A stretch of 64,000 nt of DNA from Diphasiastrum complanatum. Lineage: Eukaryota > Streptophyta > Lycopodiopsida > Lycopodiales > Lycopodiaceae. Made by a program: the position numbers and the translations under genes. A model generated the notes under the pieces. That model ran no database searches and was not told the DNA's origin. It saw only the letters and a program-made list of their open reading frames with translations. Positions 1 to 64,000 of the stretch are shown piece by piece; the stretch's first letter is position 1; the number at the start of each line of letters is the position of its first letter. Location of the stretch: the NCBI GenBank assembly GCA_029204225.1, contig CM055097.1, positions 1,719,414 through 1,783,413 of the forward strand, read 5' to 3'.

Positions 1-688
1 AACAAAAAAAACGTATTTGAACGGATGCTTAGCTTAACCTTAGCTAATCAATCTTGTGATATGATCCAGCATGATATATGTATTGGATCAGAGACAGAGA
101 GATATACAGATATAGAGAATCATGAACGCAACATTCAGTGAGGTGCATATCTCTCATGCCGACGCGCTGATCTGGGAAACAAACAGCGCTCAAGGAAGAA
201 CTAATGTACACTCGATTTTTTACAATGTGGACGAGTTACATCTTCTCTGCTCAATGTGCAAACTATGAATGTTGTGATGCTTGTTCAATTTTTCAGTAGA
301 TATGTTTCCGCTGTCATTAGACATTGTCTGTTGTTTCCGACAGATCGGCTCCATCTGAGCTCTAAACCGGAAACGTCGCCTAATCAGGAACGCTTGGATT
401 TCAACAGGGCAAGAGAAACTACTTTTCCATCCTACCTCTTCAATGCTTGAATGCTACTCCTCAAGATTGTCTCCAAAACTCGCCTCGAATCAAATGTGAG
501 AAAACAAGCAAAACTTGCTAATTTGATCTGGTAGATAAGAAATGACTTGAAGCCTAAACACCTTTTGATCAGATCCTACAAGAACTCAATTTGATCAATA
601 CTAGGAGATACAAATCATAAATAATTATAAAGAATCAATCAATGCTTGAATTGATCAAAATATATGATGCTAGTGAATCAAATAACAA

Positions 689-701
689 GGCTCTGATACC
701 A
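689..701 (-). other. tRNA-iMet primer-binding site
   Basis: On the minus strand this reads TGGTATCAGAGCC, the usual primer site of plant copia elements. It directly touches the LTR that starts at 702. The internal part of the element therefore lies at lower coordinates and leaves the window on the left. Positions 1-688 would be its leader; I find no gag frame there. Confidence 0.75.
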
Positions 702-1319
702 TGTTGAAAATGCAGCAAAAAGACTTTAATAAATGTTTGAAATGATGGATAAATCACCTTGAATGGATCCAATTGAGATCCTATGGCAAAAACACCAACC
801 AATTTAGTGTTTCCTAGTTTCACCTTGGCTTGAACTCTACTTTATGGCTCAAATTCTTGCAATATCCTTCACACGTGTGAAAGTACGGACTGCCACAGGA
901 AGAGTACAATACCTTAACTTGCTAATCAATCCCACAATTGCAAAGCACTCAACACAAATAGCAAATATCAAGCATATGGATCGCCAACAACATTGGTAGA
1001 TGGAAAACCAAACTTTTACTCATAATGAACCCTAACATCCAACCTAATTGATCATTGGATCCACCCTAATTAGGGGTCTTGATCTCAAGATCCAAAAACG
1101 ATGAAAAACATGCTATTTTTTGATGCTATTTTCTCTCTACCCTATCTAAGCACTTTTCGGCCTTATTTCAAAGGTGCCATTACAAAGTAGGATGTATAAT
1201 AAGCTTTGGAAAAGAATCCTATGCGATTTGGCACGCGTGGCATTCAATGGCCATCTTGCCAATTACAATACATATGACCAAAATTGGTCCAAACTAGCTT
1301 GTGAATTTTAACATCAACA
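702..1319 (-). repeat. 5' LTR of a copia-type element running off the left edge
   Basis: The 618-bp block starts TGTTGA and ends TCAACA, a perfect 6-bp terminal inverted repeat with TG/CA ends. The primer site at 689-701 abuts it with no gap. It is AT-rich and non-coding. Only this LTR is in the window, so no target-site duplication can be tested. The copia relic that begins about 150 bp later is on the other strand and belongs to a different insertion. Confidence 0.65.
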
Positions 1320-1468
1320 ACCGACGATTATTTGAAGATCTGCTTAAATTTGACAAAAACTTGATCGATATATCCCTCATGCATTCATCTGTCTTGATGA
1401 ACTTGTCTCGGTTGCAAAAACTTTGTCTAGTTCAAATGCAGACAACTAGCATAAAGCCATAAATGCTG

Positions 1469-2630
1469 AGTGCAATTCTTTGGTGAAGAACAAGACATGG
1501 AGTCTTGTTGACCTCCTCCGAATGCGAAGATCATCAACACAAAGTGGATCTTCAAATTAAAGCTTGACCCAAATGGATCTATATCTAGATGGAAAGCTCA
1601 ACTAGTGGTGAAATACTATGAACAAATCTAGTACAAAATAGATTACACCGAGACCTTCAGTCTGGTGGTAAAACACCAATCTATTCAAACATTACTGGGT
1701 ATCGCAGCTGCAAAAGATCTCGACATTCAATAGATGGATGTTTAGACAACATTGCTTACTGGATACATACTAGAGGACATCTATATCTATCAACTGGAAG
1801 GTCATGTCCTTCAAGGTCAAGAGCATAAGGTATGCAAGTTGCATAAAGCTCTCTACGGGCTAAAGCAAGTTCCAAGGGCCTGGTTCGATAGAAAAAATCA
1901 AATCTTGTTGCAACATCAATTTACTTCTAGTTCTATAGATTCGAATGTGTATCTCAAGTACATAGACTCAAGCCATGTTATAATAGCGTTATATGTTGAT
2001 GAATCATTGATCATCAGTAATTCAAATCAGCTGTTGCATGAGACGAAACCTGTACTATCGAAAGAATTTGAAATGATTCATTTGGAGACAATACACTACC
2101 TACTCGGCATGGAGATCATGAGAGACAGAACAAGCAGAACAATCGCTATAAGCCAGAAAATGTATTTAACCAATGTACTCCACATGTATGGCATGGAAGC
2201 TTTTAAGTCGATAGACTCACCCATGGATCCATGATTTAAGCTATCGAAGGACATGTGCCAGAAGACTGAGCAAGAAAATGAGGATGTGCAAATACCCCTA
2301 TCAATAGATCATTGTTCGATCATGTATGTCATGATCTGCACACAACTTGATCTAGCATACACAGCCAGCACATTGTCGCAGTATATGTTGAATTCAGGCC
2401 GGGCCACATTGGAAATGTGTGCAAAGATAATTGAGGTCCATACAAGCCACGAAGCACTATGCTTTGTGCTATGATGAAAATATAGAGGATGCACTAATTA
2501 CAAAAGCCTATTTTTCAGATTGGGCTGGAGATATGGATACCAAAAAATCCACCTCTGGCTATCTACGCTTTTTGAAAGAGGACCCATTTCATGGAACAAT
2601 TGAATGTAGAAATGCATTTCTTTGTCCTCC
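1469..2630 (+). pseudogene. copia reverse transcriptase/RNase H relic
   Basis: Translation in shifting frames gives the RT start (WSLVDL, then TKWIFKLK near 1540), the block KLHKALYGLKQVPRAWF near 1830-1890, and the active-site region ALYVDE near 1988. The usual YVDD has become YVDE, so the polymerase site is damaged. RNase H traces follow (QLDLAYTASTLSQYM near 2343; DTKKSTSGYL near 2535). Stops occur near 1630, 1733 and 2233, and the frame changes near 2460. Gag, protease and integrase are missing. This is a dead remnant of a plant Ty1/copia element and belongs to the same broad group as the minus-strand element at 46818-52737. Confidence 0.85.
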
Positions 2631-2639
2631 ACCATTAGA

Positions 2640-3460
2640 GAAAATTAGAGCCCGACGAGGGCCTTTAAAAAAGATGATTTTTCATTTTTTTTTTCTGATT
2701 TGCGTTGCCATGTGGACCAATAGAAACCCTGATATCAGGCTTCCACATAACGTAGCTTTTCTCAAATATAAATAAAATGAAAACTTTTTAAATATATAAA
2801 TGTTTTGTCGGGCAGCATGTAGAAATGCTATTGGATGTTAAGACCCGCCCTTCCAGCTCATCACTGTCTGAAGAGGCCTAACCAAATCAAAAAATGAATA
2901 TGACAGGAGGCTATGCAGGGTTAAATTGAGTAAATCGATGTAAAGTTAATGTGAATAACTCGTACAATCATGGTTTACAAGGTTAACTAGAGTTAACTCA
3001 TAGCGCCAAAAAGTTCAATGTTTCAAATTTTTTCATACACAATTTCATATTCATAGCTTCTGCACATAATGAATGGCGCCATCAAGGAAACCATGCTCCT
3101 CAATTGATTCTGTGCTTCTCTTCAATGAGAAAGATGGCAATGGACTATGGGTGCCAAGAAAATATTCAAGAAACTCTCTGATGCATCCATCATCAAAAGG
3201 AACATTTCAAAAAAGCAAAAAGACAAAACTATCATTTTGATCTCATTGGAAATCAATTATCAATTTCAGAACATCATCAGGAGGAAAATCTATATCTGAA
3301 ATATTGGTCCACCAACGTGTGTATATGCATTTAGAGATAAATGTGCAAGGACAAAATCGTTATGATCACAGAAAAAACAACTGTGAGTACTGATATATTT
3401 CTTGTACTTTTATTTCTTTCATTCTGATTTTTTTTAAAGAGCTAATACAATCATTCTTCT
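2640..3460. other. AT-rich spacer
   Basis: I see no convincing gene or structured repeat here. Short frames are stop-ridden, and the region is flanked by transposon remnants. Confidence 0.5.
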
Positions 3461-3467
3461 CTTGTAG

Positions 3468-3699
3468 ATTATATCCATTCAATGTAAATGAATGGGAGCT
3501 AGCTGGATCTCTTGTAGGTGTATTAGATGTAGTGCACACGGATATTGGACAGTTGCAATATAAAAGTAAAACTGCTAAAGACCTTGCCTCCATGTACATT
3601 CCGGATTTAAAAGAGTCCAATCGATTTCACTACATAGTTTTACAATTGATGAATGAATGTTGCAGTTTCAGAATCATTTTGTTGCAAAAAACTGTATAA
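3468..3699 (+). pseudogene. unidentified coding-like fragment
   Basis: A pyrimidine-rich stretch ending TTGTAG at 3467 looks like a splice acceptor. The frame after it is open for about 77 codons and has a protein-like composition (PFNVNEWELAGSLVGVLDVV, then SMYIPDLKESNRFHY) before a TAA at 3697. I do not recognise the family. Other short frames follow at 3910-4200. It could be an exon of an eroded transposon gene, or a chance open stretch. Confidence 0.25.
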
Positions 3700-5384
3700 T
3701 GACGTAAAAAATTTGTTAAAGATAAGTACAGGCTCAAAAATAGTCCGATTAAGTTGGATTGTTGCTTTGAATATATTTGTGGATTTTTTTTCAAGTGTCA
3801 ATGTACACAAAACTCCAACTACGTTTGTATGTAAAAATTTGTTGGATGGTTTATTATCTGAGCAGGCTAGGATAAAAAATCAAATGAAGTTTTAGAATGC
3901 AAAATCAAAATGTCTTCCATGTGCTTTTGTTATCAAATAGAAAAACAAACGTTGAGCCGTTGCTTCCACTACCAAAGATGGAAAATGATTAAAAATAAAT
4001 GGGTGCCACTTGATCAAGAGATTGAAGAAAATGGACACTTCAATGAGCAAAAGAATATTGACATAATTTACAATGGACTTCTGACTTGTATGGAGGTTGA
4101 GGAATATTGGAGTTTGAATTACATCAGACAGGAGCTATTGCTACTACAATATGATACTGTCATACTTCAAATTCCTTTCCAATGGAAAGCTAGTAAGTAA
4201 CTGCAAATATTTTATTCCACTTAAATAGCTTGGTTCAAAGTCAGTTATATAATAGCTATTCTAAATGCAATATAATTTGTGTCACTTTTTTGCAGGTACG
4301 TAAAAGACATGAGATTGAGATCAAATGTAGAGATATTGATGGAACTATCCAAATAGTGGAGGAACATTGAAACTTATTATAAAAAATACAAGTCCATCAT
4401 CATCATTGAATTAAAAAAGAGGTAGATATTTATTTTTGTCAATTTAGAAATTGCAATACAATACTATTCTAAAGACACAACTTGATTGTAATAATCCATA
4501 TTCATACCAATAAAGATCCCAAAAATGGGTTGTGTAAATGTAAGATTGTATATATTTTTTGATTGTAATACATACATGTATATGTATACTTGAAATTTTA
4601 TAAAATTATCAGTATCTATTCAACATTTTTTTCCTATACAAAGAGAAGCTTCTAAAATTGCTTCTTTCAGTGCTATTTTAGTACGAGGAGGTCCAAAAAC
4701 TACAACCTCTTTTTATGTTATTTCTCCTTCCTCTTAATTGGGGAGGATTTTAATTCCCCGCTGATCGTATATTATAATATATGCATCTTGTGCAATTTGG
4801 AAGGCTGTTAGAGTAGGAGTAGCTTTCTTTTTCCCACCTTTGGGGCTCTCAATTTTAGGATCAAAACTTTTTTGAAAATGATTTTGAAGAAATAAAAATT
4901 TAGATGACAAGAATATCAAATGAATTGTTTTGCCAATACCAAAGTAGAGAAAATGGTACTACCTTATCAATATCAACGTCTATTTGTAGATTATACCATC
5001 CAAAAAATGGCTGTGTTGTACAACACAAACCATGCACAACTGAAAGAATCATTGTACTATACATACTGCAAACATTGAAAGAAAACTATTAACATTATGA
5101 AAAATATTTTATGCACAAAAGGATTAAAACTGAAATCCAAGAAGATATTAATTAGCAAAAATATCTACCTGAACAGATTTTATTTTTATTTCGCCAATAG
5201 ATATGGCAGTTGTTGTTGGAGAAATGAGAGGATCAGTCTGTTCAATTCTCTCAATGCGTGCACTACTGCTAACTTAGAACACAAGAACATAATAATTTTA
5301 GAGCTTTTAATGCGCGGTGGTACCGGAAGCAATGAGCAGACAACCAGACAAATCAATCAGATGGCCAGACAGAACATAGAAAAG

Positions 5385-5640
5385 TGTTGTAGTATTGACA
5401 TGAACCTGAATGTAGAACCAAACAGAGCTATAATCATATTAAGTATAACGAAATATACAGGTGAATAATTCAACTGAGCACAAAACAATAGCGAACATAG
5501 CCGCGTGCTTTACAAGGCTAATGACAATCTGTAAAGGTTATGAACCTATTACTGACAATCTGTCTGAAAGAAATAATCAATGCGTGAAAGCATCTCCAAT
5601 GTCTGTCTCAATGCGTCTGCAAAAAATTTCGAATGATTTT
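5385..5640. repeat. diverged copy of an LTR segment
   Basis: This stretch aligns by eye with 20280-20430 and with 52010-52190, inside the 1.2-kb LTR of the minus-strand copia element. Shared blocks include 'gagcacaa.acaat.gcgaac', 'gcatgctctacaaagcta', 'cctattactgacaat' and 'gtctgtctc'. No complete LTR boundaries remain here, so I read it as a truncated old LTR of that family. Confidence 0.55.
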
Positions 5641-5959
5641 GTTCAGCCTCTTCTTTTTTGCAATTCTCGTGCAATCCTCATGTATTGCACATACATGACC
5701 ACAAACCAATCCACAATCATCTGCCATGCATCAATGAATTAGTGTGAGCAATCATATGCTAAAATGACATGATCAAAATATAGATAATATACCTTCGCTA
5801 GACAAATTTTCTGTGTGATGATCATCTTCTGGAAGGTGGTCCTCTCCAGTATCACTATCATCTTCATTATGATTATGTGATGGATAATCATCGGAATCGC
5901 CATGTGCTTCAGCCTGCCCAGCTGCATAGTCCAACCTTTTTTGGCTTCTCGTCTTTTTT

Positions 5960-6701
5960 TTTGTGTTGTCTTCCTCGGTTTTTTTTTTTTTTTATGCTGA
6001 GGCTTCATGGATTGGAGGTAACACGGATTTACCTTTGTGCCTAGCTTCCCATCACGGAACATCTCGGCCACCAAGAACTTTGGCATTTTATATGATGGTG
6101 CCTTGAGGGCATATTCAGATGCTGATTTTGCAGGTGATAAAGTGGATAGGAGGTCCACAAGTGCTTTTGTTACCTTTCTTTGAAATGGCATAGTGTCTTG
6201 GCTTTCCAAAAGCAAGATCCTCACATGAATGCCTATCACCTTTCGGGTAGTCGACCACCAGGGACATTTCCTAAGCTCCCATGCACTGATGTCGTAATCT
6301 TTCCACTCAAGAGGATACAACGAAGATCAACCATCTATGTGTATTTAATCTTCAATCTCTACTGGAAGACCTTTGATTACTCGATCATCTATAAGAGAAA
6401 ACAACCATATGTTTGTGGACAGTAGTTTGTAAGCATTTTACATGTTTGCAAAAGAATTAAAACCAACAATGTTTCTTACAAAAAGTTCATAATACCAGTA
6501 CGTCAATCTCCTGGCACGAAACTGGAGTTGTGGTTGCTTGTCAAGTGTGGCAAAATTTTTCATGTCTCTCTGGAGATCTCCAAAAGCACATGTGAAATGC
6601 AACTGTCTTTGTCTCCTACAGAAGCTTCCTGCAGTGCCCGGTAGATGGTCACCATCCTCTGTTGTCAAGACGTCAATGATGGTGCTAGCCTCAAGCACCA
6701 T
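5960..6701 (-). pseudogene. unidentified broken gene, probably transposon-derived
   Basis: On the minus strand, 6701 to 6438 is open and contains QLHFTCAFGDLQRDMKNF and LTYWYYELFVRNIVGF. One in-frame stop (TAA) follows, and the same frame then continues with LFSLIDDRVIKGLPVEIED. A second stretch from 6320 contains LEWKDYDISAWELRKCPWW and runs to GTAAC, a plausible splice donor. A further stretch near 6000-6120 has SYKMPKFLVAEMFRDGKLG. Together these look like exons of a real but damaged gene. I cannot name the family. The neighbouring sequence is all mobile-element debris. Confidence 0.4.
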
Positions 6702-6728
6702 TTGATACCAATATGTCTCTCATTTAGA

Positions 6729-7546
6729 TGTGCATAGTTTCTCTCATGTATCTAATGGAGGTGCAAAGGTGTGTGTATCATTTAAAGATGATCATTCAAG
6801 ATATGCTTGGATCTATCTTTTGCCTATGAAGAGTATGGTGTTTGATTCCTTTGTGAAGTTCAAAACTCTAGCTGAAAATCAACTTACCACTAAGATCAAA
6901 GTATTAAGATGTGATAATGGAGGAGAGTACATCTCCAATAAGATGATAGAGTTTTGTAAATCTAATGACATTAAGAGGGAGTTAACTTGTCCTTATACCC
7001 CTCAACAAAATGGAGTGGCCGAGAGAGAAAATAGATCTCTTTATGAGTGTGCTAAGGCCTTGAGGCTAGATGTCTCTCTTCCAAAACCATTTTGGGGTGA
7101 AGCCATTACATGTTCTAATTTTTTGTGTAATAGGTTTCCAAACAAAGCCATCAGAGGGATCACATCATATGAAGCTCTATATGGTAAGAGGCTGAATTTC
7201 AAAGATTTGAAAATCTTTAAATCTCCTTGCTATGTTCACCAATCTTTGGAAACAAGGCAAAAGGATGATGCTACATCACACAAAGGGATATAGAGTCTTC
7301 AATCCCATCACTAAAAAAATCATAGTGATTAGAGATGTTTTATTTGATGAAGGACATGGTTCTCAAGTGAATGAAAGTGCGTGTAATCATCTTGATTCCA
7401 AGGATATTGCTAGGATTGAGGAGGAGCAATCAAATGATGAAGATCTTGAGGATCCGCCTCAAGACTCGAGAGCTCCAAGGAGGTCTTCAAGGGCAAGGGC
7501 CGAGCCATCAAGGCTCACATATGCTGCAATAGAGGTTCATTTATGA
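6729..7546 (+). pseudogene. copia integrase relic
   Basis: The frame from about 6730 carries the integrase catalytic core: FKDDHSRYAWIYLLPMKS, then the second catalytic aspartate in LRCDNGGEYISNK, then the glutamate region PQQNGVAERENRSLYE. The C-terminal part continues to LKIFKSPCYVHQSLE, where the frame breaks near 7260. The next frame (GYRVFNPITKKIIVIRDVLFDE, to an acidic linker and RRSSRARAEPSRLTY) carries on to 7546. Gag, protease, the first catalytic Asp region, RT and RNase H are absent. The sequence is close to the integrase of the 25-kb copia family. Confidence 0.85.
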
Positions 7547-10030
7547 TCCTATTTACTGAACTTTCAATATGGGGGGAGGGGGTTCTCTAGTGTTCTTAGG
7601 GCCTTGGTGAGGTAGGTCCTATGGAATTCAACGAATTGGACCCTAGCTCATGGAGATGGCTATCATTTGAGGCCTCTAGATGGGACTAAATGTGTCAATC
7701 AAGTGCTCAAAGTCAAGTGCTCAACATCATGAGACCTCATGGTACAACTCAAGATTTCAACTGCTCACGTAATCAGTTTTGCAAGGTTATTTTCTTGTTT
7801 AAAAGGAGATATTAGGTTGATTAGAAGGAGTCTTAAGAGGAGACTCAATGTGTGGTTGTCATAGTCTCTATTAAGAGGGTTTGGGTTTTTCTTTGGCATT
7901 TGGCCTCAAAATTCTAGCCACTTGGACATTTTTCATGGCTTTCAATTGAAGATTTAGGCTTGCTCACTTTAGATCCAAAACTAGCAAGCTAGACAACTAG
8001 AAAATGGATACAATCACATCAACATTCAAAGGTGTGGAGAACACCAAAACTAGGTTAAAATGAAATGTTAAACACCCATCAAGAATTATATGGACAAGTC
8101 CCAAGCTATCTCAATACTAGCTTCACTACATACAAGATATGAAAGAAAGGTACAAATCACTTTTGGTATCTACAAACAAAAGAGAATTTTTCTACTTGAT
8201 ACTAATGAATGAAAATAACTCAGGTTAGATTTAGGTTGCTTAGATTCAATGTATATAGTTCACATCCGAACCACCATCTCTCCTCCACTATTAGCCATAC
8301 ATCTAACCAACGGTCTAGATCTCATATGAAAGCGTGCACTGATAGGAAATAACTCATGTGCTATGTTAAATTTCGGATTCCATCTAGAAAACTCATTGAA
8401 ATATGGAGGAGGGACCAAAATTATGACTTGTCCAGTAGGCTACCAAAGCTGATATTTGGCCTAAAGTGACATTTAAGCCCAATTTGGCTCATGTGGCAAA
8501 TAGCTCTATTTCCAACCTTGTTTGCCCATTTGAGAACATGCAAATGTAGGGTTGAGGCCTACATTTGACATAGGCTCGAGGCCTATACTTGAATTAGGCA
8601 TATAGTTTCATAGATCGTGGTATTGTCTAGTATGACCCCTTGACTCAAGTGCCATAATGATGTTGTATCACAAGTTCATAAAAACTTCCATATTACTAAA
8701 ATATTTCTTATTAGTTTTCCCTATCAATTGTAGGATGGAAATGGTTGACTTGTGCTTACTCTTAAGATCACTACAAGCATTTAGAGGGTACTAGCAATAT
8801 TAGAATCATTAAGGAGGGAACTCTTCATTATAAACATAATTGTTCTTCTTAGGCTAGGGCTATCTAAGGGCAGACTTCAATTCACTAGCCATTTGAGGAT
8901 CATTAAGGAGACAACCAATTATTACATAAACAGTTGTTCTTTTTTTTTCGGAGCTATAAGAAAAGCAACATCTTGTAGCATCAAAGATTGATGCGAGAGA
9001 GAACAAAAACCAAGACTTAATGTTTATTCAAATGAATCCATGAAACAATGTTGAAAAAAAAAATACAGTTTAATTTAGTACATTAGAAAATATTTTTCAT
9101 TTTTATCTAAATCCCCCCTCCCCTTCCCCCCCCCTCCAAAAAAAAAAAAAAAAAAACATCACTAAGTGCTAAATGAGATGCAAAGGAGGAATATACCTAA
9201 AACTCATATAATGAGCAAGGCCTAGGGCCATCATTTTGCTCCAAATACATATTAGGATCAACTTAAACAAGTAGCTTATTGTGTCTTATGGTAGAGAGGA
9301 GGGCTAAAAGTCACATCTCTCACTACTAGTGCATGGGGCATACATAATCAAAACTTGGAAACTGGGATAACTTTTTAGGATTGATCAACATCTTTAAGAG
9401 TAGGGAGGTTTTTGAAGATAAGAGTGAGATTTTTTATAAGAGGGTGATAAATTCCTACACCTTTGGATTCTTAGGAGCTAAGCATGGAATTCACTTGGAA
9501 AGACTTTTACTCATCAAGATTCGAAAGAACGCTTAGATCATTTGCAAATGCTTGGCAAGGGTGAACTCCCAAAGGAGAGAATGGAGGTGGCTTAATGGGG
9601 CTCTTGCAAAATGTGAGCGTTCCTTTTTCTCTCACGCGCACGTGCGCGCGCACACACACACAGACATGTTTCATAATTGGGTGGAAAGGAATGGTCTTAG
9701 AACTCAGGCCTCACAAATGTGAGTTGCAACTTGCAAGAGTCATGGGTTGAGACTTGCAAGAGTCATGGGTTGTGACTACATTTATAAATCAATAACATTT
9801 CTATATAATGCATCTCAGTATCAGGGCAATAAGCTATCTTTACAAGGCATAAGTTCATTCGGATGGACCCAAAACCCTAAGAGTGTGAATGTTTGATTTC
9901 AAGCAATGAGGGGGCCAAAAGTCACTCCATCAAGAGGAAACAAAGTAAATGAATAAAATGTGGGCTTTATTTATAAGGCGCAACACCTATTGAAGGGCTT
10001 GCAACCACAAATGTGATATAAGCCTCGCAG
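7547..10030. other. gene-free spacer with simple-sequence tracts
   Basis: No supported gene. It contains a C-rich/A-rich homopolymer junction (about 9113-9157) and a short alternating CG/CA tract (about 9637-9661). The end nearest 10030 should hold the promoter of the eIF3i gene. Confidence 0.5.
9972..9977 (+). promoter_or_regulatory. possible TATA element of the eIF3i gene
   Basis: TATAAG sits about 280 bp before the ATG at 10251, in a local TTTATTTATAAGG context. Position is the only support, and the transcription start is not visible. Confidence 0.25.
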
Positions 10031-10250
10031 GGCTCCTTTATGTCTTTATTAATAAACAGCCTTCGAGATTTAGGGTTTCGTTTTTGCAGAGCAGTATTCC
10101 CGATCCTCTATATTGTAGCGTGCGCTGCTCCTGCTTCTTCGTTCCGATCCTGTGTTGGAAGAAGCTCAGCAGATTCATCCTTTCTTTCTTGCGATCGCTT
10201 GCTGCTTGAGCTCAATTGTTTAGGTTCTCCAACGCACAAGCAGAGCAGCC

Positions 10251-13200
10251 ATGAGGCCGATCTTGTTGAAGGGGCATGAAAGGCCCCTTACGTTTCTCAA
10301 GTACAACAGGGATGGGGATCTCTTGTTTTCGTGTGCGAAAGATCACGATCCGACCGTGTGGTATGCGCACAATGGCGAGCGCCTTGGCACTTACCGAGGC
10401 CACAATGGAGCTGTATGGTGCTGCGACGTTTCCAGTAAGTTCGTATATTTTCATCGTATCATTATCTTTCTGAGCTCAGGGTTTCTGTGGGGCAAATTTT
10501 GCAAGCCACGATAGTTGTCATTCTCTTTATGATTTGCCGCTAGTTCATCATATTATAGATTACAAAGTGGCAGGTGTTTGAGATAATGTACTCGCGTGCT
10601 CAAAGCTAGCGTGTTAATTAAGTAATGAAGAAAAATTTACAAAGAGTACATCGTTACTTTAAACGCAAACGCAAAGGTCTTTTTGATCCATCAGATTTGT
10701 CCATTTTCGCTGTATATTTTTGTCATGAGCTCTCTTCTTACATTGCATCTCCCTTTTGGTAAATCTACATCTCTTTAACGTCTAGGTTAATGTCCTCCGG
10801 TGAAAAAACATTGCATCTCCATTTTGTTAAAACTATATCTCTTCAACGTCTAGGCTAATGTCCTCTGTTGGAACTTCATGGCAAGGGTATGTGTCGGTAG
10901 GTATGGGATGGTTGTTTTGAAGGAATTTCGTGCAAAACTTCGCATTCATAATGCATTGCCTCAGCAACCATTATGAAATAGATCAATCCGATAGTGCCTA
11001 AGTGTTGAGTTCTACATGGTAATATTATTCTGTAAAGTTTCTGTGACATCCCAAGAGATCATCTGAAGTTTCTACCGAAGTTAGATGGCATTAAATTACT
11101 CGCAGGGTGTAGGTTGCAATCCCATCAAAGTCATCTAACGTGTATGATATGGTTACAGGAGATTCGACAAGGTTAATAACAGGCTCAGCTGATCAGTCTG
11201 CTAAGCTTTGGGACGTGGAAACTGGCGCTCAGTTGTACTCTTTCAATTTTGAGTCTCCAGCAAGAGCTGTAGATTTGTCCGTGGGTGACAAGTATGCTGT
11301 TATCAGTACAGATCCCTTCATGGGACAAACCTCTGCCATTCATGTGAAAAGGATTGATAAAGATCGTTCAAAGCGTAAGTAACTTTGCCTATTTAGTTGC
11401 TGATATTTTGGTATACCACATATTACAAAGGTTGTCATTGCAGCACTAATGCTATTACGACATTTAAAGCTTGTCCATATTCCTTTTTAAATTTCACCAT
11501 GTATAATGCTCATTCAGGACCTTTATGTGAGAATATTGGTGCTAGAGGCCAACTTCACTGTGAAAACTTGTCTTAATAGAATAGGTAGCTAGGTTCATAC
11601 GAAGTCTGTTATTTGCCTTGTGTATGGGTGGATTTATCGAACACGAATGGTATACAATGGCATGTTACACACTTTGCATATACTAAAGGGTTTTCCGAAA
11701 CGGACTTGTCTGAGGGACACTAGTGATCACTGATTAGGACATTGAAACAACACACAATCACATGCTAGGCACTTTGTACTTCACTGTGTATACTAAAGGG
11801 TTTTCCAAATCTCAGGAGGAAATAGACTTGTTTGAGCGATATTAGTGATGAGGACATTCATTCAACTTCCCAAAGAAACAATGCATGCTGACCCTTGAGG
11901 TGTGGGAGTCTACACAAACATCTAAGATCAATCCCTCAAAGAATTACTAGTAGTTATGTTGTCCCATACCACCATAGCCCACTTAAGTGCAGAGATTTTT
12001 TGTCCAAGATTGGGTAATCTATTGGACTGATGATCCTGTCCAAGCCAAGAGTGATCAATCAATAGTCGACATAATGCCGATCCCCGATATATATAGTTAC
12101 AACTTGGGCTACCTACTACTAGTAGTTAAGTGTAGCCAACTTCCATGGATGGTGGTAACCACTAGCAGAAGATAGAGAATACCTTTTTTTGCAGAGCATG
12201 ATAGCTTGTGGCCTCTAGTTGCTGCTTTCTTGGTGATGCAGCCTGTGTGGTAGGTCCACGCAAGTATTGGCAACGGTGATTGTCAGCTGTGAAGTTCTCT
12301 TAACTTGAAATCTCGTAAATAACAATACAATGGAGGCACACATATACATTCTCCTCCTTTTGTGATCTTGGTGGCAGGTCTTGAACCCTTGTCACAACAA
12401 TTTCATCCAGATTGATTTGCATACCTTTATGCATCACAATTGATGACTCACAACTTACTGCTTCAGGCATTTTACAATTCACAAACACAGTGACTCTCAA
12501 CTGTCAATTTCTTATATCACAATAAACTTTACAATTACGATTTATCTACATGGGCATAATTTTGGCCAATTTTTTCTTGGGTATGGGTAATCAAATTAAC
12601 TGTTAACGACTTTTGTAGCTTATTGAATTTTGAATATCGGACTATAATGAAGAGTTCACAGTGATGTTGCAGGTGGACATCAGATACATCTCTTTTTGGC
12701 TTATACAAAACATAATAAATTGAACATGAAAGACAATTTCTGCATTGAGAAATATTTAATAGTCAATGTGAGCACTAATAATTTTTGTTAGATGTTCAAT
12801 GTAGACAGCCAATCGCTTTCCTATTTTCGTTCTTTATCATCTATTTTAATCTCAGTGAATGTATTTGTTTGCCTCTTTCAGAGGGCAGTGACTCCTTGCT
12901 GGTTATAACTGGTCCTCAAGGAAGGATAAACAGAGTTGTATGGGGTCCTTTGAACAAAACTATTATCAGTGCTGGAGAGGACTCTGTTGTGCGCATTTGG
13001 GATGCAGAGGTTGTATTATGTTTTTCATTTTATTTTTCTTGCATTTCTTTGTCATTATGTCACTCTGTTGTCATGTATACATGTTGCCGATATCATAGCA
13101 TCTAAATCTATACATATGAATACTTAAAAATCAGATGACTGTTTTACAAATGAGCCGTTTTTCTCAGAATCATAGCTTCTGACTTGTCTCATTCAGACAG

Positions 13201-13707
13201 TGGGCTTGTTGACCTTGAAATTCTGACCTTTTTTGCCTCTGATCTAGTCTTGTTAGTCAATTCCAAGATTTGCACTTTGCACTAATTTTGTTGCAGTTTA
13301 GCTGACGTAATTATTCATTTATTTGCAGTCTGGTAAACTTCTGAAAGAAAGTGATCCAGAAACTGGTCATCAGAAGGCAGTCACATCTTTGGTAAAATCA
13401 GCAGATGGATCACACTTTATTACAGGGTCTCAAGATAAAACAGCCAAGGTATCCTGCCAACTGAAAACTGGATATTTTTTGTGATTTTTGTCTACCTTAC
13501 TGTTCTTCGAAATTTGAATTCAAATTGAAGTCGAGGTAATTCTTTGGTCTAACTCTTAGCGATTAGACATTTGACTTGAACAAGCTCTTACCAAGTATTA
13601 ATCGTCTTTTAGTTGTGGGACACCCGAACTTTGACACTTCTGAAAACCTATGTTACGGAGCGCCCAGTGAATGCAGCTGCAATTTCTCCTCTCCTTGATC
13701 ATGTGAG

Positions 13708-13738
<31 letters not shown>

Positions 13739-16700
13739 CTCTCTCAAACTAATCCGGCTTCCTACTAAGGGGCTGTAGGTAGGATATTTCAGGGTATTTG
13801 GACAGCTGCCCTGCATTACGTGTTGGTCTTAGACTCTGTAAGGAGACTTTGTCTTAAAGACATGGATTTCAACTTTCCATGTTCTGTTTGAGCACCTTTT
13901 TATATCGGTTATGAATTTGAGGTATGGAAAATTTGGATACAAAGCCTAATTGAATGAAGGTTATAAAATCAGACATGATAAATTCAAGCAATTATCAAAA
14001 TATCATTATATAATGCTTTAAAACCTCTTTGAGTGTTTTACATATGACATCTAGTTAAGGAAATGAGGTATATTAAACCTTATAGTTCACGCTTGCTAAC
14101 AATGCACATGGGTTGTAACTTGTTGTGGTTATTCAGAATTTTTGTATTAGGGCCTTTTCACTCACATAAATGATCCTCCAAAATGCGTATTTTAGTAACT
14201 ATTAACGTAGTTTAGATTATGCAAATTGAGTAAACTTTTCGATGATATGAATTTTTAGGGTCCGAGGTCACTTTTCCATGCTTGCATAGCCTATAAATAT
14301 ATCCAAAGCAAGGTCTATGTGCTAATTGTATCTACTAGTTATTCAGTAGCTACACAATCTATCTAATTTTGTGTATCTTATTAGGAGTAAAGGAACAATA
14401 TTAGAAAGGATACTTTTAACCTTAGAAGCCCGTTCTGACCAAAATGGGTCGGAACGTTCCGTTCCGCCCGTTCCGTACGTTCCGGAACGTACTGGGTCGG
14501 AACGAGTAACTGTTTTTCTGAGAACCGTGGGTACTATGATACCATATAAATGGCATATAGTATAAAATCATGGGGTATATACATCTTGTACCATTAATCT
14601 AAGGGTAATTCAAAATTTAAGATTATAGAAACACGTTGTATATGTAATATTATGTATGAAATTAATTTGAGAAAAGAGTTCCAGGGGGGTCTGAATGTGG
14701 TTTGCACATAACTAGGGCTTGGTTTGTTACTGGAATGGAAAGCTCAAGTCTTAAAGCATGTGGCTTTGAGCCTGAACAAAGTTGCCTCTGTGGCATCCTC
14801 GAATGCTATTTTTTCATAAGGAGGAAGCCACTCAAAAAGGCAAATAGAGCGACATTTCACCTAATTTGATCAAGACGTAAATACACTGGATAATCTTTGA
14901 AATCGTGGAAAATCTTGACCTGCAACAAAGCTCGACAAGAGAAGCAAGCATGCAGGAGATTCGATCGTGGAGGAGAGTAATGGCCAACAATAATGAATTT
15001 GTTGAATCTTTCCAAAACCTGCGAGAGGTTTCTCTTGAAAAGTAGAGTTTTGTTCTAGGTGGTAGGGTTATTTTAATAGTCCAACAGAACCCAAATGCAT
15101 CTCTGTTGGATTAGGGTGTGACAACATAATTCAGGGAGGTGAGTATCTTACTCTTTTTTGGGAAGGGGTTCTTTTGAATCCTTATCCAATAATTTTTTGG
15201 GAAAGTTCATGTTTCAATATTGTTATATGAGTATTCTCTAATTGTAACTAATCTTAAAAAAATGTATGAACTAAAACAAAATGTGTTTTGAATTTTTTTA
15301 CCTTAGGCCACATTGCGAAATGAAATGTGTTCGGAACGTTGTTCCGAAACGCATTCCGCTTCGGAACGGGCATCTATACCAGCCTTCTTCCCGACTGAAT
15401 TTAGCCTCACCTGTGGAGAACCGACAAGAACTCAGTATGCTAGTTTGTCTACAGATGTATGATGTATAAAAGCTAAAGTGGTATGTTTGTGCACCACTCC
15501 TGGGCGTTGATGGGAGTGAGTAGGCATGTCATAGTATGTGATCTGTGCTATGCACGGTGAAGTTGATGGCTTAAGACTTTGTAGGTGGACTCCACAAGGT
15601 TCACAGTGATATGCCTCGTTTGTTATGTTGGGTACTATCCTAGACTTTGTAGGTGGACTCCACAAGGCTCACAGTGACATACCTCTTTTGTTATGTCGGT
15701 TACTATCCTAGACATTACATTGAGTATTTTTGTTGCATTAACAGACATACAGTTCTCATTTTTTGTCCAAGTTGCATCTCTGTGGTTTGTGCCAATTCTT
15801 CTGATTGTAAGTAGTGCATTCTCTCAATACGTAAAAATACATGAAAGCCATTGGACCCTACTGTTGTGCTGATGAGATCAATAGGGATGTAGCATTTGTT
15901 CCACACACTGTATGATGCAGTTGATGGGTAGAGATGCAGTTCTCAGTTAAGGTCCTTGTGCAAGCTGGTTTGTGCTAATTCTTTTCATCTGTAGCGGCAC
16001 ATTTTTCCCACCAGCGATGCTATTTGGTTGGGATTTGAGCAAGCTAAAGTGAGAAAACATTAATTTTTCTTAATTCTCCATGAGAAAGCAGGGGCTTCAT
16101 TAGATTGGATTTGCTCTTTAGTGCTTGCTTTCATTCTGACTGAGTTTGCCTTTGCATATGCTACAATTCCAATTGGGCCAAGTCATTCCCACGTCTTTTA
16201 TTTGGAGCATTTTCTATGGTAGTTTGATCTAGCTTTTCACTCTTTTGGAATGGGTTGTACTGCCCTTTTCACTCTTTTGGAATGGGTTGTACTGCACTAC
16301 AGTTCAGGTTTCATGTATCGGGCAGCTCTCTTGTTTGAACGAATCTATCTCCTTTTGGTATTTGACAGGTGGTAATTGGTGGTGGTCAAGAAGCCTCTCA
16401 GGTTACTATGAGCGATCGTCGAGCTGGAAAGTTTGAAGCGAAGTTTTTTCATAAGGTGGAAGGGCTTGTGTTGTTTTAGGCTTTCCTTCTTTATTTGATG
16501 TGCTTGAAACCTTCATGCTAATGGGGATATTAGTTTTGAATGCTAGAGAAATAGTTCAGATTTAATTTTTCTGCGAAGGCTCATTTTGGAGATTTTGATG
16601 ACAGATTTATGAAGAGGAGATTGGTGGTGTGAAAGGTCATTTTGGGCCAATCAATGCTTTAGCATTCAATCCTGATGGCAGAAGGTACTCTATACTTAAG

Positions 16701-16866
16701 GTTATAATGGTTTTGGACAATTTTAATCTCGCACACGTCTATGCTAAAACTTTATGTTTGATTTTTATGCCCATTTTTTGATAATTGCAGCTTTTCTAGT
16801 GGAGGCGAAGATGGATATGTACGATTACATCATTTTGATGCTGACTATTTCCACATTAAGATATAG
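10251..16866 (+). CDS. TIF3I1: translation initiation factor eIF3 subunit i (WD40), eight exons
   Basis: eIF3i is a WD40 propeller subunit of the cytosolic eIF3 complex, which loads initiator tRNA and mRNA on the 40S ribosome. My exon model is 10251-10434, 11159-11374, 12882-13009, 13329-13448, 13613-13702, 16369-16455, 16605-16684 and 16791-16866. Every intron is GT-AG, the phases agree, and the 981 nt encode 326 residues, the usual family length. The start [19 protein letters not shown] and the end of the last exon ([12 protein letters not shown], ending IKI) are family hallmarks. WD-type repeats are seen at [30 protein letters not shown] and [15 protein letters not shown]. Conserved [20 protein letters not shown] is in exon 7. 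No stop or frameshift is seen. Introns 2 and 5 are long and carry repeats. I infer a functional, broadly expressed housekeeping gene. Confidence 0.96.
10741..10870. repeat. 68-bp tandem duplication in eIF3i intron 1
   Basis: Two imperfect copies start at 10741 and 10809 with 'cattgcatctcc.ttttg', and both continue to 'cgtctagg.taatgtcctc'. The duplication lies within the intron and does not touch a splice site. Confidence 0.7.
11670..11860. repeat. 110-bp imperfect duplication in eIF3i intron 2
   Basis: 'tatactaaagggttttcc' occurs at about 11680 and again at about 11790. Both copies are followed by related blocks ('gacttgt.tgag', then 'attagtgat'/'ctagtgat', then 'aggacatt'). Confidence 0.6.
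13708..13745. repeat. (TC)n microsatellite beside the exon 5 splice donor
   Basis: A TC dinucleotide tract, with one interrupting CG, starts five bases inside intron 5, directly after the donor GTGAG at 13703. Confidence 0.9.
14428..15371. repeat. possible non-autonomous DNA element in eIF3i intron 5
   Basis: The ends carry GCCCGTTC (14428-14435) and its exact reverse complement GAACGGGC (15364-15371). Next to each end is a cluster of CGTTCC/GGAACG palindromes (14446-14506 and 15330-15368). The interior is AT-rich and non-coding. The layout resembles a small inverted-repeat transposon of about 0.94 kb. No matching target-site duplication is visible, so the boundaries are uncertain. Confidence 0.4.
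15575..15710. repeat. 68-bp tandem duplication in eIF3i intron 5
   Basis: Two nearly identical copies start at 15575 and 15643 with 'gactttgtaggtggactcca' and end 'ttactatcctaga' or a close variant. Confidence 0.85.
16233..16296. repeat. 32-bp tandem duplication before exon 6
   Basis: 'cttttcactcttttggaatg' followed by 'ggttgtactgc' is present at 16233 and again at 16265. The pair ends about 70 bp before the exon 6 acceptor. Confidence 0.85.
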
Positions 16867-17027
16867 GTGACGAAGCTCAGTTATTTGATCATGGTTTCCA
16901 TTTTGGAACCTCTTGCATTGACTATGGTTATAATACGGACATCCAGGAAGGTGGAAGCTTATATGCTCCTAATGTGTTTAATGTGTGAGTAGGCCAGGTG
17001 TAGCTTGTTTCTAATCTTATAAGGTGA

Positions 17028-17033
17028 AATAAA
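17028..17033 (+). terminator. possible poly(A) signal of the eIF3i gene
   Basis: AATAAA lies 162 nt after the stop codon at 16864-16866 and is followed by a T-rich run. Plant signals are variable, so this is only a candidate. Confidence 0.4.
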
Positions 17034-20000
17034 GGAGCTATTTTTTTGCACATCGAGGAGCGAGGTAAAATTGCTCTCTTGGTTGATTGAGTTCAGCATA
17101 TTTCAATGTGCAAGCATAAATCTAAGAGTTGAAAGATCTGGTCTGCACTCAGGTAATATGTGAAGTGCACTCAGGTAATATGTGAAGTGATGTCAACCTG
17201 GATGTCATGTAGATATTGTCCTGTCTTGTGCACAAGTATTGTGCTTCTGTATCTTTTGGTGTTTAAAAGGAAAGGTCACATATTCTTGCTCAGAGTGTAG
17301 AGACTCGCAACAAAGGGAATTTGACAAATCTATGTAGGGAAGTAGGCGTAATTTATATGAATCAGCCTTGAGATTTTGAGTCTTGAACAATTTTATCGTG
17401 AGCTAGGTGGTAAAGCTGCAGGTGGAATGAGTATTCCCCCTCAAATATCTCTTTGGATTTGTTGAGAACCCAGTTTTACTATTAATGCATAGCCTATTTA
17501 CAGTTCTCTTTATCTTCACTACTTTCTTTTGCGTAAACTGCAAAGCGGGGTAGCTTGTAGGTCTGGAATTCGAAGTTTCTTATTGATCATGCTATAAAGG
17601 TAGATTGTCACCTGCTGTTGAAGTCGAGTCAAGGATGTGGTAAAAGACCACGTACAAACTACAATCTATCACTTGTCCAAGCGTCCTTTTAACATTTTTT
17701 CCTATGACATTACCACTAGCGTCATCAAGTCCCTCCAATAACCACTCCATATATGACTCTATTGAGATTTCTTTTTATTTTTTGAGGGTTACCCATGTTT
17801 TGTTTTGTTTCTCCGAGGGTGTTTTGTAATTCTTATAAAAGTTACTCAATTTCTCATGTAACTGCACCTTCAATGCATGGTGATCAGCCAAGGGCTTGAT
17901 TCAAACTTCTATTGTTTTTTCTTCAATTTGTGAAAATATTTTAGGATTTGTTTGAACTGCTCGGGAACCATGCACTTGTGTCGCTACAAGCCGTCAACCT
18001 GAAGATGATAAAAATAAATATCCCACATATCCAATTGCATGACTTCAAGTATTAACATCCGATCTGTAGTTTTGTCCGTACATTGATTCAGCTTTTTTCA
18101 CAAGAATCAGCATCCCTTACTGCAATGTTAAATGGAAAGTTTAATAGTCCTAGAATAGACTCAAATACATGAGATCTTGAAGCAATAGCAAATGATATGG
18201 TTTTGTTTGGTAGGGCTGCCAAGGGTACTTTTAAATTGTCTTATCTTAGCATGCTTTTTAGGTTGCTGGCATTGCATAATGGTCAATAATGCATGAACCC
18301 ACGGTCAAAAAATGCAATTGGGTTCGTATTGATTTCCTTTTTGAATCTATTAGTGTTTAGGCAACTTTTGAGGAAGTATTGATGTGTGGTTATTGAAGAC
18401 GAACATGAGGTGTGGTATAGCTTGATCAAAGATCTAAGAAATTTTTTTTGTTTCATGATCCTTGTGCATATTTGTTTGGAAAGATTAGTAGTAGAGTCAC
18501 TACTCAAGAGCCCATTTGGTGGTGGATTTTTTAGGAAGAAATAAATGGGAAAGTGGAAGGACAATTTGGTGGAAATAGTGCATTATTGGTTAATTTAATT
18601 GTTAAAATGAAGTGATTTTTTTTGTGTATGGCTCTTCTCATTTTGGTGTCACATATAGCTCCTTCAATATAATTTCCATTAGTTATTTGATGATCAAAGT
18701 GCATACATGATTTTTATAGCCCTTGTGTATAACTATGATCCCAACTAAATATGTACATTTTATATACATTTTCACATTTGATCACGTGAATCTATGATGG
18801 AGACCACCTTTACTTATAAGGGATTTGGAGAGTAGAAGAAAATAAACCGCTTATGGGATAATTTGATATTGGTATCGACACATGTCGTTTATAGACCCAT
18901 CAGACTTTTCGATTTTATATTTACTTTTTTGATGGGTGGAGACACATCAGAACACATTTTTTTCATGGGTCTTCACTTGTGGCGTGGGTGGAGACCCATT
19001 AGAACATTTTTTTTTTGGAGAATAATTCAGATCTTCGGGACCTTCGTGACCTCCAAGATTGAGTGCCATTGATTAGATTTGACATTTTGAACAAAAATGA
19101 GTTTTTAATAGTCTTTAACATAATATAAAGTTTACAATCTCTCAAGAGGGGCTATGAGAAGACATATTATTCAACTCAAAGCCCATCAGATTGACTAAGG
19201 CCATCCCATCCATTAATTTGATCATTCTTATAGCCCCTCTTGATGGGGTGTAAACTTTTCAGGATGGGAGTATAAGAAGAGCATCAACAATAGAAACTTT
19301 TTTGTTGGTACAATGATATAGTCGCATGACATGCACAATAGATCAAAGTGTTGAAAAGTTTAGTTGGTCTCGTTGAAAAAATTAACAGATCACAATTTTA
19401 ATCATATGCTTTTTGATGACAATTGAAATTTGTCAATAGCAACTCGTAACATTATTTATAAAGTTTAGATCTCCATAACAACATTTTCAAAACATGCCAG
19501 AAGTAGTTACTTAATTTTGTCTTAATTATATGCACCATGTCAATCATTTGTTGTTTTTTAATGCACTTAATTGAACCTATAGATTGTCCAACATTGACCA
19601 CTTGAATATTTGTACATCATTAAGGACATTCATATACTCCTATAAAAGATTCTTCAAATGTGAACATGTAACATCATAAATGGACCATTTGAGCTCATTG
19701 CTAACTCCTATAGCCGTGACTAAAAAACACTAACTCTTATTGTAACAAATAACTCATCCTAACACCCCAAGTATATCTTTATTCTGATTGCAATTTGGTT
19801 CGATGAGTTCCATCCACTTCGTGACTAGGGTCAACTAGCTCTAGGGCATGGCCTCTTATAATGTGCATAAATTCTTAATTAACAGTAAAATGTACGAATA
19901 AATAAATAACTGCTAGCTAGAGCTTGATGGTGAAGTAATGCTTGCCCTTGAATCAATACGGTTAGATGTGTTGTCTAGCATCACAAAGCTTTCAACGTCG

Positions 20001-20090
20001 GGGAAAATGAGTGGATGAATCCGTGGAAATGGATCGATAGGTCGAACAGTCGAATCAAAACGATCCTACTACCCTGATTCCCTCGGTGTG
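17034..20090. other. AT-rich intergenic stretch
   Basis: I see no supported gene. It holds a small direct repeat (about 17145-17190) and the inverted repeat at 19127-19258. The open frames present are short and have no recognisable protein features. Confidence 0.5.
19127..19258. repeat. inverted repeat with about 33-bp arms
   Basis: The left arm 19127-19162 ('aaagtttaca' then 'tcaagaggggctatgagaa') pairs with the right arm 19226-19258 ('ttatagcccctcttga' then 'tgtaaacttt'), with a few mismatches. The loop is about 63 bp. This fits a MITE-like element or a hairpin-forming relic. The spacer contains no coding sequence. Confidence 0.6.
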
Positions 20091-20099
20091 TGCACTACT

Positions 20100-20430
20100 A
20101 CAACATTAGGCAGAACACAAAGCAGAGCTTAATTGCATTTATGCGGAAGCGGAAGAGCAGACAGGCAGACAAAGCAATAAGAGAGTAAGACAGAAAGCGG
20201 ATGCAACCATGACATAATCTGAACGCAAAACTAGACAGTAATTTATTTAGATTGAATGTATAGAAATACAAATCACATAATGCTGTTGAGTACAAGACAA
20301 TAGCAGATGAAACCGCGTGCTCACAAAGCTAACTACGATCTGTAATAGCTATGAGCTTATTTTGACAATCAGTCTGAAAGAAAGAATCAATACTTGAAAG
20401 GATCTACTATGTCTGTCTCTGATAAGCTGT
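20100..20430. repeat. diverged LTR fragment related to the 51.5-52.7 kb LTR
   Basis: Blocks such as 'gcaataagagagt', 'ctgaacgcaaa', 'gttgag.acaagacaat', 'gaaaccgc.tgct', 'acaaagcta' and 'tctctgataagct' occur in the same order as at 51930-52190. The copy ends about 60 bp before the SET-like gene. Confidence 0.6.
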
Positions 20431-20488
20431 CGTCTTGGTGTCTATGAGCGCTCAAGCGTATACCAAATCAGCCTATCTCGTCTGGTTG

Positions 20489-21465
20489 TAATCTGAAGAT
20501 CTAGTTGATGATTTTATTGATGAGGTCACTAGTGACTACACATCGAATAATGTGGAGGTTATGCATATTCCTATGTCTCATATATCCACTCACTCCACCA
20601 AACTTGACATTGGTCCTGCTTGCATGGATTTTGATCATCCCATAGTGTCATCACACATAGATTGTATCCAATCCACATAAATCATACAGATTCTTCTATC
20701 TTACCTACTCCATTAAAAAAAAGAACACGACCTGGACGTATTTTGACAAGATTTGAAAACGAACAAAGTCTTTTACGTACTATCGACTTGTCCAAAAATG
20801 TTTTAAATTCGTTGACCGAGTCTTCCCTTCATCCTCATATACATGCATTAGTTAAGCCATTTGATAGAAAGAAATCTTTATGTTGGCTTGATACGGTACC
20901 ACTACACCTATGTGGGACATCATTTTCATATTGGGGCCATATGTACATAATCAAGTCTAGTGAGCAATTTCCTAATGCCGAATTAGGTTTATTTTCCTTG
21001 ACTAGCATTGATGTCCCTTTGAATAGTGTTGTCACAGTAATGCCATATGCCAGACCTCAATACAATTGGGGTGATTGGCATGCTCTATGTCGCCACCAAT
21101 GGAGAATACAAATATATGGTTTAAATTCCAATGCTTGTTCTTTGGAAGAGAGGCACATGCAAGGAAAAAGAGTTTCAAAAGCACATCGTATGTACATCGA
21201 TGGGCGTCCAAAAATACATGGAAACATCGCTGCATATATAAATAGTTCTATTTGTCACCCTTCATTAACTAATTTTGACTTTGAAGAATGCACCAATGGA
21301 AAAGAAGATTATTTCCCTAGACATGTGAATGCTACATATGTAATGGTTTGTGCGATCAGACCTAATAAATGTGGTGAAGAACTATTCATCAACTATAGCC
21401 TCAATCGTCCTCTACCAAGATGTGTACAAAAAGTTTTGAGCCAAGCACAACCATGTGCATTGTAG
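20489..21465 (+). pseudogene. SET-domain-like protein gene, frameshifted
   Basis: SET domains transfer methyl groups to lysines, mostly on histones. The main frame (20662-21465, up to 267 residues) shows an N-terminal SET-like block AELGLFSLTSIDVPLNSVV (cf. G-x-G-L-F) at about residues 106-124. Near residues 189-199 is GNIAAYINSSI, in the place of the family's N-x-x-R-F-I-N-H-S. Near 242-249 is GEELFINY, in the place of G-E-E-L-x-x-x-Y. The NHS motif reads NSS, so catalysis may be lost. The frame has no good ATG: it opens after a stop at 20632, and the listed start is TTG. A second frame, 20489-20682 (EVTSDYTSNNVEVMHIPMSH), runs into it and ends at the overlap. I read this as one frameshift or a missed intron. 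There is no clear tie to the neighbouring transposon debris. Confidence 0.6.
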
Positions 21466-21596
21466 ATACCAAAAGTACATCCTTTTCATTCAAGTTCAAT
21501 TTGGATGTCTTATTTGATTTTCACTTTAAATATGATGTTTGCTTTGGATGTCTTATCTAAGTTAACATTTGGTATGATGTTTGATGTTAAGATTTG

Positions 21597-21768
21597 CTAC
21601 GTGTGGCACTGCCATGTGTGGCAAATCTCTAGAATTACACTTCAAGAGAAAGGTAATTAAATAACAGCCATGCGTGGCACTTCCACGCGTGGCTTGACCA
21701 CGACAATAAGTTTGCCACTCATTTTTCTAAATTTGGTTTTAAATTTTTTTTGCGTGGCACTGCCACTT
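21597..21768. repeat. clustered GTGGCA/TGCCAC palindromes
   Basis: Three groups of self-complementary words sit about 75 bp apart: 'gtgtggcactgccatgtgtg' (about 21600), 'gcgtggcacttccacgcgtg' (about 21671) and 'gcgtggcactgccac' (about 21751). Each can fold into a short hairpin. They begin about 130 bp after the SET-like frame ends. Confidence 0.6.
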
Positions 21769-21929
21769 AAAACAAAAAAATTATTGCCGGATTTTACCTC
21801 CAGTCTGGATTTCACGGCAGGGTCTTCGGAGTAATTTGGCATAGATGTGCATGCATGGCAGAGTTCCACACAAAAGAGAAATGTCAGTATCGGGTTCGCG
21901 TGGCAAAACTCCCATATGTGTAGTTGTGA

Positions 21930-22080
21930 GTGTTTCCTCAATTGTTCGGACACCTTCGACTATGTGGTCACCCTTAATTATTCGACCCTCTTTGATTGTT
22001 CAGCCATCCTTGATAGTTCGACCACCTTGAACCATCTGATTAGATTCGATTATTCGGCCATCCTCAAACAATCGGCCGCA
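21930..22080. repeat. degenerate short-period repeat (ATTGTTCGACCATCCTT-like)
   Basis: Variants of 'attgttcg.ccat.cttga' recur at uneven spacing (about 21940, 21978, 21998, 22013, 22050 and 22068). No coding role is evident. Confidence 0.45.
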
Positions 22081-22734
22081 ATCCGACAAGTACATTGAAT
22101 CACGACCGGACATAAACTCTAAAAAAATTAGATACTATCCGAAGGCAATTGCCAACAACATGTAGTGCCTTAATCCTAATTGTAAAGTACATATTAAGGG
22201 TTCTTTTAATTAGTTAGCCATATGTATATAATCTAGCAACTTATCAATTGCTTAGTTACACTAGACAAAAAGAGATCGTTTTAGCTCAGTAATTTGTCTA
22301 TTCGATCAATCAAACATCCAGAGCGCAATTGTTTTGTTCTTTCTCTCTGTTATTACAGAGTATTGTTTCAGGAAGAACATGACTCTGATTGCATTCAGAT
22401 TGTATATATTTGCAATTGAATGATCAATGTTCTAGTAATCTAGGTCATGTATATTGTGATTGAAAGCTCATTTTATTCATATTCAAATTCCTTCTTGCCT
22501 GCAGATAAACTTATTTGTAGATTAAATTGTCTTGTATGATTGATAGTCTGAGTCGATTGTGACGCTCTAATCTCTGCACCTAATACGCTTCCGCAAAGCT
22601 AAATCTGAAATCAATCTAATTCGTGCATGGCTATGGAATCAATTGTATCCATCTAGTGACTTTGAAGTTGTGATCAAGTAGGAAAAACTTCAAACTATTG
22701 AATTTGGTCTGAATACGATAGATGTAGTTGCATG

Positions 22735-23835
22735 CACAAAGAAAAATCATGAGTTATAGACATGCACAAAAATCAAAGCTCTCAGGAGCGACAATGACGG
22801 TGAATACATCTGAAATGAATTCAAGAATTACTGCTCAACCAATGACACTGAGCAACAATTTGTTTCTTCTTACTCTCCACAGTCGAATGGACTAGCAAAA
22901 AGGAAGAACAGGGCCTTAGTCGAGTCTGCCAAATGCATGATAACTCATGCTTCGTTGTCCAAATCATTATGAAAACATGCTGTATCAACAACAACCTACG
23001 TGCAAAGAATCAATGTATAACTAAAGATCTACATGACAACAAAACCCCTCATGAAGTCTGGACAGAATCCAAGTCTTCATTGAAACATTTGAAAATATTC
23101 GGATGTACTGCTTATGCTCATGTCCCAAAGGACAACAAAAAGAAATTAGATGAGCATTCAAGCAGAACTATTTTTTTTGGCTATTGTACTTTTGATGGAA
23201 TGTATAGAGTGTAGAATATAGATACATGTAAAGTTTTCACTAACATGGACGTGACTTTCATCAAAGATCAGTTTATTGATTTGAAGGCAAGGACCAGATG
23301 CAGTCTACAATTTTGCCCCGACAATTGATACATATCGCTAAACTATTTCGATTTCTTCCAGCAGTCATTCTATACAATCAGTCCCAGAAGAAGATGAAGA
23401 AGCTACAACTTAGGAGCAGCCAACACAATCGACACAAAGTCAAATTTTGTAGCCAAAAACTTCAACCAGGGGATCAACAAGAACTCGAAAGAAATCTGTT
23501 TGATACACTGATGAGGTTGCTCACTACTCTATTAAGGAGCCAACCACAATTGAGGAAGCTATGTCACAAGCCGATTCGGATCTCTAGAAAGAAGCAATGG
23601 ACAATGATCACTAATGAGAACCAACATATGGATTGTCACCAAGATGCCAACAGATAGAACGATAATCGACTACAAATGGATTTTCAAGATCAAATACAAA
23701 GCAAATGATAGTATTGACAGAAGGAAGGCTCAAGTCGTGGCAAGGAGATTTTCACAAATTTCCAATATCGACTACTTCAAAACTTCTAGCCCGGTTGTCA
23801 AGCACACTTCCATTCAACTGCCACTATCATATACT
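22735..23835 (+). pseudogene. copia integrase/RT relic
   Basis: In changing frames I read the integrase active-site strand LRSDNDGEYI followed at once by a stop, then [20 protein letters not shown] with the third catalytic region. The C-terminal segment NKTPHEVWTESKSSLKHLKI at 23037-23100 continues into FGCTAYAHVPKDNKKKLDEH. Later, DYKWIFKIKYKANDSIDRRK near 23670 marks the beginning of the reverse transcriptase, which stops near 23835 before the YVDD region. Many stops and shifts are present. The wording is closest to the minus-strand element at 46818-52737. Confidence 0.85.
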
Positions 23836-24719
23836 ATTGGGGAAATTATTTTTGGTGAGCTTCTTGAGGTGAGCTCTTTTGTGTTTGAAGTGAGCTTTTT
23901 TTTTTTCGTTCGAATTGAACTTCTCTGACACCAATTCGGATAGGTTAATGGATCCAACGACCTTCATTTACCATGTACATCTCCTTGATAAGCAGGAAAA
24001 TACACAAATAAGCAAAAATGGATTTTTTTTTTGGTTGTATGGATGGATTTTGTATTTACATTAACATTGATGTTCATAGAGAGACAATAGACTATGATGA
24101 CAGTGGAAGTAATGGAGCAAAACACAATTAAAGATCAATAGAAGATCATGTTTGATTCTCACCATCGTGTTTCAATCGTGTTTAGATGCTTTCCTTGTAG
24201 TCTGGATAGGGCAAGTTCTCTTTGTTTCCTAAACAGGAGATCGAAGATGATATCACCTTTCTAAGGCATTCAGTCTAGATGGCGAACTTTACAACTTTGT
24301 GATTAGTTATTTTTGAGAGTTTGAGAGTTAGTTGTTTGAGAGTAATGTTAGTTGGTTGAAAGTGATGTTGCTTGAATATATGTTAGTGGTTATGCTTGAA
24401 GATGAGTTGAGAGCTCCAATGTGGAGTGGCAATTGTTTAGAGGTTGCTTGTAGGAAGCTGGAAGTTGATGGTTGTGTGAACGTTGATTGTTGCCTCTTGT
24501 ATTATGGACTAAGTTGTTGATGCATAGTTGGGTTGAAGTGGAGTGTTTGATGGTTCCTTGGATTAGATTTGTAGATTTGTGGCATTGTTATTTGGTTGGT
24601 AATGTTAGCGGGTTGTTGATCAATGTTGGAAGGATTGTTGTATGTTGGAAGAATGAAGCTTCTTACAAATTGGTTGATGGAGGTGGAGTGCTGGCATTTG
24701 GGATTTGGGTGGAGCCCTG
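23836..24719. other. T/G-skewed stretch before an old LTR
   Basis: From about 24290 to 24720 the plus strand is rich in T and G and poor in C, with two short overlapping frames (24332-24520, 24487-24744). It abuts the LTR at 24720, so it may be the 3' internal end of an old element of the 25-kb family. I recognise no protein. Confidence 0.3.
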
Positions 24720-25211
<492 letters not shown>

Positions 25212-25556
25212 TGTGGAAGATTCAACTAGTTTCATCACATTTTGCTATATTTCCATATTTGGCATATTGAGGCCAAAACTTGTTTTAGACTTAGAGGTTG
25301 ACTTTTCAAAGTTCATTAGTTTAAATTTAATTTGAATAAACACTTTTTAAAAGTGTGGGAAAGTTAGAATGCGAGTTAGAGTAGATTCAAATTTGAATAG
25401 TTGAGTACATTGAATCTAGACCCAAAATTAGTAGGGTTAGCATTTTGGAGGGAAAGCCAAGTGGCCAAATAGGGTTTGGACCTGTTATAAAAGGATGTAA
25501 CTTATGGAGAGAGTAATCTTCTCTTTTCTCTATCTCATTTCATGCTTATACATGGT
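25212..25556 (+). repeat. truncated 5' LTR
   Basis: It matches the first half of the 3' LTR (28598-29247), including TATAAA at 25486-25491 and the CT-rich stretch after it. It breaks off at 'cttatacatggtta', where gag sequence starts. Confidence 0.85.
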
Positions 25557-27017
25557 TATTGTTATTCAAAAGACTTTGCCAAGTTTGATGGATCTTCAAG
25601 AGATCTTGATCAATGAAGAATATAGGCTTCAAACAAGAGCTGGATCTACATCGCCACTTCAAGAGGATGCTATGTTCACAAAGGGAAAACCAAAAGTAAG
25701 TGGTATAAAGGGTAAGATCAAGTTTATGCTTCTTCAAGTGGCAAAAAGAAGGACAGATCAAAGCTCAAGTGCTTCTATTGTGGCATCAAAGGACACTTTG
25801 CAATTGAGTGCTACAAGAAGAAGAGAGATCAAGGAGACAAGCAAGGTAATCTAACTCTTGATGAGGATGGTTTGGATGTTCAAGATGCAAATGATGATGC
25901 TTTTGTGATGTCTTCATGTATGCTTGCTAATGATGGAGATCTAGATCCTTGGTGGATTGATAGTGGAGCAAGTTCACACATGACCTTTCACAAAGAGTAC
26001 TTCACTTCTTTGTTGGCATATGGAGATGACAAGAGGGTGATCTACACGGCCAATGATGGTGAGTGTTCAATCAAAGGGATTGGCACAATTCCTATTTCTC
26101 TCTCTACAAATAGGAATGTTCATTTGGAGGATGTCTTGTTTATTCCATCTATTACCAAGAGTTTACTCAGTGTGAACCAAATGCTAAGTAAAGGCCTCAA
26201 GGTGGAGTTTGATGGAGATGCTTGTTTGATCAAAAGGAAGGATGTCTTGATTGGAAAAGGTAAAAGGCAAGGGAAATTGTTCAAACTAGATGCTTGTGTT
26301 ATTGCTAACCAAGTTGGATGTGTTGCAAGGCAGCAAATTTCTATTCAAGAGGTTTGGCACAAAAGGATGGGACACCTCAACTTCAAGTCATTGGAGGTAA
26401 TGGCAAGGAAGAAGGTTGTGATTGGTCTTCCAAGTTCCTTAAGTAGTGTCAAGCATGTTTGTGAGTCTTGCGCTTTCTCTAAGTCAGATAGACTACCTTA
26501 TACTAGATCTATATCTAGATCTACAAAGCCTTTTCAGCTTGTACATTCGGATATTCATGGATTTAATACAATTAGCAATAGTGGAGCTAAGATGTATGTA
26601 ACATTCATTGATGATTTTAGTAGATTTTGTTGGATCTATCTACTAAAGAGCAAGGATGAAGTGTATGATGTCTTTGTCAAGTTCAAGAATGCAAGGGAGA
26701 ACCAATTTTTCACAAAGATCAAGTGCTTGAGAGGTGACAATGGTGGTGAGTACATATCTAACAAGCTCAAGGCGTTTTGTGTTGAGCATGGGATCAAGAG
26801 GGAGTATACAACATCAAGGACCTCACAACAAAATGGAGTGGCTGAAAGGAAGAATAGGACTTTATGTGAAAGTGCTATAGCTATGAGGTTAAGTGCTAAT
26901 CTTGACAAACCATATTGGGATCAAACTTTGTTGTGTGCCAATTTCTTGTGCAATAGGTGGCAGAGTGCTATTTTTGATGGAAGGACATCAAGAGGAGGCC
27001 GAGTGTCAACTTTCTAA
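25546..27017 (+). pseudogene. copia gag C-term, protease and integrase
   Basis: The first frame (to 25854) carries the gag end; the pol frame continues from about 25735 to 27017. In order: zinc knuckle CFYCGIKGHFAIEC (CX2CX4HX4C) near 25770-25810; aspartic protease WWIDSGASSHMT near 25950; the GAG-pre-integrase segment VWHKRMGHLNFKSLEVMARK with CESC near 26355-26470; and integrase with LVHSDIHGF, LRGDNGGEYISNK and [16 protein letters not shown], so the catalytic D, D and E regions are all present. A deletion of about 13 nt relative to the 60-kb copy, near 25685, and a TAA in the pol frame near 25712 break the gag-pol join. Integrase ends prematurely with a shift near 26960, where CNRW leads into unrelated codons. 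Confidence 0.85.
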
Positions 27018-27029
27018 GAACCTTTGGAT

Positions 27030-27504
27030 GCACATGCTATGTCAACATTACTCTTGATGATAGGACCAAGGAGAATCCATCTTCAAGAAGAGATATTTTT
27101 GCTGGATATAGTGAGGTGAGTAAAGCCTATAAGGTTTACATTCCTTCTACTAAGAAAGTGATTGTTGGTAGAGATGTCATTTTTGATGAGGGGAACATTC
27201 CAAAGGTGTCTTCAAGCATGATTGATGGCAGAGTGGATGGATCTAACATTCTTGATGTTGATGAGAAGGATCCTACTTTGGATGGTGGTGATGATGGACC
27301 TTCATCAAGTCAAAAGCCAAGGAGAACATCAAGAGAAAGACAAGTACCTTCAAGGCTCACATATGATCAAAAGGGTAAGCAAGTAGTTTCTGGAAACTAT
27401 GTTGCTTTCCTAACCTCTTTGGGTGACACTACAAGTGTAGATCAATCAAGGAAAGAAGAGGAGTGGATCCAAGCAATGGATCTTGAGTATCAAGCTCTTA
27501 TGAA
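27030..27504 (+). pseudogene. copia integrase C-terminus and RT N-terminus
   Basis: After the frameshift near 26960 the family sequence resumes: FGCTCYVNITLDDRTKEN near 27025, SKAYKVYIPSTKKVIVGRDV at 27119-27178, an acidic linker, and PRRTSRERQVPSRLTYD near 27325. The RT entry segment is EEEWIQAMDLEYQALMK, ending at about 27502. At this point recognisable RT stops abruptly in mid-motif, while the frame stays open to 27922. Confidence 0.75.
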
Positions 27505-28375
27505 GTGTGGAACATCTTTTGGAGGATCTTCTTGTGTACATGGAGCTATGCAAGTGGATGGATTTTATCTTGCTGTAAAGTCAAGTATTGGATCTGGAAA
27601 ACAAAGTTTTTTCAATGTTTTTGATGGTCAAGTTGAAGATCAAGAGGTTGATCTCAAAGGGCTTCAACTAGTCAAAAGGGAAGTTGGCAATTTGGAGCTA
27701 GTCAAGAGCATCAAAGGAGAGGTAATTGGAAAAGGCGTTATGGATATGTTTTTACAGCATATTGAATACTCAAGTAAGGTCAAAGGAGCAGTAAGGAAGT
27801 GTTGTTCAGGTTTACTTTACTTGTTCTATCTCATGTTTGAGCAATTTCATGTGGATGTGTGCAAATTGTCAAGATATGGTAAAACTAGCTACATTGGTGA
27901 TTTGATGTTGGATTTGTACTAGCATTATTGGCTGATTTTGCTGATGGAAATGAAGCTATTGGAGGCTCATTATGTCACTCATTCATGGTCAAGTCATCAA
28001 GGCTTGATGGCATCTCATGGCAAGATGGAGATGGAAGCTCATTCATGGAGTATCATGGTGGATACAAGGCAACAAAGGACAAAGGAGGAGGAGACTTGCA
28101 AGCAAATGTTGATCACTCACATTTATTGTTTGTTTGCTATATTTTTCCAAAGAGTTCAGAGTTGGAAACATGGTGGAATCATTTCATTTACATTCTATTT
28201 GATTCTTCATGTTCTAGTCACATTTTGACATGTAGAATTGATGTAAAAAATAGTGAAGCATCCCAAGTGGACACTATTCTTTATATCAATTATGGTTGTT
28301 TCTATTTTGAGCATTACATGATCATTGAAAGGAGATATATCCTTAGGAAGAATATCATTCTTATGATGGATCAAA
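27505..28375 (+). other. unrelated insert replacing RT and most of RNase H
   Basis: This stretch of about 0.87 kb separates the RT entry segment from the RNase H end. It shows none of the copia RT marks (no GLKQ.PRAW block, no YVDD). It is mostly open: one frame to 27922 (with HGAMQVDGFYLAVKSSIGSG), then another from 27928 (with GGSLCHSFMVKSSRLDGISW). Base composition is like its surroundings. It could be captured host sequence, part of another transposon, or strongly decayed RT. I do not recognise a protein in it. Confidence 0.5.
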
Positions 28376-28597
28376 GTTCTATTGTCAAAAACTATGCAAG
28401 AAGCAAGCATATTGAGATACAATATCATTTTGTGAGGGAGCAAGTCATTGCAAAGGAGGTGGAGCTTCAACATGTGTCTTCAAGGGAATGTGTAGCTGAT
28501 ATCTTCACCAAAGCATTGGGAAAAGACTTGTTCATGAAGCATAGGACTTCACTTGGAGTGTTATCAAAGTCTATGCTAAAACTAGTTGAAGAGGGAG
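28376..28597 (+). pseudogene. copia RNase H C-terminus and polypurine tract
   Basis: The frame reads ARSKHIEIQYHFVREQVIAK, followed by the typical VADIFTKALGKDLFMKHR of copia polyprotein ends. The sequence 'gttgaagagggag' immediately before the LTR start at 28598 is the likely polypurine tract. The catalytic first half of RNase H is missing. Confidence 0.85.
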
Positions 28598-29247
28598 TGT
28601 GGAAGATTCAACTAGTTTCATCACATTTTGCTATATTTTCATATTTGGCATATTGAGGCCAAAACTTGTTTTAGACTTAGAGGTTGACTTTTCAAAGTTC
28701 ATTAGTCTAAATTTCATTTGAATAAACACCTTTTGAAAGTGTGGGAAAGTTATAATGCGAGTTAGAGTAGATTCAAATTTGAATAGTTGAGTACATTGAA
28801 TCTAGACCCAAAATTAGTAGGGTTAGCATTTTGGAGGGAAAGCCAAGTGGCCAAATAGGGTTTGGACCTCCTATAAAACGATGTAACTCATAGAGAGAGT
28901 AATCTTCTCTCTTCTCTATCTCATTTCATGCTTATACATGGTTTTCTTGGGTTCTACTATCCATTGGTGCATTATCTTGGTGATTGCTTGCAATTCTATG
29001 TGTAGAATGATCTATATTTGTTATTTTTGGATCCACACATGTGAAATACAGTAGCTTGCTGGTTTTGTACGGACAGAAACAGTACATAATCATTTCATTC
29101 AAGTTTGATCAAGTTCTATTGGTGTTTGCATCTCAATGTGTGTGTAGATGCTGATTTTTCTACATTGGTGAGATTGGTAGTGTATTTCTCTTTCTAACCA
29201 AAGATCATTCAAGTAGATTGGATCTTAAGGATCTGAAATCTTCCACA
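28598..29247 (+). repeat. complete 3' LTR, 650 bp
   Basis: It begins TGTGGAAGATT and ends AATCTTCCACA, an 11-bp perfect inverted repeat. TATAAA is at 28872-28877, followed by a CT-rich start region. The 5-bp CACTA target duplication follows at 29248. Confidence 0.93.
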
Positions 29248-29252
29248 CACTA

Positions 29253-29517
29253 TAGTGTTGATATCTTGTTTTTTTGTGTGTACAATGCAATTTTTTATGT
29301 TTGTTGGATTTAAAATACAGTAGCCTATTGTTTTTGTATAGATAGCAACAATACTTTATCATTCATATGTCATTTTGTCAAAATCTATTTGAGTTTATGG
29401 CTTACATGCATTGTTAGAGCTAGATTTCTATATTGTAAATGGTGCTAGATGTGCTATCTTTAGTAACCAAAGATCTTAGAGTTTGATTGGATCTTAATGA
29501 TCTGATTTTTCTTCACA
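29253..29517 (+). repeat. older LTR of the 25-kb family, 3' part
   Basis: This continues the LTR interrupted at 25211. Blocks match the end of the younger LTR in order ('aaatacagtagc', 'gctagatttctatattg' against 'gctgatttttctacattg', 'taaccaaagatc', 'ttggatctta'). It ends in CTTCACA at 29517. Confidence 0.7.
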
Positions 29518-29789
29518 CTGTTGTTTTTTGCAAAAATGCACATGTCCTCCCATCTGATCCCTAGTTGCGGCCTCCTTCCACAAGGCTCTGTCTACAGTAA
29601 TCTTCACCATCACTGGCTGCCTAATGTTTGCAACTCTGCGGCCCTACTATTTTTTTTTAGGCCTCTTCTTCCATTGGGGACCTATGGCCATCTGTAGTGT
29701 AGACATCCCATCCCAAAGGGAGCCGAGATCCACGACTTAGCTTCCCAGCTTTCAACTCTTGCCGTCCGAACCCACTTGACATACAAGCA

Positions 29790-30110
29790 GCCAACTCGCC
29801 AACAATGATCAGACTTAACCAACTTGAAGTTCGAAAACCAACATTGAGATCCAACCTGGTGCCATGCCAAATCGGGGGTCCTGATGTGGGTGACTTCTCT
29901 CCAAGCAAGCCGCCCGACATACATTAAACTTAACTAGCTTGAAGCTTCGTTACAAATGAGTAACATCCATTCCAAGCAAGTCGTCTGACTTACATCAGAC
30001 TTAACCAACTCAAAGCTTTGTTATGAGCGTTGGAAGCCAACCTGGTGCCACGCCAGACTGGACAACCATAAACATGTAACTTCCACCAAGCAAGCCATCC
30101 AACTCAGCCG
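29790..30110. repeat. degenerate direct repeats
   Basis: Related blocks ('ccaagcaagccg.ccgac', 'cagacttaaccaact', 'gaagcttcgtta', 'ccaacctggtgcca') recur with spacings near 115 and 70 bp. The open frames over this stretch are by-products of the repeats and not evident genes. Confidence 0.45.
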
Positions 30111-30939
30111 ATAGGTTAGAGCTCGTTCCCCAAGAGTTTAACCCATTCACGTTCATGCAAGGAATACTCAGAACCACAAGCCACGACAAATATGAAGACA
30201 ACCAATTTCTGGACCAAATGGTCTCGACAACATACCGCTAGCGTCTTGGGGTATGACCCTCAGCTATGTGCCAGATCAAAAAGATTTGAAGCGGTCTTAC
30301 AACTGGTGCTTTTACCGAAGACTGAAATCCAGAAGGTAATCAGAGTCAGTTTGAGAAAAATCCCACTTTATTAAATAATCTAAGAAGGTTACATTTCAAG
30401 TGTGTGACCGACCCTAGTCTCCGGGGCCCTGGCATGCCAAGGCGGGTGCCAGGACAACATTCAAGCAAGAAGGTAGGACTTGATTGGAGCTCGTCCTAAG
30501 TGACAACCCACCTTCCCCTATAGTTATGGTGGGATTTGCCACTCCCCTCATACCAAGTGCTCTGCCCAAGCTGGTAAAGCACATTTTATCTCTCTAGAAT
30601 TTATTGATCCCCATGCTTCCTTTAATCATGCTCAGATCGTGTGAGATGACTGCACATCGATCCGAGCTCTCTAGACTTCACTAGAACCGATCAAAGTTTT
30701 TCAGCCATAGGAACTTGGCACCGGCTGAATTCAAGTCACAGTGGCACCGGGAGCGACGCCGACATCGGGATCAGCAATGGCGCTGCTAGCGCCAGAAGTA
30801 AAGCTTGTAAAGGTAGCTTTACAACACCATCTCTGTCTCGTTGCACTTGCTCCACATTGCGCCTCTGTTTATTGTCTGCTATCAACTGTCTACATGTCTG
30901 ATAGTTGTCTATCTACTATAAGCAACCGTTCGTCCATAC

Positions 30940-31109
30940 CTTGGAAAGTTTGTGGTGGTGTATTTGGACGACATACTAATTTATAGTCGGACCCTTGAGG
31001 AGCATGAGGAGCATCTTCGTATTGTCTTAGATCTTCTAAGGCAAGAAAAACTCTATGCTAAGGAGTCAAAATGTGAGTTCTTTCAGACTAAACTCAAATA
31101 CCTGGGGAT
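30940..31109 (+). pseudogene. Ty3/gypsy reverse transcriptase scrap
   Basis: The frame reads [20 protein letters not shown] and goes on to [15 protein letters not shown]. This is the gypsy RT active-site block (YLDD) and the strand after it. Sequence on both sides is unrelated, so only about 170 bp of the polymerase remains. Confidence 0.9.
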
Positions 31110-31820
31110 TGCTCTTTTGTTTTTGTTGCTTTAATCTGGATTGTTGCATGCGACATTGCTTTAATAAGTAAGGATTGCTTTCATAAGTATGTATTTATCA
31201 ATATTTGTATTTTGGTTGTTGCAATCGGCATTGGAGCCTGAACATTCTTTCTATAAAGATAAATAAGGAAAGAGTATCAAATTTTCTATGTGTAAAATTA
31301 AACTCAGCTGCAAATACACATAGAGAATTTGATTCTCTACTTCATGATGCCGTTTGGAAAATACCGACAACGACAACCTCAATTGGAGAGATAACCATTA
31401 GATCTCTCAAGGTATATTCAATTTATCTCTGATATGCATGTATTCCTTTTTTGGTTCAAATCTATCATCATAGCATAAATAAATTTTCTATCATAATATT
31501 ACTGATTTTCGTTCTATATAAGCAATGTGTACAACAAAAGGACGCTTTTAGTTGTGCATGGTTCGTCCTAGCAAGGACTTCAAGGGAGACAACACAACAA
31601 GCTTGATTTGAGTTGATGGAATGTTAAGCAAAAATCGAACTCCTTCAAGAGGTAGTCACAAAACTGAATTTCAAAATAGTTGCCCAATAATAATATAATG
31701 TCTGATTTGTTACATTTGATTTTAAACTGGTGCTGAAAGCTAATATCATTAGTACTAGCTACGCATCACTTTGTTTCGTTGGACGCCTTAACATAATCAC
31801 GAAAATCATATGTGTGTCTG
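31110..31820. other. spacer
   Basis: No supported gene. A short frame at 31205-31432 shows no family features. Confidence 0.4.
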
Positions 31821-31821
31821 A

Positions 31822-32385
31822 TTAATGACACGTTTGGCTTTGACACATACGATTCCTCAACAATGCTTTGAAGCACTGGTAATGAAAATGCTTCTTGCTT
31901 CTCAACCTCTTAGAAAAGCAACTAAACATTTGATCAATTTGATCGTGGGTATGCCCTACCAACAAAAATCCTATTTTTACTTTTTTGAAAAAAAAATTCT
32001 CCACTAGCATAGACAAGTATGCCAAAACAGTTTGATTTTTATTTTCCCTAACAGTGTTGTCAAGCTGCAAATAAAGTATTTCTGAAAGATTTTCACCAAA
32101 TTCGCAAATTATCTTATGTACAATGTTGATCGTCAAATTTGGATCATTTCGAACATTGGGATAATTAAAAAAGATCTTGGACTCCAAAGTGCCATTAAAC
32201 ACAAGTGCTCCAACGAGATGAACCTGAATAGAATCTGCCTCGTTCAAATTTTTGGGCACTCTGACAAAATGAGGCAACATTGTTTTCTTCTGATCCATGC
32301 CATCAATAACAAGTCCCAGATATTTTTGTGGACATTCCAAACATTTCTTTCGAGCTTGGCCAACTTTTGTCTTTCAACTGTTTAA
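31822..32385 (-). pseudogene. DUF7869-type protein fragment
   Basis: On the minus strand the frame contains CPQKYLGLVIDGMDQKKTML, a middle segment with NDPNLTINIVHKI, then LYLQLDNTVRENKNQ and VKIGFLLVGHTHDQIDQMFS. The DGMDQ, QLDN...ENKN and GHTHDQIDQ blocks are, as I remember the family, typical of DUF7869. This domain occurs in many multi-copy, probably transposon-linked proteins of spore plants, algae and invertebrates; its activity is not established. There is no ATG, and an in-frame stop lies shortly upstream, so this is an exon or a relic. A further minus-strand frame at 32582-32839 (KLNYKGRKVAVKSKPRIIIL) may be an upstream part of the same gene. Confidence 0.7.
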
Positions 32386-33235
32386 CATCTATTACAAATA
32401 AAAATATACGACCATCAAATGCTTCTTATGCTTCACCGATGTTTGTCTCATGATCTTTCGTGCCCTTTTATGCCCTATGTATATGCCTTGCACACCCTAT
32501 ACATGCATATTAAATGCCCTTTGTGTACAAGTCCACCCTTTACATAAAGTGTAATTATCATGCATTAGATCAATTGCACATTCAAAACTTGAATGCTCTG
32601 ATGAGTGCTAATGTAAATGTTTGTTGAAGATGCCAGATCTCAGTTACTAATCTTTCATGTACAGAATTGTCAATTGAAGACCAATCCATTAATTCAGTTG
32701 TCTTTGGCTTGAAGTAGTTCGTGGTCCAATTTGTTTTCTTCAAGATAATGATCCTTGGTTTGCTCTTGACTGCTACCTTCCTTCCTTTATAATTAAGCTT
32801 TGATCCAGCTACCATATTCCCTCCACGCTTCTGCTGCAATTCAGCATTCTAACAATAGCCATCACATCTTGGTAATTATAAAGCTGATGCATATGGCATG
32901 GTGACTCTATTTACGATGATGACAAAACAACATGTTGGCCTTTTACAAGTAAAGATGAGGAAGTCCTCCAAATCCAAGGTAGAGCCTCCAAATGTCCTCC
33001 AAGCAACCTGCAAGCTTCAAGATGCTCCCCAACTCCAAGCTAGGATGCCTCCACCTGCAAGTAAGGATCTGCAAGCCTCCAAGGATCTCTCCTCCACCTG
33101 TGTCCCTACTCTTTAAATATCAGTTCAAGGAAATGGAGCTCGAATAGAACTCATTGCATCAGCTGCAGAAGAGAACGTGAATCTCAGAGAGGAGTTGAGC
33201 AAGCGCAGGTTGGAGAGAGCGCTGGCAACAGATGC

Positions 33236-33238
<3 letters not shown>

Positions 33239-33305
<67 letters not shown>
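33239..33305. repeat. (GA)33 microsatellite
   Basis: This is a 67-bp pure GA tract. The word 'gagagagcgctgg' occurs just before it (from about 33212) and again overlapping its right end (from about 33299), so the tract is bracketed by a duplicated context. Confidence 0.97.
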
Positions 33306-33308
<3 letters not shown>

Positions 33309-33309
33309 T

Positions 33310-34080
33310 GGTTACATCGTAGACTCCTCAAGAAACATTCTTCTTGGAAAACCGATAGTACCAGTCACTCCTCATTGATGACCGGTTGGTGTAGTTTATT
33401 GCATGTGTGGGCCCATAAACTTTGTTGGATTATGTGAGAAGAGCAGCTGCTAGAAACTAAGGGAGCGCAGGCAGAGAAAGATAGAACATTAAAGACTGTT
33501 GACTTCCTACGTTATATCCATCCAATTGCAAAGAGGGAGAACAACAAGAACGTTGCTGAAACAAAGACTCACATAGAATGTAAAACAGATGAGAGTACAA
33601 AGCTAGTTCTACTGTTTGGATTGATTGTTGTAATCCTCTACGTGCCTCCTCCTTTATAGGAAGAGGAGGAGTGCCTACATGCCAAAAAAATGATTGCCTG
33701 AGATCGCCACATAGGAAATGTGGGGAAGGCAGATTGCTGACGTCAGCAAACACATCTCTATTTTGCTTGACACCAACGATGAGTTCAATTAGGGCTGTTT
33801 TTCTTTTCTACGAACTATTTTCTGGCCTCTTCAACTATCATACAAGCATTTTCCCCCCCTTTTCAGGTATAGTTTAAGGAAAAGCCCTCTTGGGTTAAGA
33901 AAACGTATTCCAAAAAAAACAAAAAAGACCAGTATCATTAGGTAGTTGTTTTTCCCTCTTTTCTCAGTTTGTAAGGTTTACCCTGTGCTTCGCTTTTGAT
34001 TTTCCAAGGCTCAGGATTTTTGTTTTTGCATAACCTTTTACAAAAAGCCTGTCTTGCTGTCTCTGCTTTCCATTTTGTCT
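33310..34080. other. spacer between microsatellite and LINE-like relic
   Basis: No supported gene or repeat boundary is seen. Confidence 0.4.
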
Positions 34081-34389
34081 TCTGCCTGTGCATTCCTCGT
34101 GTTGCTTTAATGTTGGGATCTTTTTTACCTGTCAATATGGTTCCTCAAGAATATTCTCATCCTCTGCAACTCACGGATTTCAATCCTCTTGCTCGTCGTG
34201 GAGAAAAGAGACCTGCTTCACCTTCAGACCACCCTCGATGCTTCCCCTTCATGTGCACATCGTGAAGCCCACTGTGATGTTGCGGATTCCTTGCTTGTTT
34301 CCTCTGGCCAGGTGGCGCCATACTGTCCGCCCCAATTTTGCCCCCACCTTTCTTCCTCTCTTTTAGTTTCTCAGCTTTTTCCTTCTTCC

Positions 34390-35862
34390 TCTTCTCGCCC
34401 CCCTGTTCCATGTTGCTTTTATTTGCAAGGTGCCGATCTTTCTCGCCATCAAAGCGCTTGCTCTGCTTTCCGTCAGCAACTTGCATTAACCAATGTCGAC
34501 CTTGCATCTCATCCTGCTCCCACTTCACCACCTAACTCGGCTTGGACCTGGATTTGCTCCCTTGATATTTTAGCCGTTTTTCACTTAGTTTTCCTCGTCC
34601 TCGTCTTTATGCACATATACCCTTTGCCTTGCGCTTAGACGTTCAAAGAGCTTTGTCCTCATCTTTGTCTCATTTTGGCTTCCAACCCTTCTGATACCGC
34701 AACTTGTCATGCCTTTTTACTTTTTTCCCTTTGGTGTTTGCCTTTGCCTCCTCAAGGTGGTGATTCAACAACATCTTCGTGCGGCCAAGGACCTCATCCC
34801 TCCACCTATGCGAGCTTCTTTGTCTCCCTTTGAGACTTTGCTTAGCCATCAGCGTGCTCATTTTCAAAAGTATCTTTTGGAGCAGTTCCACTCACATGCT
34901 TTCACTCAGCTTCTCAGTGATTCACCTTCCGATGAGACTCGGGCTCGTCTTCTGTCTTGTGCAGGACCTGGTGCTGGTGCTTGGCTTGTTGCGCGCCCTA
35001 TTGTTCCACTCTTGCACCTTTCTTCAAAGCTGTTTGTCACCACTCTTCGAGTCAAATTGGGTCTCCCTCATCCAGTGTTGGCGGGTTTGACAAGATATTC
35101 CTGTGGTCACCCTCTCTTGATTCTATTGGCACTCATCTCATGCGTTGTCCTTCTGGGGGAGATCGCACCGCGACTCATGATTCCATTCGTGACGTACTGA
35201 CATCTATTGGACATGAGTGCGGCTTTCATGTCGTCTGGGAGCAAACCCACATCTTGTTTGTGTCTGATTCATAGTCGCCTCAACGTCGAGTTGATCTCAT
35301 TCTTTCGCGCGAGGGGATTCACACGCTTGGGAATGTTGTTGTTTTTTATCCTTCGTGGCCAGACTTCCTTCGCCATGCTTTAACTACCCAAAGAGCCACT
35401 GCTTTTCATGCGACTCAAGATAAAGAGCGAGATTATTTACATCGCACTCCTGGAAAAGACTTTATTCATTTTGCCTTGGAAATTTATGGGTGCCTGCATA
35501 ATAAATTCGACGATTTTCTATCATCTTGTGTAGGTTTTGCAGCGAAGCTCACGTGGTGTTATCTATCATTACGTCTTATTATCGTCGACGAGTTTCTACC
35601 ACTGTACAACGCACTCAAGCACTTGCAATACTTCGACTTGCCGTAGTTGCAGAAACGGCTGTTTCACAGCTTTCTGCACTACCTAAATTTCCAACTATCT
35701 TAGCTAGCGACTTACATCAAGCAGTAGGCTTTTTATAGCTACTTTGTGAGATTGTTGTTTTGTTATGATTGATGTACAATATCTCAATTCGTCTTATGGC
35801 CTTTACACTTTCTACATGCATACCTTTGTACTCCGATGAGTTTCCCATCTTTTATTAATAAA
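34390..35862 (+). pseudogene. 3' part of a non-LTR-retrotransposon-like gene
   Basis: Shifting frames give a Cys/His segment (GADLSRHQSACSAF near 34430-34470), then ETRARLLSCAGPGAGAWLVA near 34935-34990, then LRVKLGLPHPVL near 35050. A further frame reads DSIGTHLMRCPSGGDRTATH near 35117-35175 and continues DSIRDVLTSIGHECGF. Next is RRVDLILSREGIHTLGNVVV near 35285-35345. A C/H cluster plus 'D-x-x-L...V-x-V' is typical of the C-terminal region of some LINE-type reverse transcriptases with a restriction-like endonuclease, as I recall them. No RT core is found. AATAAA lies at about 35856, just after the last coding-like block. At least three frame changes are needed, so it is dead. Confidence 0.5.
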
Positions 35863-36428
35863 AACAGGAAGTATCATCTCACAAGAACATGGCCAAAATA
35901 TTTCTATAAATATTCTAGTTCCCTTCCATTATAAATACATGCTTATACTTGTCTTAGTTGGGATTCGAAAAGCTGGAACAATCCTAAAAATAAGTATGAC
36001 ACTATGAATGTGGGACTTAGCGTCATACAATGACATATACTTCGAGTTCTGTGGAGCCTCCTTGCTGGAGTGTGGCTTCAGCAAGTCGTAGAACATCACT
36101 CTCCTTCTCATAACACGAGTGTGAAACAGTGAAGGTAAGACCCATACCCTGACAGATACTTGCAGTTCCCTGGAGCCTCCTTGCTGCTTTGTCTTAGCAA
36201 GCCCTACAAAACTAATACCCAGGAACAGTCTGGCTTGCAGCGCCGGCCTTCTATGATTTTGATAAATTCACATCATCAACTTTCCTTGCAAAGCTTCTCG
36301 AAAGCACTCTCTTGTGGAAAGCCTGTAATTTGAACTTCTTCACGTGTTTTTATACAGATAGAGTAGGTGTATTTTGCCTGCAGTGCATAACAGTAGAAGG
36401 GCGTCTTCAAACCATCAACAGGTGTATA
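35863..36428 (-). other. probable 3' untranslated region of the PPR gene
   Basis: This follows the PPR stop codon on the minus strand. It contains an imperfect duplication: 'agttc.gtggagcctccttg' near 36046 and a close variant near 36168. A TTTATTAATAAA palindrome near 35850-35861 offers AATAAA on both strands, so this gene and the plus-strand relic could share a polyadenylation region. Confidence 0.35.
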
Positions 36429-39044
36429 CTACCAGTAATCCCCACATGAACATATACCGTCTACAAAGTGATGAAATCTGTTAGCGTCTCTTACGACCAA
36501 CGACCTCCCAGCAATCCTAGAAATATATTTGCTGGCTGTGTGGCAGTCTTCACACACTCTCAGATTCTTAAATATATGGAGTTGACTTCCAGACGGGGTG
36601 CTGATGAGTCCAAATGCTATGGCCAGTCGCTCACTGTGCTGACAAGATGAATGACCTCCCTCCTCCCTGTCACGTATTTCAAAGCGTTTATCTGGCACAT
36701 ACCCTGCTTTTTTCATCTGCAAAGATAACTTCCTCAGTTCTTCTTGTATTTCTATGATCCGAGGATGCTCAGTGTCTGCTACAAAAAACCTATGAACTTC
36801 ACCATTAACCTCAATCCAGGTACACCCTGCCTCTTTGTGCAAATGTCTTTCCTTCCGCAACTTCTGAACCTTGATTCTGCTCTCCCAATTCCCGGCAGCA
36901 GCATAAACATTTGATAGCAACACATAACAGGAGGCATTATGAGGATCAAGTTCAAGAACTTGCAGTGCAATACGCTCTCCCATCTCCACATTGCCATGAA
37001 CTCGGCAAGCACCCAGTAAGGCCATCCATATAGGTATCTCAGGCTGATGAGCCATCCTATTGATCATGTCCTCTGCCTCATCCAAATAGCCTCCTCGACC
37101 AAGAAGGTCGACCATGCAGCTATAGTGCCCCACTGTTGTTGCAACATCAAAAACCGGACTCATGAGTTCAAAGTAGCAATGACCTTCATCAACAAAACCC
37201 GTATGACTACATGCTGATAAAAGGGTGACAAAAGTTGCACTATCCATCTGCACTTGTTTACCCATTTCATCGCAAAGTCGGAGTGCTTGCTTCCCGAGGC
37301 CATGAATGCCATACCCATCAAGCATGGCATTCCAGGCTGTTAATGTGAGGATTGGCATACTGTTGAACACCCTTTCTGCTTCATCTATCCTCCCACATTT
37401 ACTGTACATTTCTATCAATGAACTAGCCACAAGAACGTCAGATTCACAGCCATATTGAATGACCTTCAAATGGACATAGCGTCCCTCTTTAATTGCTGCA
37501 AGGCTAGCGCATACATGAAGAACGCTTACAAAAGTGACTGCATCTCCCGCTACTCCTGCCTGCTGCATCAATTTGAATAATTTCAATGCGCTTTTCTCCT
37601 CCCCAAGTTTGGAATGTCCCAAAAGGATGGCACTCCAAGAAACCAAATCCTGTGTTGGCATATTATTGAATACTCTGCATGCATCCACTATGCTGCCACA
37701 ATGTGCATACATTTCACACAAACAACTCCCAACAAAAAAGTCTGACTTATACTTGCTCCGACTTATCAGCATGTGAGTATATGTGCCAAAATCCAGTTCT
37801 AACAAACGAGCACATGCATTAAGGACATATACGTAGGTAGTATTGTCTGACTCGACCTTTTCACGCTGCATCTGTTGAAATAACACCAAAGCTTTTTCTT
37901 CTTGACTGTTCTTTACACAAGCTCCTATCATGGCATTCCAAGAAACAGTATTGCAATCTGGCATGCTATGAAAAACTTGAGTTGCATCCTCTAGGCTTCC
38001 ACATTTGCTGTACATGTCAATGAGAGAACTCCCAACAAAAACATCAGACACATAACGTTTTTCAATGACCTGTGCATGTACGCACCTGCCTTCTTCCAAT
38101 GCCTCTGTGCTAGCACATGCATTGAGGACAGCCATGAAGGTCACCCTGTCTGGATTCACCCGTTCCAATTGCATCTGTGAAAACAAGCTCACTGCCTTCT
38201 CTCCTTGATTACAGTCCGTATATCCAACAATCATTGAACTCCAAGAGACCACATTGCGGGTACTCATGGTTTGAAAAACTTCGATTGCATCCTCTATGCT
38301 ACCACATTTGTTGTACATATCAACAAGACAACTCCCAACAAAAATATCATACTCAAAACCGTATCTAATGACATGTGCGTGAATATGCCTCCCCTCTTCA
38401 AGGGCCGCAGAGCTTGTACATGCACTGAGGACATTGACAAATGTGATGATGTCTGGCTGCACATCTTCTCGCTGCATCTGAAAAAATAGTTGCAATGCCT
38501 TACTTCCTTGGCCACACTTGACGTAACCCATAATCATGGTACTCCAACAGACAACATCAGGTATGGGCATATTCTTGAATACTTTACATGCATCCTCTAA
38601 ACTCCCACACTTGCTGTACATGTCAATCAGGGAATTGCAAACAAAGATATCAGACTTGCTTCCACTTTCCATGACATCTCTATGTATCCTTCTGCCTATT
38701 TCCAACTCTAACAAACCAGTGCATGCCTTGAGGACCTGAACATAAGTGAAACTGTCAGGGTAAATATCCTCCTTTTGCATTTCCTCCCAACGTTCCAGGA
38801 CCTGTCTGTGTTGCCCAAATTTCATGAATCTTGTCAACATAGTGTTCCAGGAGAACACACTTCTCTGCACCGTACCTGGAAGCAAACTTACCACCTTCGC
38901 CTTTACCCAGTCAGGTGTAGACCTTCCATTAATCCACAGAGCAACATCGGTCTCTTTGTGCTTGAAGTCTGGGTATTTTGCTGTTCTCTGGTTGCATATT
39001 TTTTTGAAACAAATAATCAGACAAAACGATTTGCAGCCTATCAA
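36429..39044 (-). CDS. DYW-class PPR protein with an N-terminal PDF motif (main exon)
   Basis: PLS-class PPR proteins bind organellar RNA, and their DYW domain is a zinc-dependent cytidine deaminase for C-to-U editing. The frame has 871 codons before the stop. The numbering below uses this frame. Residues about 20-60 hold the second half of a PDF motif (AKYPDFKHKETDVALWINGR). PPR repeats run from about 63 (SVFSWNTMLTRFMKFG) to about 650, with many copies of IDMYSKCGSLEDA-like units. E-type repeats follow (ALLGACRVHGNVEMG), then DYW with HSERLAIAFG, CEDCHTASKYIS and the terminal CSCGDYW, so all zinc and catalytic residues are present. The first codon of the open frame is TTG and a TGA lies four codons before it, so there is no upstream ATG. 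An acceptor CAG at 38988 fits an exon start at 38987 in the correct phase. The PPR part is intronless, as is common for this family. Confidence 0.93.
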   Translation of the reverse strand: MIGCKSFCLIICFKKICNQRTAKYPDFKHKETDVALWINGRSTPDWVKAKVVSLLPGTVQRSVFSWNTMLTRFMKFGQHRQVLERWEEMQKEDIYPDSFTYVQVLKACTGLLELEIGRRIHRDVMESGSKSDIFVCNSLIDMYSKCGSLEDACKVFKNMPIPDVVCWSTMIMGYVKCGQGSKALQLFFQMQREDVQPDIITFVNVLSACTSSAALEEGRHIHAHVIRYGFEYDIFVGSCLVDMYNKCGSIEDAIEVFQTMSTRNVVSWSSMIVGYTDCNQGEKAVSLFSQMQLERVNPDRVTFMAVLNACASTEALEEGRCVHAQVIEKRYVSDVFVGSSLIDMYSKCGSLEDATQVFHSMPDCNTVSWNAMIGACVKNSQEEKALVLFQQMQREKVESDNTTYVYVLNACARLLELDFGTYTHMLISRSKYKSDFFVGSCLCEMYAHCGSIVDACRVFNNMPTQDLVSWSAILLGHSKLGEEKSALKLFKLMQQAGVAGDAVTFVSVLHVCASLAAIKEGRYVHLKVIQYGCESDVLVASSLIEMYSKCGRIDEAERVFNSMPILTLTAWNAMLDGYGIHGLGKQALRLCDEMGKQVQMDSATFVTLLSACSHTGFVDEGHCYFELMSPVFDVATTVGHYSCMVDLLGRGGYLDEAEDMINRMAHQPEIPIWMALLGACRVHGNVEMGERIALQVLELDPHNASCYVLLSNVYAAAGNWESRIKVQKLRKERHLHKEAGCTWIEVNGEVHRFFVADTEHPRIIEIQEELRKLSLQMKKAGYVPDKRFEIRDREEGGHSSCQHSERLAIAFGLISTPSGSQLHIFKNLRVCEDCHTASKYISRIAGRSLVVRDANRFHHFVDGICSCGDYW

Positions 39045-39129
39045 AAGGAAGTATCATTCTAATAAGTACAGTGATCAATGATCATTAAATACGTCATCTT
39101 AAAATTGCTTGTAACTATCAAGAGCTCAC

Positions 39130-39219
39130 CTTGTCAAATCTGTGATCCCACCACTTTGAAGGTTCTGAAAAAAATTGTCGCCAACGTTTTTCTGGAACAA
39201 TTTGCTTGCACATCATAAA
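39130..39219 (-). CDS. upstream exon: first half of PDF motif 2
   Basis: The 90-nt stretch is preceded by TTTTGTAG and followed by the donor GTGAGC. It encodes 30 residues including EKRWRQFFSEPSKWWDHRFDK's core blocks WRQFF and KWWDHR. This is the W-x-x-F-F...P-x-x-W-W-D-x-R half of the PDF motif of OSB proteins. It ends in phase 0 and joins without a shift to 38987, where AKYPDFKHK gives the second half. The match across the splice is the main evidence that this exon and the PPR exon form one gene. Confidence 0.7.
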
Positions 39220-39284
39220 CTACAAAATAATACAATACGACTCTGAAAAACTGTGCATTCTCATTCATTTTGCAGGTCTTCCAC

Positions 39285-39316
39285 ATAATTTCCAATATTC
39301 CACCCAAGTTGAATCT
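39285..39316 (-). other. possible 32-nt mini-exon
   Basis: After the acceptor CTGCAG, this stretch (EIQLGWNIGNY when joined) would restore the phase between the exons at 39397-39535 and 39130-39219. Its donor GTGGAA is weak. It is speculative. Confidence 0.2.
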
Positions 39317-39396
39317 CTGCAGTTCCACAATCCAATAAACCAAATGGAATTGTGATAAATGTTTAGAAAACAAAGTAAAAAAATCTTGATAAAGAC

Positions 39397-39535
39397 CTTG
39401 TTCTGCTTCAGAGCTTGCATAGGTGTCCCATCTTCTTGTCACTCGAGAAGGGTCCAGCAAAGTGTCGACCCACAATGGTGGCATCTTATACCTCTTCTCG
39501 GAATTTGGGCACCAAAAATCCTTTTGTGGGGAGCT
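39397..39535 (-). CDS. upstream exon: second half of PDF motif 1 (diverged)
   Basis: The 139-nt segment follows a GGCAG acceptor and encodes SSPQKDFWCPNSEKRYK and PPLWVDTLLDPSRV. It matches the layout of the motif's second half, with DF, an LW pair and a following V-rich end. It starts in phase 0, the phase in which the exon at 40982-41055 ends. The donor after it (GTCTTT) is not a strong one, so the 3' boundary is uncertain. Confidence 0.5.
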
Positions 39536-40527
39536 CTGCCACCAGTATCAACACGAATCAAGTGATACCAATCTCAAATTTACGCAAACCTTTAACTGCC
39601 ATCATTTTACATCAAAACACAGAAAAATAAAAAATAAAAACCTATTTAATGTGCACTTGAAAGAAAAAGCCAGTCCAACAGATGATAACATCATGAATCA
39701 ATACAATTACAAAGTAATGCAAAAGCAAAGAGGCAAAATCTTGTTTCTTCCAGAAAAGTATCACTTACTCATTTTACCAGGTTAGACACAAAGTCATGAA
39801 GCATTTCCATGTCATGCATTTTGTATGAGCATATCTTCTCTCAGAGTAACAAAATAAACCCAATGCAACTTAAATCAAGAAGTGGTAATTCCGTTCTTGT
39901 CTCTCCAGGCACAAAGAAAGACCACCATGCCGCTTCAGTGGCTGATGGTTTTTGATGAGGCAAAGTCTTTAAAGGCTTTGCTTACTCATTCCTTTCTAAG
40001 AATGCTAAAAGTGGCCCAGTTATCAACTGCGAACAGAAAAGCTGTAGCTTGTGACAGTAGCCAAAAGGTTGGGTTGAATTAACCATTGGACGAAACCATT
40101 TTGGAAGGAATCGGCCTTTTCAGAATCGGAAGAATTGATGGTTCAGGCGTTTCATAAAAGAATCAGTCAATTTTTCTAAAAGCCAATTCTTTTACAAAAA
40201 AATGTTAAAAAAACTAGAAAACACCGATTTGTCTTGCATTTCGATAGTTTACTTCTTAGTACTACTTAAATATTACAGAATCATCACTACAATGGCCAAT
40301 CTCAAGTGCTGACTCTTGAGTGCACATAATAATTGACTAAATTTGTCAGAATTCAAACCCAAGTATAACCACAATTCAAAACTGAAAATGACCATGATTC
40401 AAACTTAGAAGTTAGAAATAATCATGCTAGATATTTAACATTAAAAACAAGATTCAAACTCAAATATAACCCCGATTCATTATCCATAATAGAGTCACAT
40501 AAATAAGCCACGCAACACATTTAGATT

Positions 40528-40553
40528 CCCCCCCCCCCCTCTCTCTCTCTCTC
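40528..40553. repeat. poly(C)/(CT)n junction
   Basis: Twelve C residues are followed directly by a (CT)7 tract, inside the presumed intron of the PPR chimera. Confidence 0.9.
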
Positions 40554-40981
40554 AAACGCTATGCTGCAGCAATGTGGCTGCTCCTTGGACCTCAATAGCC
40601 GCAGTTGAAATGCCTAATAAGACTTTTAACCAACTAGTAAGGGAGAGCATTTCAGGTCTTTATGTATCACTTGTGAGAGGCACTGAAAATTCATGTAGTC
40701 ATGCTGGCAGAACCACATTTTGGCTGATGAGAACCAGTTTTTGGCATTTTATGTTACTCCACTCTGAGTGCCCTCACAATAACCTCAAGATCAGCATGGC
40801 ATCTGATGGCAAGGTGTTTCATTCCTTTACAGTAGATAATGAAAGTACATATAAATCAAACTTCCTGTTCTTCTGCAGTCATGCCCAATCAAACTAAGGA
40901 ATGAAACATCTCATGCCGTCACAGATAAGAAAAATGGTTACTTACAGAATGAATTTTTTCATGATCTCTTAAATTGCTCAC

Positions 40982-41055
40982 CTTGTCAAATCTGTTGCTC
41001 CACTGTTGCAAATAATCCTGAGCAGATTTCAGCAGAGATACATTCTTCTTCTGAC
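40982..41055 (-). CDS. upstream exon: first half of PDF motif 1
   Basis: The 74-nt exon has a good acceptor (pyrimidine-rich, CTCATGTAG) and donor (GTGAGC). It encodes KNVSLLKSAQDYLQQWSNR then FDK. The ending NRFDK parallels the HRFDK ending of the exon at 39130-39219, and both are followed by the same donor, so the two exons look like copies of one half-motif. It ends in phase 0. Confidence 0.55.
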
Positions 41056-41109
41056 CTACATGAGAAGAAGCACAAGAATAATATAGCAAGACACTGACTA
41101 GTAAAATCA

Positions 41110-42600
41110 CTCAACGGGAAAAGTTCTTGCAAAAAAAATTGAAATCATTCCGCTGGAATTAAGCAAAATGAAATTTGAAGTTTCTGCTTAATGAAACTAT
41201 TCCGGTAACATAACAATGCAGAACCTTCTTGTAAAAGGTTCAAACACGGTAGACTGCCTGCACCCATGATGCAAATGTCACCGGAGGAGCTCAGCCGGGT
41301 TTGCCTTTATACAGAGCAGCATAGAGTAGAATATGGTTCATGCTTTATACTAAGCATGCATTTCACAGCTATTCTTCCTTCTCAGCTTCCACTACTGAAT
41401 GAATCCATTGGCAGGATAGCGACAATGGTGGACATTTGCAGTCCAGAATCACTTCCATTTTTTTGTCTCTGATTGATTGTACAATTCCCAATCGACAAGA
41501 AAGACAAAGATCCTGTACACTTTATAGATCAAAAAGCATTTTTGGTCAATGGATAATGTCTGGGAGAGATGTGTAACATAGTCGAACAGATTTTCTATAC
41601 TTCGAACTAAAGTTTGCCATCCAGAATAGAAATCATGAAGAATTTCGTAGCAGAAAGTCAATCCAATGAAATTTTCAAAATAAGTATTTTCATCAAAACC
41701 AAGCCAGAGACCAAATGAACCAAATTTACTAAGGAAAAAAGGTTTCACAAAGACCATTTCGAAAAATTCCAAAGACCAAGGGACATTCAACGCAGCTTTC
41801 ACGACGAAAGTAAAATACAGCTACATATGCATCATAATGCACAAGTTTTCCAATCTTATAACTGCCTTCCGCCATCCAAAATAGAAAAGTAACTTGACTT
41901 ATCAACTCTTCTCTGAGGTTCACACAACTGAAATCTTAATGGAAAGAATGAAAATGTTGGAGATATGATATTCATTTGCACTCAACATGCAAAATAACCG
42001 AGCCATAGATCAAACGAGACAAAATCATTTGACAAATAGAGTTATCTTTGCTCGCGAACAACATATCTCAATTACCAACCCAAACTTCCTTGACTAGATT
42101 GAGATAAAGCAGTGAAGAATAACTTGAAACACAGAACCTCAGAAACTAACGATCGAAATTCCCCAGCGAAAAATCAGCGAAAGTCGTGTGTGTCAGATGT
42201 CATGTAGACAAAGGACATAGTCCTTCTCGGAATTGAACGCAAGAGCTGCTTTTCTACAAAAGCAGGTTCGACATAGAAAATTGGACGTTACAATCCAATT
42301 GGAAGTCATTGGCACCAATCTGGAAAGAACAAATTTCATTCAGGCTCCTGAAATCCTTGAAGTATTTAATTCAATCCTCATGGTTCACGGAGTAATAAAG
42401 GTCTTGAAAAGAAAGATACGAACATCGCATGAAGCATGAAAATTCTTTTGCGTTATAAACGCTTCCAGACTGATAGAACACTACTCCATTTGCTCCTTTT
42501 TTAGTGGGAAAAAAAATTAGCAAATACTTGCGGAGCAGACAAACCTCAGAGAGCAGTAAGCCAGACTTAAAACAACCATTTAACAGACAGAAAGATGCAA
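41110..42600. other. presumed intronic or upstream sequence of the PPR chimera
   Basis: I searched the minus strand for an OB-fold exon, expected upstream of PDF motifs in OSB proteins, and did not find a convincing one. Open frames at 41449-41923 (minus) have no recognisable domain. Confidence 0.35.
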
Positions 42601-42609
42601 AGAATGTAC

Positions 42610-42896
42610 CTCGAAATCATGAAGAAGATACTGCAGGTGACTGAACGTACATGAATTTGCTGAAGGCTGTAAAAAAGGAAGGCGGAAATGGAGATCCACA
42701 GGCTTGCCAAGCGATTGTCAGTCAGTAGACAGACAAAAAACAAGTATACAGCGCCTAATGTATAAGGAAAAGATTGAGCATCGGAAGAAGAACGATCGTC
42801 AGAAAGAAAACAAAGAGAGCCTGAAAGAGTTCCCGACAGCCCAATCCTAAAGAGAAATGGTGTGGTTGCAACGCTCGCTTGCATCCAAGGGGACAT
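42610..42896 (-). CDS. possible first exon with targeting-type N-terminus
   Basis: An ATG at 42896 opens MSPWMQASVATTPFLFRIGL and continues with many Ser, Thr, Leu and Arg, few acids at the start, and hydrophobic stretches, as in an organelle-targeting presequence. The segment can end at the donor GAG/GTACAT (42610). Nothing else ties it to the exons downstream except strand and position, and it could be unrelated. Confidence 0.25.
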
Positions 42897-43256
42897 TTAA
42901 ATGGGATGCCTTACCAGCAAATTGATTGGTCCACACTCTATAATTGTGTAATATGGCATAAGGTATTCTTTGTGTAATATGGCATAAGTTCCGATGAGCG
43001 TATTTTGCACCACCACCACTCGAGTGACAATGGTGGTGTACTATCCATCTAATGGAGATGGGATGATACCACTTAAATCTGTGGGACACCGCCATTGCCC
43101 GAGAGTGGTGGTGCTAAATATTCTCATCCCATAAGTTTGGTCATTTAATATTAACAGAAGTCGAACCCAACCAGTATATTTTTCATGAAAAATCTCTCTC
43201 TCTTTAAGCTAATTGTTTTATCTCAAAATTCGAACTAGCAAAGGGCCTCTAAGAAA

Positions 43257-43465
43257 CTTGAGGATAATAATTCATGGAAAAGAGTTAAGAGCATACAAAT
43301 GTGGATCTTCCCTAGTTGCTCGTTCTGAGGACAGAACTGGTTTAAGGGGGGAAGAATGTTACGTCCATGTCCAATATGTGGGATTCAGAATAATTCCTGA
43401 CATGGATAGCCGGTCACTCCAGTGTATGTGGTTATTGGTTATGCCTCGTCATTCCTAATTAATAA
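43257..43465 (+). repeat. Ty3/gypsy 3' end: polypurine tract and LTR start
   Basis: The frame SSLVARSEDRTGLRGEECYV followed by 'tttaagggggga' (43341-43352) is a gypsy-type polyprotein end and polypurine tract. The LTR starts TGTTACGTCC at 43357. About 110 bp of LTR remain before copia sequence on the other strand. The LTR matches the reverse complement of 62440-62561 ('atagccgg.c.ctccagtgt'). Confidence 0.6.
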
Positions 43466-44620
43466 CTTCATGTACTAATCAAATCATCCACGTACAACAC
43501 AATGAACACTATCTCTGAATCTTGCCTTAGAATGTAAAGATCAGGATCAGCATCACTCTTTACCATTCCCCTTCGCTTAAAGTGTTCATCTATCTATGCA
43601 CGAGTACCACGCCCGTGGTGATTGCTTCAATCCATAAATAGCTTTGTTGAGCTTACAAACAAGGTGCTCTCTCCCTGGTTCAATAAATCCTTGAGGTTGT
43701 ACTAAGTACACCTCTTCATCCAGCACTCCATTAAGAATAGCATATTTAACATCCATTTGCTGGATCTTCCAACCATAGAAAGCAGAAATAGCAATGACAG
43801 AACGTATAGTTACCATCTTAGCTACGGGTGCGAAGGTTTCCTCAAAATCAATACCTTCCTGCTGCTCAAATCCTCTCACAACCAACCGTGCTTTGTATTT
43901 GTTGAGTTGCTTGTATATCCATTTGCAAGTGATAGGTGTCTTACCATCAGTTAGCTCAACCAAGTTCCACGTCCTATTTTTTGATATAGCTTCCATTTTT
44001 GTTTCCATAGCTTCACGCCACTCCTCGTGCTCCTTTGCTTTATCAAAAGTTTTTGGTTCTTGAGCCTTGAGCACAGAACCCATTAGGGCTAGATTCATCT
44101 CTAATCTTGCAGGAGGTTTTCGATTTCTACTTGATCTTCTAGGCTCTCCCTACTCACTAGATTCGGGAGTATCTCCCTTCTTTGCACCATCTGTGACTGA
44201 TAAGTACCATTTAGGTACTCTCTTGGGAATTTCAGCATTGGGCTTACCTTTGTCCAATGGATTTTCTGTATCAAAATCCACTTCTTTCTTGACCTGTACT
44301 TTCGCTCCCTCATCAAAAGGTTCAGTGATTACTTCAGATTGTTCACCTCGGCCCATCTCGTCAAATGTAGCATCTCTAGAAATTACAGGCTTCTATGCAT
44401 TTGTATGCCTTGGCCTTCACATCATATCCAAGGAAAATACACTTGATAGCTTTTGCATCCAATTTCCTTCGTTTCTCATCAGGAATATGAGCATAAGCAT
44501 CACAACCAAATACTCTCAAATGAGAAATACTAGGTTTCTTTCCAGTAACAACTTCATGAGGTGTCTTACCTTCCACGGATTTTGTAGGACACCGATTCCA
44601 AGAGACTACTGGCCCTAGTT
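43466..44620 (-). pseudogene. copia integrase C-term to RT relic
   Basis: On the minus strand the start is integrase C-terminus (WNRCPTKSVEGKTPHEV, then HLRVFGCDAYAHIPDEKR, ending FLGYDVKAKAYKC), broken by a stop. An acidic linker and the RT follow: HEEWREAMETKMEAISKNRT, KWIYKQLNKYKARLVVRGFE, EETFAPVAKM, QMDVKYAILNG and LNKAIYGLKQSPRAWY. Then come a stop and the active site VLYVDDLI near 43480. The piece is cut at 44620, where an LTR on the opposite strand begins. It belongs to a copia family different from the others in this window. Confidence 0.87.
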
Positions 44621-44885
44621 TGTTAGAAATCAATAATAAACTTCATTGTTACACTTCTTAGTTATTGTTTACGATGTAATTTGTTACTAGTTGTAACTAG
44701 TTGTAGGCTAGTCTAGTAGTCTACTCCTAGGTTCTCTTTCTCTATCAAGGTTTAGGGTTTATTATGTACATTTTACATTCAGTGAGTGGCAGTGTGATAA
44801 AGTGATATTGCGTGTTCTTCTTCCGTCTCCCTACTTGGTGATTGCTTATGGTGAATGCTTGATGTTACATTTCTGATTGTTTACA
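44621..44885 (+). repeat. 265-bp LTR of a plus-strand copia element
   Basis: It begins TGTTAGAAAT and ends TTTACA, directly against a primer site at 44886. The left edge interrupts the copia relic on the minus strand, so this element inserted later or replaced its neighbour by rearrangement. Confidence 0.65.
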
Positions 44886-44897
44886 TGGTATCAGAGC
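44886..44897 (+). other. tRNA-iMet primer-binding site
   Basis: TGGTATCAGAGC immediately follows the LTR end. About 800 bp of untranslated leader lead to the gag ATG at 45704. Confidence 0.85.
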
Positions 44898-45703
44898 TAC
44901 GATAGTCTTGCGTGCCTGATCAGTGGATACAACTTGTCACAGGCTCTGCAACGAAGTGAGAAAGTCCTTCACATGAAGTAAAAGCTTGGAGAAACAAAAA
45001 CAACTGGAAGAAATCCTTCTTGATGTATTTTGCAGGTTTTGGAGCTCACAGTTACTAGTGGGGAATGAAGACACAGTCCCGGAGGCATCGGAAAGGCCAG
45101 GGCAGCATTAGAGAGATTGAAAATCTGTTGAGTGAGAAAAGTTTTACAATTTTTTTTAGTCTTTGTGAAAAGTGCCATTTGTCAGAGAGTTGTGCCAAGA
45201 AATCTCTCATTTTTTTGTTTGGGGTACTGCAAATCACACCAGACAGCGTCTAGTACTGCCATTTAGAACTTTGAGGCTTCATACCTTTCACATTATTGAT
45301 ATCTGTCTGTTTGAACGATCACTCGTTTCGAAATCTAAGCAAAGAGGAGGAGGCGTAGCCCGCCGCGCCGAAGTAGGAAATCTGGATTATTCCCTCTGAA
45401 AGTTCTTATATTCTTCCCTTTTTATATCCATACCAATATTGGATCCAAGCGCGCTAGCTGAAGAGAAACCGGAGCAGTCGTACATCCGCGCTCCAGTCCG
45501 ATATTGTCCGTACCGATATCGGATCCAAGCGCACGAGCTAAAGAGAATTCCAAGCAGTTGTACATCTGCGCTCCAGTCTGATATCACATGCTCCAATATC
45601 GGATCCACGCACACAAGTCCATTCCGATATCAAGTGTATAACTAGAAAAATATACAGTTCTGTAGTGTGATAAATTACTTGATCTGGACTCATCTGTTCA
45701 ATA

Positions 45704-46816
45704 ATGGCAACTCTAAGTGAGAGTGTCCTCAATGAGTCAAGCAAATTGGAAGGAGCCGGCAACTATGCAGTTTGGAAATTCAAACAGAAGAACATTTTGA
45801 TGGAAAGGAGCTATGAGAAATCGTGACAGATGAAGAGACAAGACCAGTGATAGAAGAAGATCAGCGGGCATTTGACAGGAGAAAATGAAAAGCACAAAAT
45901 GTCATCAACTTGTCAGTTAGAGATGCAATTATTCCCTACATTTCAGATTCAAAAGGACCAAAAGAAGCATGGGATACGTTGAAGGCATTGTTTGAGACCA
46001 CAAACACATCTTGAGTGCTATTCCTGAAGACGAAGCTGCACACATTGTGGATGGATGATGGTGCAACTATTGCTGATCACCTACTGAAAATCAAAGAAAT
46101 TCGTGACCAATTAGTAGCAGTTGGAGAGCAAGTACAGGATCGTGAGATTGTGCAGTTGACATTGAAGAGTTTGAGTGAGTCACATCAAATGTTTGTGACA
46201 AGTATAGCCACACGAGAAAATCTTCCAACCTATGAAGAGCTAGGTGGATTGCTTTTGCAGGAAGAACAACGTCAAGAGAACTTGAGTCATCGCAACAGGG
46301 GATTTGATCAAGCTCTTGCAGTGAGAGGACGTGTTGGCAAATTTGGTCGTGGAAGACACCAATCAATAGGTGGAAACTCATATCATGGATCATTCCAACA
46401 ATTTCAAGAACAATCCAATGATGGCCCAAATCGAGGCAATTGGAATCAAGGCCGAGGTTAAGGACGCGGCTATTCCAAGCAAAATAAACTTGGAAATTGT
46501 AGGTACTGCAACAAACCTGGCCTTTGGGAGCGTGAATGCTTCAAGAAACAAAAGGAGATAGAACAAAGAATATCACCTTCATTGATGATTATAGCAGATG
46601 CATTTGGATTTATTTCATAAGCAAGAAATCAGATGTTTTTGCTAACTTTAGGGAATTCAAGGCATTAGTTGAAAATCAAACAGGACGTTGCATCAAGACT
46701 TTGAGATCTGATGGAGTGGTGAGTATTTTTTGACAGAATTTATTGATTTTTGCAAAGATCATGGGATCAAGAGGCAGACTACAATACCCTATTCACCACA
46801 GCAAAATGGAGTTGCA
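45704..46816 (+). pseudogene. copia gag fused to integrase remnant
   Basis: Gag starts with ATG at 45704 (SSKLEGAGNYAVWKFKQKNI) and has stops near 45823, 45887 and 46012. The main frame 46015-46461 continues to a Gly/Asn/Arg-rich end. The zinc knuckle CRYCNKPGLWERECF lacks its histidine (Leu instead). It then jumps straight to the integrase core NITFIDDYSRCIWIYFISKK near 46570, so protease and GAG-pre-integrase are deleted. LRSDG and YSPQQNGVA follow, and the element ends abruptly at 46816, where the 3' LTR of the minus-strand element begins. Confidence 0.85.
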
Positions 46817-46817
46817 G

Positions 46818-47356
46818 ATTCTGATGCAATTATTTTTCACACATTGTATGTAATACGCAAATGGTATTCAACATATATACATAATTTTACAGGTGTGCAG
46901 ATGAAGAAGGTACAAAGTGTATGTGTTGTTTGTGGGAGATCGTGGGTGGCTGCTGTCGTTGTCAAATCTGTTAGCCCAGTTGCATGGGATGAGCGTGAGA
47001 AGGCCGCGACGTCAACCTTTGCTAAAATAAACGTTGGTGAAGATGCAAAAAATGCAACACTCTGACAAATGCCTTAGGATTTGATTTAAAGGGTGCCTTC
47101 GTTTTTCCATTAGGGAACCTTCGGCATTTTGTAGGGCAATGTCGTCTTTTTCACCTGTCACAAATTACGTGTAAAAATACAGTTTCGTGTTTTTCGCCTG
47201 TGGAAAGTTACTTTTAATTATGCAAACAGTCACATATTTCGCCTGTCTTATTTTACATGTAAATATGCAGACTGTGTGACAACATGAGTAGAAATGCAGC
47301 ATGAATGGAGGCAGATTAAAATGGGATTTAGGAGAGTAAAGGAGATAAATCCAACA
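46818..47356 (-). repeat. truncated 3' LTR
   Basis: This 539-bp block matches 52192-52737 over its whole length with scattered substitutions (shared start 'ctgatgcaattatttttcac', shared end 'ggagataaatccaaca'). The difference between the two copies reflects the age of the insertion. Confidence 0.9.
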
Positions 47357-49060
47357 CCTCCCCTTAATGTGGATCCGTGAATGCCTTGATCTTCAAACTA
47401 AGCAATGCACAAAACTTTTTGTGTGCATTAACACTTAATGCCTTTATAAATATATCTACAACCATGTCCTGCATTCTGCAGTACGTTAAGCTCACCTCCT
47501 TGTTGAGAACCTTGCCCCTGATGTAGTGATATCTCATTTCAATGTGCTTACTCCTAGAGTGAAATCCAGGGTTGGCCGATAAGACAATAACACTCTGATT
47601 ATCACAAAATAAAATTGTAGGGCTGTACTGATACAGATTAATGTCTGACAGTAAATTTCTTAACCAAAATGCTTCTTTAATAGATTGAGAAGCAGCAATG
47701 TATTCTGCTTCTTTAGAAGAGAGAGCGATAGAGGTTTGCATACGATTGTTCCATGAGATAGGACCGCCGTTGAAGAAGAATGTAAATCCAGATGTGCACT
47801 TACAATTGTCTACATCTCCTCCCCAGCTTGCATCAGAATATCCATTGAGCTGATGAAGATTGTCGTTGCTGACATCTCCATAATATATGCACTGGTCCAT
47901 GGTAGCTTGAATATACCTCATGACTCTTATGAGAGCCTTCCAATGGGTAATGTCAGGATTGGCCATATATTGGCTGAGTGAGCTTACAACAAAAGAAATG
48001 TCTGGTCTTGTACAGACCATTGCGTACATGAGATATCCAAATATCGATCGATAAGGATACTCTCTCATCTGCTCCTCTTTGTGCTTGGTCTGGGGACATT
48101 GGTCCTTTGACAAATGCAGGCCTGGATCCATCAGTGAGTGAGCTAACTTACAATTCATTAGATTGTATATGTTAAGAACATTGTGAAGATACCTTTGTTG
48201 AGTGATATAAATCAATCGTCTCGCTCTGTCTCTATGGATATGAATGCCCATACAAAAGTGAGCTTCATCTAGATCAGTCATGTCAAACTCTAAAAACATC
48301 ATCTGCTTAGAATTCGGTATTGTTGCTGAAAAGTAATGTATCATCCACATATAAGGTGATGATAATGAAAGATTGCTGCACTGACTTGGAATAGATGTTG
48401 CAATCAATAGTGCTTAATTGGAAACCTTGTTCAATAAGGAATGTGTTGATCCTTTGAAACCAAGCTCTGGCAAACTGTTTCAAGCCGTAAAAAGCTTTGT
48501 GGAGTTTACAGACATGATTCTTCATACCATCCAGAACGTATCCTTCAGGCTGGATCATGTAGATGTCTTCTTGTATAACTCCATTTAGATAAGCTATTTG
48601 TACATCAAGTTGATGTACTTCGAGGTCGGCCGCTGCATCATAAGACAAGAGGGCTCGGATCGAGGGCTCAGATCGAACTACTGGACTAAAAGTCTCCCTG
48701 TAGTTGACGTTGGGGATCTGAGTGAATCCTTGTGCTACTAGTCTTGCCTTCCTTCGATCAATTGTTCCATTGGCATTGTACTTGATCTTGAAGATCCATT
48801 TGCAATCAATGGTATTGCAGCCAATAGGAGCTTCGACTAGTGACCATGTCAGGTTCTTGATAAGAGAGGAATACTCTCTGTCCATAGCTTCTCTCCAAAG
48901 ATTAGAGTCTGGTTGGCTGAGTGCCTCTTCGACTGTCGTCGGTTCCCGTATCAAAATACATGCAGACTCAAGAGTGTACCTTGTGGGTTGTGTGCACACT
49001 CGGCTTGATTTTCTAGGTGAAAGTGACTGATGAACCATTCTTGGGACTTGTTGCTGGGTA
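47357..49060 (-). pseudogene. copia RT and RNase H
   Basis: RT (49038-48307) begins with TTVEEALSQPDSNLWREAMD and has CKWIFKIKYNANGTIDRRKA, LDVQIAYLNGVIQEDIYMIQ, LHKAFYGLKQFARAW and an intact active site LYVDDTLLF. A frameshift near 48310-48400 separates it from the next frame (48407-47364), with CMGIHIHRD, the connection segment, RPDISFVVSSLSQYMANPDI, RNase H GYSDASWGGDVDN and SSKEAEYIA, DNQSVIVL and SKHIEMRYHYIRGKV. The last residues reach the polypurine tract. The RNase H D, E and D residues are visible. Only the RT/RNase H shift and few other lesions break this part. Confidence 0.93.
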
Positions 49061-50423
49061 CAGCAACGTCTTCGTCTGATTCGCTATCAAATAGTGGGTC
49101 GACAATGGACATGCCTAAACCAGAAGCTCGGATTGTCATGTCAATGGCAGGTAATGAAGGTTCTTCTAGAGCAATATCCTTGGCTTTGATGTTGACAAAC
49201 TGATCCTCGATAAAGACTATATCCCGGCTATACAAGATTTGTTGGGTATCAGGCCCATACAGCTTGTATATATTATCAGATGAAGTATATCCAATCATGA
49301 TGGTCTTGAGACCTTGGAAGTCCAATTTCTCCTCTTGTCTTTTGGGATCTACGCGTAGGCAACGCATCCGAACACTCTTAGGTTCTTCACAGAAGGCTTA
49401 GAGCCTATCCACACCTCGTGGGGTGTTTTGCCTGAGAGGGCCTTGGTCGAACATCTGTTCCGGACGTAAGCTACAATGGAGACAGCTTCAACCCAGAATG
49501 TTCTGGGCAGCAATGCATGCGCTAGCATACATTTGGCTAATTCAACCAGGGTACGGTTCTTCCTCTCGGCTAAGCCATTAGATTGAGGACTGTAAGGAGT
49601 GATGAATTGCTGCTCAATGCCTTGCTTTGGCAGTACTCCTTAAACTTGGTAGAGATATATTCTCCACCATTCTCTGATCTTAGGGCCTTGATCGTCCTTC
49701 CAGTCTCCTTTTTTACATGCTCCTTGAAGATTCTGAAGCAATTGAAGGCTTCTAATTTCTTCTTTATAAAGTACACCATAGTCCTTCTGGAAAATTCATC
49801 AATAAAAGCTATAAAATACTTTGCATTCTTCAACGAAGGATTTTTCATCAGGCCACAAATGTCTGAATGTACAATGTCTAACAATCCTCTAGCAATATTT
49901 GATGGCTTGATTTAAATGGTTTCCTAGTCTGTTTACCAACTAGACAATCTTGATGGACAAGTAACTCGACTTTATCACGAGGATAGTCGAGATCAAGAAC
50001 AATAGATTGTCTAGACATTTGTTGTACAGCAACATGATTCAAGTGACCAAGTCTATAATGCAAAAATAAACTTTTATTTGCATGAATAGAAGTACTAAGC
50101 GCCTGACTAGAGACAGAAAAGCAATGACTTAATTTATACAAGTATCCGTGCCTCTTTCCAAGTGCTAGGATCTTGCCTGTCCTATCAACTACTTTGCACT
50201 GATCACATTCAAATTTTACTCTATGTCCTAGATCTATGATTCTGCTTATAGAAAGCAGATTCATAGATAAATTTGGTACATATAGGACTTTAGAGAGTAG
50301 CTTAGATTGATCATTTGCAAAACTCAATCTCACAGTACCTTCACCTTTAAGCTTGTGCGCTATTATCACCAAGGTGAACATATTTATTGGTACCGTAAGG
50401 TGTATAGGACTCAAACAAGCCAA
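48951..50423 (-). pseudogene. copia GAG-pre-integrase and integrase
   Basis: The frame 50423-49878 ends protease and carries the GAG-pre-integrase segment (LFLHYRLGHLNHVAVQQMSR) with a decayed zinc pair. The integrase core (49884-49570) has DIVHSDICGLMKNPSLKNAK and then KALRSENGGEYISTKF. The second catalytic Asp of the usual D-N-G-G-E-Y is Glu here. The frame then shifts, losing a clean QNG...E region in one frame ('caatctaatggc' remains near 49575). The C-terminal part at 49367-48951 reads KTIMIGYTSSDNIYKLYGPD. Integration activity is not expected. Confidence 0.85.
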
Positions 50424-51330
50424 TGAGGCTGGTCATGTGTTGAGTGGCTCTGGAATCCAGGAACCAAGAACTGTCACTGGATGCTTCTTGATGGCTGGTC
50501 ATGAAGGCATCATGATCTGCTTCTTGAATAGGCTGTGGAGCATCTGTAAATGCATTTTTCACTTGATTCGACTGCCCCTTGCTATTGTTCTTTGCTTGCA
50601 GTATTCGGCAGTCTTTAATTTCGTGGTTGTTTCGCTTGCAGTATCTGCAGAACAGCTTCTTCTTCGTCTGCACATTTGACTATTCTTTGTGTTGTGCTGA
50701 TTTCTGGTCTGGCTTTGATTGCTTTAGGCCTTTCTTCTTCTGTCGCTGCTTAGTCATGCTCTTGTTGGTGTACAAGGCATGAGAATCAGCTGAGGAACTT
50801 GAGGCTTCGTTCCTTCGCGTGTCTTTCTACAACAACATAGTAATGACTCTTGAAAGAGTCAGAGACTAGATGTGTCATGATGATCATCACCCATCTGTCG
50901 TATGAGCTTGGCAATATTGTAAGCAGTTGCATCACTGCGTCTTGATCATCTATGACAGATCCGACCATTTGCTTCAGCAGGTTCTTGAATTGGTTGATGT
51001 AATCTGCAAGGAATCACCATTCGCCATCTTGAGGGATTAAAATTTCTTCCTAAGATGTAGCTTGGAAGCTATATTTCGCACTTCGTATAGTGTGCTCAAG
51101 ATGTCCCAGACTTCTTTTGATGGCCTTGGATACATGGCCGATCTGGGTATCCGTAATGTTGAGGATGATCAACGCGAAAGCCTTTCCATACTTCAGCTTC
51201 CATCTAGCGATTGTTGCTTCGGGTTTCCCTTTTGCACCTGCAACAACGTCATATAATTTTTTAGCCATTAGTACAGTTTTCATCTTAAATTTTCACAGAT
51301 GTTAATTGGCTCCATCAAGCTTGTCCATGA
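50347..51330 (-). pseudogene. copia gag, zinc knuckle and protease
   Basis: Gag begins near 51325 (MDKLDGAN, then stops) and continues KMKTVLMAKKLYDVVAGAKG from 51283 to 51050, with more stops, then QMVGSVIDDQDAVMQLLTIL from 50968. The zinc knuckle FCRYCKRNNHEIKDC (CX2CX4HX4C) is near 50630-50650. The protease site reads SWFLDSRATQHMT near 50455: the conserved DSGA has become DSRA, so the protease is probably dead. Confidence 0.87.
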
Positions 51331-51501
51331 TAGGACTGGCTCTCCCTTGGAAATCCATGTGGAAGATTAGTCTAAGTGATAGGAAAAACTATCAGTGACC
51401 TAAGTATGAAAATCTGGTACTGAATTACAGAACAAAAAGACAATTACTCTATCGCCTAGTAGAGTCTTGTTACTGTGGAAGCTTATCAGGCTACCAAAAT
51501 A

Positions 51502-51513
51502 GCTCTGATACCA
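51502..51513 (-). other. tRNA-iMet primer-binding site
   Basis: On the minus strand this reads TGGTATCAGAGC, directly joined to the LTR edge at 51514. Confidence 0.9.
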
Positions 51514-52737
51514 TGTTGGAGAAAGAGGGTGTGTGAGAGAGAGGAACAAAAAATAGCTCGAAAAGAAACGAACACGAAAAGAAGCAAACTTGAAACTCAA
51601 AAAAGAAACGAACTCGAATGGAAAGTGTTTGTGCGCAGCGGAATGAACTATCTTACTCTTTCCCTATGCATGACTACGTCTATTAGACATGAACAGAACG
51701 TTAGTGATAGAAATCACGTTCTGTCTGATTTCGTAGCCAAACATAAAACAACAAAGCATCAGTAAGATAATTTGTCGTGAACAGCTAGACAAATTATTTG
51801 TCGTGAATGATTCGCGAAGGGCTAGATTGAGCTCGATTGATAACCAGTCATGACTTAGTCGTGAAAGGTAAGACTAAACATTAGTCATGAACAGCTAGAC
51901 TAATAATATTCGCTAAGAACAGACTACTAGATTGAGCAATAAGAGAGTTAGGCAAAATGTAAAAAAGGATAGCAATATTGACACAAATCTGAACGCAAAC
52001 AAAACAAAGCTGTTATCAGATTAAGTATAGCAAAATACACAGGTCAATAATGTTGTTGAGCACAAGACAATTGCGAACGAAACCGCATGCTCTACAAAGC
52101 TAATCCAATCTGTAAAAGGAATAAACCTATTACTGACAATACAAAGAATTGATGCGCAAAAGCATCTACTTCGTCTATCTCTGATAAGCTTCTGATGCAA
52201 TTATTTTTCACACACTGTATGGAATACGCAAATGGTATCCAACATATATGCATAATTTTACAGGTGTGCAGATGAAGAAGGTACAAAGTGGATGTGCTAT
52301 CTGTGGGAGATTGTGGGTGGCTGCTGTCATTGTCAAATATGTTAGGACAGTTGCATGGAATGACCATGAGAAGGCTGCGACGTCAGCCTTTGCTAAAATG
52401 AACGTTGGTGAAGATGCGAAAAGTGCGACACTCTGACAAATGCCTTAGGATTTGATTTATAGGGTGCCTTCGCTTTTCCATTAGGGCACCTTCGGCATTT
52501 TGTAGGGCAGTGTCGCCTTTTTTGTCTGTCACAAATCACGTGTAAAAATACAGTGTCACGTTTTTTTGCCTTTTTCGCTTGTGGAAATTTACTTGTATTT
52601 ATGCATATAGTCACGTTTTTCGCCTGTCTTATTTTATATGTAAATATGCAGACTGTGTGACAACATGAGTTAAAATGCAGCATGAATGGAGGTAGATTAA
52701 AATGGGATCTAGGAGAGTAAAGGAGATAAATCCAACA
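51514..52737 (-). repeat. complete 5' LTR, 1224 bp
   Basis: Ends are TGTTGG and CCAACA, a perfect 6-bp inverted repeat. The last 546 bp (from 52192) match the truncated 3' LTR. The 51930-52190 part has old relatives at 5385-5640 and 20100-20430. The stretch around 51770-51850 contains words with 'ttcgcgaa' similar to the array at 55940-56170. Confidence 0.85.
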
Positions 52738-53184
52738 AGATTGATGCCAGTAATGAATGACAATGTTAATCAGACAACTATATATCAATGTTGTCAATAA
52801 GGCACAAAAATAGCTCAAAAATTCAAAAAGCCCTTATTTTCACCTCCTTTAGCCTATTTGGGCCAAACGAAGGGCTATAGCCTCCAAGCGAAGGGCGCCC
52901 GGACTGTACCTGCAAGTATGGTACCTCAAAATAGAGTGATTGCAGTGAAGAACACACTCAGTGGACGTCAAATCTCTTTTGCCCCTTTCAGGGAGTGGGT
53001 AGTCATGAGTGTGAGGTAAGAAGCATTTCACGTTTGGAGAGTGATTTGGCTTGCGAAACACCACCTAAGCAACGGGATGCCCTGGTGTGAAATTATAGAA
53101 GGTCATCAAAATAAGTTATTAACATCGCCATTGTACTCAAAACACTTCTTTTAGCCTACGGTTGCAGTTTTAGGCAGTTTTGAG
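52738..53184. other. spacer between two copia elements
   Basis: No gene. It has a GC-richer patch with 'cgaagggc' words near 52860-52900 of the kind found in dispersed plant repeats. Confidence 0.4.
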
Positions 53185-55800
53185 ATGACAAACATGGGAG
53201 AGCCCATTTTGAGTGAAAATAACAAATTGGACGGGATTTCTAACTATGCAGTGTGGAAATTCAAAATGAAAAACATACTGATAGAGAAGAAACTATGGGA
53301 TGTCGTCACAGGTGATGAGAGAAGACCACCAAATGAAGCGGACATTAAAGTGTTCGACAGGAAGGCGAGGAGAGCTTTGACCTTCATCAACTTGTCAGTG
53401 AAAGACCACATCATTACCCACATAAGTGATGCCATTACACCTAGACAGGCATGGGATGTGCTAAAGGAGCAGTTTGAGACGTCAAATCCATCAAGGATTA
53501 TGTTTTTGTAGTCAAAGCTGAATAGTGCCCGAATGGAACAAGGAGAGCACATTCAGACTTACATGACCAGAATCAAGACAATGAGAGATGAACTGCATTC
53601 CATTGGTGAGCGCATACGTGATGTTGAGCTAGTGCACAATGCATTGTGTGGCATTGCAGAACCTTATCAGATGTTTGTGAGTGGAATAGCATCAAGAGAA
53701 AGATTATCAACCTTTGATTATTTCATAGGAATCTTGATGCAGGAGGAGCAATGATGAGAGATGGTGAAAGCTAGACGTCAAAATACTAACGATCAAGCAC
53801 TTGCGACATGCCAAAAACAAGGCAAAGGCAAGGGTAAGAAGAAGTCTAAGCAGCAATTTGCCAAGACTCAGGAGGATGAGGGTAGAAAGACCAAGAAGAA
53901 GGAAAAATGCTTCCATTGCGGCAAAAAGGGCCATTGGAAAAGCGAGTGTCGAAAATTCTTGGTGGAATCAGGCAAGGGAAAACCAAAACAAGCAGGTAAC
54001 CTTGTCGACGAAGGTGAAGTTGAAGACTCTAGCATCTTCATACTAAGATCTAATAATGGAGTGAGTACAAGTCTACTGACTTCAATGATCTTTGTGATGA
54101 ATGTGGGATCAAAAGGCAATTTATGCAAGCTCATACTCCTGAACTCAATGGTGTAGCTGAGCGCAATAATCGTACGATTGTGAAAAGTGCCAGATCTATG
54201 CTAGTTGAGATGAAGCTGCCAAAAGATTCTTGGTCAGAAGCATGCAGTAACACATTTTATCTTCAAAATAGAAGTCCTACCATTGCCATACCTAAGATAA
54301 CACCTGAGGAGGCATTCACGAAGAAGAAGCCAAAGGTGAACCACTTGTGAATCTTTGGATATAAGGCCTTTGTAAACATTCCTAAGGAAGAAAGAAGTAA
54401 GCTTGATGTAAAAGTTATCATATTCTTAGAATATGATTATCGTGTAAAGGGCTATAGATGTTTTGATCCAGTGGAGAACAAAATACATGTTAGCTGTGCT
54501 TTGATGAATCTAAGATGTACGAAGATGAGGATGTTGAGAAGACGGATACATCTAGCGGGAAAGATGGTACAGAGAAAATTCCTCTTGATGATGATCCATT
54601 TGTTGACTTTCCTAGTGATGGACATGTGGATACATCTCATGATACTACTACTCAACCTCAAGAGATAGGTTGGAGAGGTAGAGATAAACCTTTTGGTGCA
54701 AAAAGGATTGAAGTTGCACATGACAAACACAAGGAGAAGGATGTATCGTGGGATACATTTTCACTAGGAAGCTGATCACCTGACATGAAGCTCACTAAGT
54801 GGTTTGAGAGACTGATGGAGAGCCGCGACATGGATGACTTTCCAAGATCATCTAGCCAGGGAGAGCTACGAAAATCAACAAGAGAGAACACACAACCTGA
54901 TAGGTATGAGACAAATTATGCTCTCTTATCTAGCATTATGCAAAGCAAAGAACCTTCGACTTATGTTGAAGCGAAGATGATGGCATTTGGGGCAAGGCCA
55001 TGGAAGAAGAGATGGAGTCAATTGCTAAGCGTAGCACATGGGACTTAGTGGGACCACTAGTTGGCAAGAAACTCATTGGCTGTAAATGGGTATACAGGAC
55101 TAAGTACCATGCAGATGGAAGTATAGCAAAGCACAAATCAAGATTGGTAATCAAAGATTATGCACAAAGGCATCGACTATGAAAAGACCTTTGCACCAGT
55201 ATGTAAGTGGAATACTCTACGTCTACTGCTTTAGCTTCACATTTTGGTTGGCCTTTACATCAGATGGATGTGAAATTTGCTTTTCTACATGGTGAGTCAG
55301 AAGAAGAGGTGTTCATGGATCAACCTGAAGGCTTTATAGCGAAAGGATAGGAGAATATAGTATGTCACTTGAAGAAAGCACTTTATGGTCTCAAACAGGC
55401 ACCACATGCGTGGTACAGTAGGATTGATGCCTACTTTTGTTCTAAGGGGATGGTGAGAACACACTCTGATCCAAATCTTTATGTCTTATGCTTTGATGGT
55501 ATGGTTTCTTTGGTTGCTCTTTACGTTGATGACTTGATGAAATAATCAAGAGATGATAGATATGATAAAAAAAGATCCCATGGAACAATGCGAGATGACA
55601 GATCTCAACCTAATGCATTATTGCCTTGGAGTAGAGGTGTATAAAAAAGGATATGAGGTGGGTTTAACACAAGTGAAGTATGTCAGAGAGTTGCTGCATA
55701 GGTTCAGGTTGCAGGATTGCAAGCCAGTGAATGTAGAACAACTGATCAGACAAATCTTGATTCTACCAACAAAGCGCCCATTTTACTTGACAAAGGATGA
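53185..55800 (+). pseudogene. copia element relic (gag, partial integrase, RT)
   Basis: Gag (from 53185: NKLDGISNYAVWKFKMKNIL, AWDVLKEQFETSNPSRIMF) has a TAG near 53509 and continues to 53754. The zinc knuckle CFHCGKKGHWKSEC is intact near 53908-53950. The next coding sequence is LRSNNG at about 54045, the second half of the integrase core. Protease and the first half of integrase are therefore deleted. NGVAERNNRTIVKSARSMLV follows, then SEACSNTFYLQNRSPTIAIP, a linker and RT (NTQPDRYETNYALLSSIM, IGCKWVYRTKYHADGSIAKH, LYVDDLM near 55520). The connection domain HYCLGVEVYKKGYEV follows, and the relic fades near 55760. Many stops. It is the same family as 44621-46816. Confidence 0.88.
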
Positions 55801-55939
55801 GAAAGAAATGAACGCAAACTCGAAACATTTCTATTAGTGACCAACTCGAAAAGATTCACGAAGGATTCACGAAATTTGTCTTGCAGTCAACTCAAAAGAT
55901 TCGCAAAATAGTTTTTTGTAGAAGCTCGTGGCTTTCTTG

Positions 55940-56170
55940 TTGAAGCTCGAAAGATTCGTGAACAAAATTTTGTCGCATAATATTCTATTTCTTGTTCAAG
56001 CCTCAGATGTTACGAAATTGTTGCGAACAATTCGCGAAATATTCCAGACTGTTCTTCAAGCTCACCTGTCGTGAAACTATCTCGAACAGTTCGCAAAATA
56101 TTCTAGATTTCTTCTTCAAGCTCAAGAATTGTCATCTGTTGTGAACAATTTGCGAAAGACGAAAATGTCG
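55940..56170. repeat. tandem array, period 60 bp
   Basis: Units start with 'agctca' or variants at 55943, 55999, 56059 and 56119. Each contains 'gcgaacaattcgcgaaatat' or a close version and ends in 'tt.ttcttcttcaag'. The spacing is exactly 60 between the last three. The array follows a copia relic and shares words with the 51.5-kb LTR. Confidence 0.7.
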
Positions 56171-56299
56171 CAAACAATTCGCGAAACACAAAGCTGAGAT
56201 GAAGAGATGAACTGTCATGAATTATTCGCTACCAGCTTTAATTCGAGCTTGAAAACAGAGCGTCTATTTGAATATCAACCATCGTAAACGATTAGATAT

Positions 56300-57240
56300 A
56301 AATGGAATACCCACTAGTTTTGGCATGCCCTAGTTTAACATGTCTTTTTTTTAAAAAAAATTTCAATGGTCGTGGGATCGGAAACTTTTTTACACATATC
56401 AACTTTATAGTTTTTTCTTGACTTTCTTGATGTTTTATTAAATTCCTCTTCGAAAAAATGTATTCTTTGCAATAATTACCATGGGCTTTCAAATTCTCAC
56501 AGTAACCTAAAAGACCATTTTTTCATGACACATATAAATTATCAATTGAGTTACTGATAAATGCTAATGAAACTCTTTTGCAATGAAACTCTGGATCAAT
56601 AAGATACAATGCTCATGATGACCATAAATATAAATGCTTTAGATTTTTCTCCCTATAATGGATCATATCAGAAGTTGATAATTTAGATTCTTTTGAATTT
56701 TTTGTTCTAAGCGGAGCATACTTTGGTATAAGATCCACATGAAGATGATAAAGCTTAGTCATCAGCAAAAATAGCAAAATAAAAATAGTAGCAAAGAGCA
56801 TAGTAACAATATCAGAACTGGAGATGGTGCTAAGACTCTGGAGATGGAGATGGTAGACTCCCATATTTATGAAATGCCACAATCCACGTCTTTTTTGAAT
56901 TTTTGAATGTCCCAACTATTGGGAGGGAATATTTCAACTCCTGAAGAATCACATTTAACTGTGGTTAAGCACCGGTGACGTTTGATGTGAGACTCATAAG
57001 GTACATTCATGCGCATGTAAAGTCATGCGGGCACATGCATAAAGAAGCTGAAAAATGATATTTTGATTTTTTAGTGTTATTTTTCTCTCCTACATGGCAT
57101 TTCGTATAGGACCCTCTTTAGGCCCATATTTTCTCTAATGCATGGATCTATTGTGACAACCAATCAACCCAATCACTTGCACTAATCCTACATTCCAGAC
57201 GAGGAGCAAACATGTCGAGATTGCTCATCACTTTTTGTTT
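56300..57240. other. AT-rich spacer
   Basis: I find no supported gene. A minus-strand frame at 56613-56915 has a hydrophobic stretch but no other protein signal. Confidence 0.4.
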
Positions 57241-57248
57241 ATTCCATC

Positions 57249-57409
57249 ATTTGCCATCACCGGATTGCTTAGCTGATTTGCTTACTAAATCCTTGTCTAA
57301 GGATTCTTTCATTAAGCTAAGATAATTACTTGGAGTAATTGACAAACGTACTATCGTTTCCCAAGTAGTTGACAAATGTACTATAGTTTCCCGAGCTAGA
57401 CTTGAGGAG
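57249..57409 (+). pseudogene. copia polyprotein 3' end
   Basis: The frame reads DCLADLLTKSLSKDSFIKLR, a stop, then LLGVIDKRTIVSQ. This is the extreme end of copia RNase H. A 27-bp in-frame duplication follows (DKRTIVSQ, DKCTIVSR), then the purine-rich 'cttgaggag' directly before an LTR start. Confidence 0.75.
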
Positions 57410-57720
57410 TGTGAAAAATGACAAATTCTAGCTTGGTTGTATCTAAATTTTTGATGTACATTGTAATTCACACTTGTGAAACCAAATTGCCAAATGTGTA
57501 GACTAGTCTAGATAGGTTAGATCATGATCATATGGATAAGTTGAGATAGATATTGTTGATAATTTGTAAATATATATTACAGATATGTACAAATAGTGGG
57601 ATTGGTTGCAATGATATTGCCTCAAGAAAATGGGAGGGTAACTAATTTTCTCGAAAAGGACTTGGTTGTGTGCCAGTAAGATGTCTAATAGCAACATAAT
57701 TTAGTTCCATGCTGAAAATT
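57410..57720 (+). repeat. beginning of a copia 3' LTR
   Basis: TGTGAAAAATGACAAATTC follows the polypurine tract. I cannot fix the far end, so the end coordinate given here is arbitrary. Confidence 0.45.
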
Positions 57721-59054
57721 TCATAAGGTTTTTAAAGATTTGATACCTTCAATAAGAGAGTGAGTGTCTGGAAAACTTTTGAAGGTTTTTTCGAGAGGTT
57801 CATAGTACCAATGATTTTTGATATGTTCCATAAGAGTTTGATCATAATTTTCATTTAGGGATTTATTTGGAACTCTTCAAGAGTTTGTGTATCTGAAGTT
57901 TTCTCGAGTATTTTTGTGCTATTTTTTGCTTCTTAAGATTTGGTCTTAGTGGGATTCATCGTTGGTTGAGGTGGGTATTCTATGTGCATTTGTTTCATTT
58001 TTTGAATGATGATGAGATAATTAATGCAGTGGACATGGTACCATGCGATTCTACTTGATTGGTAGTAGATTGGATGCATAAATAATTGATGGAGCACATC
58101 ATTAACCTTTACTTGTAAAACTGAAAATGGATGGTAGTTTTAGGTGGAATTGATGAAAGGATGGTGTTTAATTTTGTAAGATTCAAAACTGGTGACAAAT
58201 TGAAGTGGTTCTTTTGCTTTCAACTTTTTGATATTGAGTTTTATTACCATCATTTTGTTTTCATTACATTAAAAGAATTGTTAACACTTGTGGATATTTT
58301 TTTTACTATCATTTGTCGAAGTATGGCATCATTATCAAGCTTTTGGACTCAATTTACTCATTGCAAATTTATGATCACATCAAAGTTGGAAGTGAAAGAC
58401 TAATGTGGGTTTGGAGCTATGTGAGTTGTCAACAATTGCACACTTGTAGAAATATTGATGATGAATTTTGTAAACATGACATAAGAGGTTGCGACAAATG
58501 TTTTTGTGTACAAAATGAGAAAATGTAGAATAATTCCTTTGAAACCTTACAAGAATTTGCCAAAATTATGATTCCACAAGTAGTTGGCCATTATTTTGAA
58601 TCCTGATTGTTTACACTAGAAGTCGTTCCAATAATATAGGTCACCCAGGTGGCAAAGCATTTCCATTCATCTCATAAGTGAAAAATAGCCTTCATACACA
58701 TAGGTTCTAAGAGTGAGTGGGGGTTCATGCATTCCCAAAAAATGGAATCATTTATCACACTTACCGCTCACATTCATGTGAGCATAATAATTTAAGATAA
58801 GACCACTTATTGGAGGTCAATGCAAGTGTCTTCAATTTAAATTTGGATAATGTACCAATGACATACATTGGACATGGGCATATAGTTTTATCATTTACGT
58901 AGGGTAAGTGAACATATATGAAGACCTCTCCAAAAAATGGACTAACCCCATGCCACCACAATGTAACTCCCACGTTGTCCAAGAAGGGAGGAGGCCATGC
59001 CAATACCTACCCCCAACTTTTTTGACCCTCCGAGGTGTCACTCTAAACACTTCA
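57721..59054. other. AT-rich spacer
   Basis: Only short frames are present (58131-58403, 58313-58528). The second has several cysteines near its end (HTCRNIDDEFCKHD) but no family I can name. Confidence 0.35.
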
Positions 59055-59693
59055 TGTGAAAGATTCAACTAGTTTGATCATATTTGCTACATTTCCATAT
59101 TTGGCATATTGAAGCCAACTTTGTTTTAGACTTAGAGTTTGACTTTTCAAAGTTCATTAGACTAAATTTCATTTGAATAAACACTTTTTGAAAGTGTGGG
59201 AAAGTTAGAAGGCAAGTTTGAGTAGATCCAAATTTGAATGTTGGGTACTTTGAATCTAGACCCAAAAATAGTAGGGTTAGCATTTTGGTGGGAAAGCCAA
59301 GTGGCCAAATAGGGTTTGGACCTGTTATAAAAGGAGAAAACTCATGGAGAGACACATCTTCTCTCTTCTCTCTCTCATTTCATCAATATACATGGTTTTC
59401 TTTGGGTTCTACTACTCATTGGTGCACTCTCGTGATGTTATCTTGCAATTCTATGTGTAGAATGATCATTTATTGCTATTTCCGGTTCCACATGTGTAAA
59501 ATATAGCAGGGTACTATAATTGTATGGACAACAACTATATTTTATGATTTGATCAGTATCTCTTAGAGTTTGCATCTCATTTTGTATGTGAATGCTGATT
59601 TTTCTACATTGGCAGGATTGTTGGTTTGCTCTTTTTTGTAACCAAAGATCACGGACATGGATTTGGATCTTGAATGATTTGAAATCCTTCACA
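59055..59693 (+). repeat. complete 5' LTR, 639 bp
   Basis: It begins TGTGAAAGATT and ends AATCCTTCACA, next to the primer site. TATAAA is at 59326-59331, followed about 30 bp later by a CT-rich stretch. The sequence is close to 28598-29247, so it belongs to the same family. Confidence 0.92.
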
Positions 59694-59705
59694 TGGTATC
59701 AGAGC
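59694..59705 (+). other. tRNA-iMet primer-binding site
   Basis: TGGTATCAGAGC starts on the base after the LTR end. The leader of about 570 bp then runs to the gag ATG at 60279. Confidence 0.95.
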
Positions 59706-60278
59706 TATTGTGTTTAAGGTTATGAAAGTATCATTCACATTTATCAAAGATTTGGAGGAGTTACCAATGCTAGAGCATGCTAGATTGATTTCTACTCAAA
59801 AATCTCCATATGTAAAATTTATTTTTTGTAGGTCAAAACTCAATATAGGTTTATATATTTGATCAATTCCAATTTCACACTTGCTTTACTAGAATTATCC
59901 GATTTTTGGTGCATTAGGAAGGTCTCATTGGAGGCTACAAGATGATATATCAAGTTTTTAGAAATTGCATGTAGAATTTGAGATATTCAATTTTTTGTGA
60001 TTTTGTCAAAACCCTTATTTGATTGGATCTCTAGTTTGTGAGGTTACTGAACTTCATTTGAGTGTGTTTCAATCTTAGGAAGTGTCAAAAGTCATTAGAT
60101 TGAGGATAGATCATAGGTTGATCAAAATTCCATGATTCTATGTGTGGTATAAGTGCTATAAGAGAATTGTTGAGATTGTTTCAAATATTTGTGATTTCTT
60201 TTGAAAACATTTGTTGTTGTTAAAAGGAGTGCTTTGTGCATTGAAATAGGTTGAAAGAGAAGATCAGGTCATTGTTGC

Positions 60279-61786
60279 ATGGCAACCTCAATTGGAGTCA
60301 TGTTGGAAGCCAATGATAGGCTTACCTCAAGTAACTACTCATTGTGGAAATTGAGGATGAAATCACTTCTTGAGATGAATGATGTTTTGGATATTGTTGT
60401 AGGTTTGGAGGAGAGACCAGCAACACAACAAGATCAAGTGAGGTATGATAAGAGGGCCAATAAGGCTCTACACATGATCAAGATGAATGTTACCAATGAG
60501 CTTCTCAAGGAAGTTGGTAAGTGTACTTCATCTAAGGATGCTTGGGATTCATTGAAGAAGCTTTATGAATCCAAGTCCACTTCTAGAGTGTTGACTCTAA
60601 AAACGCAAATCTTTTCTTGTTTGTAAAATAATATAGAAAGTCCAAGTACTTTTGTTCTGAGGATGAAAGCATTGAATGATGAGTTGGCTTGCATTGATGA
60701 GAGCATTAAGGAAGGAGAGCGTGTTCAAGTGATTCTTAATGGATTGTTGAATGCTCATGCTAACATTGTTCAAAGTATTGCTATTCAAAAGACTTTGCCA
60801 AGTTTGATGTATCTTCAAGAGATCTTGATTAATGAAGAATATAGGCTTCAAGCAAGAGGTGGATCTACATCGACCACTTCAAAAGGATGCTATGTTCACA
60901 AAGGGCAAATTCAAGGGCAAAACCAAAAGTAAGTGGTCTAAAGGGAAAGATCAAGTGGATGCTTCTTCAAGTGGCAAAAAGAAGGATAGATCAAATCTCA
61001 AGTGCTTCTATTGTGGCATCAAAGGACACTTTGCAAGTGAGTGCTACAAAAAGAAGAGAGATCAAAGAGTCAAGCAAGGTAATCTTACTCTTGATGAGGA
61101 TGGTTTGGATGTTCAGATGCAAATGATGATGCTTTATTCATGTATGCTTGCTAATGATGGAGATCTAGATCTTTGGTGGATTGATAGTGGAGCAACTTCA
61201 CACATGACTTTTCACAAAGGGTACTTCACTTATTTGTTGGCATATGGAGATGACAAGAGGGTGATCTACACGGCCAATGATGGTGAGTGTGCAATTAAAG
61301 GGATTGGCACAATTCATATTTCACTCTTGACAAATAAGAATGTTCATTTGGAGGATGTCTTGTTTATTCCATCTATTACCAAGAATTTGTTTAGTGTGAG
61401 TCAAATGCTAAGTAAAGGCCTCAAGGTTGAGATTGATGGAGATGCTTGTATGATCAAAAGGAAGGATATCTTGATTGGAAAAGGTAAAAGGCAAGGGAAG
61501 TTGTTCAAACTAGATGCTTGTATTATTGCTAACCAAGTTGGATGTGTTGCAAGAGAGCAAATACATATTCAAGAGGTTTGGCATAGAAGGATGGTACACC
61601 TCAACTTCAACTCATTGGAGGTAATGGCTAGAAAGAAGGTTGTGATAGGTCTTCCAAGTTTCTTAAGTGGCATCAATCATGTTTGTGAGTCTTGTGCCTT
61701 GTCTAAGTCACATAGACTACCTTATACTAGATCTACAAAGCCTTTTCAACTTGTACATTCGGATATTCATGGATTCACTACAATTC
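60279..61786 (+). pseudogene. copia gag, protease and truncated integrase
   Basis: Gag starts at ATG 60279 (NDRLTSSNYSLWKLRMKSLL) and meets a stop (TAA) at 60624-60626, after which the same frame continues (LRMKALNDELACIDESIKEG) to 60932. One inserted base near 60870, compared with the 25-kb copy, shifts the frame. Pol then runs from 60832 with zinc knuckle CFYCGIKGHFASEC, protease WWIDSGATSHMT (intact D-S-G-A), GAG-pre-integrase VWHRRMVHLNFNSLEVMARK and the first integrase aspartate LVHSDIHGF. At 61786 the element is cut and gypsy-type LTR sequence follows. RT and the 3' LTR are missing. Confidence 0.92.
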
Positions 61787-62561
61787 CAAGAATATTCTTC
61801 CAAACCGATTCTTAATAAGATTATGAGTTCCGAATTCTACAATCAACCAACTAATTAAAGACTATTATAACATTCATCTTTAACAATATCAACTTTTTAC
61901 AATCTCCTAGAACAACATCTAGAGATTTCAAAGTTTTACGGAATTCCCAAAATTCAGTTTATCATTCTTGGCATCATTAGGATCCGGTATCCAATTGAGC
62001 TCACTAGGATATTATCACTAATGAATAAAGTCTATTTCTCAACTGAGAAATACTTATCCAAGAAATCAATATGTAAAGACCACTAGGGACAATCCCCTAA
62101 GATGAGGATAGGAAAAACACAAGAGAGATTGTGGAGCAAAACCACCCAACCAAACCTAGATCCCTTCTGGAGAATCCTCCTGGATCTAGCCCCCAAGCCA
62201 TGACAATGTGACAGCAAGAGGAGAAGAGCTCATCAGGTAACCTAGACCAAGTCGTCGATGGGATAATCTCTACCTCAATATATAGAGAGTAGGATCCAGT
62301 GCATGAACACATGCAATCCCCATGCAAGTCAACTAAAAATAGGTTACAACTCTACATGCATACCTCCTGCCTATATCAGTCACACGCACATGCACTACTC
62401 CATATGTCTCAATTAGAGTGTCTGGGTCCTCTCAAGGTCATTAGTCACCAACTGGCCTTGACTTGGAATTAAATCTAGGCGTGACCAATAATCTCGAACA
62501 CTGGAGGGCCGACTACCATATTAGAACTATTCTAGGTCCTTAACCAAATATGGCCGTAACA
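61787..62561 (-). repeat. gypsy-type LTR, truncated
   Basis: On the minus strand the LTR starts TGTTACGGCC at 62561, directly after a polypurine tract ('gagaggaagaa', 62562-62572). The same junction appears on the plus strand at 43341-43366. The LTR runs down to 61787, where it meets copia integrase sequence. The stretch 61787-62240 recurs at 63543-64000. Confidence 0.6.
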
Positions 62562-63542
62562 TTCTTCCTCTCTTAAACGATTCTGTCCTTAGAACGGAAA
62601 AATGAAAACATGAAACTATTTCTTAAGCTTTCAAATATTACCCATGAATCAATATTCTTAGCCTGATCTTTCCATTTGAATAAGCACTTAGAGATGCAAC
62701 AATATTTAAATTGCTTGCCTCTACTGATGAATACTAATTCAAATTCCAAAAGATACAGAAAGCTATAAATCCTCCAAATGGATAGATCTTATCCAAAATA
62801 AATACTCATCACCTTCATGTAATCCTAATTACACGAAATACTGGGTGATTTTACTTTATTTTAGAAATCAAATCCAAAAGCTAAAGAAATTCCATCTCAA
62901 TTTCTTGTAGTAAATAAGGCTTCTTGGTAAAAATATTTTTAGAATATCCAAGTATTCTAAAATACCACAATTCAATCATCTAAAATCTCTAGGAGATCCA
63001 TCAAGTCTCAAACAATCATAACTCAAACCAGAGTACTGCAATTACTCTAATGAGTTAACAACCCCATTTCTAGCATCATATGCATGAAATCAGCATCTAT
63101 CTGTATCTTAATAGATTTATGTGTCTCCTACAAAACTAGAGATATAGACTACACTTTGTACACAAGCACTTATAACGACAATCTATAAAGAAAACAATTC
63201 CTTATAAGTAAACAATCACTTAATGGAAAGACCTGTGAGATCCATACAATCTCAAGTATGTACCGGAATAAAGGAGTTTAGAGTTCAACCAACAGATCTA
63301 AATCCTTAACTCACCCAATTGATCAAGAATTACTCATTATCTATAGAATTTTCACAATTCTTTATAATCTTCAAATAATCTTTCAGTATCAGTTTATGAT
63401 CCGTCAACCATCAATCATAATTTACATGATTCCAAAACCATACTTAATCGTTGGAAAATACTGGAGTATATGTACAACATACAATTCTGGAAAATATAAG
63501 AATCATTCTGAAATCTTTTCCACAAGGAAAATCACTGGATTT
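62562..63542 (-). other. non-coding interior between two LTR copies
   Basis: This AT-rich block of about 0.98 kb has no open frame of note. If the flanking repeats are the two LTRs of one minus-strand element, this is its whole internal region and the element is non-autonomous. I could not find a convincing primer site at the right-hand edge. Confidence 0.35.
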
Positions 63543-64000
63543 CAAGAATATTCTTCCAAATCGATTCTTAATCAGATTATGAGTTCCGAATTATACAATC
63601 AACCAAGTAATTAGAGACTATTATAACATTAATCTTTAACAATATAAACTTTTGACAATCTCCTAGAACAACATCTAGAGATTTCAAAGTTCTACGGAAT
63701 TCTCAAAATTCAGTTTATCATTCTTGGCACCATTAGGATCCGGTATCCAATTGAGCTCACTGGGATACTATCACTAATGAATAAAGTCTATTTCTCAACT
63801 GAGAAATACTTATCCAAGAAATCAATATGTAAAGACCACTAGGGACAATCCCCTAAGATGAGGATGGGAAAAACACAAGAGAGACTGTGGAGCAAAACCA
63901 CCCAACAACCTAGATCCCTCCTAGAGAATCCTCCTGGATCTAGCCCCCAAGCCATGACAATGTGACAACAAGAGGAGAAGAGCTCATTAGGTAACCTAGA
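63543..64000 (-). repeat. second copy of the 61787-62240 repeat, cut by the window end
   Basis: It matches the first copy with few substitutions and small indels ('caagaatattcttccaaa', 'gattatgagttccgaatt', 'aggatccggtatccaattga', 'ctagcccccaagccatgaca'). The offset falls from 1756 to 1754 along the match. Confidence 0.85.

Follow-up and report, generated by a model that had tools for sequence, protein, structure and literature searches.

A family of Diphasiastrum complanatum genes predicted to join OSB-type PDF motifs to PPR-DYW proteins

The split PDF motif and the PPR-DYW frame

On the minus strand of the window, by which we mean the whole 64-kb stretch of Diphasiastrum complanatum DNA analysed here, a frame at 36429-39053 is open over 874 amino acids with no internal stop. 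The Pfam profiles PPR_2, PPR, E_motif and DYW_deaminase all exceed their cut-offs within it, giving it the architecture of a PPR-DYW protein, and Eplus_motif stays under its cut-off (20.2 vs 24); the top PDB match is a synthetic PPR-DYW protein (2.8e-229). DYW deaminases are recognised by the zinc-site signature HxE ... CxxC together with a DYW end, and the translation of the frame contains HSE and CEDC and terminates in CSCGDYW. The features of the locus, in the direction of reading, are as follows.

40982..41041, minus strand: tentative exon with the decayed first half-motif of a PDF copy further upstream (VSLLKSAQDYLQQWSNRFDK), then GTGAGC; rank 2 with the first-half matrix
about 39440..39537, minus strand: possible second half-motif of that decayed copy, proposed by the initial annotation; not supported by the profile
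39130..39189, minus strand: first PDF half-motif (KRWRQFFSEPSKWWDHRFDK), lying at the exon's 3' end; 37.4 bits; donor GTGAGC
38988..39129, minus strand: intron inside the PDF motif, 142 nt, phase 0, GT..AG; position common to the family
38892..38987, minus strand: second PDF half-motif (RTAKYPDFKHKETDVALWINGRSTPDWVKAKV); 60.3 bits; opens into the PPR frame
38847..38891, minus strand: linker (VSLLPGTVQRSVFSW), translation after the PDF motif; reaches the first PPR without an intron
36999..38861, minus strand: PPR repeats of PLS type; Pfam PPR_2 5.5e-94, PPR 9.3e-74; 5' edge approximate, from the translation
36810..36998, minus strand: E motif; PF20431, 8e-17, residues 686-748
36429..36704, minus strand: DYW deaminase domain and stop codon; PF14432, 8.3e-36, residues 784-874

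The PPR part is a single exon directly continuous with the PDF second half, and the last residues of the linker already belong to the first PPR repeat. The PDF motif is known from chloroplast and mitochondrial proteins that coat single-stranded DNA. Using half-motif HMM profiles built without the window's own rows, the first and second halves score 37.4 and 60.3 bits, compared with maxima of 11.9 and 13.6 bits in 60 dinucleotide shuffles, and the intron between them begins with GTGAGC and ends in GCAACCAG. These scores, together with the splice-split halves, identify the PDF motif that characterises OSB proteins and bear out the initial annotation, which had described an OSB-type PDF motif leading in frame into a PPR-DYW protein across good splice sites. 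Because the motif has no match in Pfam or the PDB, this assignment rests on the OSB-like genes of the same genome and on a consensus of the motif. The donor, splice and phase proposed for the first-half exon stand, but its proposed length of 90 nt holds only if the acceptor is TGTAG at 39220; CCAG at 39192 is an alternative acceptor for the same 5' edge.

A second, more diverged pair of half-motif exons had been proposed further upstream, and the two halves of this pair fare differently. The upstream first half, which ends at 40982 (..QQWSNRFDK then GTGAGC), ranks second among the 6562 GT-followed positions of the window by the first-half matrix, scoring 5.4 vs -8.9 for the third-ranked position, and the paralogues L031 and L043 have a weak first PDF copy at the corresponding place. 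The second half finds no such backing, its best frame in the window reaching only rank 154 of 8022 by ungapped scoring. Both halves of the upstream copy score below 7.5 bits by HMM. A tblastx comparison among 18 upstream stretches, aimed at a conserved first exon, gave no match stronger than E 0.2, and one of the top two contains the decayed first motif copy of L031 and L043. Neither a start codon nor a targeting peptide was identified.

The decay of the upstream copy, the copia-type remains that surround the locus and the presence in the genome of broken siblings (in L045, for instance, a stop comes shortly after the motif) could indicate that this locus is itself a decaying, unexpressed copy among many dispersed duplicates. 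We consider this improbable given that the 874-residue frame is free of stops, its DYW signatures are intact, and so are both motif halves and their splice sites. From its architecture and its relatives, the predicted product is almost certainly a PDF-PPR-E-DYW protein belonging to a large Diphasiastrum complanatum family.

A family of similarly built genes

Genes of this family have one to three PDF copies ahead of a PLS-class PPR-DYW part, and the splice position inside the motif is common to the paralogues: of 34 motif pairs, 32 have GT immediately behind the first half and all 34 have AG immediately in front of the second. For 54 of 146 listed PDF matches a listed DYW or PPR match follows on the same strand no more than 8 kb downstream, compared with none on the wrong side and one on the other strand (the count took 146 listed PDF rows, leaving out four first-half-only rows, with the 150 DYW rows listed and 47 chosen PPR rows). 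All 20 loci retrieved by similarity to the window's motif, which include the window itself and likely twins, show PPR sequence downstream of the motif and on its strand. Among 26 sampled DYW loci that have no PDF motif among the matches listed, 13 still have one upstream on the DYW strand, and the other 13 have none within 1.7-1.9 kb; the PPR relatives L015 and L016 likewise have none in the 1.5 kb examined. The existence of these PDF-less loci indicates that editing in general does not depend on the motif.

Within the family the PDF residues W, F, W, D, PDF, H, LW and P are invariant. As judged from codon comparison, purifying selection acts on the PDF codons, with a median dN/dS of 0.23 and no pair at 1 or more (of 561 pairs, the 87 whose dS lay in the range 0.05-1.2 were used).

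This family setting bears directly on how the gene arose. The PPR part is one exon, and no intron separates it from the second half of PDF, an arrangement that led the initial annotation to propose a single chimeric gene formed by insertion of an intronless PPR copy into an OSB-like gene at this locus. We give this origin practically no credence: the junction and the splice position are common to many loci, which leads us to reject a retrocopy insertion here, and the nearest PPR paralogue (L010, 53% identity) also has a PDF motif. Since many paralogues share the architecture, the splice position and the linker, the fusion must be older than the spread of the family, and the number of related genes built the same way in this genome argues that it was not a single accident. 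In the DYW tree of 31 rows the PDF carriers fall into two groups, and the AU test disfavours a single origin (p 0.016 for the full set of 31 rows; 0.017 after removing the row of unknown state), although with only 5 rows without PDF, and loss indistinguishable from gain, this result is only suggestive. PDF exons of OSB type may have been captured twice.

The same comparison speaks to whether the PDF and PPR exons might lie on separate transcripts. A donor-like GTAAGT stands right after the motif in the window, at 38891, and could in principle end the PDF exons in an OSB-like mRNA; OSB-like exons elsewhere in the genome do reach a stop 23 and 33 residues past the motif. However, GTAAGT is absent from the other paralogue rows, which mostly have GCTGC-like letters at this place, so it is not a conserved donor. 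Moreover, the window's subfamily reads on into the first PPR by way of a similar linker (of the form AAMxxGTxQRSxFSW), and no OB exon was found nearby. We regard separate transcripts as highly unlikely.

OSB-like genes and the search for an OB-fold

OSB proteins are described as combining an OB-fold with one to three PDF motifs, and the PDF motif of AtOSB1 is reported to be sufficient for binding single-stranded DNA (PMC6963530). Separate OSB-like genes exist in this genome, and two of them have a second-half PDF exon whose acceptor sits where it does in the PPR-linked genes, in keeping with the OSB link drawn by the initial annotation; their second-half exons score 57.9 and 46.7 bits with the profile built from PPR-linked motifs. 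Upstream of these two exons, stretches of 335 and 387 nt were covered, and no first half was seen there. Like OSB proteins, the gene studied here has the PDF motif in one or more copies; unlike them, it has no OB-fold match, and the short tail that follows the motif in OSB proteins is replaced by PPR-E-DYW.

The OB-fold was sought in two ways. The Pfam SSB family has 13 candidates genome-wide and none in the window, a weak test in that the OSB-like exons themselves score under the cut-off. The OB peptides of the OSB-like genes have no match in the window better than E 2.9, and none better than 0.5 at the other PDF-PPR loci, where the flanks covered are short compared with the 12 and 33 kb by which the OB exon precedes the PDF exon in the OSB-like genes. 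Neither the SSB profile nor the OB peptides revealed the N-terminal OB-fold of an OSB protein at the locus, and with no OB-fold exon found near the gene the PDF motif here lacks its usual company.

The lack of an OB-fold match raises the alternative that PDF is no longer directed at DNA in these proteins and has become an RNA-binding or protein-contact module that increases general affinity for the transcript or recruits editosome partners. The host protein acts on RNA, and the conservation of the motif is compatible with any nucleic-acid or protein contact. Nonetheless, none of our results favours RNA over DNA, and the OSB-like second-half exons fit the same profile as the PPR-linked ones. 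We take this alternative seriously, at somewhat less than even odds, and we infer from sequence that the PDF module here would bind DNA.

A proposed role in organellar editing

The family resembles the PLS-class PPR-DYW editing factors of land-plant organelles in its PPR array, E motif and DYW deaminase with signature residues, and differs from them in having one to three PDF motifs ahead of the repeats. We know of no described editing factor with PDF motifs, and a literature search gave no report of a PDF-PPR-DYW protein among the matches listed. Designer PPR proteins are reported to show that PPR scaffolds can be engineered to bind single-stranded DNA (PMC5992170), but these are engineered, and the excerpted text of that paper mentions neither PDF nor DYW.

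By analogy with its relatives, the PPR array would pick the target transcript, and the DYW domain, with its signature residues intact, would deaminate C and so carry out organellar C-to-U editing; the gene is probably a working factor of this kind. Moss PPR-DYW proteins have been reported to edit in E. coli (PMC6397227). A 12-base target pattern, read by eye with the PPR code, matches the genome 646 times, compared with 624 matches for the reversed pattern, so no RNA target can be named from it. COX1 matches the assembly only as a piece of 90 positions, and therefore no organelle genome seems to be present there.

The PDF module may add a second, sequence-unspecific nucleic-acid contact to the target choice of the PPR array. 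Taken as a whole, an editing factor of PDF-PPR-E-DYW type in which PDF serves as an added nucleic-acid contact is the reading we prefer, with a probability of roughly 0.6. The least certain step is that this contact might keep the factor close to nascent RNA, or to exposed single strands, at the organelle nucleoid, a tethering role that we put forward tentatively; many PPR proteins have been reported at nucleoids (PMC10226603). A broader proposal, that these genes make up a class of editing factors anchored by PDF, captured perhaps twice, to the exposed single strands of the nucleoid, with editing coupled to transcription, is more doubtful still, and its extreme form, in which the DYW deaminase would also act on organelle single-stranded DNA, seems to us exceedingly remote.

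If true, editing factors equipped with a module for binding single-stranded DNA would alter the usual view of PPR-DYW proteins in a major way, one that has to our knowledge gone unreported; of the DYW loci sampled in this genome, half or more are PDF-bearing. The family supplies PDF modules outside OSB proteins for a motif that matches nothing in Pfam or in the set of solved structures. It also makes two questions testable: whether nascent RNA is edited at the nucleoid, and how plants with heavy editing cope with thousands of sites.

The split PDF motif of the window gene

The candidate gene is carried on the minus strand of a contig from an assembly of 1.745 Gb in 5176 contigs, and the solved structure most similar to its long frame is a synthetic PPR-DYW protein.

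Features of the candidate gene and its surroundings
36429-39053, minus strand: PPR-E-DYW frame, 874 open codons, with PPR repeats, E motif and DYW deaminase domain
43586-44149, 47364-49083 and 49878-50432, minus strand: copia-type retrotransposon remains (RVT_2, rve, gag_pre-integrs, Pol_BBD and SH3_retrovirus matches across all copia stretches)
25716-27922, 60829-61815 and 6706-7293, plus strand: copia-type retrotransposon remains (same domain set across all copia stretches)
20635-21465, plus strand: SET-domain frame, 276 aa open, SET match 1.2e-6

The copia-type remains flank the gene on either side, and the SET-domain frame may be one exon of a methyltransferase gene.

Past the acceptor at 38988, coding in the long frame opens with RTAKYPDFKHKETDVALWINGRSTPDWVKAKV; 142 nt upstream of it an exon ends in KRWRQFFSEPSKWWDHRFDK, followed directly by the donor GTGAGC. 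Joined in phase 0, KRWRQFFSEPSKWWDHRFDK and RTAKYPDFKHKETDVALWINGRSTPDWVKAKV form a single PDF motif, bearing out the initial annotation, which had placed the second half at the start of the PPR-DYW frame and the first half in an exon just upstream, with splice sites of matching phase. A profile search, suggested there as a check on the motif, gave 37.4 bits for the first half and 60.3 bits for the second, far over the maxima of 11.9 and 13.6 bits in 60 dinucleotide-preserving shuffles of the window; the profiles, with window rows excluded, drew on 23 and 24 rows of paralogous loci, respectively. The annotation had also proposed a second, diverged PDF copy further upstream (40982-41041 and 39440-39537, minus strand), of which the first half is supported, as second best among 6562 GT-followed positions, and the second half is not recognisable. 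Two paralogues, L031 and L043, have a weak PDF copy at the corresponding place.

Splice sites recur across the family. The junction alignment held 44 rows, 10 of them without a recognised first half, leaving 34 motif pairs: AG immediately precedes the second half in all 34, and GT immediately follows the first half in 32, while at L014 and L069 it lies three bases further on. Introns splitting the motif measure 83-370 nt. In the window's subfamily the PDF and the first PPR are joined by similar linkers (of the form AAMxxGTxQRSxFSW), with no intron; a second subfamily, with the motif ..NPSWVKEKM-ASMALGHIQS.., has an intron between the PDF and the PPR exon, placed by eye from stop codons and splice-like sites. 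Motif number also varies, with three complete pairs at locus L061 and three second halves each at L014 and L046. Directly 3' of the window's motif lies a donor-like GTAAGT (38891-38886, minus strand), absent at that place from the other rows of the 44-row alignment, that could give an alternative transcript.

Selection was examined in the spliced PDF coding sequence of 34 rows, with two or three rows from some loci. Diversity is highest at third codon positions (0.45, vs 0.24 and 0.21), and the median dN/dS is 0.23 over the 87 of 561 pairs with dS of 0.05-1.2, none reaching 1, which makes it very likely that the motif is translated and retained. Eleven of its residues are invariant (W, F, W, D, P, D, F, H, L, W, P).

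PDF motifs ahead of PPR-DYW genes

Searching the assembly with DNA from 36300-39200 returned many PPR loci, with long matches at 64-70% identity, and the first-half exon was also matched at a number of them. Separately, an identical 22-base match occurs 14 times at 23.10-23.88 Mb of contig C1, many of the copies separated by a few kb, a spacing that suggests a repeat cluster.

When the assembly was searched at protein level with the 52-aa motif, 878 first-look candidates emerged and 150 of them were scored. Among the matches listed, at least 54 of 146 PDF matches have same-strand DYW or PPR sequence no more than 8 kb downstream, none has it on the wrong side and one has it on the other strand; conversely, at least 35 of 150 DYW matches have a PDF upstream. 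When a further PDF search was added and matches within 3 kb were joined, at least 176 PDF places resulted, two of them OSB-like exons, with DYW or PPR downstream at at least 63 and upstream at none among the matches listed. These counts are rough because the matches listed are the best of longer sets and because the assembly seems to contain haplotype twins. DYW/PPR loci are often paired with identical scores (C3/C3100, C1:71.77/71.85 Mb, C14:50.21/50.33 Mb), a pattern resembling that of haplotypes left unpurged or of recent duplication. The near-alike PDF-PPR loci L045 (C18:22817771, plus strand) and L038 (C18:22972348, minus strand), one with a stop soon after the motif, represent a decaying duplicate.

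PPR sequence follows the PDF in all 20 loci best matching the window motif (window and twins counted), and a PDF is present in 8 of 10 loci chosen by PPR similarity (window counted), with none in the 1.5 kb examined at the other two, L015 and L016. We also sampled from the DYW side, taking the 20 top distinct DYW loci with open frames of at least 600 aa, not chosen through the PDF. Six had a PDF upstream already among the matches listed, and of the remaining 14 a profile scan found 7 with motifs no farther than 1.9 kb ahead of the open frame, making 13 in total. Among 12 further loci, hand-picked down the list without a PDF among the matches listed, 6 had one; thus 13 of 26 seemingly negative loci carry a PDF, always on the DYW strand, in a sample biased to high DYW scores and with a reach of 1.9 kb that would miss motifs farther away.

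We built a tree from the C-terminal 200 residues of 31 DYW proteins (25 with a PDF, 5 without, 1 of undecided state). Its PDF proteins fall into two groups, one of 13 rows (99/99), to which the window gene belongs, and one of 12 rows (99/97); between them lie the few no-PDF rows, so called when no PDF lay within 1.7-1.9 kb upstream. Forcing all PDF rows together was rejected (p 0.016-0.017), which suggests two PDF captures, or one capture and losses.

OSB-like genes and a proposed role for the PDF

SSB-like OB-fold exons occur at three places in the assembly, several under the Pfam cut-off, with translations that we take to be OSB-like. At two of them a PDF second-half exon lies 12 and 33 kb downstream on the same strand, order and strand from which we infer one OSB-like gene each; the third has no PDF among the matches listed. 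Both PDF exons have an acceptor position identical to that of the PPR-linked motif, score 57.9 and 46.7 bits with the profile from PPR-linked motifs, and reach a stop 33 and 23 residues past the motif; no first half was found in the 335 and 387 nt before them. No OB exon was found in the 64-kb window or in the PDF-PPR loci examined, which have short flanks.

Anatomy, conservation and kinship are established at the level of sequence. PPR arrays read transcripts and DYW domains deaminate C. No PDF-PPR-DYW protein is described in the titles and abstracts of the matches listed, from a search covering few subscription journals, and among the matches listed 'PDF motif' and 'pentatricopeptide' share one text alone, PMC6963530.

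The PDF module would contribute contact with single strands. Because the AtOSB1 PDF motif is reported to suffice for ssDNA binding (PMC6963530), and a nucleoid location is reported for many PPR proteins (PMC10226603), we favour, at a probability of about 0.4, a PDF that tethers the factor close to nascent RNA; a plain RNA- or protein-contact role is an equal rival. On this reading, the PPR array would pick the transcript and the DYW domain would deaminate C while PDF contact would hold the factor near the nascent RNA.
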